Source: Syntrophorhabdus sp. PtaB.Bin027
GTDB taxonomy: Bacteria; Desulfobacterota; Syntrophorhabdia; Syntrophorhabdales; Syntrophorhabdaceae
Length of the DNA stretch: 64,000 nucleotides
Assembly: GCA_002067585.1 (NCBI GenBank)
Contig: MVQO01000228.1
Location: forward strand, 62,001 to 126,000
Reading direction: 5' to 3'
Both the position numbers and the translations under genes were made by a program. The number at the start of each line of letters is the position of its first letter. The first letter of the stretch is position 1. Below, one piece after another: positions 1 to 64,000 of the stretch. Under the pieces are notes generated by a model, which was not told where the DNA came from, ran no database searches, and saw nothing but the letters and a program-made list of their open reading frames with translations.

Positions 1-270
1 TTTGCTTGGGCTTTTGACATAAGGAGAGATCCTGACATCCTCGATAAGACAGTTCTTGAATGGATAGAATACAGTCGGCTTCCATTTTGTCTTATTCTTA
101 CCAAATGTGACAAGGAGAGACGCAGTTACGGTTTGAGTAAAAGGGATACGCTAAAGAAAGAGTTTTGCACAGATGATGTTTTCGTATTTTCATCAAAGAA
201 TGGATATGGTAGGGATGAAGTACTTACCCACTTGTTTTCAACCCTATCAAAGGCAACAGAATCCGTATAA
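1..270 (+). CDS. engB: Ribosome biogenesis GTPase EngB/YsxC, 3' end only
   Basis: The open frame enters from the left edge and gives 89 residues before TAA at 268-270; the start and the G1-G3 motifs lie outside the window. The sequence LILTKCDK is the G4 base-recognition motif (T/NKxD), and FSSKNGYG fits the G5 SAK loop. The spacing and the preceding DxRRDPDxLDKxxLEW stretch match the C-terminal half of EngB-type GTPases, which help assemble the 50S ribosomal subunit. It converges on pyrE with only 20 bp between the stop codons. Another TrmE-Era-EngA-EngB GTPase is possible, but the length after G4 fits EngB best. Confidence 0.8.
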   Translation, partial: FAWAFDIRRDPDILDKTVLEWIEYSRLPFCLILTKCDKERRSYGLSKRDTLKKEFCTDDVFVFSSKNGYGRDEVLTHLFSTLSKATESV

Positions 271-290
271 AATTTATTAAATCAATATAT

Positions 291-836
291 TTATCGTAAA
301 TCCTTCAATGTGAATATTGACCTAAATAGATATCCTTTTGATTCGATTGCTTCTTTACCGCCTTCTAACCGATCAAGGATGGCAACTATCCCTTTAACGT
401 TGTATCCTTCTTTCTCGGTTACCTCTATTGCCCTCAGGGAAGAACCTCCAGTTGTGATGACATCTTCAAGAATAACAACACTCATTCCTTTCTTAAGGTT
501 TTTACCACCCTCGACCCATCTGTTGGTACCATGGCCCTTAGGTTCTTTTCTGATAAGAAATCCTGCAAGATTATCTTTTTTATTATACGATTCCAGTACT
601 ACAGCGCAAACGAGCGGATCTCCACCTATGCTGACTCCGCCAACTGCCTCAATACCTGGTATTTCTTTTGCCATTTGGTACATTAATTTGCCAATGAGAA
701 ACATCCCCTCAGGATTTAGCGTGGTTTCTTTGGCATCGATGTAATAGGTGCTTTTTTTGCCGCTCACAAGGGTAAAATCGCCTTCTTCATACGATAAATC
801 CTTGAGGATCATTAAAAGCTTGTCTTTCTCCACCAT
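291..836 (-). CDS. pyrE: Orotate phosphoribosyltransferase
   Basis: The protein has 181 residues and should convert orotate and PRPP to orotidine 5'-monophosphate in pyrimidine synthesis in the cytoplasm. VVILEDVITTGGSS near residues 120-133 is the PRPP-binding signature of type I phosphoribosyltransferases. LVSGKKSTYYIDAK near the N-terminus is the orotate-site segment typical of PyrE. The length fits the shorter PyrE class. The ATG at 836 is preceded by GGGAG about 12 bases upstream. No other pyr gene is in the window, so it looks like a single-gene unit convergent with engB. Confidence 0.95.
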   Translation of the reverse strand: MVEKDKLLMILKDLSYEEGDFTLVSGKKSTYYIDAKETTLNPEGMFLIGKLMYQMAKEIPGIEAVGGVSIGGDPLVCAVVLESYNKKDNLAGFLIRKEPKGHGTNRWVEGGKNLKKGMSVVILEDVITTGGSSLRAIEVTEKEGYNVKGIVAILDRLEGGKEAIESKGYLFRSIFTLKDLR

Positions 837-1290
837 AGTTGATCAATCTCCCTTGTAAAATATTTTAAATTCTTTATCGATTTAGGCTCTCCACCAGTAT
901 ACCAGGCTTTTTACATGTGCTTTACCATGTGTGGCAACATATCACATTGAAGCTTTAGCAAACAACTGCCAGAGAAACAGGCATCACAAAACAGGCAATC
1001 AAAAGAAAAGTTCATATAGGTGTCAATTGCAACTGCCACCCCATGGGCACTCAACTGTACCGGCACTTTTCTGGATCAGTAATGTAAGATGTGAAGGCAG
1101 AGACATATTATGTTTGATGCTTCCTTTGAGTTAAAAAATCCTTAAACACCGTACAGTTCGAAATATTATCTCTGGTTTTCTTAATATTTTTTGCATGATC
1201 CAAGTTTTCCTGTAAAAAGAGCAAAAAAGTAATTAATGCGCTGTTAGTGATTATCTTTCCAATTATAATATTGTAATATAAAAAGTCTCC
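837..1290. other. 454 bp intergenic region between pyrE and recG
   Basis: This AT-rich gap separates the divergent genes pyrE and recG. A 67-codon open frame at 931-1134 has low-complexity composition, no recognisable similarity and no ribosome-binding site, so I do not call it. A TATAAT at 1264-1269, 22 bp before the recG start, could be a -10 element, but I see no good -35 at 16-18 bp spacing. No RNA gene or repeat is recognisable. Confidence 0.5.
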
Positions 1291-3381
1291 ATGGAAAAGG
1301 AAAATGACATAACAAAAAAACAGATAAGATATATAAAAGGTGTTGGTCCAAAGATTGCTGCACTGCTCAATAAAAAAGGCCTGAATACTGTTGAAGACCT
1401 TTTCTATTTTCTACCAAACAGGTATGTGGATAAAAGAAGCATAAAAAATATAAACGAGATAACCGAAGGTGAAACTGTGCTGATAATTGCAAAGGTGACA
1501 AGCTCGCGCTCTGTTTATTTTCCAAAGGCAAGAAGACGGGCTTTTGAAGCAACTGTTCAGGACAGTACAGGGTCACTGACTCTCAGATGGTTCAATGTGG
1601 TACTCCCGTATTTAAAAGAGCTTTGCATCAAAGACAACACCGTCTTGCTATCAGGTAGGGTTACGAAGTTTGGAAAGAATCTGCAGATGGTTCATCCTGA
1701 AGCCGTTCTTCTTGCGAGTGAGGCTAAACGAGAAGAACATCAGGGAATCATTCCTGTATATCCGGAAATATCCGGTTTGAAGCAGGGAACTCTGAGAAAT
1801 ATAATCAACCAGGCTTTTGTTCAATATGCAGATTCTTTGTGCAGCATTATACCTTCAGGACTAGAAGATTTATTAGGAGTTCCACGGTTCAAAGATATGC
1901 TGATTAAGATTCACTTTCCGGATGAGACGATAGTTGACGAAGCATCACGTCAGAAATACATAGATCGGTTAATCTTCGAAGAGTATCTGCTTTTCCAGAT
2001 TTCATTGCAGATAAAGAAACAATCCACAAAAAACAAGAAGGGCATAGCCTTTATCAACAAGGGTGATTACAGAATGTTCTTTGAGAAGGGGCTGCCATTT
2101 AAACTTACCAACGCACAGCGCAGAGTAATTGAAGAAATAGAGAAAGATATGGGAAGCGAATCTCCTATGAACAGGCTACTTCAAGGGGATGTAGGATCAG
2201 GAAAAACAATATGTGCCATAGCGGCTGCATGTATCGCCATTGGCAGCGGATATCAGGTTGCGTTCATGGCCCCCACAGAAATACTCGCGGAGCAGCAGTA
2301 TTTTGCAATACATAGGTTTTTTGATGATATGGGACTAACTGTTACATACCTGCGAGGCAATATGGGTAAAGAACGCATGGACATTATTGATTCTATTAAA
2401 AGAGGTAGCACCAACGTGGTCGTGGGAACCCATGCGCTTTTGCAGGATGATATTGAATTTAAAAGTCTTGGTCTGGTGGTTATTGACGAACAACACAGAT
2501 TCGGCGTGATGCAGAGAAAAATATTAAAAGAGAAAGGTCTGTTTCCTGACACGCTTGTGATGACAGCTACTCCTATCCCCAGGACTCTTTCCATGGTTGT
2601 TTATGGTGATCTTGATGTTTCGATTATTGATGAAATGCCTGTAGGGCGACAGAAGATAATGACAAGGGTCTTTTTTAACAGGGAAAACCACATTGCATTT
2701 CAGCAGGTAGAGGAGGAGTTGAAGAATGGGGGGCAGGCATTTATCGTTTATCCGCTTGTTGAAGAATCCCAGAAAATAGATCTCCTGAATGCCACAAACA
2801 TGGCTGAACTGCTGCAGAAAACAGTTTTCCCCAACCACATAGTCGGTCTTCTTCATGGAAGGATGAAACCAGACGAAAAAGAAAGGGTAATGTTACTTTT
2901 TAAAAAAAAACAGATTGATATACTGGTATGTACAACAGTAATTGAAGTAGGGATAGACATTCCGAATGCAACGATCATGGTTATTGAACATGCAGAGAGG
3001 TTTGGGTTGTCGCAGCTTCACCAACTTCGGGGAAGAATAGGGAGAGGCTCCAAGTCATCAAAATGTTTTCTCATAGCCTCAGAAAAACTGACACCAGTTG
3101 CCAAGAGAAGACTCAAAGTAATGGAGAAAACAACAGATGGATTTCAAATTTCAGAGGAGGATATGCGATTGAGAGGCCCAGGAGAGATGTTCGGTTTAAA
3201 ACAATCTGGAATCCCTGAGTTTAGATTGGGTAATCTTGTCAGGGATGGATACATCATGAGCAGGGCGAAGAAAGCTGCCGAGCAAGTTCTTCCAAAACTG
3301 TCGAACAGGGAACTTGATCAGATAAAAGAACGTGCTGATATGAAATGGGAAGACCCGGTGAGTGTTGCTGATATAGCATGA
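1291..3381 (+). CDS. recG: ATP-dependent DNA helicase RecG
   Basis: The 696-residue protein has normal RecG length (E. coli 693). RecG is a cytoplasmic branched-DNA translocase that reverses stalled replication forks and processes Holliday junctions. An N-terminal helical part with KGVGPK is followed by the OB-fold wedge domain (about 65-150, with LTLRWFN). Walker A GDVGSGKT is at 299-306, the DExH box VIDEQHRFG is near 399, and motif III TATPIPRT follows. Motif VI is QLRGRIGRG, and the C-terminal ISEEDMRLRGPGE is a RecG hallmark. It converges with the pyrophosphorylase gene with 13 bp between stops. Confidence 0.97.
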   Translation: MEKENDITKKQIRYIKGVGPKIAALLNKKGLNTVEDLFYFLPNRYVDKRSIKNINEITEGETVLIIAKVTSSRSVYFPKARRRAFEATVQDSTGSLTLRWFNVVLPYLKELCIKDNTVLLSGRVTKFGKNLQMVHPEAVLLASEAKREEHQGIIPVYPEISGLKQGTLRNIINQAFVQYADSLCSIIPSGLEDLLGVPRFKDMLIKIHFPDETIVDEASRQKYIDRLIFEEYLLFQISLQIKKQSTKNKKGIAFINKGDYRMFFEKGLPFKLTNAQRRVIEEIEKDMGSESPMNRLLQGDVGSGKTICAIAAACIAIGSGYQVAFMAPTEILAEQQYFAIHRFFDDMGLTVTYLRGNMGKERMDIIDSIKRGSTNVVVGTHALLQDDIEFKSLGLVVIDEQHRFGVMQRKILKEKGLFPDTLVMTATPIPRTLSMVVYGDLDVSIIDEMPVGRQKIMTRVFFNRENHIAFQQVEEELKNGGQAFIVYPLVEESQKIDLLNATNMAELLQKTVFPNHIVGLLHGRMKPDEKERVMLLFKKKQIDILVCTTVIEVGIDIPNATIMVIEHAERFGLSQLHQLRGRIGRGSKSSKCFLIASEKLTPVAKRRLKVMEKTTDGFQISEEDMRLRGPGEMFGLKQSGIPEFRLGNLVRDGYIMSRAKKAAEQVLPKLSNRELDQIKERADMKWEDPVSVADIA

Positions 3382-3394
3382 CAAAAACTGGTAA

Positions 3395-4777
3395 TTACGC
3401 AAGATATAGATCACTTTCTACCTGCATATTTGTTCCCTTTAGCTTGCTTATGAGTTCTTCCCGGTCAAGAGAAAAGAGTGGGCTGATTTCTACCAGCCTT
3501 TCATGAGGAACTATTATTCCTGCATCATGCAGCCATCGTTTATGAAGTTTTACCATTGATTCGTGAGCGGTTGATGGTGAGTCAGGACCCGATTTATTTT
3601 TTACCGGCGAAAACTCCTCAGAGCGGTCAACCTCCATGCAACACGTTCTTTCAGCAAAAGGAATTGCATCGAAGACAAATGTTTCAAACTTCCAGGCATC
3701 AACATTTTTGCGGGTTCCCTTTGAATCAAGAATTTCAACATTTTTATTAGCGCAGTGATAGGGTAGGGCAAAGCCGTGTGTGTTAAGCGTCTTTACAAAA
3801 GAGAGGTTCATGATGTGAATGGCTGTATTACCCGCCCAGTATAGGATTTCTCCATTATCGTCAAGGGCCTCCATATGTTTCCCACCGAAATCACTGTACT
3901 CGAGGATCGCGTCTTTTCCATCAAGGGATACATAGACACCAACCTTTTCGTCAATCCTTTGTCTCCTGACAACCTTGGTAGAACACTGCGAATTGGCCTG
4001 GGAGTGGTATCCCAGAAATACAGGATCAGCTATTCTTACAAGCGGATTGTCGATCTGACAGTAAAAAAGCTCTGAAAAACCCTGCTCCATGAGCATATCA
4101 AGGAGACCTGATTTGTTGAGCGCACTGAGGGACCCACCGTGACCGTCAGGATTGACGAAAAGACTTGTCTCATCCTTTAATAAAAGCTTCCCTTCAGGGG
4201 TAATGGTTGGCAGCATACCCTGTTGGAAAAAATAAACGCTGTTTTGATCGAGGCCAAAAAAATTATGTGTATCAAAAAACAGAACTGTATCGTCATGGTT
4301 CTCGACACTTGTCATTATAAGAAGTGGTATTTTGGCATTATAACGGAATGAAAGCGCTCTCACCTGCTCTGATAGAAGCTGGAACAGGGTTTTTTTCATG
4401 ATTGGAGAAACAGGGAATGTGCCTTTTGGCCTGTTATGGCCAAGTCTGACGCCCTGTCCCCCTGCAACGATCAGCACAGCTACTTTTCCGTTGGAGATGA
4501 GAGACTCACCAACGAGTTTAGACTCATAGTGAGATTTTCTTTCATTTTCCCTTACCGGTAACGAGACTATTCGGGGAACCTTGATATTTCCACGAAGCGA
4601 CAATGTGGTTTTGGATGCGCAGCATTCATTGTGAAGTCGGAAAACGAGATCAAGGTCGAGATCATTACAATTCTGGAAAAATTTTGATTTCTTATTCGGA
4701 GGCAATCTGTCAACGTGATGAATAATATGATCCTGATTCTTTACTTGAAGCAGGTCAAGAATTGCACGATTATCCAT
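3395..4777 (-). CDS. Eukaryotic-type UDP-N-acetylhexosamine pyrophosphorylase (UDPGP type 1 family)
   Basis: The protein has 460 residues. LIVAGGQGVRLGHNRPKGT (102-120) is the uridylyltransferase signature, and FFQQGMLP (183-190) followed by NPDGHGG (209-215) is the arrangement of the eukaryotic UAP1/AGX/QRI1 branch. It does not resemble bacterial GalU or the GlmU N-domain. Members of that branch make UDP-GlcNAc or UDP-GalNAc from UTP and the HexNAc-1-phosphate, and some paralogues use glucose-1-phosphate, so the substrate is inferred. AGAGGA precedes the ATG. The GlcN-1-P side of the same pathway may lie at 22.5-26.2 kb. I am confident of the family and only moderately confident of the substrate. 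Confidence 0.85.
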   Translation of the reverse strand: MDNRAILDLLQVKNQDHIIHHVDRLPPNKKSKFFQNCNDLDLDLVFRLHNECCASKTTLSLRGNIKVPRIVSLPVRENERKSHYESKLVGESLISNGKVAVLIVAGGQGVRLGHNRPKGTFPVSPIMKKTLFQLLSEQVRALSFRYNAKIPLLIMTSVENHDDTVLFFDTHNFFGLDQNSVYFFQQGMLPTITPEGKLLLKDETSLFVNPDGHGGSLSALNKSGLLDMLMEQGFSELFYCQIDNPLVRIADPVFLGYHSQANSQCSTKVVRRQRIDEKVGVYVSLDGKDAILEYSDFGGKHMEALDDNGEILYWAGNTAIHIMNLSFVKTLNTHGFALPYHCANKNVEILDSKGTRKNVDAWKFETFVFDAIPFAERTCCMEVDRSEEFSPVKNKSGPDSPSTAHESMVKLHKRWLHDAGIIVPHERLVEISPLFSLDREELISKLKGTNMQVESDLYLA

Positions 4778-4935
4778 GGAATCCTCTTATGTTTATTGAT
4801 CCTAAACTTGATCTGAATTATACAAGATTATCGCAAGGTTCATAAAAAAATCAACTTTCGCTTTAAGTTCTGTGCTTTTGGGGTACCTCCTGTTTTATCA
4901 CGTCAGCAACAAAAAATGGGAAGTGTAAAGAATGG

Positions 4936-5928
4936 TTAGGCATCTTCATCCTTGAATCCCCGGGACGTGATATCTTCAATTGAATCCTGAAGATTCTTGG
5001 CTTCAAAGACAATCTTGTACAGTTCACTGGTAATGGGCATATCAACGTCGAGTTTTTTTGAAAGGCTGTGAGAAGCTTTAATAGTATAATAACCTTCCAC
5101 AACCTGTTTTTGGTTCACAATGATTTCTTCAGGTTTACCTCCTTTAGACAGTTCTATGCCGAAGGCCCGATTTCTACTGAGTCCACCATAGCATGTAAGG
5201 ATAAGATCTCCTATTCCTGAAAGGCCCATAAACGTCGTTTCTTTGGCGCCCATAGCTTTCCCGAGGCGCTTGATCTCGGCTAAGCTTCGTGTCACGAATG
5301 CTGCTTGTGCGTTTGTTCCAAGTTTTAAACCATCGATTATTCCAGCGCCAATAGCCATTACATTCTTCATCGCACCCCCGACCTCGAGACCGATGATGTC
5401 TTCGCTAGTATAAACTCTAAAATTCCGGTTATGGACAATGTTCTGAAAATATTTTGAAACTTCGTTCCCGCCTGACGCTATAACTACCGATGTGAAAAAG
5501 CCGTGAGCTACCTCTTTCGCAAAAGAGGGACCGGACAGTGATGCAACAGGCACCCTGCTTTGAGTTATCTCGTGTATCACAGTGCTCATTCGCATGAAGG
5601 TATTTTCCTCAAACCCTTTTGTAAGGACAAGAATACGTTTGCCAGACAATAAAGGAGATACTGGTTCGAGGGTTTTTCTCAAGGCAAATGAAGGTATTGC
5701 AACAACAACGTCGTCAGAGAAATTGGCGAAGTCCTTCAGGCTCAGGGTAAAATCAATCTGACTGTTGAGAAGAAATGAAGGGAGATAGAAAGTATTTTCT
5801 CTGGTCTTTTGAAGAACATCAAAGAGTTCCGGTTCATACACCCATAAAAGAATCTGGTGTCCTTGTCTCGCAAGATGAATAGCAAAGGCTGTACCCCAAG
5901 CTCCTGCGCCAATGATGCCTATTTTCAT
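4936..5928 (-). CDS. gpsA: NAD(P)-dependent glycerol-3-phosphate dehydrogenase
   Basis: The 330-residue protein should reduce dihydroxyacetone phosphate to sn-glycerol-3-phosphate, the phospholipid backbone precursor. The N-terminal Rossmann motif GAGAWGTA is at 7-14. LSGPSFAKEV is at 131-140. The active-site stretch EVGGAMKNVMAIGAG, with catalytic Lys188, is intact, as is the C-terminal substrate-loop region with RNRAFG. The start ATG is preceded by AGGTAGGG. It lies 54 bp downstream of gyrA on the same strand and may be co-transcribed with it. Confidence 0.96.
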   Translation of the reverse strand: MKIGIIGAGAWGTAFAIHLARQGHQILLWVYEPELFDVLQKTRENTFYLPSFLLNSQIDFTLSLKDFANFSDDVVVAIPSFALRKTLEPVSPLLSGKRILVLTKGFEENTFMRMSTVIHEITQSRVPVASLSGPSFAKEVAHGFFTSVVIASGGNEVSKYFQNIVHNRNFRVYTSEDIIGLEVGGAMKNVMAIGAGIIDGLKLGTNAQAAFVTRSLAEIKRLGKAMGAKETTFMGLSGIGDLILTCYGGLSRNRAFGIELSKGGKPEEIIVNQKQVVEGYYTIKASHSLSKKLDVDMPITSELYKIVFEAKNLQDSIEDITSRGFKDEDA

Positions 5929-5982
5929 CTGACCCTACCTTTTGTCACATAGGTAAACGTCCACGAAAGGGGGACTATAGCC

Positions 5983-8439
5983 TTATCCATGATTATTTTC
6001 TGATTTCTCTGTTTCCGAGCCTTCATCCTCCCCGATGATCGCTACACCGGTAATTGTTTTTTCATTCTGCAGATCCATCAGTTTGACTCCGAGGCCACCC
6101 CTGTTTTGAAGAGGGATATCCTTGGTTGCAAAGCGTATTGTCCTGCCAGTGTCAGTGATAAGGATAACCTCGTCATTTTCTGTAACCTTTTTCAGGCAAA
6201 CAACCTGTCCATTTTTAGAACCGCACCTGACATTGATTACTCCGCTGCCGCCCCTTGCTTGAGTCCTGTAGCCGGTGCATGTAGCACGCTTTCCGTAGCC
6301 TTTTTCAGTAACAGTGAACACATTGCATCCCTGTTCTACAATTTCCACAGAGACAACCTCATCATTTTTCTTCAGTTTTATACCCCTGACTCCATAAGCT
6401 ACTCTTCCCATGGGTCGGACTTCTTCCTCTTTAAACCTGATTGACATACCTTTTCTAGTTGCAAGAATAACCTCTGCATGGCCGTCAGTCTCGAGGACTC
6501 CAATGAGACTGTCATCTTCCGGAAGGCTTATTGCCCTTATGCCCGACGATCGCAGGTGTTTAAAGAGACTGAGGTTTACTCTCTTCACAAGACCTTTTTT
6601 TGTAGCGAAGAATAGATATTTAGCCTCTGAAAATTCTTTGACATGGCATATTGCAGTTATGCGCTCATCCTTGTCTATATTTATCAGATTAACAACAGCT
6701 CTTCCTTTACTCGTTAAGGGAGCTTCTGGGATGACATGCACCTTAATCGATATAGCCTTGCCGGAATTTGTGAAAAAGAAAAGATGGGAATGGGTAGAGG
6801 CAATATACAGATGATCTACAATGTCTTCTTCTCTAACAACAATTCCGATTTTTCCTTTTCCTCCACGTAACTGATTTTTATACTGATCGAGTGAGGTACG
6901 CTTGATATACCCTTTATAGGTAACAGTAACAGCGACCTCTTCTTCTTTTATCATGTCCTCGATGGTAATATCCGGCAATGCATCTACAATATCAGTAAGC
7001 CTGTCGTTACCATACTTGTCTTGTATCTCGAGCAATTCCTCTTTAACAAGTGCAAGAAGTAATTTTTCATCTGCAAGTATCTGTTCCAGTCTGGCAATCT
7101 CCGCAGAAGTAGTATTGAAGTCATCAATGATTTTATTTCTTTCCAGGGAAGTGAGCCTCTGAAGGCGCATTTCAAGGATACTCGTCGCCTGCTTTTCTGA
7201 AAAATCGAACCGAGCCATCAATGATGCCCGTGCCTCCTGAGTATTGGGAGCCTTTTTGATAAGGGCAATGACCTCATCAATATGCTCCAGTGCCTTCTTC
7301 AAACCTTCCAAGATATGAAGCCTGTCCTTTGCTTTATTCAGCTCAAAGGTTGATCGTTTTGTGACAACTTCTTTTCTGAAATTTACAAATTCTTCTATGA
7401 TGCTTTTTATGTTGAGAACCCTTGGCTCGTTGTTCACTATGGTGAGAAAAATTATGCCAAAGGTGGTCTGAAGCTGGGTGTGTCTATATAGCTTGTTTAA
7501 TATGGGAATGGCCATTTCCCCTCGCTTCAATTCTATGACTACCCGAATACCCTCTCTGTTTGATTCATCTTTTATATTTGAGATGCCTTCAATTCTTTTT
7601 GTATTTACGAGCTCTACAATGCTTTCTATGAGCTTTGCTTTATTGACCTGATAAGGGATCTCAGTGATAACAATCGCTTCTCTGCCATCTTTTTTGCGCA
7701 CTTCTACGTTTGCTCTGGCTCGAAGAACAATATGGCCTCTGCCGGTTTCATAGGCCTCCCGGATGCCCTGGCGTCCGTAAATTATACCCTGGGTTGGAAA
7801 ATCAGGCCCTGGTATGTGCTCCATAAGTTCATCCAGTGTTACACCAGGATTGTCGATATAGGCTGAAATGCCATTTATAATCTCTGTAAGGTTATGAGGT
7901 GGGATATTGGTTGCCATACCAACTGCAATGCCTGCAGAACCATTAATGAGAAGATTCGGTATTCTCGAGGGTAAAACGACAGGCTCCATTAATGATTCAT
8001 CGTAGTTTGCCCTGAACAATACAGTCTCTTTTTCAATATCTTTTAGTATTTCTTCGGCTATCCGTGAGAGTCTCACCTCAGTGTATCGCATAGCTGCCGG
8101 AGAATCGCCGTCAATAGAACCAAAATTGCCCTGACCGTCAATAAGCGGGTAACGGAGAGAGAACTCCTGAACCATGCGGGTAATTGCGTCATAAACAGCC
8201 TGATCACCATGGGGGTGAAATTTACCTATGACATCACCGACAACTCTTGCAGATTTCTTATATGGCTTGTCATGGGTGTTGTTTAGTTCGTACATTGCAT
8301 AAAGGATTCTCCGGTGAACAGGTTTTAATCCGTCACGAATATCTGGCAATGCCCGGCCTACGATTATGCTCATTGCATAATCCAGGTATGACCGTTTCAT
8401 TTCTTCTTCTATGGGTACCGTAACAACAGATGCGTGCAT
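5983..8439 (-). CDS. gyrA: DNA gyrase subunit A
   Basis: The 818-residue protein is the breakage-reunion subunit of DNA gyrase, which introduces negative supercoils with GyrB. The N-terminal domain carries the QRDR motif HPHGD and the active-site Tyr119 in AAMRYTE. The C-terminal six-bladed pinwheel is present, with a GyrA box reading QLRGGKG instead of the usual QRRGGKG, which favours GyrA over ParC. The residue after HPHGD, equivalent to the quinolone-binding Ser83 of E. coli, is Gln80; the Asp87 equivalent is kept. GGAGG lies correctly before the ATG. gyrB is not in the window. Confidence 0.95.
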
Positions 8440-8549
8440 TCAATCCTCCAAAATAGATGTCTCAGTTGGAATTCGTTTCGATTTCATTTAATGTACCACA
8501 AACAAGAAGCTGTTGACAATGAGTGAGACATCATGGCAAATAAATAGTG

Positions 8550-8780
8550 ATGAAATATGTATCATTATTAATAATTTTTCTACTTATGGGGACAATCCTC
8601 AACTCCTGTGGTCAGGAAACGAAAGGCCTTAAAGATGAGATCAAAATGCTGAAGGAAGAAAATGCATTTCTTAAAGCTGAGAATGTGGGGTTAAAAAAGG
8701 AGGTTGAGGAACTCTATAAGAGGCTTGAAGATCATGGGGTGACAAAGAACCTCCCGGAAGATAAAAAGCCGGCAAAGTAG
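8550..8780 (+). CDS. Small coiled-coil lipoprotein
   Basis: The product has 76 residues (77 if the adjacent GTG at 8547 is used). It starts with a short basic N-terminus and a hydrophobic segment ending in ILNSCGQ, a plausible lipobox with lipidated Cys near residue 20. The rest is a charged heptad-repeat helix (LKDEIKMLKEEN, then LKAENVGLKKEVEEL) and a Lys/Pro-rich tail. This resembles Lpp-like or small periplasmic coiled-coil lipoproteins in design, but I do not recognise a named family. It is divergent from gyrA and about 100 bp upstream of truA. Membrane anchoring and oligomerisation are inferred. Confidence 0.7.
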   Translation: MKYVSLLIIFLLMGTILNSCGQETKGLKDEIKMLKEENAFLKAENVGLKKEVEELYKRLEDHGVTKNLPEDKKPAK

Positions 8781-8878
8781 AGAACTGATAACCGAGGAAA
8801 TCCAGGTTGCTCGATTCACGTCATCCAATACCTTTCTTGGCATTCACATAAGGAACCAGTCGCTGGAATCAGGATTTT

Positions 8879-9613
8879 ATGAGAAATATCGTACTTACAA
8901 TTTCGTACGACGGGACAAACTATCACGGCTGGCAGTGTCAACCAGATGTTCTCACAATTCAGGAAATTTTTAACAATTCCCTCAAGAAAATTCTCAATCA
9001 TGCAACTACAATCTATGCTGGCGGGAGGACAGACGCTGGTGTTCATGCCATGGGACAGGTCATAAACTTCCATACAGAAAGGACAATCGAATTAAGAAGC
9101 CTTATACAGGGTTTAAACAGCATACTTCCCAGGGATATAAGAGTGAAACATGCTCGAGAAGAAGACATCACATTTCATGCAAGATATTCGGCTCGTTCAA
9201 AAACGTATGTATATTGCATACTGAACACCCCTTATAATTCACCATTTCTCAATAGCTATGTATGGCATATTCATTACCAATTAAATACATCAGCTATGGA
9301 TGATGCAGCGAAAGTCATTGTTGGAGAGCATGATTTTTCTGCGTTCAAAAAGAAAGACGAGGTCTATAAAAGCAATGTGAGGGAGGTATTCAGGGCAAAT
9401 GTAAAAAGGAGAGGAAATCTCATATATTTCGTGACTGAAGCGAAAGGGTTTCTCAGATACATGGTAAGAAACATAACAGGGACTCTTGTTCTTATAGGAT
9501 CAGGGAAGATAACAGTAGAAGAATTCATCAAGATTTTAAATTCGAAAGACCGGGAGAATGCAGGACCAACAGCACCGGCAAGGGGTCTGTTTTTAAGAAA
9601 GATAAAATACTGA
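8879..9613 (+). CDS. truA: tRNA pseudouridine synthase A
   Basis: The 244-residue protein should isomerise uridines 38-40 in the tRNA anticodon stem-loop to pseudouridine. LTISYDGTNYHGWQCQ at the N-terminus and GGRTDAGVHAMGQV with catalytic Asp52 are both diagnostic. The length is normal for a bacterial TruA. The stop codon overlaps the next start (TGATG at 9611-9615), which suggests translational coupling to the downstream RNA methyltransferase. Upstream there is only weak ribosome-binding sequence. Confidence 0.96.
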   Translation: MRNIVLTISYDGTNYHGWQCQPDVLTIQEIFNNSLKKILNHATTIYAGGRTDAGVHAMGQVINFHTERTIELRSLIQGLNSILPRDIRVKHAREEDITFHARYSARSKTYVYCILNTPYNSPFLNSYVWHIHYQLNTSAMDDAAKVIVGEHDFSAFKKKDEVYKSNVREVFRANVKRRGNLIYFVTEAKGFLRYMVRNITGTLVLIGSGKITVEEFIKILNSKDRENAGPTAPARGLFLRKIKY

Positions 9614-10785
9614 TGGCAAATTACGCGCTGATCGCTACCTCAAGTTTCGGATTGGAGTCTGTTGTAGCACAGGAATTAAGGAATCTCGGATATGAGGACC
9701 TTATAGTAGAAAACGGCAGAGTCATATTTAAGGGCAAAGAGCCAGATATTGCACGGTGTAATATCTGGCTTAGAACAGCAGACAGAGTGTTGATAAAAAT
9801 GGCAGAATTCAAGGCGACAGACTTTGATGAACTTTTTCAGGGAACGTTCAATGTTGCTTGGGAAGATATCATTCCCGTGAACGGAAAAATGCATGTAACA
9901 GGCAAATCTGTACGATCAAAACTGGCGAGTGTCAGAGATTGCCAGACAATCGTTAAGAAGTCGGTCATCAAAGCCATGAACCGGAAATACCATTTGGCCC
10001 GGTTTCCTGAGACAGGGCCGCTTTATAGGATTGAAATTTCCCTGGTGAAAGATGTGGCAATCCTGACCATTGATACGACAGGGCAGGGGCTTCACAAGAG
10101 GGGATATCGCGAGGAGTCCGGTGAGGCGCCTTTGAGAGAGAATCTTGCCGCAGCTATTGTCCTTTTAAGCAGATGGAAACCAGAGCGAGTCCTTGTGGAC
10201 CCGGTGTGTGGTTCTGGAACAATCCCTATTGAAGCAGCCCTTATTGGACGGAACATTGCCCCTGGATTAAAGAGAAATTTTGTATCTGAAAGCTGGCAGA
10301 ATATGTCAAAAATAATGTGGGACACGGTAAGATCAGAAGCACGAATGAAAGAGAATACCACAAGGTTCCGAATACTTGCATCTGATAAGGATGGACGGGT
10401 ACTGAAGAAAGCAAGAGACAATGCTGTGAGGGCAGGTGTAGGTGAGGTTATTACATTTCAACGACTTCCTGTAGAACAGTTCAGCTCACATAAGAAATAT
10501 GGCTGTATCATATGCAATCCTCCTTATGGTCAGCGTATAGGTAATTCAAAAGAGGTTGAACAACTGTTTCGATCAATGGGGGAAGTTTTTTCCAAACTCA
10601 AAACATGGTCATTCTTTATCCTCAACGCCCATCCTGGCTTTGAATCATTTTTTGGCAAAAAATCCGACAAAAACAGGAAACTCTATAATGGAGACATCAA
10701 GTGTTATCTTTATGAATATTTTGGCCCGTTCCCTCCAAGAAAGCTAAAAATCACCGTGCAGAAAACAGAGGATATAGCGCAATAG
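9613..10785 (+). CDS. THUMP-domain class I SAM-dependent RNA methyltransferase (RlmL N-half/YpsC type)
   Basis: The 390-residue protein combines an N-terminal ferredoxin-like/THUMP RNA-binding region (about 1-160) with a Rossmann methyltransferase domain. The SAM site reads VLVDPVCGSGTIPIEAALI, and the catalytic NPPY motif (CNPPYGQRIG) marks an exocyclic-amine N-methyltransferase. Relatives methylate G2445 of 23S rRNA (RlmL N-terminal half) or are YpsC/YcbY-like proteins, so the exact target is inferred. It begins inside the truA stop codon, forming a two-gene RNA-modification unit. Confidence 0.9.
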   Translation: MANYALIATSSFGLESVVAQELRNLGYEDLIVENGRVIFKGKEPDIARCNIWLRTADRVLIKMAEFKATDFDELFQGTFNVAWEDIIPVNGKMHVTGKSVRSKLASVRDCQTIVKKSVIKAMNRKYHLARFPETGPLYRIEISLVKDVAILTIDTTGQGLHKRGYREESGEAPLRENLAAAIVLLSRWKPERVLVDPVCGSGTIPIEAALIGRNIAPGLKRNFVSESWQNMSKIMWDTVRSEARMKENTTRFRILASDKDGRVLKKARDNAVRAGVGEVITFQRLPVEQFSSHKKYGCIICNPPYGQRIGNSKEVEQLFRSMGEVFSKLKTWSFFILNAHPGFESFFGKKSDKNRKLYNGDIKCYLYEYFGPFPPRKLKITVQKTEDIAQ

Positions 10786-11085
10786 CGAGTACTGCTGGAT
10801 AATTGCGAAAAGATATTTCACTTCATTTTATCCCAATACCATGTCTATAACTGGGACTTGTACCGCAGCCATCTATTATGCATGTGCTTTGGTTGCAAGC
10901 CGTCGGAGTTTTCCCCGCCATTCGCAGTACCGTCATAGGGCTTCTTAAGGATAATGCAAACTAACAGGTGATTGGATACAACCCAGCTGTCGGCGAAGAG
11001 TGCCTTGATATTTCCTGCATTTGTGTGGGTTTGTCATTTGGGTGTAGTTGTGTATCCTAGTAGAATGTATTAAATGTAAAGCACT
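10786..11085. other. 300 bp intergenic region, no gene seen
   Basis: This gap lies between the convergent methyltransferase and Cys-rich protein genes. It has no open frame with recognisable content, no clear hairpin followed by a T-run, and no recognisable RNA gene. Confidence 0.4.
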
Positions 11086-11364
11086 TCATACCTTCTTAAA
11101 CAGTTCATCCCACAATTTTTTTGCTTCTTCCTTGCCTGATTTCTTCTGTACATCATCTCTGAACCGAAAAAAGTCACAGTAATTTGAGCGGTCTTTTTCT
11201 TTTACATATTCTGCCTGGGGTTCTCTGCACTTGTTCGATTTCGTTTCATCAAAAAAAGAGCAGTTTAAGCAGACGTGGAGATCTGACCCGCATACTTGGC
11301 ACTCGTCCCGCCGTGAGATAAACTCCAACATTACGGGATGCTGGCACTTGTAACATGTTTTCAT
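11086..11364 (-). CDS. Cys-rich zinc-ribbon-like small protein, unknown function
   Basis: The 92-residue product starts with CYKCQHP, continues with CQVCGSDLHVCLNC and later has C residues in KSNKCRE and NYCDFF. Two CxxC knuckles suggest a structural zinc or iron site. The C-terminal part is charged and helical. I do not recognise a named family. Its ATG lies inside the end of the upstream HAD gene (4-base overlap), so the two are very likely translated as a pair. Function is unknown. Confidence 0.75.
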   Translation of the reverse strand: MKTCYKCQHPVMLEFISRRDECQVCGSDLHVCLNCSFFDETKSNKCREPQAEYVKEKDRSNYCDFFRFRDDVQKKSGKEEAKKLWDELFKKV

Positions 11365-12020
11365 AATATATTCAGCAGGTCACTCAAACAATGTATGGTC
11401 TTTCCGTTGTCTGTATGTGATTGGTTGCTACTATCCTTATGATCAGGTACAAAGTGATAGGCGTCGATACCGAGTTGTGATGGGGTCTCGAAGTCAAAAA
11501 TATGATGATCTCCCACATGGACAATCTCATAAGGAGATATGCTTAAGGTATCACAAAGCTTTTCGTAGAACCTTATTTCCTTTTTAACCATGCAATAGTC
11601 GGATGTTGCAGAAATGATGTGGGTAAAATAGGATGTAAGATTTGCATAGGAGAGCTCTTTTTGGACAAAAATTTGTGCAGCGTTTGAAGCAACAATCAGG
11701 GTATATGTGTTTTTCAGGGCTTCAAGGACCTCCTTTGTATCGGGGAAGACTTCAATATATGACTCAAAGCGGTCAAGAAGCGTTTTTGCCGAAACTGGCA
11801 GGTCAAACCTCTTGAGCCAATACTCTATATGGTACCACTTTATGTTGGCCTCACCAACCTCCTCATACTGGTGCCTGATAAGCTGCTCAGCTTCTTTGAA
11901 TGGCATTCCATACTTACGGGAATATTCTTGGGGTATGCCATGGTTCCAGACCATATTACCATATTTTCCGTGGACCAGTGTTCCATCAAGATCAAAGGAT
12001 ATTATCTTTTTCATGGTCAT
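11361..12020 (-). CDS. HAD-superfamily phosphatase
   Basis: The product is 219 residues from the ATG at 12020; ATG 12014 is equally possible, and the longer frame to 12074 adds an unlikely tail. The HAD motifs are in place: motif I SFDLDGTLV with the nucleophile Asp, motif II VASNA, a motif III Lys (VKKE), and motif IV VGDHHIFDFETPSQLG. A helical cap with YSRKYG lies between motifs I and II. It is probably a small-molecule phosphatase of the Gph/YjjG kind with unknown substrate. It overlaps the Cys-rich gene by 4 bases. Confidence 0.88.
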   Translation of the reverse strand: MTMKKIISFDLDGTLVHGKYGNMVWNHGIPQEYSRKYGMPFKEAEQLIRHQYEEVGEANIKWYHIEYWLKRFDLPVSAKTLLDRFESYIEVFPDTKEVLEALKNTYTLIVASNAAQIFVQKELSYANLTSYFTHIISATSDYCMVKKEIRFYEKLCDTLSISPYEIVHVGDHHIFDFETPSQLGIDAYHFVPDHKDSSNQSHTDNGKTIHCLSDLLNIL

Positions 12021-12179
12021 AGTATAGCATGTTTGACTGATATTTGAGAAATCCGTGATGGTGGCCTGTAACACGTCATGGAATACAACGGAGATTACCG
12101 ATTACACGTTACGGATCACAGATTTTACCGATGGCGAAATGATTATTAAAATGATATATTCGGGCACAGTAACGAAAAG

Positions 12180-12968
12180 GTGCATTGTTTGACTCGCAGT
12201 ACAAAGTTTACCATAGGTCTTGCAAGTGGAACTCTTGGGGGCTTTTTCGGAGGTCTTCTTGGACTGGGCGGTGGAGTTATAATGATACCGCTCATGACGT
12301 GGCTTGCAAAAGTTACCCAACACCAGGCCCATGGTACCAGCCTTGTTGCCATAGTATTCACAGGTATTGTGGGTGCTGTTACCTATTATGGCCTTGGGGG
12401 AGTTGACTTGAAGATAGCCCTGATCCTTGCTGTGAGCGCCACAATAACAGCGCGCTTTGGAGCTCTCTATGCCCATTCTCTTCCAGAAAAAAAACTCAAA
12501 GTGGCATTTGGTTGTTTTCTCATTTTTGCGTCAATCTTGCTTGTTGTTAAAGGTTATCTTCCAATAACAACCTGGACCCCCGGGCAGTGGACATACATGG
12601 TTATTTTTCTTGCCATTGGATCTGTAACAGGTTTTGTGTCAGGAATGATGGGGGTTGGGGGAGGAGGAGTCATGGTGCCGCTTATGGTCGTTGTGGGAAA
12701 CGTAGGACAACATATGGCACAAGGTACCTCGCTACTTGCTATGATTCCTGCCAGCATGAGTGGAGCTTCAACGCATTACAAGCTTGGTAATGTAAACCTT
12801 GATATTGCATGGGGTCTGGCCATGGGAGCGCTTGTAGGTGGTTACCTAGGTGCTCTGACAGCCAATCAACTGCCTGATATTTATTTGAAGATTTCATTTG
12901 CAGGGGTAGGAACCTGGATGGGCATGAAGTATATAAAGGCAGGGAAGATGATGAAAATTGAGAAGTAA
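12180..12968 (+). CDS. TauE/SafE-family (sulfite/organosulfonate exporter) membrane permease
   Basis: The 262-residue integral membrane protein has two related halves, each opening with a Gly-rich loop and proline pair: GGLLGLGGGVIMIPLM in the first and GMMGVGGGGVMVPLM in the second. Around eight hydrophobic segments are visible. This is the TauE/SafE (DUF81) duplication pattern; members export sulfite, sulfonates or related anions, so substrate is inferred. The frame opens with GTG at 12180, and TTG at 12189 is an alternative. The ribosome-binding site is weak. Confidence 0.88.
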   Translation: MHCLTRSTKFTIGLASGTLGGFFGGLLGLGGGVIMIPLMTWLAKVTQHQAHGTSLVAIVFTGIVGAVTYYGLGGVDLKIALILAVSATITARFGALYAHSLPEKKLKVAFGCFLIFASILLVVKGYLPITTWTPGQWTYMVIFLAIGSVTGFVSGMMGVGGGGVMVPLMVVVGNVGQHMAQGTSLLAMIPASMSGASTHYKLGNVNLDIAWGLAMGALVGGYLGALTANQLPDIYLKISFAGVGTWMGMKYIKAGKMMKIEK

Positions 12969-13064
12969 GGCCAAAAAGAGAGGAAAGCAGGAAAGGTAGG
13001 AAGGGTAAAAAAGATTAAATTTGAAAATCGACACAAGAGGCCATATACCAGGATAAAGAACAGA

Positions 13065-13637
13065 ATGCGAACAATGTACGAAACAATTTACGAAATGGCA
13101 AAGCCGTATCTTAATACACGTTATAATGACGTCCATGTGGAGCTTTCCTATGAATTTACAAAGAGATTACTAAAACATTACCCAGAGGCAGATGAAGACA
13201 TTGTTTTGCCTGCCATTCTCCTTCATGATGTGGGATGGAAAATGGTGCCAGAAGATGAACAGGCAGGGGCGTTCGGTCCGGAAGTCAAAAAAAATGATGT
13301 ACAGAGGTTTCATGAAATTGAGGGAGCAAAAATGGCAGGCCAGATTTTGAATGAGCTCAATTATCCTGGATCCAAGATACATGAAATAATGGATATCATT
13401 GATGGTCATGATACACGTTTAGAAGCTCTTTCACTAAATGACAAAATCGTTAAGGATGCTGATAAATTGTGGCGTTTCACTACTGCAGGTGTAAATTTAG
13501 ATAGTTTCCGTTTTGGTATCGAACGGATTTCCTATATTAATTATCTTGAAAATCGAATAAAAGAATGGTTTTTTACATTAGCAGCGCAGGATATGGCCCG
13601 TGAAACGTTAGCCATAACGCGATCACAATTAAGCTGA
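13065..13637 (+). CDS. HD-domain phosphohydrolase
   Basis: The 190-residue protein has the HD superfamily metal site: an early His, LLHDVGWKM with the HD dyad, DGHD, then DADKLWRF supplying the distal Asp. It is a single-domain protein with no receiver or cyclase part. Family members hydrolyse nucleotides or other phosphoesters, so the substrate cannot be read from the sequence. It is 96 bp downstream of the TauE-like gene in the same direction, without an obvious terminator between them. Confidence 0.82.
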   Translation: MRTMYETIYEMAKPYLNTRYNDVHVELSYEFTKRLLKHYPEADEDIVLPAILLHDVGWKMVPEDEQAGAFGPEVKKNDVQRFHEIEGAKMAGQILNELNYPGSKIHEIMDIIDGHDTRLEALSLNDKIVKDADKLWRFTTAGVNLDSFRFGIERISYINYLENRIKEWFFTLAAQDMARETLAITRSQLS

Positions 13638-13685
13638 GAGAGAGTTTTGTTTCTTTCGGATTTTTTTATGTTTTCGTATAGTCAT

Positions 13686-14552
13686 TCATCCATTGTCTAT
13701 CCCCTTTTTGCCTGGAATTCCTGATTCGCAGGGGACCTCAACCTGGCATAATCCGCAGCCATAAGCATCAAAACCGAACTTGCTCTTGATAAATTCATGT
13801 GCCACACCATGAACATACTGTTGGCATTTGTTCTTATCGTGTCCTTCTCTTGTAATAGCATCGGCAGGACATCTGAGGATACACTTTCCACATGTTCCTT
13901 CAGAGTGATAGAGGCAATAAGCGTGGGGATCCTCATAGGGTCTTTCAGTCGCTTTGATGGCTATCCGTGCGATTACAGAACCACAACGAACTGCTTTCCC
14001 GAGAGGGGTTATCAAACCATCGCACAATCCAAAGGTGCCGAGGCCTGCGGTATATGCTGCGTGACGTTCAGACCATGTTGATGCAAGCCCACAGCTTGTT
14101 GACACCATCTGTTTCCAAAGAGGAGAAAGCAGGGGTGCGCATGCTTTGATACCTTCATCGTTGAAGGATTTTACAAGATGAAGACGAAGCTTCATGTTAT
14201 ATTCTTCACCATATTTTCGTGACCGTGCCCACCGTTCTGAAGGAAGGCTGTTTTCTTTTCGTTGGTCCAACCTGGTCTGTTTGGTCTGAGGAAGAATCCA
14301 GCTTATAACTGTTAATTCGTCTGGTTTTACAGATAGAGAAGGAAATGTCAGTTCAAATATCTCATGAGGTGTCCAATAAAAATCACCGATATGTCGTTTG
14401 TATTCGTCCCACAATGGATCGTTTCCGTTTGCAAATCCAACGAGTGGTTTGTCCCATGCAGGTTCATTTTGTGGATTCATCAGGCTATTATCAGATGTTG
14501 TATTAAACTTCTCAATCACTTTTGTCACCCATCGGGCTGGATCATTCTTCAT
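13686..14552 (-). CDS. QueG-like [4Fe-4S] reductase-type protein
   Basis: The product has 288 residues from ATG 14552, which has AAGGGGG seven bases upstream; the ATG at 14576 is less likely. The C-terminal half has a ferredoxin-like cluster, CGKCILRCPADAI, and further Cys residues in YGCGLCQVEVPCESGIP. Upstream, AGLGTFGLCDGLITPLGKAVRCGS is the segment shared with epoxyqueuosine reductase (QueG). The N-terminus and cobalamin region are divergent, so it is probably a paralogue acting as a corrinoid- or Fe-S-dependent reductase and not true QueG. Confidence 0.75.
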   Translation of the reverse strand: MKNDPARWVTKVIEKFNTTSDNSLMNPQNEPAWDKPLVGFANGNDPLWDEYKRHIGDFYWTPHEIFELTFPSLSVKPDELTVISWILPQTKQTRLDQRKENSLPSERWARSRKYGEEYNMKLRLHLVKSFNDEGIKACAPLLSPLWKQMVSTSCGLASTWSERHAAYTAGLGTFGLCDGLITPLGKAVRCGSVIARIAIKATERPYEDPHAYCLYHSEGTCGKCILRCPADAITREGHDKNKCQQYVHGVAHEFIKSKFGFDAYGCGLCQVEVPCESGIPGKKGIDNG

Positions 14553-14679
14553 TATCAACCCCCTTTTTACTAGCAAGAGTAAACGTAAAGAGAATCTTTA
14601 ATCGTATATTGTACAACAAAAGTAGTCATCATGAATAGTTTTGTGGAAATCTTAAAGGGTGTTAGGTTAGATTGAAAGA

Positions 14680-15843
14680 ATGCAACGGTATCATAATTTA
14701 CAAGGCAAGGCCCTCCTTTTTTTGTTTTTTTTGTGGTTCATCTGGTTTACAAACTTTACCACGAGGATAGCCTTTGCGCCTATACTGCCACTTGTGGAAG
14801 ATGAGTTTTTTGTCAGCCATGCAAAAGCAAGCAGTATATTTGTTTTTCTATCCGTTGGATATGGTGCTGCAGTGATAGTGTCAGGACTTTTTTCCGGCAG
14901 GTTCGGATATAAAAGATCGATAGTGTTCTCACTTTTACTCTTGAGTCTGGTGGCTTTCTTAATTCCATTAGTTCATGAGTTTCGTATCCTTTATTTTTTT
15001 GCATTTATGCTCGGTTTTTCCGTAGGCTTCTATTTACCAGCTGTAATTCCGCTAATCACCGAGTATTACGCGGAAAAAGATTGGGGTAAAGCAATTGCTA
15101 TTCATGATACAGGTGCCTCATGCTCGATCTTTGCTACCCCTTTTATCGCGCTTTTCCTGCTTCATTTTTTTCCCTGGCGTGGCATATTCATAGTTCTTGC
15201 ATGCGTTTACGTGATATGCTCTGTTGTCTTCTTAATGACAAGCTCGGAAATTAAAGTGAACGACCCCCCAAAGGCTGTATTTACCAGCATTATGAAAATA
15301 AAATCCCTCTGGTTCATGGCAGTAATTTGGATTTTTGGTGCAGGGGCAAACCTTGGAATCTATTCCGTGGTGCCCCTGTACCTGACGAAGGAACTAAAGA
15401 TGAATATAGGGTTTGCAAACACAATATTGGGGATATCAAGGCTGGGAGCCATTTTTGTCGCAATCGCATGCGGTTTTCTCATTGATAGGTTTAATCTTCG
15501 AAGAATCATGTTTTTCGTAATGATCACTACAAGCGTATTCACTGTTCTTATGGGCTTGTCATCTGTGAAATACATAGGATTTGTCCTGTTTCTACAGGCA
15601 TTTGTTGTAACGGCTTTTTTCCCTGTAGGCCTCGTTGCACTTGCCAAGACCTTTAACCGAGAAATGAGAAGTCTGGCAACAGGAATTATCCTATCAGTAA
15701 GCATAGCCTTTGGAGGGGGTGTGCTTCCTTATTTGCTGGGAATATCCGGTGATATGGTAAGTTTTAGGCTGGGCATCACAATTCTCGGTATATTCGTTGG
15801 TCTGGCCAGTACACTCATATTTCATCTCAAAGAGCTTGAATAG
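14680..15843 (+). CDS. Major facilitator superfamily transporter
   Basis: The 387-residue inner-membrane protein has about twelve hydrophobic segments. The loop between helices 2 and 3 reads SGRFGYKRSIVFS, which fits the MFS motif GxxxDRxGRR in relaxed form. NFTTRIAFAPILPLVEDEF at the start resembles anion/carboxylate MFS carriers. The second half repeats the pattern with GFLIDRFNLRRIMF. Substrate is unknown. It is divergent from the QueG-like gene across a 127 bp gap. Confidence 0.88.
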   Translation: MQRYHNLQGKALLFLFFLWFIWFTNFTTRIAFAPILPLVEDEFFVSHAKASSIFVFLSVGYGAAVIVSGLFSGRFGYKRSIVFSLLLLSLVAFLIPLVHEFRILYFFAFMLGFSVGFYLPAVIPLITEYYAEKDWGKAIAIHDTGASCSIFATPFIALFLLHFFPWRGIFIVLACVYVICSVVFLMTSSEIKVNDPPKAVFTSIMKIKSLWFMAVIWIFGAGANLGIYSVVPLYLTKELKMNIGFANTILGISRLGAIFVAIACGFLIDRFNLRRIMFFVMITTSVFTVLMGLSSVKYIGFVLFLQAFVVTAFFPVGLVALAKTFNREMRSLATGIILSVSIAFGGGVLPYLLGISGDMVSFRLGITILGIFVGLASTLIFHLKELE

Positions 15844-16325
15844 TGTCGAGTTGCAGGGTATGGAAGACTGGATAATGTGATCTGTTTTTTTTATGGTATT
15901 ATACTGCTGTCCAAAATAATCTAAATCCAAGCTCGGCCTCCAGGTAAAACAACGGTTTATGATGGGTGACTCATTGATTCCCGAATGAGGTGGGCCCTTT
16001 GTTATGTTTACCATACTTGCTCCTACTGCCCAATATATTAAAGTGGCAGCGCAGGCTGTTCTCATGCTGGCACCAGGGGAGGTATGTGATAGCGACTGTG
16101 CCTATTTGCTACTACAGCTTTTGATCTACATCATATGCCAGACGAAATACAGCCCTTCATTGTAATGCCTAGAGCATGTTATTCGTGAATATTTTTAACT
16201 AAAAAAGCCTGATGGACATTCTTACCCTGAATCCTGAGTATCTTTATGATGTGAGAAATAAGATGTTGCAGAGAACTTTATTTAATCTGACAGTAATGCT
16301 ACATCATATAAATATATAACGATCT
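15844..16325. other. 482 bp intergenic region, no supported gene
   Basis: The region contains a 53-codon frame (16004-16165) with a hydrophobic tail. It lacks a ribosome-binding site and resembles nothing I know, so I leave it uncalled. No clear terminator or riboswitch is visible. The last 60 bp before the next gene are AT-rich and could hold its promoter. Confidence 0.4.
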
Positions 16326-17120
16326 ATGGATAATATTTTTGTACTTAAGCTGATTCTTTCATTTATTGTGGGAAGTCTATGGATAACCATGGTCACTATC
16401 CTCGCAGAGAAATACGGCACAAGAATAGGTGGTTTGATGGCAGGTTTGCCATCGACCATCCTGATCTCGCTTTTCTTTATCGCCTGGACGCAATCTGAAC
16501 GTGTTGCTGTTGATGCAACAACTATTGTTCCAATCATTGGAGGGATAAATTGCATCTTCATTGTTGCGTATATCTTTCTTTTAAAGATCAACTTCTGGGT
16601 TGCCCTTGGAGGGGCTTTCCTTATTTGGACACTACTTTCTTTTGGGATAGTTCTCATTAATTTCAATAGTTTCCCGGTTTCAGCAATCAGCTACGCCTGT
16701 CTAGTTTTAATCACTCACTACATTGTTGAGAAGGTGCTAAAGGTAAGGTCGAAGGCAGGAAGGCAGATGCAGTATACACTATCCATAATGATTTTCAGGG
16801 GTGTTCTGGGTGGATTGGTCATCGTTTCTGCGATAATAGTCACCAAAATAGGCGGTCCGCTCATTGGAGGTATGTTTGTAATGTTTCCGGCAATGTTTGT
16901 GGGAATGATTTTCATGACATATTTTTCTCATGGCACCACATTTTCGGCTGCGGTCATGAAATCATCTATACTGGGAGCGATAAGTGTTGTTATTTATGGA
17001 ATAATGGTAAGATACACATATATAACCCTGGGATTTATCGGAGGAACTGTGGTATCAATGGCTGTATCATTTGCAAGTTCCTGTGTCATACACAGATACT
17101 TAATGAGGAAAACGAGCTAA
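16326..17120 (+). CDS. Polytopic membrane protein with internal duplication, unknown function
   Basis: The 264-residue protein consists almost wholly of hydrophobic helices, about eight. Two halves share a signature: RIGGLMAGLPSTILIS near residue 37 and IGGPLIGGMFVMFPAMFVG near 180. Each is a Gly-rich loop followed by a Pro-containing helix, which suggests inverted or tandem duplicated transport halves. This resembles small uncharacterised DUF-type membrane families (possibly DUF3147-like) more than any named transporter. I cannot assign a substrate. The next gene is 57 bp downstream. Confidence 0.75.
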   Translation: MDNIFVLKLILSFIVGSLWITMVTILAEKYGTRIGGLMAGLPSTILISLFFIAWTQSERVAVDATTIVPIIGGINCIFIVAYIFLLKINFWVALGGAFLIWTLLSFGIVLINFNSFPVSAISYACLVLITHYIVEKVLKVRSKAGRQMQYTLSIMIFRGVLGGLVIVSAIIVTKIGGPLIGGMFVMFPAMFVGMIFMTYFSHGTTFSAAVMKSSILGAISVVIYGIMVRYTYITLGFIGGTVVSMAVSFASSCVIHRYLMRKTS

Positions 17121-17177
17121 CGTACTGGCTGAGAAGAAGAATTGAAACCCCATGACCTTTCTCATTGAGGTGCCAAT

Positions 17178-17597
17178 ATGAAAGCAGATAGTGAAACAGA
17201 AGCAGATGTTATGGATGTCCTGGGTAGATTCATCAGGGCTTACAATGATAAAGACATGGATGGTATCCTGAATTTGTTTGCCTCTGATCCTGATGTTGTA
17301 TTTTATGGAAACGGCAAAGACGAGAAGAGTATAGGTATCAGTGGTATTCGTGAACAGGCCCAACATGACTGGGGTCAAGATGCATCCATATCCCTTGAGG
17401 TGCAATGGAGTTCGGTGTCTTCGGCTGGGTTAGTGGCATGGCTTGCAACGGATATTCAAATCCATGCAGAGATGAGGGGGATGGAGATGGTCATGCCTGC
17501 ACGACTTACAGCAGTGCTGGAAAAACGTGACGATAGATGGTTTTTCATGCAATGGCACACTTCGTTGCCAACAGTTGAAGAACCAGAGAACGATTGA
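17178..17597 (+). CDS. NTF2-like/SnoaL-like small protein
   Basis: The 139-residue protein starts with an amphipathic helix (EADVMDVLGRFIRAYNDKDM), then DGILNLFASDPDVVFYGNG, and ends with a DRWFFMQWHTS strand. This is the cone-shaped alpha+beta barrel pattern of the nuclear transport factor 2 superfamily, close to the SgcJ/EcaC/DUF4440-type proteins. Such domains bind small ligands or act as isomerases, but no catalytic residues can be assigned. GAGGTG precedes the ATG. It sits downstream of the unknown membrane protein. Confidence 0.8.
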   Translation: MKADSETEADVMDVLGRFIRAYNDKDMDGILNLFASDPDVVFYGNGKDEKSIGISGIREQAQHDWGQDASISLEVQWSSVSSAGLVAWLATDIQIHAEMRGMEMVMPARLTAVLEKRDDRWFFMQWHTSLPTVEEPEND

Positions 17598-17729
17598 AAG
17601 AGTAAATCAGGATTAAAGGATAAAACGGATTACAGGGTTATCCTGTTCCCTAATGCATCGATTGTTTTTGCGTGATTTTTCTCCCTTACTTTGATAGACT
17701 CAATAAATATCGTGACGGGAGGTATATTT

Positions 17730-17828
17730 ATGGCTGAGAAAAGTAAGCAGAAAAAAGAAGCTAAAAAGGCTCCCCAAAAAACCTTGAAAGAAAAAAGAAA
17801 AGCAAAGGAAGAGAAAAAGAATAAGTAG
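17730..17828 (+). CDS. 32-residue Lys/Glu-rich micro-protein
   Basis: ATG at 17730 opens a 32-codon frame ending in TAG at 17826-17828. It is preceded by a good Shine-Dalgarno sequence (GGGAGG, about 6 bases from the ATG). The product starts MAEKSKQKKEAKKAPQK and is over 40% Lys, with scattered Glu, so it is strongly basic and probably unstructured or helical. It lies 27 bp upstream of adk in the same direction. The function is unknown. Coding status rests on the ribosome-binding site, clean frame and operon position. Confidence 0.5.
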   Translation: MAEKSKQKKEAKKAPQKTLKEKRKAKEEKKNK

Positions 17829-17855
17829 CAATATCTGATTAAAGGAGGAATTGTA

Positions 17856-18500
17856 ATGAGAATTGTATTACTAGGAGCGCCTGGCGCCGGAAAGGGAACT
17901 ATTGCGAAATTGCTGAGTGATTTTGATGGATCTGTACAGATTTCCACGGGAGACATCCTGAGGAATGCTGTCAAAGCAAAGACTAAACTTGGACTTGAGG
18001 CACAGGGATATATGGAGAGGGGCGAACTTGTTCCTGACAGGCTTATAATGGACATTATGGAAGCGAGGCTTCAAGAGCCTGATTGTGCAAAGGGCTATCT
18101 TCTTGATGGTTTTCCAAGGACCATTCCACAGGCTGAAGAACTCAAGAAACTCCTCACGAAACTTAATATGAAGCTTGATGCGGTCATCAACATCGATGTT
18201 CCAAAAGAAGTTATCCTTGATAGGTTGACCACCAGAAGGACGTGTTCTAACCCGGATTGCCAGGAAATATACAATATTAAAAGCAAGCCACCGTCACCTG
18301 ATGGCAAGTGTCTCAAGTGCGGTTCACCTGCAGTACAACGTGCAGATGAAACTGTTGAGGCTATTACAAAACGTCTCGAAACATATAATGAAAAGACAGC
18401 GCCCCTTATTGATTTTTATGCAAAGGAAGGACTTTTAAAAACAATAGCTTCCCTGAGCAGCGATGAGATTGTAAGCCAGATTAAGGAAGCAGTTAAGTGA
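17856..18500 (+). CDS. adk: Adenylate kinase, zinc-lid type
   Basis: The 214-residue enzyme converts AMP and ATP to two ADP. The P-loop GAPGAGKGT is at 7-15, the AMP-site segment STGDILRNAV at 30-39, and DGFPRT at 84-89. The lid carries four Cys (130, 135, 152, 155), as in zinc-containing adenylate kinases, but the first pair is spaced Cx4C instead of the usual Cx2C. A strong AAAGGAGG precedes the ATG. No secY or rpmJ is nearby, so this adk is outside the ribosomal-protein operon. Confidence 0.96.
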   Translation: MRIVLLGAPGAGKGTIAKLLSDFDGSVQISTGDILRNAVKAKTKLGLEAQGYMERGELVPDRLIMDIMEARLQEPDCAKGYLLDGFPRTIPQAEELKKLLTKLNMKLDAVINIDVPKEVILDRLTTRRTCSNPDCQEIYNIKSKPPSPDGKCLKCGSPAVQRADETVEAITKRLETYNEKTAPLIDFYAKEGLLKTIASLSSDEIVSQIKEAVK

Positions 18501-18545
18501 TGGTTACAGTATAGCAAAGTGTTAATAGTTCAAACATTAGCGTTT

Positions 18546-18595
18546 AGTGTTCAGCAATTAGCTTAACAACATAAAAAGGCTGATTGCTGAACACT
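18546..18595. repeat. Inverted repeat (17-bp arms) between adk and the TIM-barrel gene
   Basis: The left arm at 18546-18562 (AGTGTTCAGCAATTAGC) pairs with the right arm at 18579-18595, with one mismatch and a 16-base loop. No T-run follows on the plus strand. It could act as an mRNA-stabilising hairpin or a weak terminator, or be a copy of a dispersed intergenic repeat of the GCTGATTGC type. A shorter related phrase (gctgatcgcaga) occurs near 49038. Confidence 0.55.
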
Positions 18596-18618
18596 CATTG
18601 CTGATTGCACAATATCAC

Positions 18619-19437
18619 ATGAAATTTGGGTTTTCTACTTTTTTCTTCATACAAAAGTCAATCAATGAGGTTATTGATGACATTATCTCCTCTGGCGTAA
18701 GGACAATTGAACTGTCACTCGAGACACCCCATGTCCAAAAAATGGATAAGGACTTTGTTGAACAGATGGCTGCACTGGCTGGTGATGGATTAGAATTTTC
18801 CATTCATGCACCGTTCTTTGAGGTAAACCTTGGAAGCCATCAGCCTGAGATTCGCCAATTTTCGAGAAACAGAGTAAAGATGGCGATCGACATGGCCTAT
18901 GCTATTGGTGCCAACCCTGTTGTTCTCCATCCTGGATATACATTCTGGATGGGAAAAATAAAGGATGTTGCTGAGAAATCCTGGAAGTTTTTTATCAAAG
19001 ACATGAGAGCAATATTATCCTATGCACGGAAGAAGGGCGTTACCTTGGCCCTTGAGTCAATCCCCATGCATCTCTTCTTTTTCTATGATCTGCCAGAATT
19101 TAAAGAGCTGAAGGATGTGTTTCCGGATCTTGGCATGACCTTGGACACAGGTCATGCTTTTCTCACAAAGATTGCTAAAAAAGAGAAAAAACCTGAAGAG
19201 GCGATCATCAGTGATCTTAAATACCTGGGAATCAACAACATAACCCATGTCCATCTTCATAATAATAAGGGAAAACGAGACGATCATCTGTTTCCCGACG
19301 GAGATATGGATATTAAAAGGATGCTTAATTTTCTGAGGGAAGAAGGATATTCAGGCAAGGTCATTATAGAGAGCTATGAAATGGAAAAGAATGGCATCCC
19401 TTCAGTGCTAGAGAAACTCAGATCAATGATCAGCTAA
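18619..19437 (+). CDS. Xylose isomerase-like TIM-barrel protein (sugar phosphate isomerase/epimerase)
   Basis: The product is 272 residues from ATG 18619; an in-frame TTG at 18598 lies inside the inverted repeat and is less likely. FSIHAPFFEVNLGS, VLHPGYTFW, ALESIPM, TLDTGHAF, HVHLHNNKGKRDDHLFPDG and VIIESYE are the ordered metal-ligand strands (His, Glu, Asp/His, His, Glu) of the AP-endonuclease-2/xylose-isomerase-like family. Such proteins isomerise or epimerise sugars or act as endonuclease IV. The short length and the missing Nfo motifs favour an isomerase. Substrate is unknown. Confidence 0.85.
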   Translation: MKFGFSTFFFIQKSINEVIDDIISSGVRTIELSLETPHVQKMDKDFVEQMAALAGDGLEFSIHAPFFEVNLGSHQPEIRQFSRNRVKMAIDMAYAIGANPVVLHPGYTFWMGKIKDVAEKSWKFFIKDMRAILSYARKKGVTLALESIPMHLFFFYDLPEFKELKDVFPDLGMTLDTGHAFLTKIAKKEKKPEEAIISDLKYLGINNITHVHLHNNKGKRDDHLFPDGDMDIKRMLNFLREEGYSGKVIIESYEMEKNGIPSVLEKLRSMIS

Positions 19438-19632
19438 GAAACTGACCAAAGTATTGTACAACAACGAGTTGCTGTTCATGCGCTTGTATGCTAACTTGAC
19501 AGTGCAGCATGGGACCGACAATCTGAGATCCTGATATTGAGTGGGATCTGGTAGCAAAGAGATGAAAAAAGAATTGCAAACCAGGTCCATAAAGAATCAA
19601 AGTGCCCATCAATAAGAATCGAGAAGGTAGAT

Positions 19633-20853
19633 TTATATCTGACGGTATTCTTTCAGGAAGTCAGCCATGTGCATGGCAACAGTTCTGATTTCTTCAACAT
19701 TAGGCAGAAAAACAACGCGGAAGTGGTCTGGTTTTTTCCAATTGAATCCTGTTCCCTGAACCATGAGCACCTTTTTTTCCAATAGAAAATCTAGAAGAAA
19801 CTTCTGGTCATCATAGATTTTATATTTCTTAACGTCAATCTTTGGAAAAAGATAGAGTGCTCCCATTGGTTTGACGCATGAGATGCCGGGTATGGCCTTA
19901 AAAGATTCATAGGCCACCTTTCGCTGTTCATACAATCTTCCGCCAGGGGAAATCAGGTCAATAATACTCTGACGGCCACCCAGTGCCGTTTGTATGGCGA
20001 ATTGTGCAGCCATATTTCCACACATGCGCATGTTGGAAAGTGTGTCCAATCCTTCAGTGGTATAATCGTATGCTACCTGTTTTTTACCGCTGATTATCAT
20101 CCATCCGGCTCTGAGGCCTGGTATGCGATGTGACTTTGATAGTCCATTGAAGGTAACAAAGAGGACATCCTTCGAGAGTGACGCCAATGGGATGTGTTTG
20201 GCGCCATCATAGAGAATCTGATCATAAATCTCATCTGCATATATTATAAGATTATGCTTCTCTGCCAGCCTGATAATCTTGATTAAAATGTCTCTGTGAT
20301 ATACAGCACCAGTGGGGTTGTTGGGATTAATCACAACTATCCCTTTTGTTTTTGCAGTAATTTTTGATTCCATATCCTTAATGTCAGGATTCCAGTCAGA
20401 AGACTCGTCAGTGATGTAATGGACAGCCTTTCCTCCGGAGAGATTGATGGCTGCGGTCCATAGCGGGTAATCTGGAGAAGGGACCAACATCTCATCCCCA
20501 TTGTTGAGGAGTCCCTGCATGGCCATCATGATCATCTCGCTTACTCCATTGCCAACGTAAATATCTTCAATCTCCACATCTTCAATGCCTGTGAGTTGGC
20601 ATTGCTGCATGATGGCTTTTCGTGCAGCGAAAAGCCCTTTTGCATCGCCGTATGATTGGGCCGACCTGATATTGAGAATCACATCGCGAATTATCTCGTC
20701 TGGCGCATTTATACCGAAAGCAGGGGGATTACCACTGTTCAGTTTGATAATGGTATATCCTTCTTCTTCGAGACGCTTCGCCTCTCTGAGCAGGGGGCCA
20801 CGGATTTCGTAACATACATGGTCCAGTTTGTTTGATTTTAATATGTTATGCAC
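19633..20853 (-). CDS. AlaA-like pyridoxal-phosphate aminotransferase
   Basis: The 406-residue class I/II aminotransferase has the PLP-binding Asn in INPNNPTGAVY, the DEIYD segment, and the Schiff-base Lys240 in NGLSKSHRIPGLRAGW, the same residue number as in E. coli AlaA. AlaA-type enzymes form alanine from pyruvate and glutamate. The closing RVVFLPN holds the carboxylate-binding Arg. The start is GTG with GAGG five bases upstream. It lies downstream of cfa on the same strand across a 154 bp gap. Confidence 0.9.
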   Translation of the reverse strand: MHNILKSNKLDHVCYEIRGPLLREAKRLEEEGYTIIKLNSGNPPAFGINAPDEIIRDVILNIRSAQSYGDAKGLFAARKAIMQQCQLTGIEDVEIEDIYVGNGVSEMIMMAMQGLLNNGDEMLVPSPDYPLWTAAINLSGGKAVHYITDESSDWNPDIKDMESKITAKTKGIVVINPNNPTGAVYHRDILIKIIRLAEKHNLIIYADEIYDQILYDGAKHIPLASLSKDVLFVTFNGLSKSHRIPGLRAGWMIISGKKQVAYDYTTEGLDTLSNMRMCGNMAAQFAIQTALGGRQSIIDLISPGGRLYEQRKVAYESFKAIPGISCVKPMGALYLFPKIDVKKYKIYDDQKFLLDFLLEKKVLMVQGTGFNWKKPDHFRVVFLPNVEEIRTVAMHMADFLKEYRQI

Positions 20854-21007
20854 ATGATCCTCTTGCTGTTCTGATATTCAGATACAGAATATGTGCACTC
20901 ATTATCTGAGAAAAAAGGCTGATTGTCAATAGACAGTGATGGGAAATACAGCACTGGTTTCAGAGCCTAAATGACATGCAGATGCGTTTAAACCAACATT
21001 TTTGGAT

Positions 21008-22198
21008 CTAGTACTTATAAAGATGTTCCCTCGTCATGGGAAGAGAATTGTTCAGTCCATTGGTAAAAAGAATCTGGTAAAGCCTTATATCACCCCACCG
21101 AAAGGCAGCAGAACTGCCACGGAGGTACATGCGCCAGGTTCTGACAAGTCTCTCATCAAACATTTTTTTGATCTGGTCCGAGTTTTTTTCAAAACGTTTG
21201 GCCCACTCATCAAGTGTTGCCGAATAGTGGAGGCGCAGGTTCTCGATATCGATCGGGATAAGGCTTTTATCGCCCATGGTTCGAATTATGTGATCCAGGG
21301 CTGGTAGGTGGCCGCCAGGAAAGATATATTTCATAGTCCAGGGATCAAAAGGGGTGTCACGTTCTTTTCCTATGGTATGGAGTAGACCGATTCCACCAGG
21401 TTTCAATATGGACTTAGTTTTCTCCATAAACATAGGGATTAAGCCCTTGCCTACATGCTCGAACATGCCAATGGATACATATTTGTCGAATTGACCCTTA
21501 ACATTACGGTAATCCTCCAAAAGGATGGTTATGCTCTTTTCCAGTCCTTCCTCGGCAACACGTTTTTTCGCGTAATCAGCTTGATGCACAGACAGTGTGC
21601 AACCCAATCCTTTAACCCCGTAATGATGGACTGCATACAGGAGCATACCGCCCCAACCACATCCTATGTCCACTAGAGTCTCGCCTTCCTTAAGGGCTAG
21701 TTTTCGGCAGATATGTTCGTACTTTTGTTGTTGGGCATCTTCAAGAGAATCATTCTTGTTTCTATAGTATGCGCAAGAGTAAGTCATGCTCTCATCAAGA
21801 TATAGCCTGTAAAATTCATTACCTAGATCATAATGGTGGGCAATGTTTCTGGCTGAGCCCCTGAGGGTGTTGAGGGACAAAAGATGGTTCATGAGGGCTG
21901 CCATCCTTGTGCCAAAAGACAGCTTTATATTCTGAAATTCAGGGCATATGCCGAGACGGACCAGGTATACAAAATCTCCCTCTACATCGATGTTCCCCTC
22001 TACGTATTCTTCAGCAAAGCCCATAGAACCTTTTGAAAATATTTTTTTGATCGATTTCTGATGCTTGAAGATGATTGTGAAGGATGGTTCTCCTATTCCG
22101 AACCGTTCTGATTGATTATCCCAATAGCGTATTTCAAAGGGGATCTCCGGTAGGCTATGGCTTAGTGTCCGAAGCAGCTTTCGGAGGACTTCTTTCAT
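21008..22198 (-). CDS. cfa: Cyclopropane-fatty-acyl-phospholipid synthase
   Basis: The 396-residue enzyme transfers a methylene from S-adenosylmethionine to unsaturated acyl chains of membrane phospholipids. HHYDLGNEFYRLYLD (121-135) and MTYSCAYY are diagnostic for CFA/mycolic-acid cyclopropane synthases. The SAM motif VDIGCGWGG is at 176-184. The N-terminal lipid-binding domain is also present, so it is a full-length Cfa (E. coli 382). A candidate promoter lies at 22215-22244. It is divergent from the beta-helix acyltransferase operon. Confidence 0.94.
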   Translation of the reverse strand: MKEVLRKLLRTLSHSLPEIPFEIRYWDNQSERFGIGEPSFTIIFKHQKSIKKIFSKGSMGFAEEYVEGNIDVEGDFVYLVRLGICPEFQNIKLSFGTRMAALMNHLLSLNTLRGSARNIAHHYDLGNEFYRLYLDESMTYSCAYYRNKNDSLEDAQQQKYEHICRKLALKEGETLVDIGCGWGGMLLYAVHHYGVKGLGCTLSVHQADYAKKRVAEEGLEKSITILLEDYRNVKGQFDKYVSIGMFEHVGKGLIPMFMEKTKSILKPGGIGLLHTIGKERDTPFDPWTMKYIFPGGHLPALDHIIRTMGDKSLIPIDIENLRLHYSATLDEWAKRFEKNSDQIKKMFDERLVRTWRMYLRGSSAAFRWGDIRLYQILFTNGLNNSLPMTREHLYKY

Positions 22199-22214
22199 CT
22201 ACGTCACCCTTAAA

Positions 22215-22244
22215 CATATAGCAAGGTTGGTTCATGCTTGTCAA
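22215..22244 (-). promoter_or_regulatory. Candidate sigma-70-type promoter of cfa
   Basis: Read on the minus strand, TTGACA (22239-22244) is followed 18 bases later by TATATG (22215-22220), which ends 16 bases before the cfa ATG. The -35 match is perfect. Position and orientation fit a short-leader cfa transcript. Confidence 0.5.
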
Positions 22245-22272
22245 ATTGTTTGATAGCAAGACCTTGTTTTTA

Positions 22273-22301
22273 TTGACATAAAAACAAAAAAGTGTTAATG
22301 T
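22273..22301 (+). promoter_or_regulatory. Candidate sigma-70-type promoter of the acyltransferase-glmM operon
   Basis: TTGACA at 22273-22278 and TAATGT at 22296-22301 are separated by exactly 17 bases. Transcription would start near 22308 and leave a 5' leader of about 237 bases before the ATG at 22545, long enough to hold a regulatory element. Confidence 0.55.
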
Positions 22302-22464
22302 ACGCCGTCTTTAAGTGGTTCAGTATGGTTTTCTCAATGGATGTTAAAAACAGTTTAGATACGGGTTATCTGTCACACAAGGTACAATGGTAGCATAAGG
22401 TCTCACGATGGGTTTGATTTGTTTGAATTGATTGCTAAATGGAAATGACAGTGCACGTTTCGAA

Positions 22465-22481
22465 ACCACTAAATTAGTGGT
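22465..22481. promoter_or_regulatory. Perfect 17-bp inverted repeat, operator-like
   Basis: ACCACTAAATTAGTGGT is two perfect 8-base arms around a single A, located 64 bp upstream of the acyltransferase start. Its size and symmetry fit a dimeric repressor site or the base of a leader hairpin. No regulator gene is adjacent. Confidence 0.4.
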
Positions 22482-22544
22482 CACAATGTTCGATAATATA
22501 TTGATAAATTTAGATATGTAGCAGATCGGGAAGGGGAGTATGCC

Positions 22545-23798
22545 ATGGATATAAAATTGCGGTGTCACCATAAAATCGTCCAGATGATCGATAAAGGGGT
22601 TGATATTCCAAATCCTTTCTCCATTGATGTAGGCCATGAGGTAGATGTTAATCATATATCAGGCCAAGGTGTCAAAATTTACCCCGGATGCAGGATTTAT
22701 GGTGAAAAGACTGTCATATCGAATGGTTGCCAGATTGGTTATGAAGGACCTGTCACAATAGACGATTGTCAGCTTGGATCCATGGTTGAGCTAAAAGGAG
22801 GATATTTTAATAAATCTGTATTTCTCGAAAAGGCAAGCATGGGTTTGGGAGCCCAGGTGCGTGAAGGTTGCATACTTGAAGAGGAGGCAAATGGTGCTCA
22901 CTGTGTCGGTTTAAAACAGACCATACTCTTCCCTTTTGTGACGCTTGGTAGTCTGATCAATTTCTGTGACTGTTTAATGGCCGGAGGAAAAAGCCGTAAA
23001 AATCACAGTGAGGTTGGAAGTTCTTATATTCATTTTAATTTCACGCCGGATGGAGACAAAAGCACAGCATCACTGATTGGTGATGTTCCAAGAGGCGTCA
23101 TGCTAAATCAACCTCCCATCTTTCTCGGAGGGCAGGGTGGTATTGTAGGGCCACTACGGATGGGGTATGGTAATGTGGTGGCTGCCAATTCTGTGCTGAG
23201 AAATGATTTTCCGGAAGACAATAAACTAATAGTGGGAAAGTCATATTCTGGAAAGACAGTGAATTTCAAGCCCAGAGCATACCAAGGTCTTTCTCGGATA
23301 GTGGGTAACAATATTATATACATTGCGAACCTGATGGCTCTTGAACAGTGGTATATTCATGTCAGGCATTCATTTTTGGAATCACAGGAGTTCGGACAGC
23401 AAATTTTTTCTGGGTTGCTCGAAAAACTTGCTCTTGCGAAAAAAGAGCGGATAAAGCGATTGCAGGTGTTAGCAGAAAAGTCAAAAATAACCCTTAAAAA
23501 CGAGAGCGAAGAAGGGTCAGATACAGTAGGAAGGAATGAATTCCACGAAAGATTTTCTGATATAGAGAGACTGTTTACAGAGGGAATATGTGATGATTCC
23601 GTGGAAAGGTATTATGATGACTTTTTTTTCGAGTTTGAAAGGTTAAGAGGAAAAAAAGAGGCAAAATATATAGCTGTTATACAGGGATTGCCTGCTCATG
23701 TCTCTAAAAAAGGTGTATTGTGGCTTCAAAAGATTGTCGATATTTTTTGTGAACGCGTGAAGGCAATTGTGCCTTCTTTTAAGCTGGTAGGTTGCTAA
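22545..23798 (+). CDS. Left-handed beta-helix acyltransferase, GlmU C-domain-like, no nucleotidyltransferase domain
   Basis: The product has 417 residues. From about residue 40 the sequence shows hexapeptide-repeat turns (VKIYPGCRIYG, VISNGCQIGYEGPVTIDD). NHSEVGSSYIHFNFTPDGD and GGQGGIVGPLRMGYGNVVAAN resemble the acetyl-CoA-site coils of GlmU-like proteins. There is no N-terminal GGxGTR pyrophosphorylase domain, and the last 120 residues are predicted charged helix. It is probably the acetyltransferase acting on glucosamine-1-phosphate, judged by its place directly before glmM. AGGGGAG precedes the ATG. Substrate is inferred. Confidence 0.75.
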   Translation: MDIKLRCHHKIVQMIDKGVDIPNPFSIDVGHEVDVNHISGQGVKIYPGCRIYGEKTVISNGCQIGYEGPVTIDDCQLGSMVELKGGYFNKSVFLEKASMGLGAQVREGCILEEEANGAHCVGLKQTILFPFVTLGSLINFCDCLMAGGKSRKNHSEVGSSYIHFNFTPDGDKSTASLIGDVPRGVMLNQPPIFLGGQGGIVGPLRMGYGNVVAANSVLRNDFPEDNKLIVGKSYSGKTVNFKPRAYQGLSRIVGNNIIYIANLMALEQWYIHVRHSFLESQEFGQQIFSGLLEKLALAKKERIKRLQVLAEKSKITLKNESEEGSDTVGRNEFHERFSDIERLFTEGICDDSVERYYDDFFFEFERLRGKKEAKYIAVIQGLPAHVSKKGVLWLQKIVDIFCERVKAIVPSFKLVGC

Positions 23799-23829
23799 TT
23801 ATTCTTCAAATTGTAAGGAGGAGTTATAG

Positions 23830-25179
23830 ATGGGTAGACTTTTTGGTACCGACGGCGTCAGAGGAGAAGCTAACCGCTATCCCATGAACGCTGAAATAGC
23901 CTTTGCGCTCGGGCAGGCTGTAGTCTACATTTTGAAGAAGGAACATGGACGGCCAAGAATAATGATTGGGAAAGACACCCGTATCTCAGGCTACATGCTC
24001 GAAAGCTCGCTTGAATCAGGAATAACTTCAATGGGCGGCTACCCCTATCTTCTTTCAGTATTGCCAACACCAGGTATTGCTTTTATAGCACAGAGTATGC
24101 GCGCTGCAGCAGGGATTGTGATTTCAGCCTCCCATAATCCCTACCAGGACAACGGTATAAAAATATTTTCTGGTAGTGGTTTCAAGTTATCGGATGAACA
24201 GGAAGAAACGATTGAGGATCTGATGCTGAGCAATACACTTCACACACTCGTGCCGCCTGTGAAGGATATGGGACAGGCGTTTCGTATGGAGGATGTGAAT
24301 GGTCGATACATTGTATTTTTAAAAAACACCTTTCCTCGAGATTTATCCATAGAAGGGATGAAGATTGTCCTGGATACTGCAAATGGTGCTACGTATAAGG
24401 TTGCTCCGGATACCTTCTGGGAACTTGGTGCGAATATAGATGTCATTCACAACTCCCCAAATGGCATCAACATAAACGACAAGTGTGGGTCGCAGCACAC
24501 AGAAGACCTGAGAAAAAGGGTCGTTGAAAAAGGTGCTGCAATCGGGCTTGCCTTCGATGGTGACGGTGATCGCCTCATAGCGGTTGATGAAAAGGGCCAG
24601 GAGATAACTGGTGATCAAATCCTGCTGATCTGTGCAAAGATGCTCAAAGATCAGGGTAAACTGAAAAACAACCTGCTTGTTGCCACAGTAATGAGCAACC
24701 TTGGGCTAAGGGTTGCCTGCAAGAGATATGGTTTTAAATATCACGCCTCTAAAGTTGGGGATAGATACGTACTCGAGGATATGATCAGGCTGGGCAGCAT
24801 AATCGGTGGGGAGCAGTCAGGACATATGGTATTTCTCGATCATCATACAACAGGAGACGGAATTGTTACAGCAATGCAACTACTTGCGGCCATGGTCAAG
24901 ACAGGCAAGCCTTTATCGGAACTTGCCAAAATGATGGATATATATCCTCAGAAGCTGATCAACGTGGACGTGAAAAGTAAGCCCGATATAAATACGGTGC
25001 CTAAAGTCATGAAAATAATAGACAAGGTCGAGAGAGAATTGAAAGACGAGGGACGTGTTCTTGTGAGGTATTCAGGTACCCAGAACATGTGTAGGGTCAT
25101 GGTTGAGGGGCCTTCAGATAGTGTTACTGAGAAATACTGTGAAGAAATTGCTGATGTTGTAAAGAATGTGCTGGGTTGA
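23830..25179 (+). CDS. glmM: Phosphoglucosamine mutase
   Basis: The 449-residue protein interconverts glucosamine-6-phosphate and glucosamine-1-phosphate. MGRLFGTDGVRG is the family N-terminus, and VISASHNPYQDNGIK carries the phosphorylated Ser101. The metal loop FDGDGDR, the sugar loop GGEQSGHM and the phosphate-binding RYSGTQNMCRVM are all intact. GGEQSGH plus the length favour GlmM over phosphomannomutase. AAGGAGGAG precedes the ATG. It lies 31 bp after the acyltransferase and 47 bp before the NagB-like gene, so an operon is likely. Confidence 0.95.
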   Translation: MGRLFGTDGVRGEANRYPMNAEIAFALGQAVVYILKKEHGRPRIMIGKDTRISGYMLESSLESGITSMGGYPYLLSVLPTPGIAFIAQSMRAAAGIVISASHNPYQDNGIKIFSGSGFKLSDEQEETIEDLMLSNTLHTLVPPVKDMGQAFRMEDVNGRYIVFLKNTFPRDLSIEGMKIVLDTANGATYKVAPDTFWELGANIDVIHNSPNGININDKCGSQHTEDLRKRVVEKGAAIGLAFDGDGDRLIAVDEKGQEITGDQILLICAKMLKDQGKLKNNLLVATVMSNLGLRVACKRYGFKYHASKVGDRYVLEDMIRLGSIIGGEQSGHMVFLDHHTTGDGIVTAMQLLAAMVKTGKPLSELAKMMDIYPQKLINVDVKSKPDINTVPKVMKIIDKVERELKDEGRVLVRYSGTQNMCRVMVEGPSDSVTEKYCEEIADVVKNVLG

Positions 25180-25226
25180 GAAATTCTCATCAGTTTGGCT
25201 CATAAATCTAGGCCTGGAGGAGTAGT

Positions 25227-26186
25227 ATGCCTATTGAGGTAGTCATAACGAATGATTTTGAACATCTCAGCAAGGTCGCAGCGGAAATAGTCAAGAAAAA
25301 ACTGGTTGAATTGTTGAAAAGGAAGAAAGAAGTTGTCTTGGGGCTTGCAACAGGGAACTCCCCGACAGGGATGTACAAACATCTGGCGAGAGCGGCAAAC
25401 AATGGGGAATTCGACAGCAGCAGGATACGAAGCTTTAACCTTGATGAATACATTGGACTGCCCGGAGAAAATGCCCAGCAGCGGGCCCTGCATCCTGAAA
25501 GCTACTGCTATTTCATGATCCAGGAGTTTTTCGGGCTTCTTAAGAAGAAATTTATTGAAACAAATGTGCCTTTTGGTTCGCTCATCGACCAGAAAGTACT
25601 AATAAAAGAGCTGAAGAGATATCCCCATGATTGGGCTTGTAAAGGCACGGGTGCAGGAAAATCGATCGTTATCAAACAAAAAACGGGATCAGAATACCTT
25701 TCATGGATAAGAAAGGAGATATTAAACGGATACATGCAGAAAATAAAAAAAGCCGGAGGCATAGATATTCAGATAATTGGCGTCGGGGGGCGGGGGCACG
25801 TGGCTTTTCATGAATCAGGTGTGCCTTTTGAGGGAAGTTCAGTTATGCTTGTCAAGCTTGATGATAACACTATTAAAGATTCCGTAACTGATGGACACTT
25901 CATCTCAAAAAAAGATTACCCAAATTATGCCATATCAATGAGTGCAGAGCTTGTGTATCAGGCAAGAAATGTAGTGCTCTTAGCAAACGGCGAAAGAAAA
26001 GTTGAGTCTGTTACCCGGTCACTCCTTGGAGATGTGAACCCTGAAGTCCCTATTTCCTATGGACAGAAATATGCTCTTAATGGTGGTAATTTGATCTACG
26101 TGCTTGACAAGATAGCAGGCAGGAACCTTATTGATAATAAAAGCAACCTTAAAAAAATGAATATAGTTTTAAAGGACCTAACCTAA
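25227..26186 (+). CDS. NagB-like glucosamine-6-phosphate deaminase/isomerase homologue, altered active site
   Basis: The product has 319 residues against about 266 for E. coli NagB. LATGNSPTGMY (40-50) is the phosphate-binding loop, SFNLDEYIGLP contains the Asp equivalent to D72 (Asp73), and VGGRGHVAFHE (186-196) matches NagB GNDGHIAFNE. In that motif His191 and Glu196 are kept, but the Asp equivalent to D141 is Arg189. An extra segment lies around residues 128-165. NagB converts GlcN-6-P to fructose-6-P and ammonia, and the reverse is known for some homologues. Next to glmM, a biosynthetic or sensory role is plausible. GGAGGAG precedes the ATG. Confidence 0.82.
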   Translation: MPIEVVITNDFEHLSKVAAEIVKKKLVELLKRKKEVVLGLATGNSPTGMYKHLARAANNGEFDSSRIRSFNLDEYIGLPGENAQQRALHPESYCYFMIQEFFGLLKKKFIETNVPFGSLIDQKVLIKELKRYPHDWACKGTGAGKSIVIKQKTGSEYLSWIRKEILNGYMQKIKKAGGIDIQIIGVGGRGHVAFHESGVPFEGSSVMLVKLDDNTIKDSVTDGHFISKKDYPNYAISMSAELVYQARNVVLLANGERKVESVTRSLLGDVNPEVPISYGQKYALNGGNLIYVLDKIAGRNLIDNKSNLKKMNIVLKDLT

Positions 26187-26487
26187 GCTGCCAAAGTCCC
26201 GGCATACATTTAACAGAAAATAGATGAGCAACGAACAGGATGCCATAATCAATCTGATTGGCTCTTGAGGAATGCTTACAGAGCTTGAAGTTACGAAATG
26301 GATCGGTAAAGGTGGCTTGCTCGAATGGTGGCCATGTAAGGTTAGGGGGACCTCAAGTTTAAAGCTGTAGCAGAAGTATCCGGACATAGGGCGAAGATGG
26401 TTATGCTGGATGGGAGTTTGAATAAATTAGGAATAAATAGGAATGGATTTTTTTGTTCTGCAGAAGAGTTTGCCTGAGATTGGCAAA
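26187..26487. other. 301 bp region with degraded-looking short frames
   Basis: This gap between convergent genes has no intact gene. A frame starting MLTELEVTKWIGKGG (ATG 26272) recalls the helix-turn-helix start of excisionase-like proteins. A second, offset frame reading DLKFKAVAEVSGHRAK (from about 26350) recalls the end of tyrosine recombinases. Both are short and unsupported by ribosome-binding sites, so a mobile-element remnant is only a possibility. Confidence 0.25.
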
Positions 26488-27396
26488 TCACCGTGCAGCA
26501 TAAGCCCAGAAGATAAACACAAAGGGTGATAAGAGCGTGGAAAGGGTAATGACACCCGATGCGAGATCAGTATCACCACCAAGCTGGTTGGCAAGTATGA
26601 ATGATGTAGTGGCTGTGGGGGTGGCGAGAAGAATAATCCCTGGAAGGGCGTCAGTGAAGGGAATTGCATACAGATGGCAAAAGGCAAAAGAAAGGGAAGG
26701 AAGAACCATGAGCTTCATGAAGACAACAATCCCTGACAGCTTGAATGAGTTCCTGATAGTGTTCATTGACATGGAAGCACCAATAATAATGAGGGCCATG
26801 GGGAGTGCAATATTTGCAAGAATACCCATGGTTTTCATCAATAATATGGGAACAGGGATATCCAAATAAAGAAGAAACATGCCGAGGACTGTACCGATAA
26901 TCAAAGGGCTTTTAACAACAGATGCGAGCGATTTCCATATGTTTTCGTGTCTGCGAGAAGCCCAGGAAAGTATTGCAATAGCTAGTGTATTGTTCATGAG
27001 TATTAGGAATCCTATGAGTATGCTTCCTCTCCTCATACCTTCTTCACCCATCATATAGTAGAGGACAGCCAGACCAATATACGTGATATTCCCGTGAAAA
27101 GTCGTTTGAACAAAACTCCCGAGAGTCCCTTTTTTTAAACCCATTGTCAGGGCAAGCAGAAAAGCAATACAAAGTATAACAAGGGTTGGGACTATGACGG
27201 ACAGAATACTGGTTAAACTTACCTCTCTAATATCTGACTTGATGATTCCGATGAAAATGAGCACAGGAAGGCTGAAATGAAAGACAAATCTGTTGGCCTC
27301 CTGGATAAATTCACGTTTTAACAGCCCTCTCTGCTGGAGTATAAAACCAAAGATGATGATAAGGAAGATTGGTACAATTGTTTCAATGATTGCCAT
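26488..27396 (-). CDS. AEC-family (auxin efflux carrier-like) transporter
   Basis: The product is 302 residues from ATG 27396; the frame is open to a GTG at 27468, but the added segment is hydrophilic and the membrane protein starts naturally at MAIIETIVPIFLII. About ten hydrophobic helices are visible in two halves, with LPMALIIIGASMSM and a closing LATPTATTSFILANQLGG that is typical of the AEC/Mem_trans family. Bacterial members export malate, lactate or amino acids. It is divergent from the hydroxyacid-oxidase operon, which suggests an organic-acid substrate, but that is inference. Confidence 0.88.
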   Translation of the reverse strand: MAIIETIVPIFLIIIFGFILQQRGLLKREFIQEANRFVFHFSLPVLIFIGIIKSDIREVSLTSILSVIVPTLVILCIAFLLALTMGLKKGTLGSFVQTTFHGNITYIGLAVLYYMMGEEGMRRGSILIGFLILMNNTLAIAILSWASRRHENIWKSLASVVKSPLIIGTVLGMFLLYLDIPVPILLMKTMGILANIALPMALIIIGASMSMNTIRNSFKLSGIVVFMKLMVLPSLSFAFCHLYAIPFTDALPGIILLATPTATTSFILANQLGGDTDLASGVITLSTLLSPFVFIFWAYAAR

Positions 27397-27541
27397 TATA
27401 AAACTGTTATAACCATTATGGGCCTTGAATTCATTTACTTTTGCTATTTTTTGTTTGGCGTAATGCACTGTTATAATAATACAGATTAATCGAAATTACT
27501 TATAAAAAGCAAAGCTGTGAAAACTTGCACATTCTGTTGGT

Positions 27542-27551
27542 TTGTATACAA
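27542..27551. promoter_or_regulatory. Perfect palindrome TTGTATACAA, GntR/FadR-like operator candidate
   Basis: The 10-base perfect palindrome lies 8 bp upstream of a TTGACA box in the divergent region between the AEC transporter and the GlcD-like gene. Its TNGT...ACNA shape matches operators of FadR-subfamily GntR regulators, which often control hydroxyacid or dicarboxylate genes. No GntR gene is in the window. Confidence 0.4.
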
Positions 27552-27559
27552 GTATTTTC

Positions 27560-27588
27560 TTGACAAATTATGCGGAACAATATAAAAA
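27560..27588 (+). promoter_or_regulatory. Candidate promoter of the glcD-like/glcF-like/ligase operon
   Basis: TTGACA at 27560-27565 is followed after 17 bases by TAAAAA (27583-27588), or after 15 bases by TATAAA. It lies 43 bp upstream of the ATG at 27632 and just after the TTGTATACAA palindrome. Confidence 0.45.
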
Positions 27589-27631
27589 TTAGAGAAATTG
27601 TTCAAAATATTCAGAATCAAAGGGGGCATGA

Positions 27632-29011
27632 ATGATTAAAGAATCAGTCATTGCAGAACTGCAAAAAATCGTCGGTAAAGAGAACGTCAAAACAGAGAAG
27701 GAGACGCTCAAGGCTTATTCTTACGACGGGACAACAAGCTGGGAACACGAGCCCGATGTAGTTGTTTTTCCTACCACTACTAAAGAGATTTCGGAAATCA
27801 TGAAGCTCGCAAACAAGGAGAAGATACCTGTTACACCGAGGGGTGGCGGTACAAACGTAAGTGGCGGCTCAATTCCCATTATGGGAGGCATCATTCTATG
27901 TACCACAAAGATGAACAAGATTTTAAAGATCGATAAAGAAAACCTTACTGCTACTGTGGAACCTGGCGTGGTGCTTCAGGATCTGACCATCCGGCTTGGG
28001 AAGGAAGGCCTCTTCTTTCCACCTGATCCCCAGAGCTTTCTTGGCGCAACCATGGGGGGAATCATAGCTGAAAACGCAGGCGGCCCTGCATGTGTCAAAT
28101 ACGGAGTAACAAAACAGTATATCCTTGGGGTTGAAGTTGTACTACCTACTGGCGAGATTGTGAACCTTGGAGGCAGAACCCTTAAAAATGTTGTTGGTTA
28201 CGACCTGTTGCATATTTTCATCAGCTCTGAAGGTACCCTGGGCGTTATTACAAAGGCTGAACTGAAGCTTAACCCCCTGCCTCAGGCAAGAAAGACAATC
28301 ATGGGCGTGTATGATGATGTGGCCAAAGCAGGTGAGAACGTCTTCAGGATTCTTGAGAATGGTGTAATACCAGGCAAGATAGAGCTTCTCGATAACTGGG
28401 TTATCAACAGAATTGAAGAAATGATGCCCATGGGACTCCCGAAAGATGCTGACGCAGTTCTTCTTTTTGAGGTGGATGGTATCCCTGAAGCTGTTGAAAA
28501 AGAAACACAAAAGATCGTAGAGATTGCCAAGAAATATGGGGCAACAGATGTGCGCGTTGCACCGGATCAGGCTGAGGCCGATAAGTACTGGACAGCACGG
28601 AAAGCAGGATTTGCTGCTGTTTTTGGGAAAGCAAAAACAGTTTTTGCAGAGGATGTTACAGTACCAAGGGGGCAAATACCAGCGCTTATTAACAAGTGCA
28701 AGGAACTGGCAAAGAAATATAACGTTGAAATTGTAGTTCTTGGTCATGCGGGAGATGGAAACTTACATCCCGCAATCTTGACGGATATTAATAATAAAGA
28801 ACATTATGACAGGGCAGTTAAGGCCATGGATGAGATTATAGAAGGTGCGGTGGATTTAGGTGGTGTGCTTTCAGGAGAACATGGGATAGGTCTCGAAAAA
28901 CAGAGGTTCCTTAAAAGGCAGCTTGAACCTGCTGTAATTGATATGATGAAAAAGATTAAAGCGCTATTTGATCCTAACAACATCATGAACCCGGGTAAAA
29001 TCTGGGAATAG
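27632..29011 (+). CDS. FAD-binding 2-hydroxyacid (glycolate/D-lactate) oxidoreductase, GlcD-like
   Basis: The 459-residue flavoprotein belongs to the PCMH/VAO class. The FAD site reads VTPRGGGTNVSGGSIP, and AENAGGPACVKYGVTKQYILG is typical of GlcD and D-lactate dehydrogenases. The C-terminal cap contains VLGHAGDGNLHP and SGEHGIGLEK, with the metal and substrate His and Glu residues. It oxidises a 2-hydroxyacid and passes electrons to the Fe-S partner encoded 18 bp downstream; the substrate (lactate, glycolate or 2-hydroxyglutarate) cannot be settled. It is the first gene of a three-gene operon. Confidence 0.92.
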   Translation: MIKESVIAELQKIVGKENVKTEKETLKAYSYDGTTSWEHEPDVVVFPTTTKEISEIMKLANKEKIPVTPRGGGTNVSGGSIPIMGGIILCTTKMNKILKIDKENLTATVEPGVVLQDLTIRLGKEGLFFPPDPQSFLGATMGGIIAENAGGPACVKYGVTKQYILGVEVVLPTGEIVNLGGRTLKNVVGYDLLHIFISSEGTLGVITKAELKLNPLPQARKTIMGVYDDVAKAGENVFRILENGVIPGKIELLDNWVINRIEEMMPMGLPKDADAVLLFEVDGIPEAVEKETQKIVEIAKKYGATDVRVAPDQAEADKYWTARKAGFAAVFGKAKTVFAEDVTVPRGQIPALINKCKELAKKYNVEIVVLGHAGDGNLHPAILTDINNKEHYDRAVKAMDEIIEGAVDLGGVLSGEHGIGLEKQRFLKRQLEPAVIDMMKKIKALFDPNNIMNPGKIWE

Positions 29012-29029
29012 CCAACAAGGGGGTTGAGC

Positions 29030-30298
29030 TTGGAAGATCTAAAAGAGCTGAAAAAGATAGAACAATATGCTGACCAGTGTATGAAGTGTGGTTTTTGCAG
29101 TTTTTTCTGTCCTGTGTACCAGGAAGAAAAGGAAGAAACAGCAGTGGCAAGAGGTAAGAACTATCTCACAAAGCTTGTGTTGAAGGGGGAGCAGGAATTC
29201 ACGCCTAAAATGGGTGAAATTATAGGAAAATGCCTGCTCTGCAAGAGATGTGTAGCCATGTGTCCTGCAAAAACACAGATCGACAGGGTTGTAGTGGGTG
29301 CACGAGCCCAGATGGTAAGAAATAAAGGGCTACCATTTATCAAGAACTTTGCCTTCAGGAAGGTGATGGCGAATAGGAAAGCTTTCGGTCGCTATGTAAA
29401 ACTTGCGTCAAAGTTCCAGTGGCTCATGCCGAAAACAGAAGGCAAGGTACGGCATTTGCCTGATTTCCTCAAGGCATTAGGGCAGGGGAGAAACATACCG
29501 GAGATTGCAAAGGTATTCCTGCGTGATAAGGTAAAAAGGGTCAATAAACCACAAAACGGCAAGGAACCGAAAATGAGGGTCGGTTACTTCATGGGATGCG
29601 CAACTGACTTTATCTATCCTGAATTAGGCGAAAAGGTAATCGATTTTCTCACGAAAAGAGGGATTGAAGTAATTGTTCCTGAAGAACAAAGCTGCTGTGG
29701 CGCTGCTATATACTTTAGCGGTGATTTTGAGACAGGCAGAATGCTTGCCGAACAGAATATCAAGGCATTCCAGGATGTGGATTACATTGTTACGGCGTGT
29801 GGGACATGCAGTTCCACCCTTAAGGATTACCAGAAATATCTGCCTGACAATGAGGACCAGAAGAAGAGATACGAGGCCTTCGAGAAAAAAATCAAAGACA
29901 TGACAGAATTTGTTATTGATGTTCTGAAGATTCCACCCGAGGAATTCAAACTGAAAAAAGAGTTTGAGGGTAAAACTGCTACATGGCATGATCCCTGCCA
30001 CCTCATCAGGTATCAGAATATTAAGGATCAGCCAAGGGCAATTCTGAAAGCACTTAAAGGCTTGAAGTATGTGGAGATGCCGAATGCTGACCTTTGCTGT
30101 GGCATGGGTGGTTCGTTTAGCGTATATCATTACGATATTACAAAGAAGATTGCTGATAAAAAGATGGATGGCATCAAGGCAACCGGAGCAGATATTGTTG
30201 TTACAGCTTGCCCTGGTTGCATGATTAACCTTATCGATAACACGCTCAGAAGCAAGATGCCGCAGAAAGTGTATCATCTCCTGGAGCTTGTCGAGTAA
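29030..30298 (+). CDS. GlcF-like (Fe-S)-binding CCG-domain protein
   Basis: The product is 422 residues from TTG 29030, which has AAGGGGG seven bases upstream; the TTG at 29024 abuts that site. Two ferredoxin-type clusters, CMKCGFCSFFCPVY and CLLCKRCVAMCPAK, occupy the N-terminus. Two CCG domains follow, one with EEQSCCGAAIYFSGD and TACGTCSSTLKDY, the other with HDPCHLIRY and LCCGMGGSF. This is the layout of GlcF, GlpC and HdrD-type subunits that carry electrons from a flavoprotein to the quinone pool or another acceptor. It pairs with the GlcD-like protein. Confidence 0.92.
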   Translation: MEDLKELKKIEQYADQCMKCGFCSFFCPVYQEEKEETAVARGKNYLTKLVLKGEQEFTPKMGEIIGKCLLCKRCVAMCPAKTQIDRVVVGARAQMVRNKGLPFIKNFAFRKVMANRKAFGRYVKLASKFQWLMPKTEGKVRHLPDFLKALGQGRNIPEIAKVFLRDKVKRVNKPQNGKEPKMRVGYFMGCATDFIYPELGEKVIDFLTKRGIEVIVPEEQSCCGAAIYFSGDFETGRMLAEQNIKAFQDVDYIVTACGTCSSTLKDYQKYLPDNEDQKKRYEAFEKKIKDMTEFVIDVLKIPPEEFKLKKEFEGKTATWHDPCHLIRYQNIKDQPRAILKALKGLKYVEMPNADLCCGMGGSFSVYHYDITKKIADKKMDGIKATGADIVVTACPGCMINLIDNTLRSKMPQKVYHLLELVE

Positions 30299-30356
30299 AT
30301 GTAGCATCGGTTGGTTTTTGCATCATGAACGATAATATAATTGAGGAGGAGCAACT

Positions 30357-31964
30357 ATGAGGTATGGACGCTGGATGACAGCAAAAGACGTGCTGAGGGT
30401 AAATGCCTTCAAATGGCCCAAAAAGATTGGTATTAAAGACTTGTACAAATCCTATACCTTTAAGGAGTGGGATGAGAGAGCGTGCAGGCTTGCAAACGCC
30501 CTTGCAGACATGGGAATGAAAAAAGGTGATCGGTTTGCAGTACTCGCATACAATTGCGTTGAATGGATGGAAATATACGCTGCTGCAGCAAAGGGCGGGT
30601 TTATCTGTGTACCATTGATGTTCAGACTCGCACCGGCTGAAATGGAATACAACATCAATCACAGCGAATGTAAGGTCTTTATCGTTCAGGGGGGTGTTGA
30701 TAAGGCTGACGGTAAGGAGTTCCCATGGCCCAAAACAGTCACAGAGATGAAAAAGAACATCCCCACAGTAACCGGTTACATGGTTTTTGGCCATGACAAC
30801 CCCAAAGTTGACGGTTTTGTATCCTATGAAGAAGCGCTTGCTAAAGCAAGCCCGGAAGAGCCGGCAACTGTTGTAACAGCCGATGACCCGTGGGTCATCA
30901 TGTATACCGGCGGAACAACAGGGAAGCCGAAAGGCGTTGTAAAAACACACCTTTCGCTTTTTGCCCAGTACTTCATTATGATTTTCGACCATCAGTTTAA
31001 TTTTGACGACACAAACCTGCTCGTTATGCCATGCTGTCATGTCAACTCTCTTTTCTATTCGTTCGTAGCTACCTGGGTGGGCGGAACGGTGATGACTTAC
31101 AATATGGTCAGTTTCAATCCCGAAGACCTTATCAAGACATTTGCCGAGCACAAAGTCACCTTTACATCACTTGTGCCGACTCACTATATTATGATGCTTG
31201 CTCTGCCTGATGATGTGAAGAAGAAATATGATCTTAGCTGTGTAAAGAAGCTCCTCATCTCTTCTGCACCTGCAAGAAGAGATACAAAGCTCGGTGTTTT
31301 GAAAATGTTCCCCAACTCAGAGCTGTATGAAGCCTATGGCTCTACCGAAGCCGGCATCGTGACAGTGCTCAAACCGAATGAGCAGATGACGAAACTTGGT
31401 TCATGCGGTCGCGAAGTAATCGGTTCGGACCTGATCAGATTCTATGATGAAGACGGAAAGCTTGTTACAGAGCCCAACCAGGTGGGCGAGCTTTACTCAA
31501 GAAGCCCGATGCTTTTCGAGGAATACTGGAAAGATCCGGAGAAGACTGCTGAAACAATGAAAGGTGAATACTTCAGCGCAGGTGATATGGGATATAGGGA
31601 TGAGGACGGATATGTTATCCTCGTTGACAGAAAGGCAAATATGATTATCTCCGGTGGCGAAAATATCTTCCCATCAGAGGTTGAGAACTGTGTCGGCGGA
31701 AATCCAAAGGTTAAGGATGTAGCAGTTATTGGCGTACCTCATGAGAAATGGGGCGAACAGGTGACAGCAGTTATTGTTCTTCATGAGGGACAAACAGCAA
31801 CACCAGAGGAAATCACCGCATTCTGCAAAGGCAAGATCGCTGGTTTCAAGGTTCCAAAGAACATTATTTTCATTAAGGATGAACAGATGCCAAGAAGTGG
31901 TGCAGGTAAAATCCTCCATAGAATGTTGAGGGAGCAGTACGGAAAATGGGCTGACCATCAGTAA
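30357..31964 (+). CDS. AMP-forming acyl-CoA synthetase
   Basis: The 535-residue enzyme adenylates a carboxylate and transfers it to CoA. MYTGGTTGKPKGVVKTH is the ATP-binding P-loop, YEAYGSTEAG is motif A5, and GDMGYRDEDGYVILVDRKAN with MIISGGENIFPSEVE covers A7-A8. PRSGAGKILHRMLR supplies the catalytic A10 Lys. The length fits the fatty-acyl/aromatic-acyl ligases. GAGGAGGAG precedes the ATG. Its place after the hydroxyacid oxidase pair suggests activation of the oxidised product or a related carboxylate, which is inferred. A strong terminator follows the stop. Confidence 0.92.
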   Translation: MRYGRWMTAKDVLRVNAFKWPKKIGIKDLYKSYTFKEWDERACRLANALADMGMKKGDRFAVLAYNCVEWMEIYAAAAKGGFICVPLMFRLAPAEMEYNINHSECKVFIVQGGVDKADGKEFPWPKTVTEMKKNIPTVTGYMVFGHDNPKVDGFVSYEEALAKASPEEPATVVTADDPWVIMYTGGTTGKPKGVVKTHLSLFAQYFIMIFDHQFNFDDTNLLVMPCCHVNSLFYSFVATWVGGTVMTYNMVSFNPEDLIKTFAEHKVTFTSLVPTHYIMMLALPDDVKKKYDLSCVKKLLISSAPARRDTKLGVLKMFPNSELYEAYGSTEAGIVTVLKPNEQMTKLGSCGREVIGSDLIRFYDEDGKLVTEPNQVGELYSRSPMLFEEYWKDPEKTAETMKGEYFSAGDMGYRDEDGYVILVDRKANMIISGGENIFPSEVENCVGGNPKVKDVAVIGVPHEKWGEQVTAVIVLHEGQTATPEEITAFCKGKIAGFKVPKNIIFIKDEQMPRSGAGKILHRMLREQYGKWADHQ

Positions 31965-31982
31965 AATACTGGCAACTGAAGT

Positions 31983-32010
31983 AAAACGGGGGCAATTGCC
32001 CCCGTTTTTT
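31983..32010 (+). terminator. Rho-independent terminator after the acyl-CoA synthetase
   Basis: Perfect 11-bp arms with core CGGGGGC/GCCCCCG close a four-base AATT loop and run straight into six T. It begins 19 bp after the ligase stop and ends the oxidase operon. The flanking A-run makes it usable in both directions. Confidence 0.92.
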
Positions 32011-32085
32011 GTTTCAATTTGATTACAATTCACCGATCAATCCAATCATCCAATATATAAACAGAACTTCTAACCCCTTACCCGG

Positions 32086-32116
32086 TTGTCACACACCAGG
32101 ATATATGCTATATAAT
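32086..32116 (+). promoter_or_regulatory. Promoter giving a probably leaderless transcript
   Basis: TTGTCA (32086-32091) and a perfect TATAAT (32111-32116) are 19 bases apart, or 17 if the overlapping TATATA is used. The expected start of transcription, six or seven bases after the -10 box, coincides with the ATG at 32122, and there is no Shine-Dalgarno sequence. Confidence 0.55.
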
Positions 32117-32121
32117 AGGCC

Positions 32122-32475
32122 ATGGTAGCGACAGATTACTCTCTTTATTTGGCCGTCGGAGATCGTGTTTTTCACAAGAAATTTTTGCGATGGGGCATGG
32201 GTGTGGTTGTTGAAGAGAGAAGATCCCAACTCCCCGGTGGTTTCTGCTATGTTCGTATCAATTTTCAGGACGGGAACATACGTGTTTTCGATAACAACTT
32301 CAAAAGCAATGGCTGCTGCTATTACGCTGGTATCCAAAAGATAGATACTGAAAAGGAAATGAGAAGGTCAAGAAAGAAACAAGAAGCCCTCCGAAAAAAA
32401 ATCATCAAGATGTTGCTCAAGACACGTAAAATGTTGAAGGCTCCAGGAGAGGATGGGGCCTGTGGAAGCCAATAG
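32122..32475 (+). CDS. Small protein with a DUF3553/Tudor-like N-terminus, unknown function
   Basis: The 117-residue product reads VGDRVFHKKFLRWGMGVVVEE, then FCYVRINFQDGNIRVFDNNF. This is the small beta-barrel pattern of DUF3553, UvrD-Tudor and CarD-like domains, followed by a very basic helix (MRRSRKKQEALRKKIIKML). It could bind nucleic acid or polymerase, but neither is shown. The ATG seems to be the first transcribed codon. It stands alone between a strong terminator and selD. Confidence 0.65.
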   Translation: MVATDYSLYLAVGDRVFHKKFLRWGMGVVVEERRSQLPGGFCYVRINFQDGNIRVFDNNFKSNGCCYYAGIQKIDTEKEMRRSRKKQEALRKKIIKMLLKTRKMLKAPGEDGACGSQ

Positions 32476-32585
32476 TTCGCAATGGGCAATAGGTGATAAG
32501 AAAATCATAAAGCGTGTAACCCCTGATCTGTTAAGGGTAATAGAACAAACAGTGAACTGAGTATTGAATTTAAAAGGGAGAATAC

Positions 32586-33623
32586 ATGGCGGAAGTCGAA
32601 TTAACGCAACATGTGCGCGGGGCTGGATGAGCTTCCAAAATAGGTCCGGGTGACCTGGCAAATATTTTATGTGGGGTTGAGATTCCACAAGATGAAAATG
32701 TCCTTGTAGGTATTGAAGGATTTGAGGATGCAGGTGTATACAAAATTTCAGATACGGTGGCAATTGTCCAGACAATTGATTTCTTTACCCCTATTGTAAA
32801 CGATCCCTATTCCTTTGGTCAGATTGCAGCAGCAAACGCATTGAGCGACATTTATGCCATGGGAGCTACACCGAAAACAGCACTCAATATGGTTTGCTTT
32901 TCACCGAAGAAGTTTGGTCTGGAAGTGCTGAGAGATATCATCAGAGGTGGCGTTGACAAGATAAAAGAAGCAGGTGTAAGCCTCCTTGGTGGTCATAGCG
33001 TGGAAGATGAGGAGATTAAATATGGACTTGCAATTACCGGGATTGTTCATCCTGACAGGGTCATCCTCAATGAGGGGGCCAGATCGGAAGATGTCCTTAT
33101 CCTGACAAAACCCCTCGGGACAGGTATTCTTAACACCGGTATAAAAGGAAACATGATCGGAAAAGATACCATACAAAGGCTCATCTACGTGATGGCCTAC
33201 TTGAACAAAAAAGCTTCAGAAGTGATGCTTTCAGTAAGAACTCATGCGGCAACCGATGTCACAGGGTTTGGTCTGGCCGGTCACTTGAAGGAAATGATTA
33301 GAGAAAATATAGGTGTACAGCTTTTTCCCCATAAATTACCATATTTTAAAGAAGCTACTGAGATGGCCAGGTCTGGTTTTGTTCCTGGTGGCCTGTACAG
33401 AAACCGTGATTTTTACAGGGGAAATGTTGTGACCCACGAACAAGGGTTTTTCTACGACATCATCTTTGATCCCCAGACTTCCGGCGGCCTGCTTATGGCA
33501 ATTGATCCTGAGGATATCCGGTTATTTGAGAAGAAGGCTGCTGAAGTCAACCTCGAATTCTGGGTAATCGGTAAATTTATTGATGAACCAAAGGGTAAAA
33601 TCCTATTGCGTGATAAAATATGA
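32586..33623 (+). CDS. selD: Selenide, water dikinase, itself a selenoprotein (UGA-encoded Sec15)
   Basis: ATG at 32586 with GGGAGA upstream opens a 345-residue SelD if TGA at 32628-32630 is read as selenocysteine. The N-terminus then reads HVRGAGUASKIGPGDL, aligning with E. coli GAGCGCKI, so Sec15 replaces catalytic Cys17 and Lys18 matches Lys20. The ATP-binding body (from VAIVQTIDFFTPIVNDPY, with LLGGHSVEDEE, TDVTGFGLAGHL and DPQTSGGLL) is complete. SelD makes selenophosphate from selenide and ATP for Sec-tRNA synthesis. Conventional callers stop at the UGA and would start near 32757, losing the active site. Confidence 0.95.
32642..32656 (+). promoter_or_regulatory. Bacterial SECIS-like hairpin in selD mRNA
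   Basis: AGGTC (32642-32646) pairs with GACCT (32652-32656) around a five-base CGGGT loop. The loop begins 16 bases after the UGA, within the 16-37 base window of the bacterial SECIS consensus, and has G at its second position and a GU at its end. It would bind SelB and direct Sec insertion. Confidence 0.7.
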
Positions 33624-33798
33624 GGTCTTGGTGACGGGCAATGAGTAACAGGAAAGCCATTCATTTAATTTGCCTCATCATCTGATCCCATAATGCTCCA
33701 ATGCTTTAGCCTACCGTCTGTTTTCTTCTAATTTAAGTTTTAATCCACTTACCAGCGAGTAGATTGGTTTCAGCACCCACAAAAAGGTTGCTTTACAG

Positions 33799-33826
33799 TT
33801 GTAGGGTATGTTTTTTATTATATAAT
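33799..33826 (+). promoter_or_regulatory. Candidate promoter of the liv operon
   Basis: TATAAT at 33821-33826 is a perfect -10 box, with TTGTAG (33799-33804) sixteen bases upstream. It lies 24 bp before the start codon of the substrate-binding protein. Confidence 0.5.
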
Positions 33827-33850
33827 GCAATCACAAGGAGGACTGGCTTC

Positions 33851-34981
33851 ATGAAAAAGATGCTGTTCATCTGTGCTGTACTTCTCTTTTCTGTGTTCTA
33901 CACCGGATTTTCTCTCGCGAAGGATGTTGTGAAAATCGGCCTTATTACCCCATTGACTGGAGATGTTAAGACTTTTGGTGAATCAACAAAGAATGCCTTT
34001 AACATTGCTCTTGAGGAATATGCAAAAACGGGAAAATACAGGATTCAACCGATCATAGCTGACGACAGGAATGATCCTACTGAAGGTGCAAACGCAGCAC
34101 TGAAACTCATTACTCAGGACAAAGTTGCCGCCATCATTGGTCCTCTCACATCAAAGGTAGCTATACCAGTCAGCGAGATTGCAAACTCAAACAAAACCCC
34201 CATGATCTCGGGCACTGCAACGAATCCGAAAGTTACCTCCACTGATGGAAAAAGAAAACCCTATGTTTTCAGAGCATGCTATACAGACCCGTTCCAGGGC
34301 ACAGTTGGAGCGAACTTTGCTATAAAGCAACTGAAGGCGAAAACAGCTGCTGTCTTGTATGACGTTGGAAATGACTATTCCAAGGGACTTGCAGAGTATT
34401 TCAAGACGACATTTACAAAAGGTGGTGGAAACATTATTGCCTATGAGTCCTATCAGAAAGATGATGTCGATTTCTCTGCCCTTATTACGAAAGTGGGAAT
34501 AAAGAAACCAGAGATTATATATATCCCTGATTATTATAACAAAGTGGCTCTTATTGCGAAACAAATCAGGGAGAAGGGCTTAAAAAGTGCTTTGATCGGT
34601 GGGGATGGGTGGGATTCTCCGGAACTTATAAAGATTGCAGGCAATGCAATTGTGGGTGGTTCTTTTACCAATCATTACTCTCCTGACAGGAAGGATCCTG
34701 TTGCAGACACCTTTATTCGAAAATATAAGGAGAAATTTGGTATTGTTCCCGACGCCCTTGGAGCACTTGGATATGATTCAACAGTAATACTTCTGAAAGC
34801 ACTCGATAGTGTAAAAAAAATAACACAGGAAGAAATTATGACAGCCCTTTCTTCTGTGAAAAACTATAAAGGCGTTACAGGCACCATCAGTTTTGACAAG
34901 AACGGAGATGCTATTAAATCTGCCGCTATCCTTAAAGTTGAAAAGGATGGATTCAAGTATTTGACAACCATAAATCCATAA
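33851..34981 (+). CDS. livK: Branched-chain amino acid-type ABC transporter substrate-binding protein
   Basis: The product is 376 residues from ATG 33851, which follows AAGGAGG; the frame extends upstream to 33764 without support. Residues 1-23 form a signal peptide (MKKMLFICAVLLFSVFY, ending FSLA-KD). The mature part begins VVKIGLITPLTGDVKTFG and continues with ADDRNDPTEGANAALKLI, the Leu/Ile/Val-binding type I periplasmic fold. It delivers an amino acid or related ligand such as an amide or aromatic acid to LivHMGF. It is the first gene of the five-gene liv operon. Confidence 0.93.
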   Translation: MKKMLFICAVLLFSVFYTGFSLAKDVVKIGLITPLTGDVKTFGESTKNAFNIALEEYAKTGKYRIQPIIADDRNDPTEGANAALKLITQDKVAAIIGPLTSKVAIPVSEIANSNKTPMISGTATNPKVTSTDGKRKPYVFRACYTDPFQGTVGANFAIKQLKAKTAAVLYDVGNDYSKGLAEYFKTTFTKGGGNIIAYESYQKDDVDFSALITKVGIKKPEIIYIPDYYNKVALIAKQIREKGLKSALIGGDGWDSPELIKIAGNAIVGGSFTNHYSPDRKDPVADTFIRKYKEKFGIVPDALGALGYDSTVILLKALDSVKKITQEEIMTALSSVKNYKGVTGTISFDKNGDAIKSAAILKVEKDGFKYLTTINP

Positions 34982-35065
34982 ATAGAGGCGAGAGGTTAGG
35001 GTACGGAGCTAAGTTTAAAACCTTGAACCTTTAACCTTGATCCTCGGACCACAGATATCCCAGTT

Positions 35066-35956
35066 GTGGAACTATTAGGGTACATATTCCAGCAATGCAT
35101 AAACGGCCTCCAGCTTGGGGCTGTTTATGCACTTATAGCACTCGGCTATACGATGGTATACGGAGTACTGAGGCTTATTAACTTTGCTCATGGTGATATT
35201 TTCATGCTAGGTGCGTTTATTGCCTATTACCTGCTTTCCAGGTTTACTCTGCCAATTTATGTTGTATTTGTCCTGACAATGATTTGTACTGCCCTTGCTG
35301 GGTACATTATTGAAAAGGTTGCTTACAAGCCCTTAAGGAATGCACCCAAAATCTCACTTCTCATAACTGCTGTTGGCGTATCACTTTTTCTTGAATATTT
35401 TTTAAGCCTGAAAGCTGTTTTTACACCAAATTACATCGCATTCCCGAGGCCCTTTGAGGTGGAGGCCTTTGATTTGTCACTCTTTACAATTACCAATGTG
35501 CAATTGATCATTTTTAGTATAACGGGAGTTTCTCTGGGGCTGCTTTATCTGCTCGTTTATAAAACAAAACAGGGAACTGCAATGAGAGCGGTCTCCTATG
35601 ATAAGGAGATTGCTTCTCTCATGGGTATCAACATTGATGCTACTGTTTCCCTTACATTTATTGTCGGAGCTTCGTTGGCTGGAGTGGGTGGAATACTTTA
35701 CGGGATCGCATACCCACAGATTAACGTTTTCATGGGAGTCATGCCGGGCATCAAGTCTTTTATTGCAGCAGTGCTGGGTGGAATAGGGATCATTCACGGG
35801 GCTGTGCTTGGAGGGTTTATTATCGGCCTGTCGGAGGTTTTTGTTTCTGCATTTTTATCTTCCACGTTCAGGGATGGTGTCATTTTTGTTATCCTCTTCC
35901 TTGTGTTGCTATTAAAGCCTACAGGCATTTTCGGAAAAAGGATAGACAAGGTATGA
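35066..35956 (+). CDS. livH: LIV-type ABC transporter permease LivH
   Basis: The 296-residue membrane protein opens with GTG and has about eight hydrophobic helices. LGAVYALIALGYTMVYGVLR and LINFAHGDIFMLGAF are the LivH signature, and GGIGIIHGAVLGGFIIGLSE is the cytoplasmic coupling loop. It overlaps livM by four bases (ATGA at 35953), so the two permeases are probably translated together. It is one half of the transmembrane channel. Confidence 0.94.
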   Translation: MELLGYIFQQCINGLQLGAVYALIALGYTMVYGVLRLINFAHGDIFMLGAFIAYYLLSRFTLPIYVVFVLTMICTALAGYIIEKVAYKPLRNAPKISLLITAVGVSLFLEYFLSLKAVFTPNYIAFPRPFEVEAFDLSLFTITNVQLIIFSITGVSLGLLYLLVYKTKQGTAMRAVSYDKEIASLMGINIDATVSLTFIVGASLAGVGGILYGIAYPQINVFMGVMPGIKSFIAAVLGGIGIIHGAVLGGFIIGLSEVFVSAFLSSTFRDGVIFVILFLVLLLKPTGIFGKRIDKV

Positions 35957-36891
35957 ATTTTTTCTGGGAAGCCCGCAAGGTTATCCTGTTATCAGTCCTT
36001 ATTTATCTTTCTGTGAAGGCTATTTTTTTCTTTGGTTATGTATCACAGTACATCGAACAGATCACACTCTATGCCTTAATCGTTATCCTCGCGTCCCTTG
36101 GTTTGAATGTTATCTATGGCTATACAGGCCAGTTTTCATTAGGCCACGCTGCATTTTACGGCATTGGTGCTTATGTCTCAGCGTACCTGACCAAAATATT
36201 CAGCATAGAAAACATTTTTGCCTATATCCCGATTCTTTTTATAAGTGGTGCAGCAGCAGGGTTAATAGGCTATTTGATCGGCATACCAATCCTGAGGCTC
36301 CGCGATGATTTTCTTGCCATTGCAACCCTTGGTTTTGGAACCCTTGTAAGGGTTCTTCTGGATAACTCGGACAAGTTCTCAGAGGTTTTCGGCGGCTCAC
36401 GAGGTTTCGTCGGTATCCCACGACTGACTACTTTTGAGCTTGCTTTTGTTATTGTGATTTTTCTCATTCTTATTACGCATAATCTAATTTATTCCCGATA
36501 TGGTCTTTTTTGGAGATGTATAAAAAACGATGAGCTCGCATCTGCTTCCATAGGGATAAACACCTTTTCCATGAAACTCATGGCTTTTACATACGGTTGC
36601 TTTCTTGCTGGAATTGGTGGGGCTCTGTACGCAAATCTTTACACCTTTCTCCACCCGTCAAATTTTGATATTTTGAAATCAATCGATTTTCTTATCATCG
36701 TAATTGTTGGTGGTATGGGCAGTATTGCAGGGACTATCTATGCCGGATTGATCTGGGTAGGGTTCATTGAAGGCTTACGTATAGTGCTTCCAGCAGAGGT
36801 AGTAGATCTTAGGTGGGTTTTCATCCCCTTATTGCTCATTGCCCTTATGATGTGGAAACCATATGGATTGATGACAAAAAGCAGAAATTGA
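35953..36891 (+). CDS. livM: LIV-type ABC transporter permease LivM
   Basis: The 312-residue membrane protein carries LNVIYGYTGQFSLGHAAFYG, the LivM hallmark, and VGGMGSIAGTIYAGLIWVGF, the ATPase-contact loop. About nine hydrophobic helices are present. It starts within the last codons of livH, and livG follows after 45 bp. It forms the second half of the permease heterodimer. Confidence 0.94.
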   Translation: MNFFWEARKVILLSVLIYLSVKAIFFFGYVSQYIEQITLYALIVILASLGLNVIYGYTGQFSLGHAAFYGIGAYVSAYLTKIFSIENIFAYIPILFISGAAAGLIGYLIGIPILRLRDDFLAIATLGFGTLVRVLLDNSDKFSEVFGGSRGFVGIPRLTTFELAFVIVIFLILITHNLIYSRYGLFWRCIKNDELASASIGINTFSMKLMAFTYGCFLAGIGGALYANLYTFLHPSNFDILKSIDFLIIVIVGGMGSIAGTIYAGLIWVGFIEGLRIVLPAEVVDLRWVFIPLLLIALMMWKPYGLMTKSRN

Positions 36892-36936
36892 GAAGGGGAG
36901 ATGCTGTGTTATCGAACAGAAAGGCATTAGTGAAAA

Positions 36937-37704
36937 ATGAACGCACTGGAAGTTGAGGGGCTCGAGAAAAGCTTTGGTGGGGTAAAGGCTGTTGATGGAA
37001 TATCCTTTGTCGTTGAAGAAGGAAAAACAGTGGGCATCATTGGACCCAACGGCGCTGGTAAGACCACGGTCTTCAACCTTATCACCGGTTTTTATCGCGT
37101 TGATAGGGGGAGAATACTTTTCTATGGTAAGAATATTACAAGAACTCAGCCTTACAAGCTCCCGCACTTGGGAATTGCCAGGACATTCCAGAACCTGAGA
37201 CTCTTTTCGAACCTCTCGGTATTTGAGAATGTGCTATCGGCAATTCTTAAGAAGGATGGTTATAATGTTGTATCTTCTGTTTTCAGAACCGCCGATTATT
37301 TCATGAAAGAAGGAAAGGCAGAGAAAAAAGCAAGAGAGCTTATCGAGTTTTTCCAGCTATCCGGAAAAGAAAACTATCCAGCAAACAACCTTCCCTATGG
37401 TGAGCAAAGGAGACTTGAGATTGCCCGTGCCCTTGCATTACAACCAAAAATCCTTCTTGTTGACGAACCAGGGGCGGGTATGAACCCCAGGGAGGTGCAG
37501 GATTTGCTTCAAACTCTGAGAGAAGTGAAGGAGCGATTCTCACTTTCTATTGTTATTATAGAGCACCAGATGGGTCTTGTTATGAATATCTCTGATAAGG
37601 TTGTGGTTATGGATTTCGGAGAAAAGATTATGGAAGGCACACCGGGAGAGGTGAAGAAAGATAAACGAGTGATTGAAGCGTACCTGGGGGAAGAGTTTAT
37701 TTGA
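36937..37704 (+). CDS. livG: LIV-type ABC transporter ATP-binding protein LivG
   Basis: The 255-residue ATPase has Walker A GPNGAGKTT near residues 34-42 and the Q-loop TFQNLRLF. The signature motif is PYGEQRRLEIARALA, and Walker B is ILLVDEPGAGMN. The tail MEGTPGEVKKDKRVIEAYLG is diagnostic of LivG. It energises transport with LivF and partly overlaps the longest reading of livF. Confidence 0.95.
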   Translation: MNALEVEGLEKSFGGVKAVDGISFVVEEGKTVGIIGPNGAGKTTVFNLITGFYRVDRGRILFYGKNITRTQPYKLPHLGIARTFQNLRLFSNLSVFENVLSAILKKDGYNVVSSVFRTADYFMKEGKAEKKARELIEFFQLSGKENYPANNLPYGEQRRLEIARALALQPKILLVDEPGAGMNPREVQDLLQTLREVKERFSLSIVIIEHQMGLVMNISDKVVVMDFGEKIMEGTPGEVKKDKRVIEAYLGEEFI

Positions 37705-37739
37705 GGGAAAAAGAGCAGACGGGAGAGGGTAAATTCGAC

Positions 37740-38450
37740 ATGTTGATGAAGATTGAAGGGCTTTCAGTGGCTTATGGGACTATTCGGGCGCTCGATGATG
37801 TAGTCCTTGAAGTGATGCCGGGAGAAATCCTTTCGGTGATAGGGGCAAATGGTGCCGGGAAATCGACCCTATTGAAAACGATCACAGGTATTACAAAACC
37901 TTTTGCAGGTACAATCGTGTTTAATGGAATGGCCATACACGGAGCGCGACCTGATAAGGTCGTAAAGCTCGGAATTACTATAGTTCCTGAAGGCAGACGC
38001 ATTTTTCCTGATCTTACTGTCAAAGAAAACCTGGAACTTGGAGGCTATCCTATTACTGATCGTGCCCTGAAAACTGAACTCTTCGACCTCGTTGTGACAA
38101 CCTTCCCGAGAATCAAGGAAAGGTTGAAGCAGCATGCAGGGACTCTTTCGGGTGGCGAACAGCAAATGCTTGCAATGGGAAGAGCGCTTATGGGAAATCC
38201 CAAACTTTTGCTTCTTGACGAGCCTTCTATGGGTTTATCCCCCATTATAACAAGAGAAATATTTTCGCTCATGCGACTTATAAACAGAGACAGAGGAATA
38301 TCTATGATTCTCGTAGAACAGAACGCCCATATGGCCCTGGAACACTCAGAAAGAGCCTATGTTCTTGAGAATGGGAGGGTAACTATGAATGGGCTGTCAA
38401 GAGAAGTCAAATCCAGTCCTGGCATCATTGAAGCATACCTGGGAGTGTAA
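37740..38450 (+). CDS. livF: LIV-type ABC transporter ATP-binding protein LivF
   Basis: From ATG 37740 the product is 236 residues, the usual LivF length. GGGAGAGGG lies upstream; an in-frame TTG at 37701 overlapping the livG stop would add 13 residues. Walker A is GANGAGKST, the signature motif is TLSGGEQQMLAMGRAL, and Walker B is LLLLDEPSMGLSP. VPEGRRIFPDLTVKENLELG is the characteristic LivF stretch. It completes the KHMGF order. Confidence 0.95.
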   Translation: MLMKIEGLSVAYGTIRALDDVVLEVMPGEILSVIGANGAGKSTLLKTITGITKPFAGTIVFNGMAIHGARPDKVVKLGITIVPEGRRIFPDLTVKENLELGGYPITDRALKTELFDLVVTTFPRIKERLKQHAGTLSGGEQQMLAMGRALMGNPKLLLLDEPSMGLSPIITREIFSLMRLINRDRGISMILVEQNAHMALEHSERAYVLENGRVTMNGLSREVKSSPGIIEAYLGV

Positions 38451-38533
38451 ATGATAAAGCTCATAAGGATTTATAGAAAACCTTTCTTTTTGGCCATCAG
38501 TCTACAGCCTACAACTACTGCGGGGAATCCTCG

Positions 38534-39550
38534 GTGAAGGTAATCGATTTTACTTCAGGGTCAAACCCTTTGGGGCCTTCAAATAAGGCCAGAAATATCA
38601 TTCGTACCCGTTTGCGTCAGATATCAGCTATAAACGCGGATGGCCTTGACCGTTTAAAAAACTATATTGCAAAGAAAGAAGGGATCGATGATGCTTGCAT
38701 CTTGTTTGGATGCGGATCAACAGTCATATTGAACACAATCCTTGATCATATTACTCCGAAGAGAATACTTATTCCCTATCCTGTTTCCAAAAGGCACAGA
38801 TCAGTCTTTTTGAAACATAGCCTCGAATGTGTGACAGTTCCTTTAAAAGCAGAAGAAAATTATGATCTCACCATTAAAGATTTTTGTGATGCCATGCATG
38901 GATGCGGTGCAGCACTTTTACCAAATCCTCACGATGTTACTGGAACAGTGATTTCAGATGGAGATATTACAAAAATTGCCGACAATGCGGACGAGCTCGG
39001 TATAAGTCTTTTAATAGATGAAGCATACAGCGGGTATGCGTCCCTGCCATCCCTGGCAGTTCGCGTTTCAAATTCAAAAGGAGCGGCGATACTTAGAACA
39101 TTTTCAACATTCCACGCACTCGGCGGTTTGCGTTTAGGATACGTTATCGGGCCGCCAGATTTCATAAATCAGATTCGAGCTAAACTTGACCCTTCTTGGA
39201 TAAATACATTAGCGCCATGGGCAGCAATTGCGTCTATGAAAGACAAAGGTTATCAGCGTAGAACCTTGCTCTTTTTGGAAGGTGAGAAAGCGTATATCCA
39301 GGATAAGCTATCTGGTACTAAGGACATGAAATGTTCTGTGAGTCCATCGAATATTTTGGTAGTGAGGCATCTAAAGGGGCCTGGTGATGTGCAAAAAAGG
39401 TTTGAAAGGAACAAAGTGCACATGAACACCTTTGTGGGTGAAGATGGAAATATCTGTATACCTTTTCCAATCCAGAATCACCGGTTAAACGCTTATTTCG
39501 TAAAAGTTGTTAAAAAAATGATGGGGGTGCAAAAACATGTTTCTGGCTAA
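38534..39550 (+). CDS. HisC/CobD-like fold-type I aminotransferase homologue lacking the PLP lysine
   Basis: The 338-residue protein has GSNPLGPS, VILNTI, LPNPHDVTG and LLIDEAYSGY, the ordered landmarks of histidinol-phosphate aminotransferase and threonine-phosphate decarboxylase. The segment that normally reads S-K-x-F-x-L-x-G-L-R here reads RTFSTFHALGGLRLGY, so the Schiff-base Lys is Thr192. The usual C-terminal carboxylate-binding Arg is replaced by GNICIPFPIQNH. It is probably not a PLP transaminase. It starts with GTG and overlaps the nucleotidase gene by 14 bases. Confidence 0.8.
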   Translation: MKVIDFTSGSNPLGPSNKARNIIRTRLRQISAINADGLDRLKNYIAKKEGIDDACILFGCGSTVILNTILDHITPKRILIPYPVSKRHRSVFLKHSLECVTVPLKAEENYDLTIKDFCDAMHGCGAALLPNPHDVTGTVISDGDITKIADNADELGISLLIDEAYSGYASLPSLAVRVSNSKGAAILRTFSTFHALGGLRLGYVIGPPDFINQIRAKLDPSWINTLAPWAAIASMKDKGYQRRTLLFLEGEKAYIQDKLSGTKDMKCSVSPSNILVVRHLKGPGDVQKRFERNKVHMNTFVGEDGNICIPFPIQNHRLNAYFVKVVKKMMGVQKHVSG

Positions 39551-41087
39551 AAAGTTACAGCATTTTCTAATAGCCTGTTTTTTTCTTTTGTCAGCCAGTA
39601 CCTTTCTATCCTGCGTTGCTGAACATGAAATCAGGATTCTCCACATGAATGACTTCCATGGATTTGCAATGCCCTATAAGCCATATGGTTCTGATGAAGC
39701 CCAGGGTGGACTGGCATATCTTGCGTCACGGGCGGAGAATCTCCGAGCTGAAAAGCCTACACTATTCCTTGCTGCTGGAGATATGATCCAGGGAAACAAT
39801 TGGGCAAATCTCTTCCAGGGCAAATCCTCCATTGAGGCGATGAATGTCATGGGCTTTGATGCCATGGTTGTGGGGAACCATGAATTTGATTTTGGCCAGG
39901 CAGTTCTCAGAGAGCGGATAGGAGAGGCAAACTTTCCTATTCTGGGTGCAAATGTTGTTGGGTTAAATGAGTTGAAGCCATATATAGTGAAAAATATGGA
40001 CGGTATTACTGTGGCAGTTATAGGGGTTGTGACAGATGATACACCTGTGACGACCCATCCTAAAAATGTAAAAGGACTGAAATTTCTGTCTACCGAAGAA
40101 ACAATAAAGAAATATATACAAGAGCTGAGGAAAAAAAGCGATATCATTGTTATTTTATCCCATGCAGGGTTCAGTGCCGATACGGAACTGGCGAGGAAGG
40201 TAGATGGTGCAGACATAATTGTTGGCGGGCATTCACATACGAAAGTCGCTAAACCGGTACCCATCAACAAGTCATTCGTGGTGCAAGCCTTTGAGCATGG
40301 CAAGACCCTCGGTGTTGTGGATATTACTCTCAAATATGGTAAAGTTGTTGACGTCAGTGGTTACCTTGAACCGATAAAACCAACTGGAAAACAGAATAAA
40401 GCAGTAGAAGCGATTGTTACAAAATACCAGCAGAAGGTCGATATCGTAATGAATGAGACAGTGGGAGAAGCACTTGTCGACCTCGACGGGGTTAATGTGA
40501 GGTTACAGGAAACAAACCTGGGTAATCTCATCACAGATATAATGAGAAGAACAACCGGTGCTGATGCGGCAATAATAAATGGTGGTACTATTCGGACCAG
40601 TATTAAGAAGGGCCTAGTTAAGGTGAGCGATGTCTATGCAGTTGTTCCTTTTGACAATTACATCGTTGCTATAAAGCTAACAGGACAGCAGATTCGTGAT
40701 ACCCTTGAGCATGGCGTGACAGGGGTTGAAGATGAAGAGGGGAGGTTCCCCCAGGTTTCCGGTCTTACATTCACCTATGACATTAAGGGCAAAAAAGGTT
40801 CACGCGTAAAAGATATCTTTATCGGTGGAATTCCTCTGGCAGCCGAAAAAGAGTATACTGTAGCTACAAATGATTTTCTTGCAGCCGGCGGTGATGGATA
40901 TAAGGCATTCGGCGATTCAGTGAAGTCATCAAGGGATTATGCGGTTATCGGTGGCGCAATGAGAGGTGAAAAGCTCGTTTATATTGACTCAGGCAGATGG
41001 TTGCGCGATGTGGTCATCGACTACATTAAGACACACAAGGTCATCTCTCCTGAAATAGAGGGAAGGATAAAGGAGATTAAGGGATGA
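39537..41087 (+). CDS. Exported 5'-nucleotidase/UshA-like metallophosphoesterase
   Basis: The 516-residue protein starts with a hydrophobic export segment ending in FLSC, a possible weak lipobox, so it is periplasmic or lipid-anchored. The N-terminal metallophosphoesterase domain has ILHMNDFHG, LAAGDMIQGN, VVGNHEFDFG and VGGHSHTK. The C-terminal 5'-nucleotidase domain has NGGTIRTSIKKG and AAGGDGYKAFGDS. Family members hydrolyse nucleoside monophosphates, UDP-sugars or related substrates. It overlaps the preceding gene by 14 bases and the following small gene by four. Confidence 0.93.
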   Translation: MFLAKKLQHFLIACFFLLSASTFLSCVAEHEIRILHMNDFHGFAMPYKPYGSDEAQGGLAYLASRAENLRAEKPTLFLAAGDMIQGNNWANLFQGKSSIEAMNVMGFDAMVVGNHEFDFGQAVLRERIGEANFPILGANVVGLNELKPYIVKNMDGITVAVIGVVTDDTPVTTHPKNVKGLKFLSTEETIKKYIQELRKKSDIIVILSHAGFSADTELARKVDGADIIVGGHSHTKVAKPVPINKSFVVQAFEHGKTLGVVDITLKYGKVVDVSGYLEPIKPTGKQNKAVEAIVTKYQQKVDIVMNETVGEALVDLDGVNVRLQETNLGNLITDIMRRTTGADAAIINGGTIRTSIKKGLVKVSDVYAVVPFDNYIVAIKLTGQQIRDTLEHGVTGVEDEEGRFPQVSGLTFTYDIKGKKGSRVKDIFIGGIPLAAEKEYTVATNDFLAAGGDGYKAFGDSVKSSRDYAVIGGAMRGEKLVYIDSGRWLRDVVIDYIKTHKVISPEIEGRIKEIKG

Positions 41088-41266
41088 AAGTATATGTGAA
41101 TGACCAAGAGGTTGATTTAGCACCAGGGATGACTGTGAGACATGCCCTGACTGCTGCTGGTCTGATTAATGAGATTGATAAGGGGAAAAAGGTCTATGAT
41201 GAAATGGGCAATGAGATTGGTTTAGGCGGTGCGTTGACAGATGGATTGAGGATTAACGTCAGATGA
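41084..41266 (+). CDS. 60-residue beta-grasp-like small protein, unknown function
   Basis: The product begins MKVYVNDQEVDLAPGMTVRHAL and ends GALTDGLRINVR. This is the strand-turn-strand-helix start of the ThiS/MoaD and [2Fe-2S] ferredoxin folds, but it lacks both the terminal Gly-Gly of a sulfur carrier and any cysteines for a cluster. Its ATG overlaps the nucleotidase stop (ATGA), so translation is probably coupled. I know no function for it. Confidence 0.7.
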   Translation: MKVYVNDQEVDLAPGMTVRHALTAAGLINEIDKGKKVYDEMGNEIGLGGALTDGLRINVR

Positions 41267-41326
41267 ACAGCAGGTCCTTCATGGCTCCAGATTCACTGTT
41301 CAAGGTTAGAAAACGGAAGATATTCT

Positions 41327-41902
41327 ATGCTGAGTGATTTCTGGCTTTCATTCATTCCACTTTTCATAGCGTTTGACGTCTTTGGTGTTCTGCCGCTCTA
41401 CATCAGGTTTATCCACAGGCTTGATGACTCAAGGCGGAAGAGGAATCTCCGTGATTCCCTAATTACAGCATTTTTCACCGCACTTTTGTTTGTTATCATG
41501 GGTAGTAAGGTCATGGAGTATCTTGGTATTTCAATAGAGGATTTTCTCATTGCCGGAGGAATCGTGCTCTTTATTATTGCGGCCAAGTACATCATTGTGG
41601 GCCAAGATGAAAATCTGGAAGAGGACGAGATGTACGGTGTGGTGCCTCTTGGTGTGCCCCTCCTTTCTGGCCCGGCAGTACTCGCAACTTCAATTATTAT
41701 TCGGAACCAATATGGCTTCACATATTTTTTCGTTTCCCTGGCGTTGAACCTCGTGATCTGTGCAGTTGTACTCAAGTTTTCCCAATATATAATCAAGTAT
41801 CTGGGTAAAAGGTTTGTCGAGGCCTTATCAAAGGTATTCAGCCTCATTATTGCCAGTATCGCCATCATGTTCATCAGAAAGGGTTTGCAAGGGTTATCTT
41901 AG
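41327..41902 (+). CDS. MarC-family integral membrane protein
   Basis: The 191-residue protein has six hydrophobic helices. FIPLFIAFDVFGVLPLY at the start and VPLGVPLLSGPAVLATSIII in the middle match the MarC/UPF0056 family, whose transport function remains unclear. Length is normal (about 200). It follows the small beta-grasp gene by 60 bp in the same direction. Confidence 0.9.
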   Translation: MLSDFWLSFIPLFIAFDVFGVLPLYIRFIHRLDDSRRKRNLRDSLITAFFTALLFVIMGSKVMEYLGISIEDFLIAGGIVLFIIAAKYIIVGQDENLEEDEMYGVVPLGVPLLSGPAVLATSIIIRNQYGFTYFFVSLALNLVICAVVLKFSQYIIKYLGKRFVEALSKVFSLIIASIAIMFIRKGLQGLS

Positions 41903-42164
41903 ATATATAGAGCACCTTAGCATGATAATTCCCCTGAAATAATCTGTAAATACATGATAGTGTGCCTTGAATTCGCTATCCCGATCTTTACCAATCGCTT
42001 TGTCGCAATTCTAGTCGTTTCAGCAGGTGGAAAAATACATCAAAAATGGAAGTGAAAACCCAGCATCTCCTCTCAGCAACATAATGTATGCCAGATGGAG
42101 ACGCCCAATTTGTTCCTTGATGACCTATCTGCCAGTCAATCAAAAAAACCGTGTTCAAAATAGC
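41903..42164. other. 262 bp gap between convergent genes, nothing recognised
   Basis: Short AT-rich stretches are present but no hairpin with a T-run, open frame or repeat can be supported here. Confidence 0.4.
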
Positions 42165-43268
42165 CTAAATTTTAACGAGGGTATAGTTTCGCGAGCCTAA
42201 ACCCATATTTTCGGCATGATCAAGCTGATACTGCCAATCGATTGTGGGAAAAAGTGCTCGCCATTTATCTTCCCCGGGCTTCAAGATCTTTTTTAGGGCG
42301 GTATTCGGGATCGATGTTTCGTTGTTTACCAGGTCACAGGAGGCTGCATCAATTGCAACGGGATCAACAGAAGCGAGTATACCAATATCCTTCACAATCG
42401 GGGCATCACTGTTGGAATAACAGTCGCAAGCCGGACTGATCTGAATAAGAAAATTTATAAAAATCGATTTCTTTTTCTTTCCTGCCAATGCAGCAGCTGC
42501 ATACTCAACCATTTTTTTTTGAAAGATATCATCCGGCTCATTCCATTGGATGTCAATGGCTTTGTATGGACAAATGAGAATGCATTCTCCACAACCTGTG
42601 CAGATATCACTGTTTATAAGAGCCTTTTTCTTTTTTATTGTTATTGCATTTGCAGCACAATAACCAATACAGAGCCTGCAGGCTTTGCATTTCCCGCTGT
42701 CAACTTGTGGTGCTACCGAACTGTGTTGAATGAGCTTACCCTCACGTGTTGCACATCCCATGCCTACATTTTTCAATGCACCGCCAAATCCTGTAAGTTC
42801 ATGGGCTTTAAAGTGACTAACAGCAATAATGCAGTCAGCCTCGACTATTTCCCGGGCTATAATAGCTTCTCGGAGAACCTCACCCTCTATTGGAATCTTC
42901 ACGCCGCTCTGGCCTTTCAGTCCACCTGCAATAATCAAGGGGCATCCAACACTCGAATAACCGAAACCATGTTCTATGGCTATGTTGAAATGACTGACAG
43001 CATCACTTCGAGCCCCAGAGTAGAGGGTGTTCGTATCAGTAAGAAATGGTTTGCAGCCGAGCTGTTTAATTTTGCTAACGATTGTTCGTAGAAAAAGCGG
43101 TCTCAGATAAGCGGTATTTCCCTGTTCGCCAAAGTGAAGCTTTATGGCAACTAGGTCATCCTTTTTAATGATTGTATTGATTTTTGTGCGGTTGAGAAGA
43201 TCTGATAGTTTATCAAGAAGGTTTCTGGTGGGCGTTGTACGCATATTTGTAAAGTAAACCGTCGGCAT
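42165..43268 (-). CDS. DUF362-domain protein with two [4Fe-4S] ferredoxin motifs
   Basis: From ATG 43268, preceded by AAGGAGC, the product is 367 residues; the frame extends to 43379 without support. The DUF362 body has KLHFGEQGNTAYLRP, FLTDTNTLYSGAR, FGGALKNVGMGCATREGK and DPVAIDAASCDLVN. Inserted are two clusters, CKACRLCIGYCAANAI and CTGCGECILICPYKAI. Proteins of this type are common in anaerobes and thought to be Fe-S electron carriers or maturation factors; the role is unproven. A TTGACA promoter is seen upstream. Confidence 0.9.
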   Translation of the reverse strand: MPTVYFTNMRTTPTRNLLDKLSDLLNRTKINTIIKKDDLVAIKLHFGEQGNTAYLRPLFLRTIVSKIKQLGCKPFLTDTNTLYSGARSDAVSHFNIAIEHGFGYSSVGCPLIIAGGLKGQSGVKIPIEGEVLREAIIAREIVEADCIIAVSHFKAHELTGFGGALKNVGMGCATREGKLIQHSSVAPQVDSGKCKACRLCIGYCAANAITIKKKKALINSDICTGCGECILICPYKAIDIQWNEPDDIFQKKMVEYAAAALAGKKKKSIFINFLIQISPACDCYSNSDAPIVKDIGILASVDPVAIDAASCDLVNNETSIPNTALKKILKPGEDKWRALFPTIDWQYQLDHAENMGLGSRNYTLVKI

Positions 43269-43300
43269 ATCAGCTCCTTTTTTATTTAATTTACTGGAAA

Positions 43301-43330
43301 AGTATGTTAAAAATAGTGCGGTTTTGTCAA
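43301..43330 (-). promoter_or_regulatory. Candidate promoter of the DUF362 gene
   Basis: On the minus strand TTGACA (43325-43330) and CATACT (43301-43306) are 18 bases apart, 32 bp before the ATG at 43268. It overlaps the upstream region of the divergent acyl-CoA dehydrogenase gene, so the two may be co-regulated. Confidence 0.5.
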
Positions 43331-43350
43331 GATAAAGGAGGTTGGTTAGT

Positions 43351-44529
43351 ATGTTAAATCTATCTGAAAAACACAGCATGATTCAGAAGATTGCTGAAAA
43401 AATAGCTAAAGAAAAAGTCGCTCCAAGAGCAAAAGAGATTGATTCAACTGGTGCATTCCCGTGGGATCTGATTGATGTCTATAAGAAACATGGGTTTTTG
43501 TATCTCATGCTTCCTGAACGCTTTGGCGGCCTTGATGGGGATATTACATCCCTCTGCCTGGTTACTGAAGAGCTTGCCAAGGTTTCAGGTGCATCATCGC
43601 TCATTCCTCTGGCTCATCACGTGGGCGTTATGCCGATCATGGTAGCCGCAAATGATGAACAAAAGGAATATCTTTATAATAAGATTATTGATCCTGAAAA
43701 GATGTATATTGTTGCCTTTTGTCTCACGGAGCCACAGGCAGGATCAGACGCATCTCATATGGCCACGAGCGTTGTAAAGGATGGCAATTACTATTATATG
43801 AATGGCAAGAAGTCTATGATTACGAATGGTGCGAACGCAGATCTCTATACAGTGTTTGCTACAACAAACCCAAAAGCAAGGACCAAAGGTATATCTGCGT
43901 TTTATGTCGAGCGAGATTATCCCGGGGTAATTATAGGAAAGAGTGAGGATAAACTTGGCATGATAGGCTCAGATATAACAGAGATAATGTTTGAGAATGT
44001 CCGTTTAACGAAAGACAATCTTCTCGGCAAGGAAGGACAGGGATGGGACATTGCCATGTCCACACTTAATCTTTCACGACCGGCAGTTGGCGCTCAAGCT
44101 GTTGGTATAGCCCAGGGTGCCCTCGATTTTTCCGTAGAATATGCATGGAAAAGGGTTCAATTTGGCCAAAAACTTGCTGATTTTGAAGGAATCCAATTCA
44201 TGGTTGCAGACATGGCAACCCAAATAGAGGCTGCACGGGCCCTCGTATATGATGCCGCTCACCTGCTCGATATGAAAGTATATGAAAGAGACAAGATGAG
44301 TGCCATAGGTGTCGACAAATTATCTGCTATGGCAAAGGTTTATTCGGCTGATGTGGCCATGAAGGTAACCACTGATGCGGTACAGATCCTTGGAGGTTGC
44401 GGATATACGAAAGATTACCCCGTTGAAAGAATGATGCGTGATGCAAAGGCAACGCAAATATATGAAGGAACAAATCAGGTCCAGAGAATAGTAATTGCCA
44501 GGGATATTTTCCGTAAATTTATGCCATAG
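43351..44529 (+). CDS. Acyl-CoA dehydrogenase
   Basis: The 392-residue product starts at ATG 43351, which sits eight bases after AAAGGAGG; TTG 43342 lies on the ribosome-binding site. FCLTEPQAGSDASHM is the FAD/substrate signature, and ILGGCGYTKDYPVERMMRDAK with IYEGTNQVQRIVIAR carries the catalytic Glu. It oxidises a short- or medium-chain acyl-CoA with electrons going to ETF. No etfAB is adjacent here. The chain length is not readable. Confidence 0.93.
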   Translation: MLNLSEKHSMIQKIAEKIAKEKVAPRAKEIDSTGAFPWDLIDVYKKHGFLYLMLPERFGGLDGDITSLCLVTEELAKVSGASSLIPLAHHVGVMPIMVAANDEQKEYLYNKIIDPEKMYIVAFCLTEPQAGSDASHMATSVVKDGNYYYMNGKKSMITNGANADLYTVFATTNPKARTKGISAFYVERDYPGVIIGKSEDKLGMIGSDITEIMFENVRLTKDNLLGKEGQGWDIAMSTLNLSRPAVGAQAVGIAQGALDFSVEYAWKRVQFGQKLADFEGIQFMVADMATQIEAARALVYDAAHLLDMKVYERDKMSAIGVDKLSAMAKVYSADVAMKVTTDAVQILGGCGYTKDYPVERMMRDAKATQIYEGTNQVQRIVIARDIFRKFMP

Positions 44530-44590
44530 GAAGCTTTTAACTCGGATGTGAGGCGGTTAGCGTGACAAAAAGGAGGACTTTAATATAGCT

Positions 44591-44604
44591 GACTTTTAAA
44601 AGTC
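44591..44604. repeat. Perfect 14-bp palindrome downstream of the acyl-CoA dehydrogenase
   Basis: GACTTTTAAAAGTC lies 62 bp after the dehydrogenase stop and 11 bp before the mnmA stop on the opposite strand. It has no T-run and is AT-rich, so it is a weak terminator at best. An unused AAGGAGG sits 23 bases upstream of it. Confidence 0.3.
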
Positions 44605-44614
44605 GAATACTGTT

Positions 44615-45670
44615 TTACTCAGTGCTTTTAATAATTCCACCGCCGACAACTACATCTTCATTATACAATACAACAGATTGTCCGGGTGTAATTGCATCAA
44701 TGCATTCATAGAACTCAACCCTCATAAAATCGTCTTTTAGTGAATAAGAACATGGCTGTTCTTTTTGTCTGTATCTGACTTTTGCAGTTATACCGGAAGA
44801 AATATCCGAAAGAAGGTTTGTAGGTGTGGCGGTAAGGCTTTTTCTCATGAGATGATTTTTTGAGCCCACGATCAGACAATTTTCATGGGGCCGTATTTCT
44901 ATGACATAAAGAGGTTCTTTATATGGTATATTTAATCCTCTTCTCTGCCCTATCGTGTAAAGGTGGATTCCGTCATGATGGCCCATGAGCTTTCCTTTAA
45001 TCGAAAAAATGGGCCCCTTTTCTAAGCGCATAAAATTTGAAAGAAAGGAACGGTATTGCCCATTTGGTATAAAACATAAGTCCTGACTTTCCTTATACAT
45101 GCTTGTATTCTTCCAGCCCATTTCCCTGATAGCCGGGAGTATCTTTGATTTTGTGTACACACCAAGAGGCAGAAGAATCCTGCTCAACTGGTCTTTCTTT
45201 ATTGAGTAAAGGAAGTATGATTGATCCTTTGATTTATCAGTTGCCTTGCTAAGAAAATAGTTGTCGGACATTTTCTCAATTTTCGCATAATGACCGGTGG
45301 CTATGTAGTCTCCCCCAAGCGCCAAAGCCTTGTAAAAAAAAGCAGAAAACTTGATGAACTGATTGCAGAGAACACAGGGGTTCGGGGTTCTTCCTGCCCC
45401 GTATTCTTTTATAAATCTCTCAATAACGAATTCTTCGAACTCCTTTCGCAGGTCAATAACATAATGAGGTATGTTCATTGTGTCTGCTGCCTTTTTTGCC
45501 CTTAGGACTGCTTCGTTTGAGCAGCATGTTTTTGAGTTATTTATTGTGCTTGTATGGTTTGGCAAAAGCTGAAATGTTATACCAATAACTTTGAAACCTT
45601 CCCTTTTTAAAAGGTAAGCAGCGAAGGAACTGTCGATGCCGCCACTCATAGCTACAAACACTGTTTTCAT
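44615..45670 (-). CDS. mnmA: tRNA-specific 2-thiouridylase MnmA
   Basis: The 351-residue enzyme thiolates U34 of Lys, Glu and Gln tRNAs using sulfur delivered by a cysteine desulfurase. The PP-loop MSGGIDSS is at 8-15. The catalytic pair Cys99 (TPNPCVLCN) and Cys199 (DLCFIPNG) occupies nearly the E. coli positions (102 and 199). GHYAKIE and IGQRRGL are further family landmarks. It is divergent from ctpA. Confidence 0.96.
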   Translation of the reverse strand: MKTVFVAMSGGIDSSFAAYLLKREGFKVIGITFQLLPNHTSTINNSKTCCSNEAVLRAKKAADTMNIPHYVIDLRKEFEEFVIERFIKEYGAGRTPNPCVLCNQFIKFSAFFYKALALGGDYIATGHYAKIEKMSDNYFLSKATDKSKDQSYFLYSIKKDQLSRILLPLGVYTKSKILPAIREMGWKNTSMYKESQDLCFIPNGQYRSFLSNFMRLEKGPIFSIKGKLMGHHDGIHLYTIGQRRGLNIPYKEPLYVIEIRPHENCLIVGSKNHLMRKSLTATPTNLLSDISSGITAKVRYRQKEQPCSYSLKDDFMRVEFYECIDAITPGQSVVLYNEDVVVGGGIIKSTE

Positions 45671-45700
45671 GGCATAAGATTAGCATAGAAATGAATCGAA

Positions 45701-45729
45701 TTGAAAGTTAGCGAGAATTATAGTATTCT
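45701..45729 (+). promoter_or_regulatory. Candidate promoter of ctpA
   Basis: TTGAAA at 45701-45706 and TATTCT at 45724-45729 are exactly 17 bases apart, ending 21 bp before the ctpA ATG. AGGAGG (45738-45743) lies between as the ribosome-binding site. Confidence 0.5.
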
Positions 45730-45750
45730 GTACTTTAGGAGGAAATTTTG

Positions 45751-47058
45751 ATGAACAAGAAAATAAAAGTCGCCTTGAGCATTTTATTTGTTTCAATTTT
45801 TATTCTTGGATTTCTTATAGGAGCTCAAGGTAAACGGACAATTTCCAGCGGGGATGATCGCGAGATATATCATTATCTAAGGACTTTCTCTGACGTTATA
45901 GATATAGTAAAAAAGAATTATGTTGAGGAAGTCAAAGATAAAGACGTTGTATATGCTGCCATAAAAGGCATTCTCGAATCCCTGGATGCACACTCATCCT
46001 TTCTTCCTCCTGAGATGTACAAAGAGATGCAGAGTGAGACAAAGGGAGAGTTTGGGGGAATTGGGATTGAGATTACCATAAAAGACGGATTTCCAACAGT
46101 CATAACACCCATCGAAGATACACCGGCATACAAAGAAGGTTTGAAAGCAGGCGATCATATTATAAAAATTGACGGTAAGCCCACAAAGAACATGAGCCTT
46201 GTAGATGTTGTCAAAATGATCCGCGGGGCAAAAGGTAAGCCGGTTACATTAACAGTTGTTAGGGAAGGCTTCACAGCCCCAAAAGACTTCCGTGTTGTCA
46301 GGGATATAATTGTTGTCAAAAGCGTGAAGTACAGGATGCTTGAAGATGATTATGGCTATATCCGTATAGTTCAATTTCAGGAAAGAACTGCGAAAGACCT
46401 TGAAACCGCCTTCAAGGAACTCGTAAAAAGCAATAAGGACAAGCCTGTAAAAGGTATTATCCTCGACCTGCGAAATGACCCTGGTGGCCTGCTTGAGCAG
46501 GCAGTTGAGGTTTCAGACAAGTTTATTGAGGAAGGTCTCATTGTCTACATTGAAGGGCGTAAAAAGGATGACAAAGCGATGAAATTTTATGCTCGAAAAA
46601 ACAATGATTATTTAGGGCCGCTTGTTGTTCTTGTTAATGAGGGAAGTGCAAGTGCATCTGAGATTGTTGCTGGCGCTTTGCAGGATTATAAGCGGGCTAT
46701 AGTTGTCGGCACAAAAACCTTTGGGAAAGGGTCTGTTCAGACTGTATTCCCGTTGGGTGATGGATCTGCGGTGAGGCTTACAACTGCCAAGTACTACACA
46801 CCGAAAGGCAGATCAATACAGGCAGAGGGAATAACCCCGGATATTATGGTTGACAACAACATAGTTAGAGGAAAAGACAAATTTACTCCGATTAAGGAGA
46901 AGGATCTATCAAAACATATTGAACCAGAAAAGAATATGAAAAAAGAAGATGAGCCGAAAACAGATAAGAATCAAGAAAAACCTTCTGACACGGATGATTT
47001 TCAACTTTACATGGGTCTTCAAATGCTCAAAGGCTGGGAGGCACTGCGAGGAAAGTAG
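45751..47058 (+). CDS. ctpA: S41-family C-terminal processing protease
   Basis: The 435-residue protein has an N-terminal hydrophobic signal/anchor (residues 4-25) and a PDZ domain (about 100-185) with FGGIGIEI. The S41 catalytic core follows: VNEGSASASEIVAGALQDY holds the nucleophilic Ser, and TKTFGKGSVQT holds general-base Lys326. It cleaves C-terminal tails of periplasmic proteins. A charged linker rich in Lys and Glu precedes the last helix. The ATG at 45751 follows AGGAGG; a TTG directly before it would add one residue. Confidence 0.95.
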   Translation: MNKKIKVALSILFVSIFILGFLIGAQGKRTISSGDDREIYHYLRTFSDVIDIVKKNYVEEVKDKDVVYAAIKGILESLDAHSSFLPPEMYKEMQSETKGEFGGIGIEITIKDGFPTVITPIEDTPAYKEGLKAGDHIIKIDGKPTKNMSLVDVVKMIRGAKGKPVTLTVVREGFTAPKDFRVVRDIIVVKSVKYRMLEDDYGYIRIVQFQERTAKDLETAFKELVKSNKDKPVKGIILDLRNDPGGLLEQAVEVSDKFIEEGLIVYIEGRKKDDKAMKFYARKNNDYLGPLVVLVNEGSASASEIVAGALQDYKRAIVVGTKTFGKGSVQTVFPLGDGSAVRLTTAKYYTPKGRSIQAEGITPDIMVDNNIVRGKDKFTPIKEKDLSKHIEPEKNMKKEDEPKTDKNQEKPSDTDDFQLYMGLQMLKGWEALRGK

Positions 47059-47062
47059 AATC

Positions 47063-47470
47063 TTAAATTTCCAGCTTGTTCTCTTTACTATTGGCTAACA
47101 ACCTGTTTTTGAAATCTTGAGGAATTCTTTTTGGTTTGCCCATTCCATCCACACAAACCATTTTAGTCTCGCCTCTGGTTGTGATTTTACCACTTTTAAC
47201 TACTTTATGGGTAAGGATGAAGTGGGCGTTTCTCACTTCCTTTATGGCTGTCTCAACGTGAACAGTCTCTCCGTAGTGCAATCTTTCGATGAGGTCCACA
47301 TGGACATTCCGTATAAGGACATAGGTCCCGGTCTTTTCCCATTCAGGAAGTGAAATGCCTATAGAGACTAAATATTCGTACCAGGACTTTTCAAAAAATT
47401 TCAAGTAATTAGCAAAATATACCACTCCTCCGGCGTCAGTATCCTGGTAGTATATTCTTGTTGTGTACAT
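47063..47470 (-). CDS. YbgC-like acyl-CoA thioesterase (hotdog fold)
   Basis: The product is 135 residues from ATG 47470; the open frame reaches 47506. YYQDTDAGGVVYFANYLKFFE is the 4HBT/YbgC signature with the catalytic Asp, and the rest follows the hotdog pattern (LIRNVHVDLIERLHYGETV). Members hydrolyse short acyl-CoAs or act at the Tol-Pal complex, although no tol gene is close. It converges with ctpA, with only four bases between the stops. Confidence 0.92.
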   Translation of the reverse strand: MYTTRIYYQDTDAGGVVYFANYLKFFEKSWYEYLVSIGISLPEWEKTGTYVLIRNVHVDLIERLHYGETVHVETAIKEVRNAHFILTHKVVKSGKITTRGETKMVCVDGMGKPKRIPQDFKNRLLANSKENKLEI

Positions 47471-47618
47471 GAACACTTTATTATCATGATATACAAGAAA
47501 GGTCAATCAACGCCTTGATATTCCCATTTCCTTGTTTTATATTAAATCACATTTTCTTGAACAAAATTGTCAAGTATGTGTGTCTTGAAATTAATGAATG
47601 TAAAAATGGGGAGGCATA

Positions 47619-48839
47619 ATGAAACCGATTGAAATTAAACCTGATATTTACTGGGTAGGAGCAATTGACTGGGCCGTGCGTGATTTCCACGGTTACATTA
47701 CTCCTCATGGTACAACATATAACAATTATCTGATCAAAGATGAACAGGTTACAATCGTAGATTGCGTAAAACATGATTTTGTATCCACGTCATTGGCTAA
47801 CATCAAAGCTGTTGTTGATCCGACAAAGATAGTCAACTTAATTATAAACCACATCGAGCCTGACCATGTGAGTGGAATCAGTGAAATAATGTCTGTTATG
47901 CCTCAAGCGGTAATCTATATTTCCGAAAGGGGAAAGAAAGGGCTTGAAAGATACGCTGATACCACAGGCTGGACCATAAAGATAGTCAAATCAGGGGACA
48001 GTTTAAATATCGGTAAATATACGCTTAGTTTCCTCGAAACACCTATGCTTCACTGGCCTGACTCTATGGTGACGTATATAAAAGAGGCGAAGCTTCTCAT
48101 TTCCCAGGATGCATTTGGCCAGCACCTTGCCACTGCACAGCGATTCGACGATGAATTTCTTAGCTGTCACTCACTTTTTGAACTTGAGGATGCAGTAAAA
48201 GATTATTATGCAAACATCCTTATGCCGTTTGGCCAACTTATCAAAGCAAAGCTTGCAGAGATTGTTAAATTGGGCCTCGAGATAGATATGATTGCCCCTG
48301 ATCACGGCATTATTTGGCGCGAGAACCCAGGAAGGATTCTACAAATGTACTCAGATATGGCTGATGGAAAGGCTGATCTGGCTGTATCAATAATATACGA
48401 TACAATGTGGCACAGCACCGAGATAATGATCTTTCCCATTATGGAAGGCATTAAAGATGAAGGCGTGCCTTGCAATGTCATAAAGTTGCGTGCTACTCCC
48501 ACCAGTGTTGCAGTTAAAGAATTTTGGAAATCGAGGGCAACCCTGATCGGAACACCTACAATTAACAATGTCATGTTTCCTTCTGTTGCTGAATTTCTTT
48601 ACCATTTAGGGGGTCTGAGGCCAAAAAACAGATTGATGGGTGCTTTCGGTAGCTTTGGTTGGGGAGGTGGAGGCGTGAAAGAAGCAACTGAATCTATCAA
48701 AAAAACAGGGCTTGAAATAGTAGAACCAGGCCTTCAAATCATGTATAAACCGACAGATGAAGATAAAGCTAAATGTTACGAATTCGGAAAGGATTTCGCA
48801 CGTAAAGTAAAAGAGTACCATAAGAAATTTGAAAAATAG
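47619..48839 (+). CDS. Flavodiiron protein (A-type flavoprotein, FprA/ROO)
   Basis: The 406-residue enzyme reduces O2 to water (or NO to N2O) as a defence in anaerobes. The beta-lactamase-like domain has the diiron ligands NHIEPDHVSG (H-x-E-x-D-H), then LHWPDSM, QDAFGQHLA and APDHGIIW. The flavodoxin domain starts near residue 250 with IIYDTMWHSTEIM and ends with GSFGWGGGGVKEAT for FMN. A GGGGAGG sequence precedes the ATG. Rubredoxin follows by 12 bp, forming the electron-donor pair. Confidence 0.95.
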   Translation: MKPIEIKPDIYWVGAIDWAVRDFHGYITPHGTTYNNYLIKDEQVTIVDCVKHDFVSTSLANIKAVVDPTKIVNLIINHIEPDHVSGISEIMSVMPQAVIYISERGKKGLERYADTTGWTIKIVKSGDSLNIGKYTLSFLETPMLHWPDSMVTYIKEAKLLISQDAFGQHLATAQRFDDEFLSCHSLFELEDAVKDYYANILMPFGQLIKAKLAEIVKLGLEIDMIAPDHGIIWRENPGRILQMYSDMADGKADLAVSIIYDTMWHSTEIMIFPIMEGIKDEGVPCNVIKLRATPTSVAVKEFWKSRATLIGTPTINNVMFPSVAEFLYHLGGLRPKNRLMGAFGSFGWGGGGVKEATESIKKTGLEIVEPGLQIMYKPTDEDKAKCYEFGKDFARKVKEYHKKFEK

Positions 48840-48851
48840 GGAGGAAAATCT

Positions 48852-48983
48852 ATGTGGAGATGTACGGTTTGTGGTTATGAATATGACGAGGCAGTGGAAG
48901 GTACACCCTTTGAAAAGCTTGATGATGACTGGCACTGCCCCATTTGCAATGCACCAAAAGATGCGTTTGAAAAAGTAAAATAA
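48852..48983 (+). CDS. Rubredoxin (43 residues)
   Basis: A short gene at 48852-48983 encodes a protein with CTVCGY near the start and CPICNAP near the end, the two CxxC(G) iron loops of rubredoxin around a WHCP strand. The length is slightly shorter than the usual 50-54 residues. GGGAGG precedes the ATG. It lies 12 bp after the flavodiiron gene and should pass electrons to it. A minimum-length ORF filter would miss it. Confidence 0.94.
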
Positions 48984-49073
48984 TCGGGCTATTAGATTAG
49001 AGTATTCAGTTTTTTTAAAGCTAACCGCTAATTTGCTGATCGCAGAATTAATATTGTATATGGAGGTGTTGTC

Positions 49074-49568
49074 ATGTCGAAAACAGAAGATGGTTTGAAA
49101 GAAGCATTCGCTGGAGAATCACAGGCGAACAGGAAGTATCTTGCCTTTGCAAAAAAAGCTGAAGAAGAAGGATATAAACAGGTTGCTAAACTGTTCAGAG
49201 CAGCAGCAGAAGCCGAAACAGTTCACGCTCACAACCACTTAAGAGAATTGAAAGGCATCAAAAGCACAAAAGAAAATCTGGAATCTGCAATTAGCGGTGA
49301 ATCCTATGAATTTCTCACCATGTATCCTGCAATGATTGCGGATGCACAGGCAGAAGGGAACAAATCAGCAGAACGCAGTTTTCACATTGCCAATGAAGTA
49401 GAAAAGGTACACCATAATCTATACAAGAAAGCCCTGGAAGAGTTAGGTAAAAACAAGGAAACAGACTACTATATTTGTAAGGTTTGCGGGTACACCGCAG
49501 AGGACGAGGCCCCTGATATCTGCCCGGTCTGTGGTGCAAAAAAGGTGGCATTCTACAAAGTAGATTAA
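49074..49568 (+). CDS. rbr: Rubrerythrin
   Basis: The 164-residue peroxidase has the ferritin-like diiron domain (EAFAGESQANRKYLAFA, AEAETVHAHNH, EVEKVHHNLYK supplying Glu and His ligands) followed by a rubredoxin-like domain CKVCGYTAEDEAPDICPVCG. It reduces hydrogen peroxide in anaerobes using electrons from rubredoxin. It follows the rubredoxin gene by 90 bp, preceded by GGAGG. Confidence 0.96.
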   Translation: MSKTEDGLKEAFAGESQANRKYLAFAKKAEEEGYKQVAKLFRAAAEAETVHAHNHLRELKGIKSTKENLESAISGESYEFLTMYPAMIADAQAEGNKSAERSFHIANEVEKVHHNLYKKALEELGKNKETDYYICKVCGYTAEDEAPDICPVCGAKKVAFYKVD

Positions 49569-49655
49569 GAGATATGCATGAATCATCGGGTTCCGAGGCG
49601 ATAATCTCAAAACTGGGTCCCGGAAAATTGAATCAAGGCTAAGCAGGTTCATTCG

Positions 49656-50225
49656 TTGAATATTATCGCATTCAATGGTAGTCCACGTGCAGGAGGCAAC
49701 ACAGAACTTCTTCTCAGTGAGACTTTAAAGGCAATTGATCCAGACCTTCACAGAATTCAGCTTTTCAGGCTTAATCAGGTGGATATTAAGCCATGCCAGA
49801 ATTGCGGTGGGTGTGATGATACTGGCATCTGTGTCATCAAAGATGCCATGGATGATATCTATGAGGCAATTCGTTTGGCAGATAGAATTGTCCTCGCCTC
49901 GCCGATTTTTTTCTTTGGTCTTTCAGCACAGACAAAGATCATGATTGACCGCTGTCAGGCTTTTTGGTGTGAGAAATATCTTCTTAAAAAAACATATACA
50001 TCAGAACCGCATGGGAGAAAGGGACTTTTGTTGCTCGTGGGAGGCATGAAGAGCGATACAGGCATCAGGTGTGGCGAAGCAACGGCCAGGGCTTTTTTCA
50101 GGAGCATAAGTGTACCGGAACACGAAACGCTTGGTTTTCTGAATGTTGATGCCAAAGGCTCGATTGTTGATCATCCAACTGCGTTCCAGCAGGGTTTCGA
50201 AGCCGGAGCCAGACTTGTAAAGTAA
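49656..50225 (+). CDS. Iron-sulfur flavoprotein (Isf-like, NADPH-dependent FMN reductase family)
   Basis: The 189-residue protein starts with MNIIAFNGSPRAGGNTELL, the FMN-phosphate loop of the flavodoxin-fold reductases. It has PCQNCGGCDDTGICVIKDAM, a compact Cx2Cx2Cx5C motif that binds [4Fe-4S] in Isf proteins of anaerobes. LASPIFFFGLSAQTKIMIDRC follows as in the family. It should carry electrons to or from ferredoxin, with a stress link suggested by its neighbours. The start is TTG at 49656. Confidence 0.88.
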   Translation: MNIIAFNGSPRAGGNTELLLSETLKAIDPDLHRIQLFRLNQVDIKPCQNCGGCDDTGICVIKDAMDDIYEAIRLADRIVLASPIFFFGLSAQTKIMIDRCQAFWCEKYLLKKTYTSEPHGRKGLLLLVGGMKSDTGIRCGEATARAFFRSISVPEHETLGFLNVDAKGSIVDHPTAFQQGFEAGARLVK

Positions 50226-50309
50226 CACAGAGTCATTGACATTACCCGGTTTGCCATAGTATAAACAAATTCGTGTCTTATCTCTGCCGTATATCTAGAA
50301 AGGCTCTAT

Positions 50310-52553
50310 ATGAATAGCGAACTCTTTTCGGTTATCTCGCTTAACGAAGGTGAAGAAGGTGTGGTTAACCTTGTGTCAGGAGGAGAATCACTAACCAGCA
50401 GGCTGGCAGGCATGGGGATAGTGCCTGGTACAAGGATAAAGATACTGCGCAATACAGGTAGCCTTATTATTGTTCTTGCCACAGATACGAGAATTGCCCT
50501 TGGACGTGGTCAAGCAGAAAAGATCCTGGTTGTAAAGGTGAAAGATACCCATGATCTCCAGGAAAAGGCAACACGAAGAAAGCTACTTGTTGCTCTTGCT
50601 GGTCAGCCGAATGTGGGTAAGTCAACTGTTTTCAATGTGTTAACAGGTCTGTCTCAACATGTTGGAAATTGGCCTGGAAAAACCGTTGAAAAGAAAGAAG
50701 GGATTCATGTATCAGGGGATACTGAAATACGAATCGTCGATTTACCAGGGACTTATAGCCTTAGTGCTTTTTCAGAAGAGGAAAGAGTAGCAAGAGATTT
50801 TGTAATTCACGAACACCCAGACATAATTGTTATACTTGTCAATGCTTCAGCCCTGGAAAGAAGCCTTTACCTTCTTTCAGAGGTTCTTTTGCTCGATACC
50901 CCGGTGATTGTTGCTGTCAATATGATTGACGTTGCTGCAGATCAAGGCACCAAAGTCGACATCGAGGCGTTGACCAATTCACTAAAGCTGCCTGTTGTGC
51001 CAATGATTGCGGCGAAGAACAAGGGCATTAAAGAACTGGTTTCTGAAATTGTTCGGGTTGCTGACAACAAAGTAAATTACGATGTGAAGCTGCCCACAGT
51101 TTCAGCCGATCATATGGAAATCTATCTGAAGCTGACAGAACTTCTTAAGGGGTATATACCTGTTCCTTACACGGAGAGATGGCTTGTAACAAAACTTATG
51201 GAAGGTGACCCTGAAATCACAAAATTATTAGAAGATATCGTGCCGATTGGCACTTGGACCCAAATTCAATCACTACTGATCAAACACGAAGATGCTTTAA
51301 GAGCGGTTGTTGGGGGAAGGTATGACTGGATAGAAGAAATTGCCCGCTCCTCTGTCTCAAGGTTCAAAAGAGGACAGATATTGATGACAGATCGTATCGA
51401 TCACATCTTGACACGGCCAATTATCGGTATCCCTGTTCTTCTGGGTATTTTAGCCATTATATTTATGGTTACGTTTAAAGTGGGTCTTCCCATACAAGAA
51501 CTTCTTGGAACACTGGCTGGAAAAGCAGGTCAATGGCTGGATGGAGCATTAACACAGGCCCCGTGGTGGGTAAGAGGCCTCGTTGTGAATGGTGTCCTTG
51601 GCGGCGTTGGTTCAGTTCTGACCTTTGTGCCTCTTCTTGTCATTTTTTTTGCAACAATGGCTTTTCTTGAAAGTGTAGGGTATATGGCGCGAGCTGCATT
51701 TGTGATGGATAGGTTTATGCACCTCATCGGTCTTCACGGGAAGAGCTTTCTTCCCATGTGTCTCGGCTTCGGATGCAATGTGCCATCAGTTTTAGGAGCA
51801 CGAATAGTCGAGTCAAAAAGGGCCAGACTTTTAACAATTTTTTTGACACCATTTGTGCCATGCACAGGGCGATTGGCTGTACTCACATTTATTTCTGGAG
51901 CAATATTCTATGACAAGGCTTTAATGGTTACGTGGTTTTTAGTAACATTGAACATTGTTTCACTGGGTGTTGCAGGAATGTTGATCAGTAAATTATTTTT
52001 GAAAGGAGAACCTGTTCCGTTTATCATGGAGTTGCCTTTGTACCATAAACCTGACTTAAAAACGATTGGAATCGTGATATGGAACAGGACCATGGCCTTT
52101 GTAAAGAAGGCAGGGACAGTAATTTTAATATTTTCAGTTGTTTTGTGGGCTATTTCTAACATTCCCGGTGGTAAGGTAGAGCATAGCCTGCTGGGCTGGG
52201 TAGGGCATTTTATTGAGCCAATTGGTCGGCCATTAGGGCTTGATTGGAAACTGATGGTTGCCCTTCTTTCAAGTATCGTGGCAAAAGAAAATGCTGTTGC
52301 CACTCTCGGTGTCCTGTATAATGTTGGCGAACAGGGGCTTCAGGGGGTGTTGCCCTCTGCAATCAATCATGCATCGGCCCTTTCTTTTCTGGCAGTATTA
52401 ATGCTTTTTATACCATGCATGCCCACAATTGCTGTTATGAAACAGGAAATGGATAATCTCCGTTGGTTTGTTACTTCCTTCGTATTCATGGTGATGTTAT
52501 CTTATATTATCGCCATGTTGATCTACAGGTTAGCCCTTCTTGTTGGTGTTTGA
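50310..52553 (+). CDS. feoB: FeoA-FeoB fusion, ferrous iron transporter
   Basis: The 747-residue protein begins with a complete FeoA-like SH3 domain (1-77: LNEGEEGVVNLVSGG, RLAGMGIVPG). The FeoB G-domain follows: G1 GQPNVGKST at 98-106, G3 DLPGTYSL, G4 VNMIDV. The membrane part carries FLESVGYMARAAFVMDRFM and GFGCNVPSVLGARI with the Cys gate motif. It takes up Fe(II), the form available to anaerobes. Normally FeoA is separate, so this is a gene fusion. It stands between the Isf gene and the efflux operon. Confidence 0.95.
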   Translation: MNSELFSVISLNEGEEGVVNLVSGGESLTSRLAGMGIVPGTRIKILRNTGSLIIVLATDTRIALGRGQAEKILVVKVKDTHDLQEKATRRKLLVALAGQPNVGKSTVFNVLTGLSQHVGNWPGKTVEKKEGIHVSGDTEIRIVDLPGTYSLSAFSEEERVARDFVIHEHPDIIVILVNASALERSLYLLSEVLLLDTPVIVAVNMIDVAADQGTKVDIEALTNSLKLPVVPMIAAKNKGIKELVSEIVRVADNKVNYDVKLPTVSADHMEIYLKLTELLKGYIPVPYTERWLVTKLMEGDPEITKLLEDIVPIGTWTQIQSLLIKHEDALRAVVGGRYDWIEEIARSSVSRFKRGQILMTDRIDHILTRPIIGIPVLLGILAIIFMVTFKVGLPIQELLGTLAGKAGQWLDGALTQAPWWVRGLVVNGVLGGVGSVLTFVPLLVIFFATMAFLESVGYMARAAFVMDRFMHLIGLHGKSFLPMCLGFGCNVPSVLGARIVESKRARLLTIFLTPFVPCTGRLAVLTFISGAIFYDKALMVTWFLVTLNIVSLGVAGMLISKLFLKGEPVPFIMELPLYHKPDLKTIGIVIWNRTMAFVKKAGTVILIFSVVLWAISNIPGGKVEHSLLGWVGHFIEPIGRPLGLDWKLMVALLSSIVAKENAVATLGVLYNVGEQGLQGVLPSAINHASALSFLAVLMLFIPCMPTIAVMKQEMDNLRWFVTSFVFMVMLSYIIAMLIYRLALLVGV

Positions 52554-52737
52554 AATAAACACGCCTGTTTTTCTACCATTTATATTAATTTTATGCAGTA
52601 ATCCAAACAGGGTCCCTGATAAAGATATCCTTCAGTCAGACGTAGAGGATCATAATAATTTTGTTGTTGTGAACATTTAATCAACTTATATTATTAGCAA
52701 ATTTTAAATAAAAAACCATACATGCCAAGAGGGTATC

Positions 52738-54120
52738 ATGAAGCATGTTTTAACCATTATTATACTATTGATCTGTTCAACCCATAGTTACGCAACGGAA
52801 TATACTCTTGAGGATCTTTATAAAATTGCCCTGGAGCGGTCAGAGATTATTAAGATTTCTGCCGAGGACCTTGTTATAGCCGAGAATATGAAAGATAAAG
52901 CAATGTCTTTGTTGATGCCAAGACTCACAGCGGGAAGTAGCTATGTTCGATTTAGTGACAGCAAACTAGCCGATAACAGGTCTTATTTGCAGCCCCTTGA
53001 CAGGGCAAGTTTTGAATTAAGGCTTGATCAATCTGCCTCTCTGGGCGGAAAAGAACTGACAGGTTTAAGAATAGCAAAAGAAGGCATCGAAAAAAGTCAG
53101 AAGGATTTACAATCTGTAAAGGAAGAGTATATGCTCCATGTTACTACTGCATACTATGATACACTCAGAACAGACAAACTTTCCCAAATCGCACAGGCGA
53201 ATGTGATAAGGGTCAAAAAGTATCGGGATGCTGCTGCAACCCGTTTAAAAGTGGGTGAGATTACAAAAACCGTTTTACTGAGAGCGGAGGCCGAGCTTTC
53301 AGGAGCTCAATCAGAACAGATACGGACTGACAACAATTATAGGCTTGCCAGGGCAATTCTATCGAGAATGGTAGGTATCCAGGGAGAGTTTCGGTTAAAG
53401 GAAGGAACAGAAGAACTGGGTGTGCTCAGTGATAAATTGAATGAATTTACTATAGAGGGTTGTCATACAATGAGCTTAGACTGTCTTAAGGAAAAGGCAC
53501 TTTCTGAACGAACCGATCTACAGGCTGCTCAAATCCAGAGAAAGATAGCAGAGGATCACGTAGATTTTACAAAGGGGTCATACTGGCCAACCCTCGCATT
53601 TGAAGGTGTTTTCACAAAAAGAGATGAAACCCGCGAGACAGGCGGGCTTGTGAAGGATTCAGCATATGCAGGATTGAGGCTCAGTTTCCCTTTTTTTGAA
53701 GGTGGTTTAAGGGTTGCAGAAGTCCAGGAGGCAAGTGCTAAAAAAAGACAGGCGGATTATGCATATGCAGATTTGAAGAAAACCATTGAAGTAGAGGTAG
53801 AGACAGCGTACCTCGATCACATAACGCAGCGAGGGCTTTTGAAATCTCTCACAGATCAGTATATCTTTGCAAAAGAAAATTACAATTCAGTATCAAAACA
53901 GTTCGATTATGGCCTTGCCAGCAGCCTCGATGTTCTCGATGCCAATACCGCCCTCCTGGATTCCGAGCGCCAGCTTGCAAACGTCATGTACCTTTATCAG
54001 TTTTCTGCATTGAGATTGAAGCGAGCTACAGGAATATTGCTGAGTACTATCTTGAACCCAACGAGTGAATTGCCAGAAAAAAGGAGAATACTATCCAATA
54101 ACTCAAAGGAGAAATCATAA
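52738..54120 (+). CDS. TolC-family outer-membrane efflux protein
   Basis: The 460-residue protein has an N-terminal signal peptide (MKHVLTIIILLICSTHSYA, residues 1-19) and the two repeats of long helices typical of TolC, including GEITKTVLLRAEAEL and LASSLDVLDANTALLDSERQ. It should form the trimeric outer-membrane channel for the RND pump encoded directly downstream. The stop codon is directly followed by the MFP start at 54121. Confidence 0.9.
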   Translation: MKHVLTIIILLICSTHSYATEYTLEDLYKIALERSEIIKISAEDLVIAENMKDKAMSLLMPRLTAGSSYVRFSDSKLADNRSYLQPLDRASFELRLDQSASLGGKELTGLRIAKEGIEKSQKDLQSVKEEYMLHVTTAYYDTLRTDKLSQIAQANVIRVKKYRDAAATRLKVGEITKTVLLRAEAELSGAQSEQIRTDNNYRLARAILSRMVGIQGEFRLKEGTEELGVLSDKLNEFTIEGCHTMSLDCLKEKALSERTDLQAAQIQRKIAEDHVDFTKGSYWPTLAFEGVFTKRDETRETGGLVKDSAYAGLRLSFPFFEGGLRVAEVQEASAKKRQADYAYADLKKTIEVEVETAYLDHITQRGLLKSLTDQYIFAKENYNSVSKQFDYGLASSLDVLDANTALLDSERQLANVMYLYQFSALRLKRATGILLSTILNPTSELPEKRRILSNNSKEKS

Positions 54121-55308
54121 ATGGGAAGGTCTGCTAACATATTTCTCTGTTCTGTAATTATCAGCAGTCTTGTTGGGGCTGTGGCATGTCAGAAAAAAGA
54201 TACCAAGACCCTTGAAGAAAAAGTCTTCAACGTACAGACACAGGATGTCGTACAAAAACCACTTAAGCCATTCATTGAATCTATTGGTACGCTCAACCCC
54301 TTTGAAGAAGTAACAGTGAGCGCCGAAATCGAAGGAGTTATACGAAGCGTGAAAGTTGAGGAAGGATCACAGGTCTCAAAAGGAATGCTTTTAGCAGCAA
54401 TTGACGATTCTGATTACTCCCTGGAAGTAAAAAGGGCAGATGCAGTTTTCAAACAGGCTGAGGCTACGTTAGAAAACACAAGGCTGGAGTTTAAGAGAAA
54501 AGATGTGCTTTACAAAGAAGAGCTAGTAACAAAACAACAGTACGATGATGTTACGACAAGGCTCTCCCTTGCCGAGGCAGAAGTTGAAAGGGCGAAAGCA
54601 TCCCTATCTCTGGCAAGGCTTAAACTCTCAAAAACAAAAATAACTTCCCCTCTTGCATGTGTAATCAAAGAAAAACGGGTTTCTGCAGGTGATTTTGTTA
54701 GAAATGGAACCCCCTTGTTTATAATTATACAGCCGAACCCCCTCAAGCTTCGATTCACAGTTCCAGAAAAGGATGTTGGAAGACTAAGGGTAAATCAAGA
54801 AGTTATGCTGAGGGTAGATGGTTTTGCAGAGGCTGAATTCAAGGGCAGAGTGAACATAGTTTTTCCAAATGTTGAAGAGAAGACAAGAACGCTTCAGGTG
54901 GAAGCCCTTGTTCCAAATAATAATGGTCTTTTAAAGCCTGGCCTTTTTGCGAAAGTCATTCTGTATACTTCCGGTGAGCGCGACACAATTGTTGTTCCTG
55001 TTACAGCCTTGCTTTACGAAGGTGAAAAGGTAAGGGTGTTTGTAACGGAAGGGGATCGCGCTAAAGAACGTGTGGTGAAATTGGGAAGCAAATACGGTGA
55101 GTTCATGGAGATTATCGAAGGAGTTAAAACAGGTGAGAAGGTTGTTTTCATGGGCCAGCAGAACCTTTCCGAAGGGGCAAAGGTAAGCATACAGCAGATT
55201 AATCCTCAGAGGGCTGAATCTGACAATGCAGGCCATCTGACATCCGCAGAAAGGCCTCCACAGGGTTCAGGGACAAACAAATCTCAAGAAACCAAGAATG
55301 AGAAATAA
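54121..55308 (+). CDS. RND efflux membrane fusion protein
   Basis: The 395-residue adaptor starts with a hydrophobic export segment ending VGAVACQKK, a possible lipobox. The lipoyl halves are split around a coiled-coil hairpin (about 100-165) rich in EAEVERAKASLSLARLKL. The barrel parts follow, with LVPNNNGLLKPGLFAKV. Its ATG directly follows the TolC-family stop. It should join the pump to the TolC channel. Confidence 0.92.
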   Translation: MGRSANIFLCSVIISSLVGAVACQKKDTKTLEEKVFNVQTQDVVQKPLKPFIESIGTLNPFEEVTVSAEIEGVIRSVKVEEGSQVSKGMLLAAIDDSDYSLEVKRADAVFKQAEATLENTRLEFKRKDVLYKEELVTKQQYDDVTTRLSLAEAEVERAKASLSLARLKLSKTKITSPLACVIKEKRVSAGDFVRNGTPLFIIIQPNPLKLRFTVPEKDVGRLRVNQEVMLRVDGFAEAEFKGRVNIVFPNVEEKTRTLQVEALVPNNNGLLKPGLFAKVILYTSGERDTIVVPVTALLYEGEKVRVFVTEGDRAKERVVKLGSKYGEFMEIIEGVKTGEKVVFMGQQNLSEGAKVSIQQINPQRAESDNAGHLTSAERPPQGSGTNKSQETKNEK

Positions 55309-55415
55309 TAAATGAACTCTATCCATAATTACTTACAAGATTCAAGATGGCGTTGTCTTTGCGTTGTTCGCCGAACCCAGAGTCCTAAACCCTTGGCTAT
55401 CCCCGGGAGTTTTTC

Positions 55416-58400
55416 ATGTGGTTAGCAGATACTTCTGTAAAAAGACCTGTTTTTGCCACGATGCTTGTTCTTGTGCTCGTGGTGCTCGGGATAGTTAGCT
55501 ATCCGAGTATTGGGGTTGATCTATTCCCAAAAGTTGACCTCCCAATTGTAAATATCACTACGCGATTGAAGGGCGCCAGCTCTGAGATTATGGATATCGA
55601 CGTTACGGATAAGATTGAAGAGTCTGTAAATACAATCAATGGTGTAAAAACTATAAGTTCAACGAGCACTGAAGGTTCATCCGTAGTTACTGTCGAATTT
55701 GTATTAGAACGGGACATTGACCTTGCAATCCAGGATGTTCGGGAGAAAATCTCGGTTATCAGAGCGAAACTCCCCACGGATATCGATGAACCCATAGTGG
55801 AGAAAGTGGACCCAGATGCCACACCTGTGATGTGGTTTGCCCTTTCAGGAATGCGATCTGTCAGGGAACTTTCAACCTATGCTGACGAGATACTTAAAGA
55901 ACAACTCCAAAGAATTAGCGGAGTTGGTGCATTACGTATGTACGGTCTTCGATTACGGCAGGCAAGGATCTGGCTTGATGCTGATAGGCTCCATGCATAT
56001 GGTGTTACAGCCCAGGATGTCATGCACGCCCTCCAGAGAGAGAACATCGAATTACCGGGTGGTCGCATAGAAAGCGACACCAAGGAGTACACTATCAAAG
56101 TCAAGGGAGAATTTCCAACTGTACAGCAGTTCAATGATATGATTGTGGGTTACTATAAGGGCTCACCGATCAGAGTGAGGGATATTGGCCGCGCAGAAGA
56201 TGGCATGGAGGAGAAGCGCTCTGTTGCACGATTTAACGGCATTAACTCGGTAAGTATAGGAATACAAAAACAGTCCGGCACCAATACTATTGAAGTTGTT
56301 GACAGAGTAAAAAATGAACTGAAAAACATAACAAAAACTTTACCGTCTGGTATGAATCTCTATATTGCTTTTGATCAGTCAGGGTTTATCAAAAATTCGA
56401 TTAATGAGGTTCAGCATCATCTTATATACGGCGGGATCTTTGCCATACTTGCTGTCCTCATATTCCTGCGTAACATTAGAACAACCTTGATAAGCGCATT
56501 GGCCATTCCTGCCTCGGTTATCTCAACCTTTGCGATTATGAATGCCTTTGGTTTTACATTCAACAATATGTCTATGCTTGCTCTTTCTCTTTCCATAGGT
56601 ATTCTTATTGATGATGCCATAATTGTTATTGAGAATATTCAGAGGCATATCGAAAAAGGTATGAGTCCGCGGGAGGCATCTTTTTTTGCAACCTCAGAAA
56701 TAGGCCTTGCGGTTTCTGCAACTACCCTGGCAATTGTTGTTATCTTTATACCTGTTGCATTTATGAAAGGAATTATTGGACGATTCTTTTTCCAGTTCGG
56801 ACTCACTGTTGTGTTTGCGGTGATGGTTTCCTGGTTCATCTCCTTCACCCTTACCCCTATGATGTCATCCATATTTCTTAAGCCCCATATGCAGACTCAG
56901 ACTGTAACAACTTCGGCAAACATAGTGAAGTTGTTACCGAAAAATGACCGGTTGCAGCGATTTCTTACAGCGCTATCAGATAAAATTGAGGTGCAATATC
57001 TTTGGCTGGAGGGCTATTACAAAAAGTTTCTGGCCCTTGCCCTTAATCACAGATTAATAGTCTTGTTCATTGCGTTGATCACATTTGCAGGTGGGCTGGG
57101 TCTTACCAAATTTATTGGTAAGGAATTCGTACCCTCTGAGGATCAGAGCCGATTCGTTATTCGATTACAGATGCCTGTAGATTATTCTGTTGACGAAGTG
57201 GATCGTATGGGAAGGCGAGTGGAAGAAATAATAAGGAAATTTCCAGAGGTTACCTCTCTTTTATACTCCCAAGGCGGTGGGTTGACAAGGGAACCCAACA
57301 AGGCCAACGCCATGATCAACCTCAAGCCTAAATCACAGCGAAAAAAAAGCCAGGAACAGATCAAGGCAGAAATGCGAAAGGCGATAAGGACGATTCCCGG
57401 TATACGAGCGTCAGTTGAAAATGTATCAATGATTGGAGGGGGCCAGAGGCAGACCAATATTATCTATAGTATCCGTGGGAGGGACCTCAAAAACCTTGAG
57501 AATTATTCCCGTGAAATTATGAGTCAATTTTCAAAGCTCCCCGGTATTGTTGATCTTGACACTTCACTTGAAACAGGAAAACCAGAAGTACGCGTCTTTA
57601 TAGACCGTGACAAAGCTGCTGATCTGGGTGTTGATGTTGCGAGCGTTGCTGAAGCGGTCAACTTTCTTATAAGTGGTGAGGTCGACGTTACCAAGTTTAA
57701 GGATGAGGCGAAAGGCCGCCGCTATGATGTTCGTGTAAGGCTTAGCCCTAAGGACCGGATGAACCCTGATGACCTTGGTAGGCTCTATGTCAGGGCAAAA
57801 GATGGGAGGCTTGTTCAGGTTTCAAACCTAGCCTATTTCCAGGAGGCAGGCGGATCAAGCATTATCAACAGAGTTGATAGACAGAGAGCTATAACACTTT
57901 TTGCTAATCTTGAGGGTAAACCACTCGGGCAAGCAAAAGACGAGTTGGATAGCATTTCAGGAAAAACTCTGACCTCTGATTATTCCGGGCGGTATAAGGG
58001 ACAGGCTGATACCATGGCAGAATCTTTTGGTTATCTCATGTTTGCTATGCTTCTGGGAATTGTAATGGCATATATGGTCCTCGCTGCACAATTCGAGAGT
58101 TTTGTGCAACCAATCATCGTATTACTTTCAATGCCCTTTTCCTTTATAGGGGCCTTTGGGGCACTTTTCCTGTTTAATCAGACCTTGAATATATTCAGCT
58201 TTATCGGCCTTATATTGCTTATGGGCCTTGTCAAGAAGAATGCCATCCTGCTTGTTGACTATACGAATGTGCTGCGGGAGAGAGGTTTGGCATTGCGAGA
58301 AGCAGTAATTCAAGCGGGCCCTGTTAGGCTTCGACCGATCCTCATGACAACGTTAGCGATGATTTTTGGTATGATGCCCATAGCAATCGGGATAGGAGAG

Positions 58401-58559
58401 GGGGCGGAGACCCGCGCGCCTATGGCCATGGCAACAATTGGCGGTCTGTTAACATCATTATTGCTGACTCTGGTTGTTGTCCCTGTTGCATACGACCTCT
58501 TTGAAGAATACAAGGAAAAAAGAATGACAAAGAAAGGCTTGAGAGAGACCAGGCCATGA
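55416..58559 (+). CDS. RND-family efflux pump (AcrB/HAE1 type)
   Basis: The 1047-residue inner-membrane protein begins with VKRPVFATMLVLVLVVLGIVSY (TM1). Two large periplasmic loops and 12 hydrophobic helices follow. The proton-relay segment is ALSLSIGILIDDAIIVIENI in TM4, and LMGLVKKNAILLVDYTN lies in TM10. Family members export drugs, solvents or toxic organics. The substrate is not predictable. It is the third gene of the efflux operon. Confidence 0.96.
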   Translation: MWLADTSVKRPVFATMLVLVLVVLGIVSYPSIGVDLFPKVDLPIVNITTRLKGASSEIMDIDVTDKIEESVNTINGVKTISSTSTEGSSVVTVEFVLERDIDLAIQDVREKISVIRAKLPTDIDEPIVEKVDPDATPVMWFALSGMRSVRELSTYADEILKEQLQRISGVGALRMYGLRLRQARIWLDADRLHAYGVTAQDVMHALQRENIELPGGRIESDTKEYTIKVKGEFPTVQQFNDMIVGYYKGSPIRVRDIGRAEDGMEEKRSVARFNGINSVSIGIQKQSGTNTIEVVDRVKNELKNITKTLPSGMNLYIAFDQSGFIKNSINEVQHHLIYGGIFAILAVLIFLRNIRTTLISALAIPASVISTFAIMNAFGFTFNNMSMLALSLSIGILIDDAIIVIENIQRHIEKGMSPREASFFATSEIGLAVSATTLAIVVIFIPVAFMKGIIGRFFFQFGLTVVFAVMVSWFISFTLTPMMSSIFLKPHMQTQTVTTSANIVKLLPKNDRLQRFLTALSDKIEVQYLWLEGYYKKFLALALNHRLIVLFIALITFAGGLGLTKFIGKEFVPSEDQSRFVIRLQMPVDYSVDEVDRMGRRVEEIIRKFPEVTSLLYSQGGGLTREPNKANAMINLKPKSQRKKSQEQIKAEMRKAIRTIPGIRASVENVSMIGGGQRQTNIIYSIRGRDLKNLENYSREIMSQFSKLPGIVDLDTSLETGKPEVRVFIDRDKAADLGVDVASVAEAVNFLISGEVDVTKFKDEAKGRRYDVRVRLSPKDRMNPDDLGRLYVRAKDGRLVQVSNLAYFQEAGGSSIINRVDRQRAITLFANLEGKPLGQAKDELDSISGKTLTSDYSGRYKGQADTMAESFGYLMFAMLLGIVMAYMVLAAQFESFVQPIIVLLSMPFSFIGAFGALFLFNQTLNIFSFIGLILLMGLVKKNAILLVDYTNVLRERGLALREAVIQAGPVRLRPILMTTLAMIFGMMPIAIGIGEGAETRAPMAMATIGGLLTSLLLTLVVVPVAYDLFEEYKEKRMTKKGLRETRP

Positions 58560-58659
58560 GCAATCCTGGTGTATTGCAAAACGATACAGGCGAGGGAGCG
58601 ACCAGAGATTTCTTTAAAAGCGCAGGCTTCGATAACTCGGTGAGGCAGATGGAAAACCT

Positions 58660-59802
58660 ATGAGCCTATTTTTTATAACTTTTTTTCTCATATATGGAGG
58701 GATTCACTTCTATGTTTTTATGAAAGCCAGGGCAGCCTTTGCCTCCGGGATAACAATAAATATAACAATAGGCGCGATTATGCTTTTCATGATTCTTGCC
58801 CCGGTGATAGTCCGGTTGACTGAAAAGGCAGGCCATGAGGAACTTGCCAGGATACTGGCGTTCGTTTGCTACACATGGATGGGTGCCATATTTATATTTT
58901 TTTTGACAGGAATCATATGCGATTTATTTCGGCTAGCTTGGTATACATCAGGGGTATTGTGGTCAAGAGATTTTTCTCATATTGTATCCTCACATAGATT
59001 CTATTTTTTCTTATGTCTGGTCGCAACAATCTTAGTTGTAATATATGGCATATTTGAAGCACGACAGTTAAAAATTGAACATCTTGTCGTATCCACGGAT
59101 AAAATACCATATGAGGTTGGTAAAATAAGGATTGTTCAGATCTCTGATGTTCATCTTGGCCTCATAATTGGTGAAGAAAGAATCAAAAGCATTGTCAAAG
59201 CAGTTCAAATGGTAAAGCCTGATATCCTTGTTTCAACAGGAGACCTTGTGGATGTACAACTTGACAATATTGCTGGTCTGGCAGCCTTTTTTCAACAAAT
59301 CCATACACCATATGGAAAATTTGCAGTAACAGGGAACCATGAATTTTATACTGGAATTGACCGGGCACTCGAATTTACAGAAAAGGCAGGTTTCAGAATT
59401 CTCAGGGAAGAGGCTGTAGATATCCACGGTATTGTCACCATAGCCGGGGTTGATGATGAAGCCATAGGGGGTTTGCAGGCAGGTAGCAATGTATCAGAAG
59501 AGAGATTATGTGCAGAGATTAATAACTCACAATACGCAATACTCCTGAAGCACAGGCCGGTGCCGTACGCTGGATCGTTGTGTATTTATGATCTTCAGCT
59601 ATCAGGCCATACCCATAAAGGTCAGATATTCCCCTTTTTTCTCATCACCCGATTGTTCTTCAGGCAATATGCAGGATTCTATAGATTGGACAATGGTTCT
59701 TTTCTATATGTGAATAGAGGTACAGGAACGTGGGGACCTCCCATACGATTTCTTGCACCTCCGGAGGTCACTGTAATCGACATTGTTCACAAGGCCGATT
59801 AA
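58660..59802 (+). CDS. Membrane-anchored calcineurin-like metallophosphoesterase (YkuE-like)
   Basis: The 380-residue protein has about four hydrophobic helices in residues 1-140. The phosphoesterase domain follows: QISDVHLGLIIG, VSTGDLVD, VTGNHEFYTG, LLKHRPVP and LSGHTHKGQIFP supply the metal ligands. It resembles YkuE/YaeI-type membrane phosphoesterases that act on lipids or nucleotides; the substrate is not evident. It follows the RND pump by 100 bp. Confidence 0.9.
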   Translation: MSLFFITFFLIYGGIHFYVFMKARAAFASGITINITIGAIMLFMILAPVIVRLTEKAGHEELARILAFVCYTWMGAIFIFFLTGIICDLFRLAWYTSGVLWSRDFSHIVSSHRFYFFLCLVATILVVIYGIFEARQLKIEHLVVSTDKIPYEVGKIRIVQISDVHLGLIIGEERIKSIVKAVQMVKPDILVSTGDLVDVQLDNIAGLAAFFQQIHTPYGKFAVTGNHEFYTGIDRALEFTEKAGFRILREEAVDIHGIVTIAGVDDEAIGGLQAGSNVSEERLCAEINNSQYAILLKHRPVPYAGSLCIYDLQLSGHTHKGQIFPFFLITRLFFRQYAGFYRLDNGSFLYVNRGTGTWGPPIRFLAPPEVTVIDIVHKAD

Positions 59803-59835
59803 CTCAAAAAAATATCGCTCCACAACATTTTTTTC

Positions 59836-59864
59836 TTGACATCATATTAAACCATATTTAATCT
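59836..59864 (+). promoter_or_regulatory. Candidate promoter of the XRE-cupin regulator
   Basis: TTGACA at 59836-59841 and TAATCT at 59859-59864 are 17 bases apart, 30 bp before the start. The next bases, GTTAATTAATATTTAAC, form an imperfect inverted repeat covering the likely transcription start, so autoregulation is possible. Confidence 0.5.
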
Positions 59865-59894
59865 GTTAATTAATATTTAACGTTAAGGATGCCT

Positions 59895-60437
59895 ATGGAA
59901 ATTGGATTAAAGATGAAGGAGTTAAGAGAGCTAAGAAAGCTGAATCTCAAGCAGCTTGCTGAACTTGTTGAATGCACTCCATCATTGCTTTCTCAGATTG
60001 AAAGGGGTAAAGCCGACCCCTCCATATCCATGTTAAAAAAAATTGCCAGGGCATTGAATGTCAACATCGTCGATTTTTTTATGACAGACTTTACGCACGG
60101 AGACATTGTAACAAGGTCACAGGACCGTGTTGTGATGCAGCTAAAACGTTGGGATGCAAAAATTCATTCCCTCGTGAAAAGCGTGGTTAACAAGAAAATG
60201 CAACCCTTCTACACTGTTATCAAACCGGGTGGTGGCTCACATGGCATGTACTCTCATGATGGTGAGGAGTTCGGATTTGTTGTTAAAGGTGAGTTAGAGC
60301 TTATGTTAGATGACAAGATTTATAAGGTCCACACAAATGAAAGTTTTTATTTTTCATCGCAGATTCCCCATGATTGGGGAAATAAAGGCAAAGAAGATGT
60401 AATCGTAATCTGGGTAATAACACCGCCGACCTTCTGA
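59895..60437 (+). CDS. XRE-family helix-turn-helix regulator with cupin domain
   Basis: The product is 180 residues from ATG 59895, which has AAGGA upstream; the ATG at 59889 overlaps that site. An HTH of the lambda-Cro type (LKQLAELVECTPSLLSQIERG) is at about residues 18-38. A cupin follows (YSHDGEEFGFVVKGELEL, SFYFSSQIPHDWGN), the small-ligand sensor. Such proteins regulate adjacent catabolic or transport genes, here the aldehyde dehydrogenase and TRAP genes by position. Confidence 0.92.
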   Translation: MEIGLKMKELRELRKLNLKQLAELVECTPSLLSQIERGKADPSISMLKKIARALNVNIVDFFMTDFTHGDIVTRSQDRVVMQLKRWDAKIHSLVKSVVNKKMQPFYTVIKPGGGSHGMYSHDGEEFGFVVKGELELMLDDKIYKVHTNESFYFSSQIPHDWGNKGKEDVIVIWVITPPTF

Positions 60438-60514
60438 ATAAGGTCGCATGGTTCGAGATTCGGAGTTGTGGGTTCAACTCAGAGTAACACAATATTAAAA
60501 GGATGGAGGAAGAT

Positions 60515-62002
60515 ATGGCTATTCTGCCTGAGGTAAAAAAGCATTACGGACGGTTAAAGTTTTTTATAAATGGTGAATGGATTGAGTCCAAGTCAAATAA
60601 TTGTTTCGAAAATACCAATCCGGCCACTGGAGATGTCATTGCAGAGGTTCCTGTAGCCACAGAGGCAGAAGTTGAGGCAGCCATAAATTCAGCATGGAAC
60701 GCCTTCAAAAAATGGAGTAACATGCCCTTCAGAGACAGGGCAGATTATATAAACAGACTGAGAGCCAAATTTGATGAACACCATGAAGAATTGTCCCGTA
60801 TCTTGTCCCAGGATCATGGAAGAGGTATAGATGATGCTCGTGGAACAATCGACAGATGCATCGAAAATATTGAATCTGCATCAGGAGCGATGTACAGCCT
60901 TTACAAAGGGGAACATGTGGAACAACTTGCTACAGGTATTGACTGTTATTTGATGTGGGAACCGGTCGGTGTTTTTCTGATCCTGACGCCGGGCAATATT
61001 CCAATGCATGCGTGGTCCTCTTTTGTACCATATGCTTTAGCTTGTGGTTGTCCAGTTATTGTTGCCCCCAGCTGGCAATGTCCTGTGGCATCAGAGGCAA
61101 TGTTTAAGATAGCTGATGAAGTGGGCTTTCCGCCAGGGGTGTTGAACCTTCTTCACGTAGGAACGAATTTTGAACTTAATTCCAGGATAATATCTGACTC
61201 AAGAGTTGCCGGTGTTGGATTTATTGGTTCCACTGCTGTTGGGAGAGAGCTCTTTGAGCTTTGCGGTAGACTTGGGAAGAGGTCATCAATAAACGGAAAC
61301 GGGAAGAATCATATTGTAGTTGCTCCTGATGGTAACCTTGATGCTGCAGCCAATTATCTCCTCAGAGGCTGCTTCGGCATGACCGGGCAACGGTGCCTCG
61401 GTTCGGATAACGTGGCTGTTATAGGCAACATCTACGACGATCTCAAAGATAAATTTTTACAGGCTGCCAAAGCAATGAAGGTAGGTTTCGGATTGGACGA
61501 AACAAGCGAGATGGGACCACTCACAACGCTTTCCAATAAGAAAAAGGTCGAGAATTTCATTGAGAAGGGTCTCAATGAAGGCGCAAAATTGATTCTGGAC
61601 GGTCGTGAGCTCAAAGTCAAGGGTTATGAAAATGGATATTTCCTTGGCCCTTCTATTTTTGAAGGTGTATCCCCATCTATGGAAATAGCGAAAGAAGAAT
61701 CCTTTGGACCGGTTTCCAATCTCATCCGGGCCGATTCTCTTGAGCAGGTAATTGAATGGATCAATACTAATACGGAATTTGGTCACTCTGCATGTCTCAT
61801 CACAGAGAGCGGGAAGAATGCCCGAAAGTTTATACGTGAATGCAATGTGGGAAATGTGGGAATCAATGCCGGAATACCACAGCCTTACGCATTCTTTCCT
61901 CTTGGGTCTAAGCGACAATCATTTTTTGGTGTAGCAAAGTCAAGGATGGATTCTGTAAGGATGTTTCTGGATCAAAAGACTGTGACTTTAAGATGGGTTT
62001 AA
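60515..62002 (+). CDS. CoA-acylating aldehyde dehydrogenase, methylmalonate-semialdehyde dehydrogenase (MmsA) type
   Basis: The product is 495 residues from ATG 60515, preceded by GGAGGA; the ATG at 60503 lies too close to any ribosome-binding site. The nucleophile is Cys294 in MTGQRCLGS, and TPGNIPMHAW keeps the conserved Asn. The general-base Glu of ordinary aldehyde dehydrogenases is absent (SINGNGKNHIVV, compare GGAKNH in MmsA), which is the hallmark of CoA-acylating MmsA/IolA enzymes. It oxidises a semialdehyde to an acyl-CoA; the substrate is inferred only. Confidence 0.88.
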   Translation: MAILPEVKKHYGRLKFFINGEWIESKSNNCFENTNPATGDVIAEVPVATEAEVEAAINSAWNAFKKWSNMPFRDRADYINRLRAKFDEHHEELSRILSQDHGRGIDDARGTIDRCIENIESASGAMYSLYKGEHVEQLATGIDCYLMWEPVGVFLILTPGNIPMHAWSSFVPYALACGCPVIVAPSWQCPVASEAMFKIADEVGFPPGVLNLLHVGTNFELNSRIISDSRVAGVGFIGSTAVGRELFELCGRLGKRSSINGNGKNHIVVAPDGNLDAAANYLLRGCFGMTGQRCLGSDNVAVIGNIYDDLKDKFLQAAKAMKVGFGLDETSEMGPLTTLSNKKKVENFIEKGLNEGAKLILDGRELKVKGYENGYFLGPSIFEGVSPSMEIAKEESFGPVSNLIRADSLEQVIEWINTNTEFGHSACLITESGKNARKFIRECNVGNVGINAGIPQPYAFFPLGSKRQSFFGVAKSRMDSVRMFLDQKTVTLRWV

Positions 62003-62151
62003 AAAAGAGTAGGGTTTAGGGGTAATTATATAGGTGACATCGTTTTTTAAGTTTGGATGCCATATCTAGGGGTAGAATTGATGGTTGAGTTTAGGCAGAC
62101 AGAGAGGTATTATTAAAGATTAGTTTTAATAAAATTTAAAAGGAGGAAAAA

Positions 62152-63234
62152 ATGTGTGACGAATGCAAGGAGCTTTCAAGAAGGAATTTCTTAAAAGGAG
62201 CACTCATCGGTGGTGCAGCCCTTGGAATGGGTATGTTCAATGGCAAACTTCTCCATGCACAGGCAACCAATATAAAATTCAGTACATGGCATCCACCTGT
62301 GGGGAGAGAGGTAAAGACAGTATGGACCCCTATGCTTGAGGAATTGAAAAAGAGAAGTGCCGGCAAGATTGGTTATACAATGTATGCTGGTGCTGCACTG
62401 GGGAAAGGGCCGGAACACTTTGACATTGTTGCCAAGGGACTGTCAGATATGGGTTATTTCACGGCTACATGGACACCAGGGCGTTTTCCGCTTACAGACG
62501 TGCTTTCTCTGGCCGTATGGGTTGATGGTAAGGATATTGCTGCAGACATCGGAAATGCAGTCTATAACCGTGCCTTAAAGGATGAGTTTAAAAATGTCAA
62601 GATGCTGGAATTGAATGGCTGTATTCAATCCTTCATCTGGTCCAAGAAACCAGTCTCTAAAATGGCAGATCTCAAAGGTTTGAAACTAAGATCACCTGGT
62701 GGACATCAGACAAACTATATAAAATCTCTCGGTGCAGAGCCGGTCTTCATACCATTAGGAGACGTTTACATGGCAATGGAGACGGGAACGGTGGACGGTA
62801 TTGTGACATGTCCTCCTTTGATCCAGGGCTACAAACTCTATGAAGTTGCAAAACACGCAACGGTTCTAACCTTTGGTTGCGTATCTGAGGGCACAGTCAT
62901 GAACATGAACTCATGGAACAAACTTCCAGCGGACCAGAAGAAGCTTGTAGAAGAGGTATGTACAAACCCATTCAGAGTGACTGGCGGCCTCAACCAGGCT
63001 GATTATAAAGTCATCATGAAGGAATTGGGTGATAAAGGCGTTAAGTTCATCGACCTCCCGAAAGCCGAGGCAGAGCAGTGGTACGCAAGGTTCCAGGATG
63101 TTACAAGGGCCTGGGTGAAAGATCTTGAAGCAAAGGGGCTTCCAGCGAAAAAGGTTGTGGCAATTATGAATGAAGAATGCGAGAAGAGAAAAGTCCATCT
63201 CGTTGCATGCCCGCCGGAATTTAAAAAAGTCTGA
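62152..63234 (+). CDS. dctP: TRAP transporter substrate-binding protein DctP, Tat-exported
   Basis: The 360-residue protein has a twin-arginine signal peptide: SRRNFLKGALIGGAALGMG, with cleavage after LLHAQA. The mature protein starts with IKFSTWHPP. LKGLKLRSPGGHQ carries the carboxylate-binding Arg typical of DctP, and FIPLGDVYMAMETGTVDGIV is the family motif. It captures an organic acid for DctQM. AAAGGAGG precedes the ATG. It forms a transport operon with the two genes after it. Confidence 0.93.
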   Translation: MCDECKELSRRNFLKGALIGGAALGMGMFNGKLLHAQATNIKFSTWHPPVGREVKTVWTPMLEELKKRSAGKIGYTMYAGAALGKGPEHFDIVAKGLSDMGYFTATWTPGRFPLTDVLSLAVWVDGKDIAADIGNAVYNRALKDEFKNVKMLELNGCIQSFIWSKKPVSKMADLKGLKLRSPGGHQTNYIKSLGAEPVFIPLGDVYMAMETGTVDGIVTCPPLIQGYKLYEVAKHATVLTFGCVSEGTVMNMNSWNKLPADQKKLVEEVCTNPFRVTGGLNQADYKVIMKELGDKGVKFIDLPKAEAEQWYARFQDVTRAWVKDLEAKGLPAKKVVAIMNEECEKRKVHLVACPPEFKKV

Positions 63235-63249
63235 CAGTAAAGGTTTGAC

Positions 63250-63747
63250 ATGGAACAGTTAGAGGGTTTTAAGAGGGTAATAAGACGCATCACCTATTCA
63301 GTGTGTGCAGTTGGCATGTTCCTGGCCATACCGCTCATGCTTATAACAACGTCTGATGTTATAAGCCGTGGTTTCTTTAACAAACCGATACCGGGTACCC
63401 TGGAACTCTCGGAATATATGTTGTCAATTATAATCCTGCTGGGTGCTGCATACACCCAGCAGGTTAAAGGTCACGTTGGTGTCGATTTTCTGACTAAGAG
63501 ATTCTCCAAAAGGACACAGAGTATCCTTGAGGTCTTCACTACCCTTGCAAGCATGTTGATTATAGCGATCATGATCTGGCAGGGGTACGTTGAAGGTATT
63601 CATGAAAAGACCGTGTCGGATATGCTCAGAGTACCCCAGTGGCCTTTCAGACTTCTTGTTGCAGTGGGTGGATTTATGCTCTTGTTAGAGCTTTTTATTG
63701 ATCTTTTCAGCGCAGTAGCAAGAGTGAGGAGGAAGATAACTGAATGA
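63250..63747 (+). CDS. dctQ: TRAP transporter small permease DctQ
   Basis: The 165-residue membrane protein has four hydrophobic helices, with DVISRGFFNKPIPGTLELSEY in the first loop and GHVGVDFL, both typical of DctQ. It overlaps the next gene by four bases (ATGA at 63744). Confidence 0.93.
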   Translation: MEQLEGFKRVIRRITYSVCAVGMFLAIPLMLITTSDVISRGFFNKPIPGTLELSEYMLSIIILLGAAYTQQVKGHVGVDFLTKRFSKRTQSILEVFTTLASMLIIAIMIWQGYVEGIHEKTVSDMLRVPQWPFRLLVAVGGFMLLLELFIDLFSAVARVRRKITE

Positions 63748-64000
63748 TTGATCCTATTACTGTAGGTATCCTTGGGAGTGCCCTGGTTGTTATTTTACTT
63801 CTTCTGGGAATGCCCATTGCATTTCTCATGATGTTTGTTGGGTTTTTTGGTATATGGACCCTGACTTCTTTAGAGGCAGCCCTCCCGGTGGTGGCAAAAA
63901 CGGTCTATGAAACTGCTGCAAATTACCCGTACACAATTATTCCGCTATTTATACTGATGGGAGGATTTGCTGGCAGCGCTGGAATCACCAGAGAGCTCTA
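63744..64000 (+). CDS. dctM: TRAP transporter large permease DctM, 5' end only
   Basis: ATG at 63744 overlaps the dctQ stop. The 85 codons visible before the window edge begin MIDPITVGILGSALVVILLL and continue with GMPIAFLMMFVGFFGIW and YTIIPLFILMGGFAGSAG, the start of the DctM permease with its first hydrophobic helices. The rest lies outside the window. Confidence 0.93.
   Translation, partial: MIDPITVGILGSALVVILLLLGMPIAFLMMFVGFFGIWTLTSLEAALPVVAKTVYETAANYPYTIIPLFILMGGFAGSAGITREL

Follow-up and report, generated by a model that had tools for sequence, protein, structure and literature searches.

A free-standing GlmU C-domain-like gene beside glmM in Syntrophorhabdus sp. PtaB.Bin027 and a proposed split-GlmU pathway

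The glmM cluster and the product of its first gene

The window, i.e. the whole stretch of 64,000 nucleotides that was analysed, belongs to a genome of 3.07 Mb in 237 contigs (about 93% complete) and carries a cluster of three forward-strand genes at 22545-26186. Gene 1 (22545..23798) encodes a protein of 417 aa, proposed here to be a detached glucosamine-1-phosphate N-acetyltransferase on the basis of GlmU C-domain HMM, profile-profile, AlphaFold2 and PDB fold matches. It is followed by glmM (23830..25179), encoding a phosphoglucosamine mutase of 449 aa, and by gene 3 (25227..26186), encoding an accessory NagB-like protein of 319 aa. These open reading frames, and the gaps of 31 bp (gene 1/glmM) and 47 bp (glmM/NagB-like gene) between them, are as described in the first-pass annotation, and a purine-rich Shine-Dalgarno-like stretch precedes each gene. 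The same annotation regarded GlmM as intact, which agrees with its score of 586 bits against TIGR01455 (curated cut-off 447.55). The promoter it proposed for all three genes gained no support, since a consensus scan of the intergenic region 5' of gene 1 matched no sigma-70-type promoter between 22150 and 22545.

The gene 1 protein passed no curated cut-off of Pfam or NCBIfam. Its best matches among the curated models are to GlmU models (52 bits), spanning GlmU positions 231-428 only, and with the bifunctional GlmU model TIGR01173 it scored 46 bits, far below the family cut-off of 366.85, over positions 242-437 only. These matches fall on the C-terminal half of GlmU. The initial description of this protein as a GlmU C-domain type lacking its partner domain was correct. 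Profile-profile comparison with full GlmU gave an E value of 1.5e-14 across residues 8-235, and GlmU models were matched by all 97 gene 1 relatives. The AlphaFold2 model built with these 97 diverse relatives in the alignment (pLDDT 94.3, pTM 0.94) superseded a poor earlier one from 22 close relatives (pLDDT 56.6). It consists of a beta-helix domain (residues 1-247; 22545..23285) and an all-helical C-terminal domain (residues 248-417; 23286..23795), for whose roughly 170 residues Pfam gave no hit up to E 1. When the model was compared with the PDB, the 32 best matches were all GlmU chains, and LpxD and LpxA ranked behind them; for the E. coli acetyltransferase domain on its own (4aa7), the TM score by target length was 0.82. 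By predicted structure and profiles, the fold is a left-handed beta-helix nearest to that of GlmU, and the gene 1 protein is GlmU-ACETYLTRANSFERASE-like. The helical domain may also have a role in its function.

In a profile alignment to E. coli GlmU, R106 and N165 of gene 1 correspond to GlmU R333 and N386 and are kept in 97/97 relatives, K124 and A214 correspond to K351 and A423 (96/97 each), and K172 (96/97) lies one residue off K392. The residues for binding the phosphate of GlcN-1-P are thus represented, two of them directly and K392 with this offset of one. The catalytic base is not: the position of H363 is taken by Ser136 in 97/97 relatives, that of Y366 by Asn139 (95/97), that of N377 by E156 and that of T384 by H163 (97/97), and no counterpart of the CoA-contacting Arg440 is retained. 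Two further histidines, H154 and H119, are each conserved in 96/97 relatives. In E. coli GlmU, the residues of this pocket bind the sugar phosphate and H363 is the catalytic base; judged from the alignment, the gene 1 pattern reads as a GlmU sugar-phosphate pocket with altered catalytic residues. Given the changes of H363 to Ser, Tyr366 to Asn and Asn377 to Glu and the loss of Arg440, gene 1 might perform a different reaction or might have no catalytic activity.

Gene 1, GlmU and GlmS in the host and related genomes

A scan of GTDB contigs yielded at least 536 relatives of gene 1. By title, the best 80 of them are mostly from Deltaproteobacteria (Syntrophorhabdus, Syntrophaceae, Smithella, Syntrophobacteraceae, Desulfobacteraceae), and some are from actinobacterial bins. 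For the host's order, with 46 genomes, 30 loci were read, and each has gene 1 immediately upstream of glmM; in a wider set glmM directly follows it in 100 of the 114 loci with room for it, which argues against a chance arrangement. In two actinobacterial bins (L169, L171) the order is gene 1-glmM-NagB-like gene-glmS. Elsewhere among the taxa, gene 1 has a gene for a glutamine-amidotransferase/SIS protein as its neighbour.

The first-pass annotation had suggested a route to UDP-GlcNAc that dispenses with both GlmS and GlmU. Its GlmS part does not apply to the host genome, which encodes a GlmS of full length (C167; 816.9 bits, the cut-off being 418), and a GlmS-free bypass is rejected for this genome. 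Its GlmU part stands in so far as the host genome yielded no complete GlmU. Directly upstream of glmS, outside the window, there is a GlmU gene whose product matches only positions 2-347 of the 452 of the model. All 14 uridylyltransferase residues checked in this protein (L11, A13, G14, R18, K25, Q76, G81, T82, Y103, D105, G140, E154, N169, N227) are identical to those of E. coli; in the acetyltransferase remnant, aligned to E. coli GlmU, R333 is replaced by L and K351 by M, and everything from H363 onward is absent. That annotation had named canonical glmS and glmU occurring together, with all residues intact, as the finding that would count against its route. For GlmS this finding applies; the GlmU part of the suggestion survives in another form, GlmU being without its acetyltransferase half. 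The other host beta-helix matches that were examined resemble, by sequence and context, LpxD, LpxA, a polysaccharide O-acetyltransferase and a WbpD-like enzyme whose gene adjoins one for a Gfo/Idh oxidoreductase, and no other obvious candidate for a GlcN-1-P acetyltransferase was found among them. The host thus probably makes lipid A and needs UDP-GlcNAc; it encodes GlmS, GlmM and a uridylyltransferase, and a canonical GlcN-1-P acetyltransferase is probably missing.

GlmU, full or truncated, is located 5' of glmS in nearly all loci of the order whose flank is long enough. Truncated GlmU coincides with gene 1 in 27 genomes of the order and occurs without it in three, and full GlmU is found in seven genomes with gene 1 and in seven without (Fisher p 0.006; two partial cases, G004 and G042, lie outside these counts). 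Of the three exceptions, G026 and G045 are 84-86% complete, and in G027 the contig begins just before glmM. G004, which is close to the host genome, lacks gene 1 although its GlmU is without the final coils. In a tree of the GlmU N-domain the truncations are scattered and stand beside gene-1 genomes that still have full GlmU; when only well-supported groups are counted and the lost domain is assumed never to be regained, the tree indicates that the half was lost independently at least about six times among lineages carrying gene 1 and once elsewhere (G045). For most of the truncated GlmU genes, the possibility that assembly produced the truncation was rejected, as their frames end inside contigs, are common to related genomes and are directly followed by glmS; a few cases with apparent frameshifts or contig ends (G042, with a split frame, G295, G055, G065 and G171) were not relied on. 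For full GlmU in gene-1 genomes the C/N distance ratio was 0.76 vs 0.64, with too few sequences to judge relaxed selection on its acetyltransferase half.

In the phylum, gene 1 was detected in 66 of 296 genomes, of which five have full GlmU, 45 truncated or weakly matching GlmU and 16 none at E 1e-40; about 137 of the 230 genomes without gene 1 have full GlmU. The full/truncated split was made by E value, with the match range verified for 80 genomes, and the resulting p of 5e-15 for gene 1 vs full GlmU is not corrected for kinship. Dozens of other genomes of this sample have truncated GlmU and no gene 1, and no gene 1 homologue was found at 28 glmM loci from such genomes, two of which, read in detail, showed the usual cdaA-ybbR-glmM order. 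Thus, GlmU truncation does not require the gene 1 family, which is one solution and not the sole one.

The NagB-like protein encoded by gene 3 exceeds the PF01182 cut-off (49.2 bits vs 27) and remains below the curated cut-off of TIGR00502 (142.6 bits vs 236.9). Counterparts of NagB D72, H143, E148 and K208 (D73, H191 and E196 for the first three) are invariant in 49 relatives, and the position of D141 is Arg in gene 3 and R, K or H across the relatives; PDB alignments agree with this residue mapping to E. coli NagB. The four invariant counterparts make it likely that the protein is an enzyme acting on a sugar phosphate. Within the order only ten of the 46 genomes have its gene, each time immediately downstream of glmM, and it is an optional accessory. 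A UAP1-like gene (3395-4777, reverse strand), whose product resembles UDP-GlcNAc diphosphorylases, is present in 38 of the 46, whether GlmU is full or truncated. It was rejected as a uridylyltransferase linked to the split because of this indifference to the state of GlmU and the rarity of PF01704 enzymes in gene-1 genomes without detectable GlmU (3/16).

Proposed pathway and alternative explanations

From genome bins and sequence, we consider it probable that UDP-GlcNAc is made by a split-GlmU pathway, in which the gene 1 family supplies the acetylation of GlcN-1-P and truncated GlmU the uridylyltransfer. Only one half-reaction, GlcN-1-P acetylation, would be replaced in the host. GlmS would form GlcN-6-P and GlmM would convert it to GlcN-1-P, both being encoded by intact genes. 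The gene 1 protein, by analogy with GlmU a trimeric beta-helix enzyme, would bind GlcN-1-P by Arg106, Lys124, Asn165 and probably Lys172 and then acetylate it, using a catalytic residue different from the GlmU histidine (His163, His154 and Ser136 are candidates). GlcNAc-1-P would then pass to the truncated GlmU encoded with glmS, in which only the uridylyltransferase site is kept and is predicted to be active. The tree suggests that gene 1 was initially redundant with full GlmU, the acetyltransferase half of which was then lost repeatedly. The NagB-like protein would be an optional partner, probably a GlcN-6-P enzyme balancing the pool. A broader and more tentative reading, which we regard as slightly less likely than not, is that gene 1 founds an unnamed, widespread family whose relatives, over 500 in number, occur in genomes of Desulfobacterota type and of actinobacteria. 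Its members would be free-standing GlcN-1-P N-acetyltransferases in which the catalytic residue has moved; they would form a module with GlmM, often with a NagB-like or amidotransferase-SIS partner, and would have permitted repeated loss of the GlmU acetyltransferase half.

The replacement of the catalytic His363 by Ser and the additional helical domain might also indicate that gene 1 encodes a catalytically dead GlmU-type protein, which binds a sugar-1-phosphate and regulates or scaffolds GlmM while an unlinked enzyme acetylates GlcN-1-P. Other lineages, in which GlmU is truncated but gene 1 is absent, favour this explanation, since another acetyltransferase must exist somewhere. However, three invariant or near-invariant histidines, together with invariant acidic residues in the helix domain, resemble an active site, GlmU truncation tracks the presence of gene 1 in the order, and the host beta-helix proteins examined offered no other obvious candidate, so that a dead protein is unlikely. 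It is less probable again that gene 1 encodes an acyltransferase acting on a different substrate or taking its acyl group from a different donor, such as GlcN-6-P, another amino sugar-1-phosphate, or acyl-ACP via the helical domain. Precedents for such chemistry are eukaryotic GNA1, which acetylates at the level of GlcN-6-P, and LpxA and LpxD, whose C-terminal helical domain binds acyl-ACP as the donor. The changed donor-side and catalytic residues, the helical C-terminal domain, the NagB-like partner and the glutamine-amidotransferase/SIS neighbour in other taxa would fit this possibility, but all GlmU chains outrank LpxD and LpxA in the fold matches, the GlmU phosphate-binding residues are retained at an identical 18-residue spacing, and the distribution of gene 1 tracks the loss of the GlmU acetyltransferase half.

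Very improbable is the four-gene bypass envisaged originally, in which the NagB-like protein acting in reverse makes GlcN-6-P, the UAP1-like enzyme makes UDP-GlcNAc, and GlmS and GlmU are dispensable. Most of the catalytic residues are indeed retained in the NagB-like protein, and the UAP1-like protein has its likeness to UDP-GlcNAc diphosphorylases; against this, the host has an intact GlmS and an intact uridylyltransferase domain, and PF01704 enzymes are scarce where GlmU is undetectable. With one gene confined to ten of 46 genomes and the other independent of GlmU, neither behaves as a required member of a bypass.

Neither peptidoglycan nor lipopolysaccharide can be made without UDP-GlcNAc, and GlmU is regarded as a fused, near-universal bacterial enzyme and as a drug target. 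The proposed split-GlmU pathway offers a specific candidate for the missing acetylation step, namely the conserved but unnamed family next to glmM, and the swap of the GlmU half can be traced through a series of genomes. If the proposal is true, it closes a gap in the annotation of hundreds of genomes and illustrates how an essential enzyme formed by fusion is divided again.

Comparison with known systems

Gene 1 shares with the C-domain of bifunctional GlmU (TIGR01173; E. coli b3730) the beta-helix fold, the phosphate-binding Arg and Lys and a conserved Asn, as well as the position in the pathway next to GlmM and GlmS. Unlike bifunctional GlmU, it is a separate gene without a uridylyltransferase domain, with 22% identity by profile alignment; His363, Tyr366, Asn377 and Arg440 are not kept, and there are a 6-residue insert and the helical C-terminal domain of about 170 aa. 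The absence of GlmU or of its C-terminus was recorded in a genome survey, with Chlorobaculum limnaeum, FCB and spirochaete genomes named, and was interpreted there as pathway loss (PMC7725333). In the open-access papers searched, neither the gene 1 family nor a GlmU divided in this way, with one part next to glmM, was found described.

The archaeal GlmU-type sugar-1-phosphate nucleotidylyltransferase/acetyltransferase (TIGR03992) performs the same reactions as those proposed here and has a beta-helix acetyltransferase, but it is a fused two-domain protein, and its model is matched by only two of the 97 gene 1 relatives. LpxA and LpxD also combine a beta-helix with a helical C-terminal region, although their fold match to gene 1 is far weaker (E 1.6e-3 and worse, after the 32 GlmU chains) and the helical domain of gene 1 is much larger than theirs. 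Gene 3 has the PF01182 fold of the glucosamine-6-phosphate deaminase NagB and counterparts of its D72, H143, E148 and K208; it differs from NagB in having Arg, Lys or His in place of D141 and an insertion of about 45 residues, and in lying under the TIGR00502 cut-off. The chemistry is known, in contrast to the way in which the genes are arranged, the family itself and probably its catalytic residues.

GlmU and gene 1 across the phylum

Many genomes of the phylum that lack gene 1, the GlmU-acetyltransferase-like gene, encode a GlmU cut down to its uridylyltransferase domain (L174-L193, e.g. L178 and L180), with a few coils retained in some and none in others. In G004 (locus L062), a genome near that of the window, GlmU is without its last coils only (C-terminal end ...TCNYNRRRKKCAE), and gene 1 was not found in the bin, which is 98% complete. 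Either sequence was deleted in the assembly, or this genome departs from the pattern in the order, where GlmU truncation goes with gene 1 presence. Besides gene 1 itself, some genomes have a further paralogue of it, more diverged and not near glmM (L222, L224, L136).

Uridylyltransferase-type enzymes

The window encodes a UAP1-like (PF01704) enzyme (3395-4777, minus strand), nearest to eukaryotic-type UDP-GlcNAc diphosphorylases, and its gene is kept across the family whatever the GlmU state. Gene 1 is present in G077, G108, G199, G219, G237, G256, G259, G275, G277, G292, G294, G311 and G327, genomes in which neither a GlmU match (at E 1e-40) nor a PF01704 enzyme was found.

An amidotransferase-SIS neighbour of gene 1

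In many Syntrophaceae-type genomes, gene 1 adjoins the gene of a protein of about 1250 aa with a glutamine amidotransferase domain, a SIS domain and large ends outside any classified domain (L112, 1003-4776; also L116, L120, L123, L127, L128, L131, L135 and L137); at L199, L229 and L230 it lies 3' of gene 1. This protein is a distant relative of GlmS.
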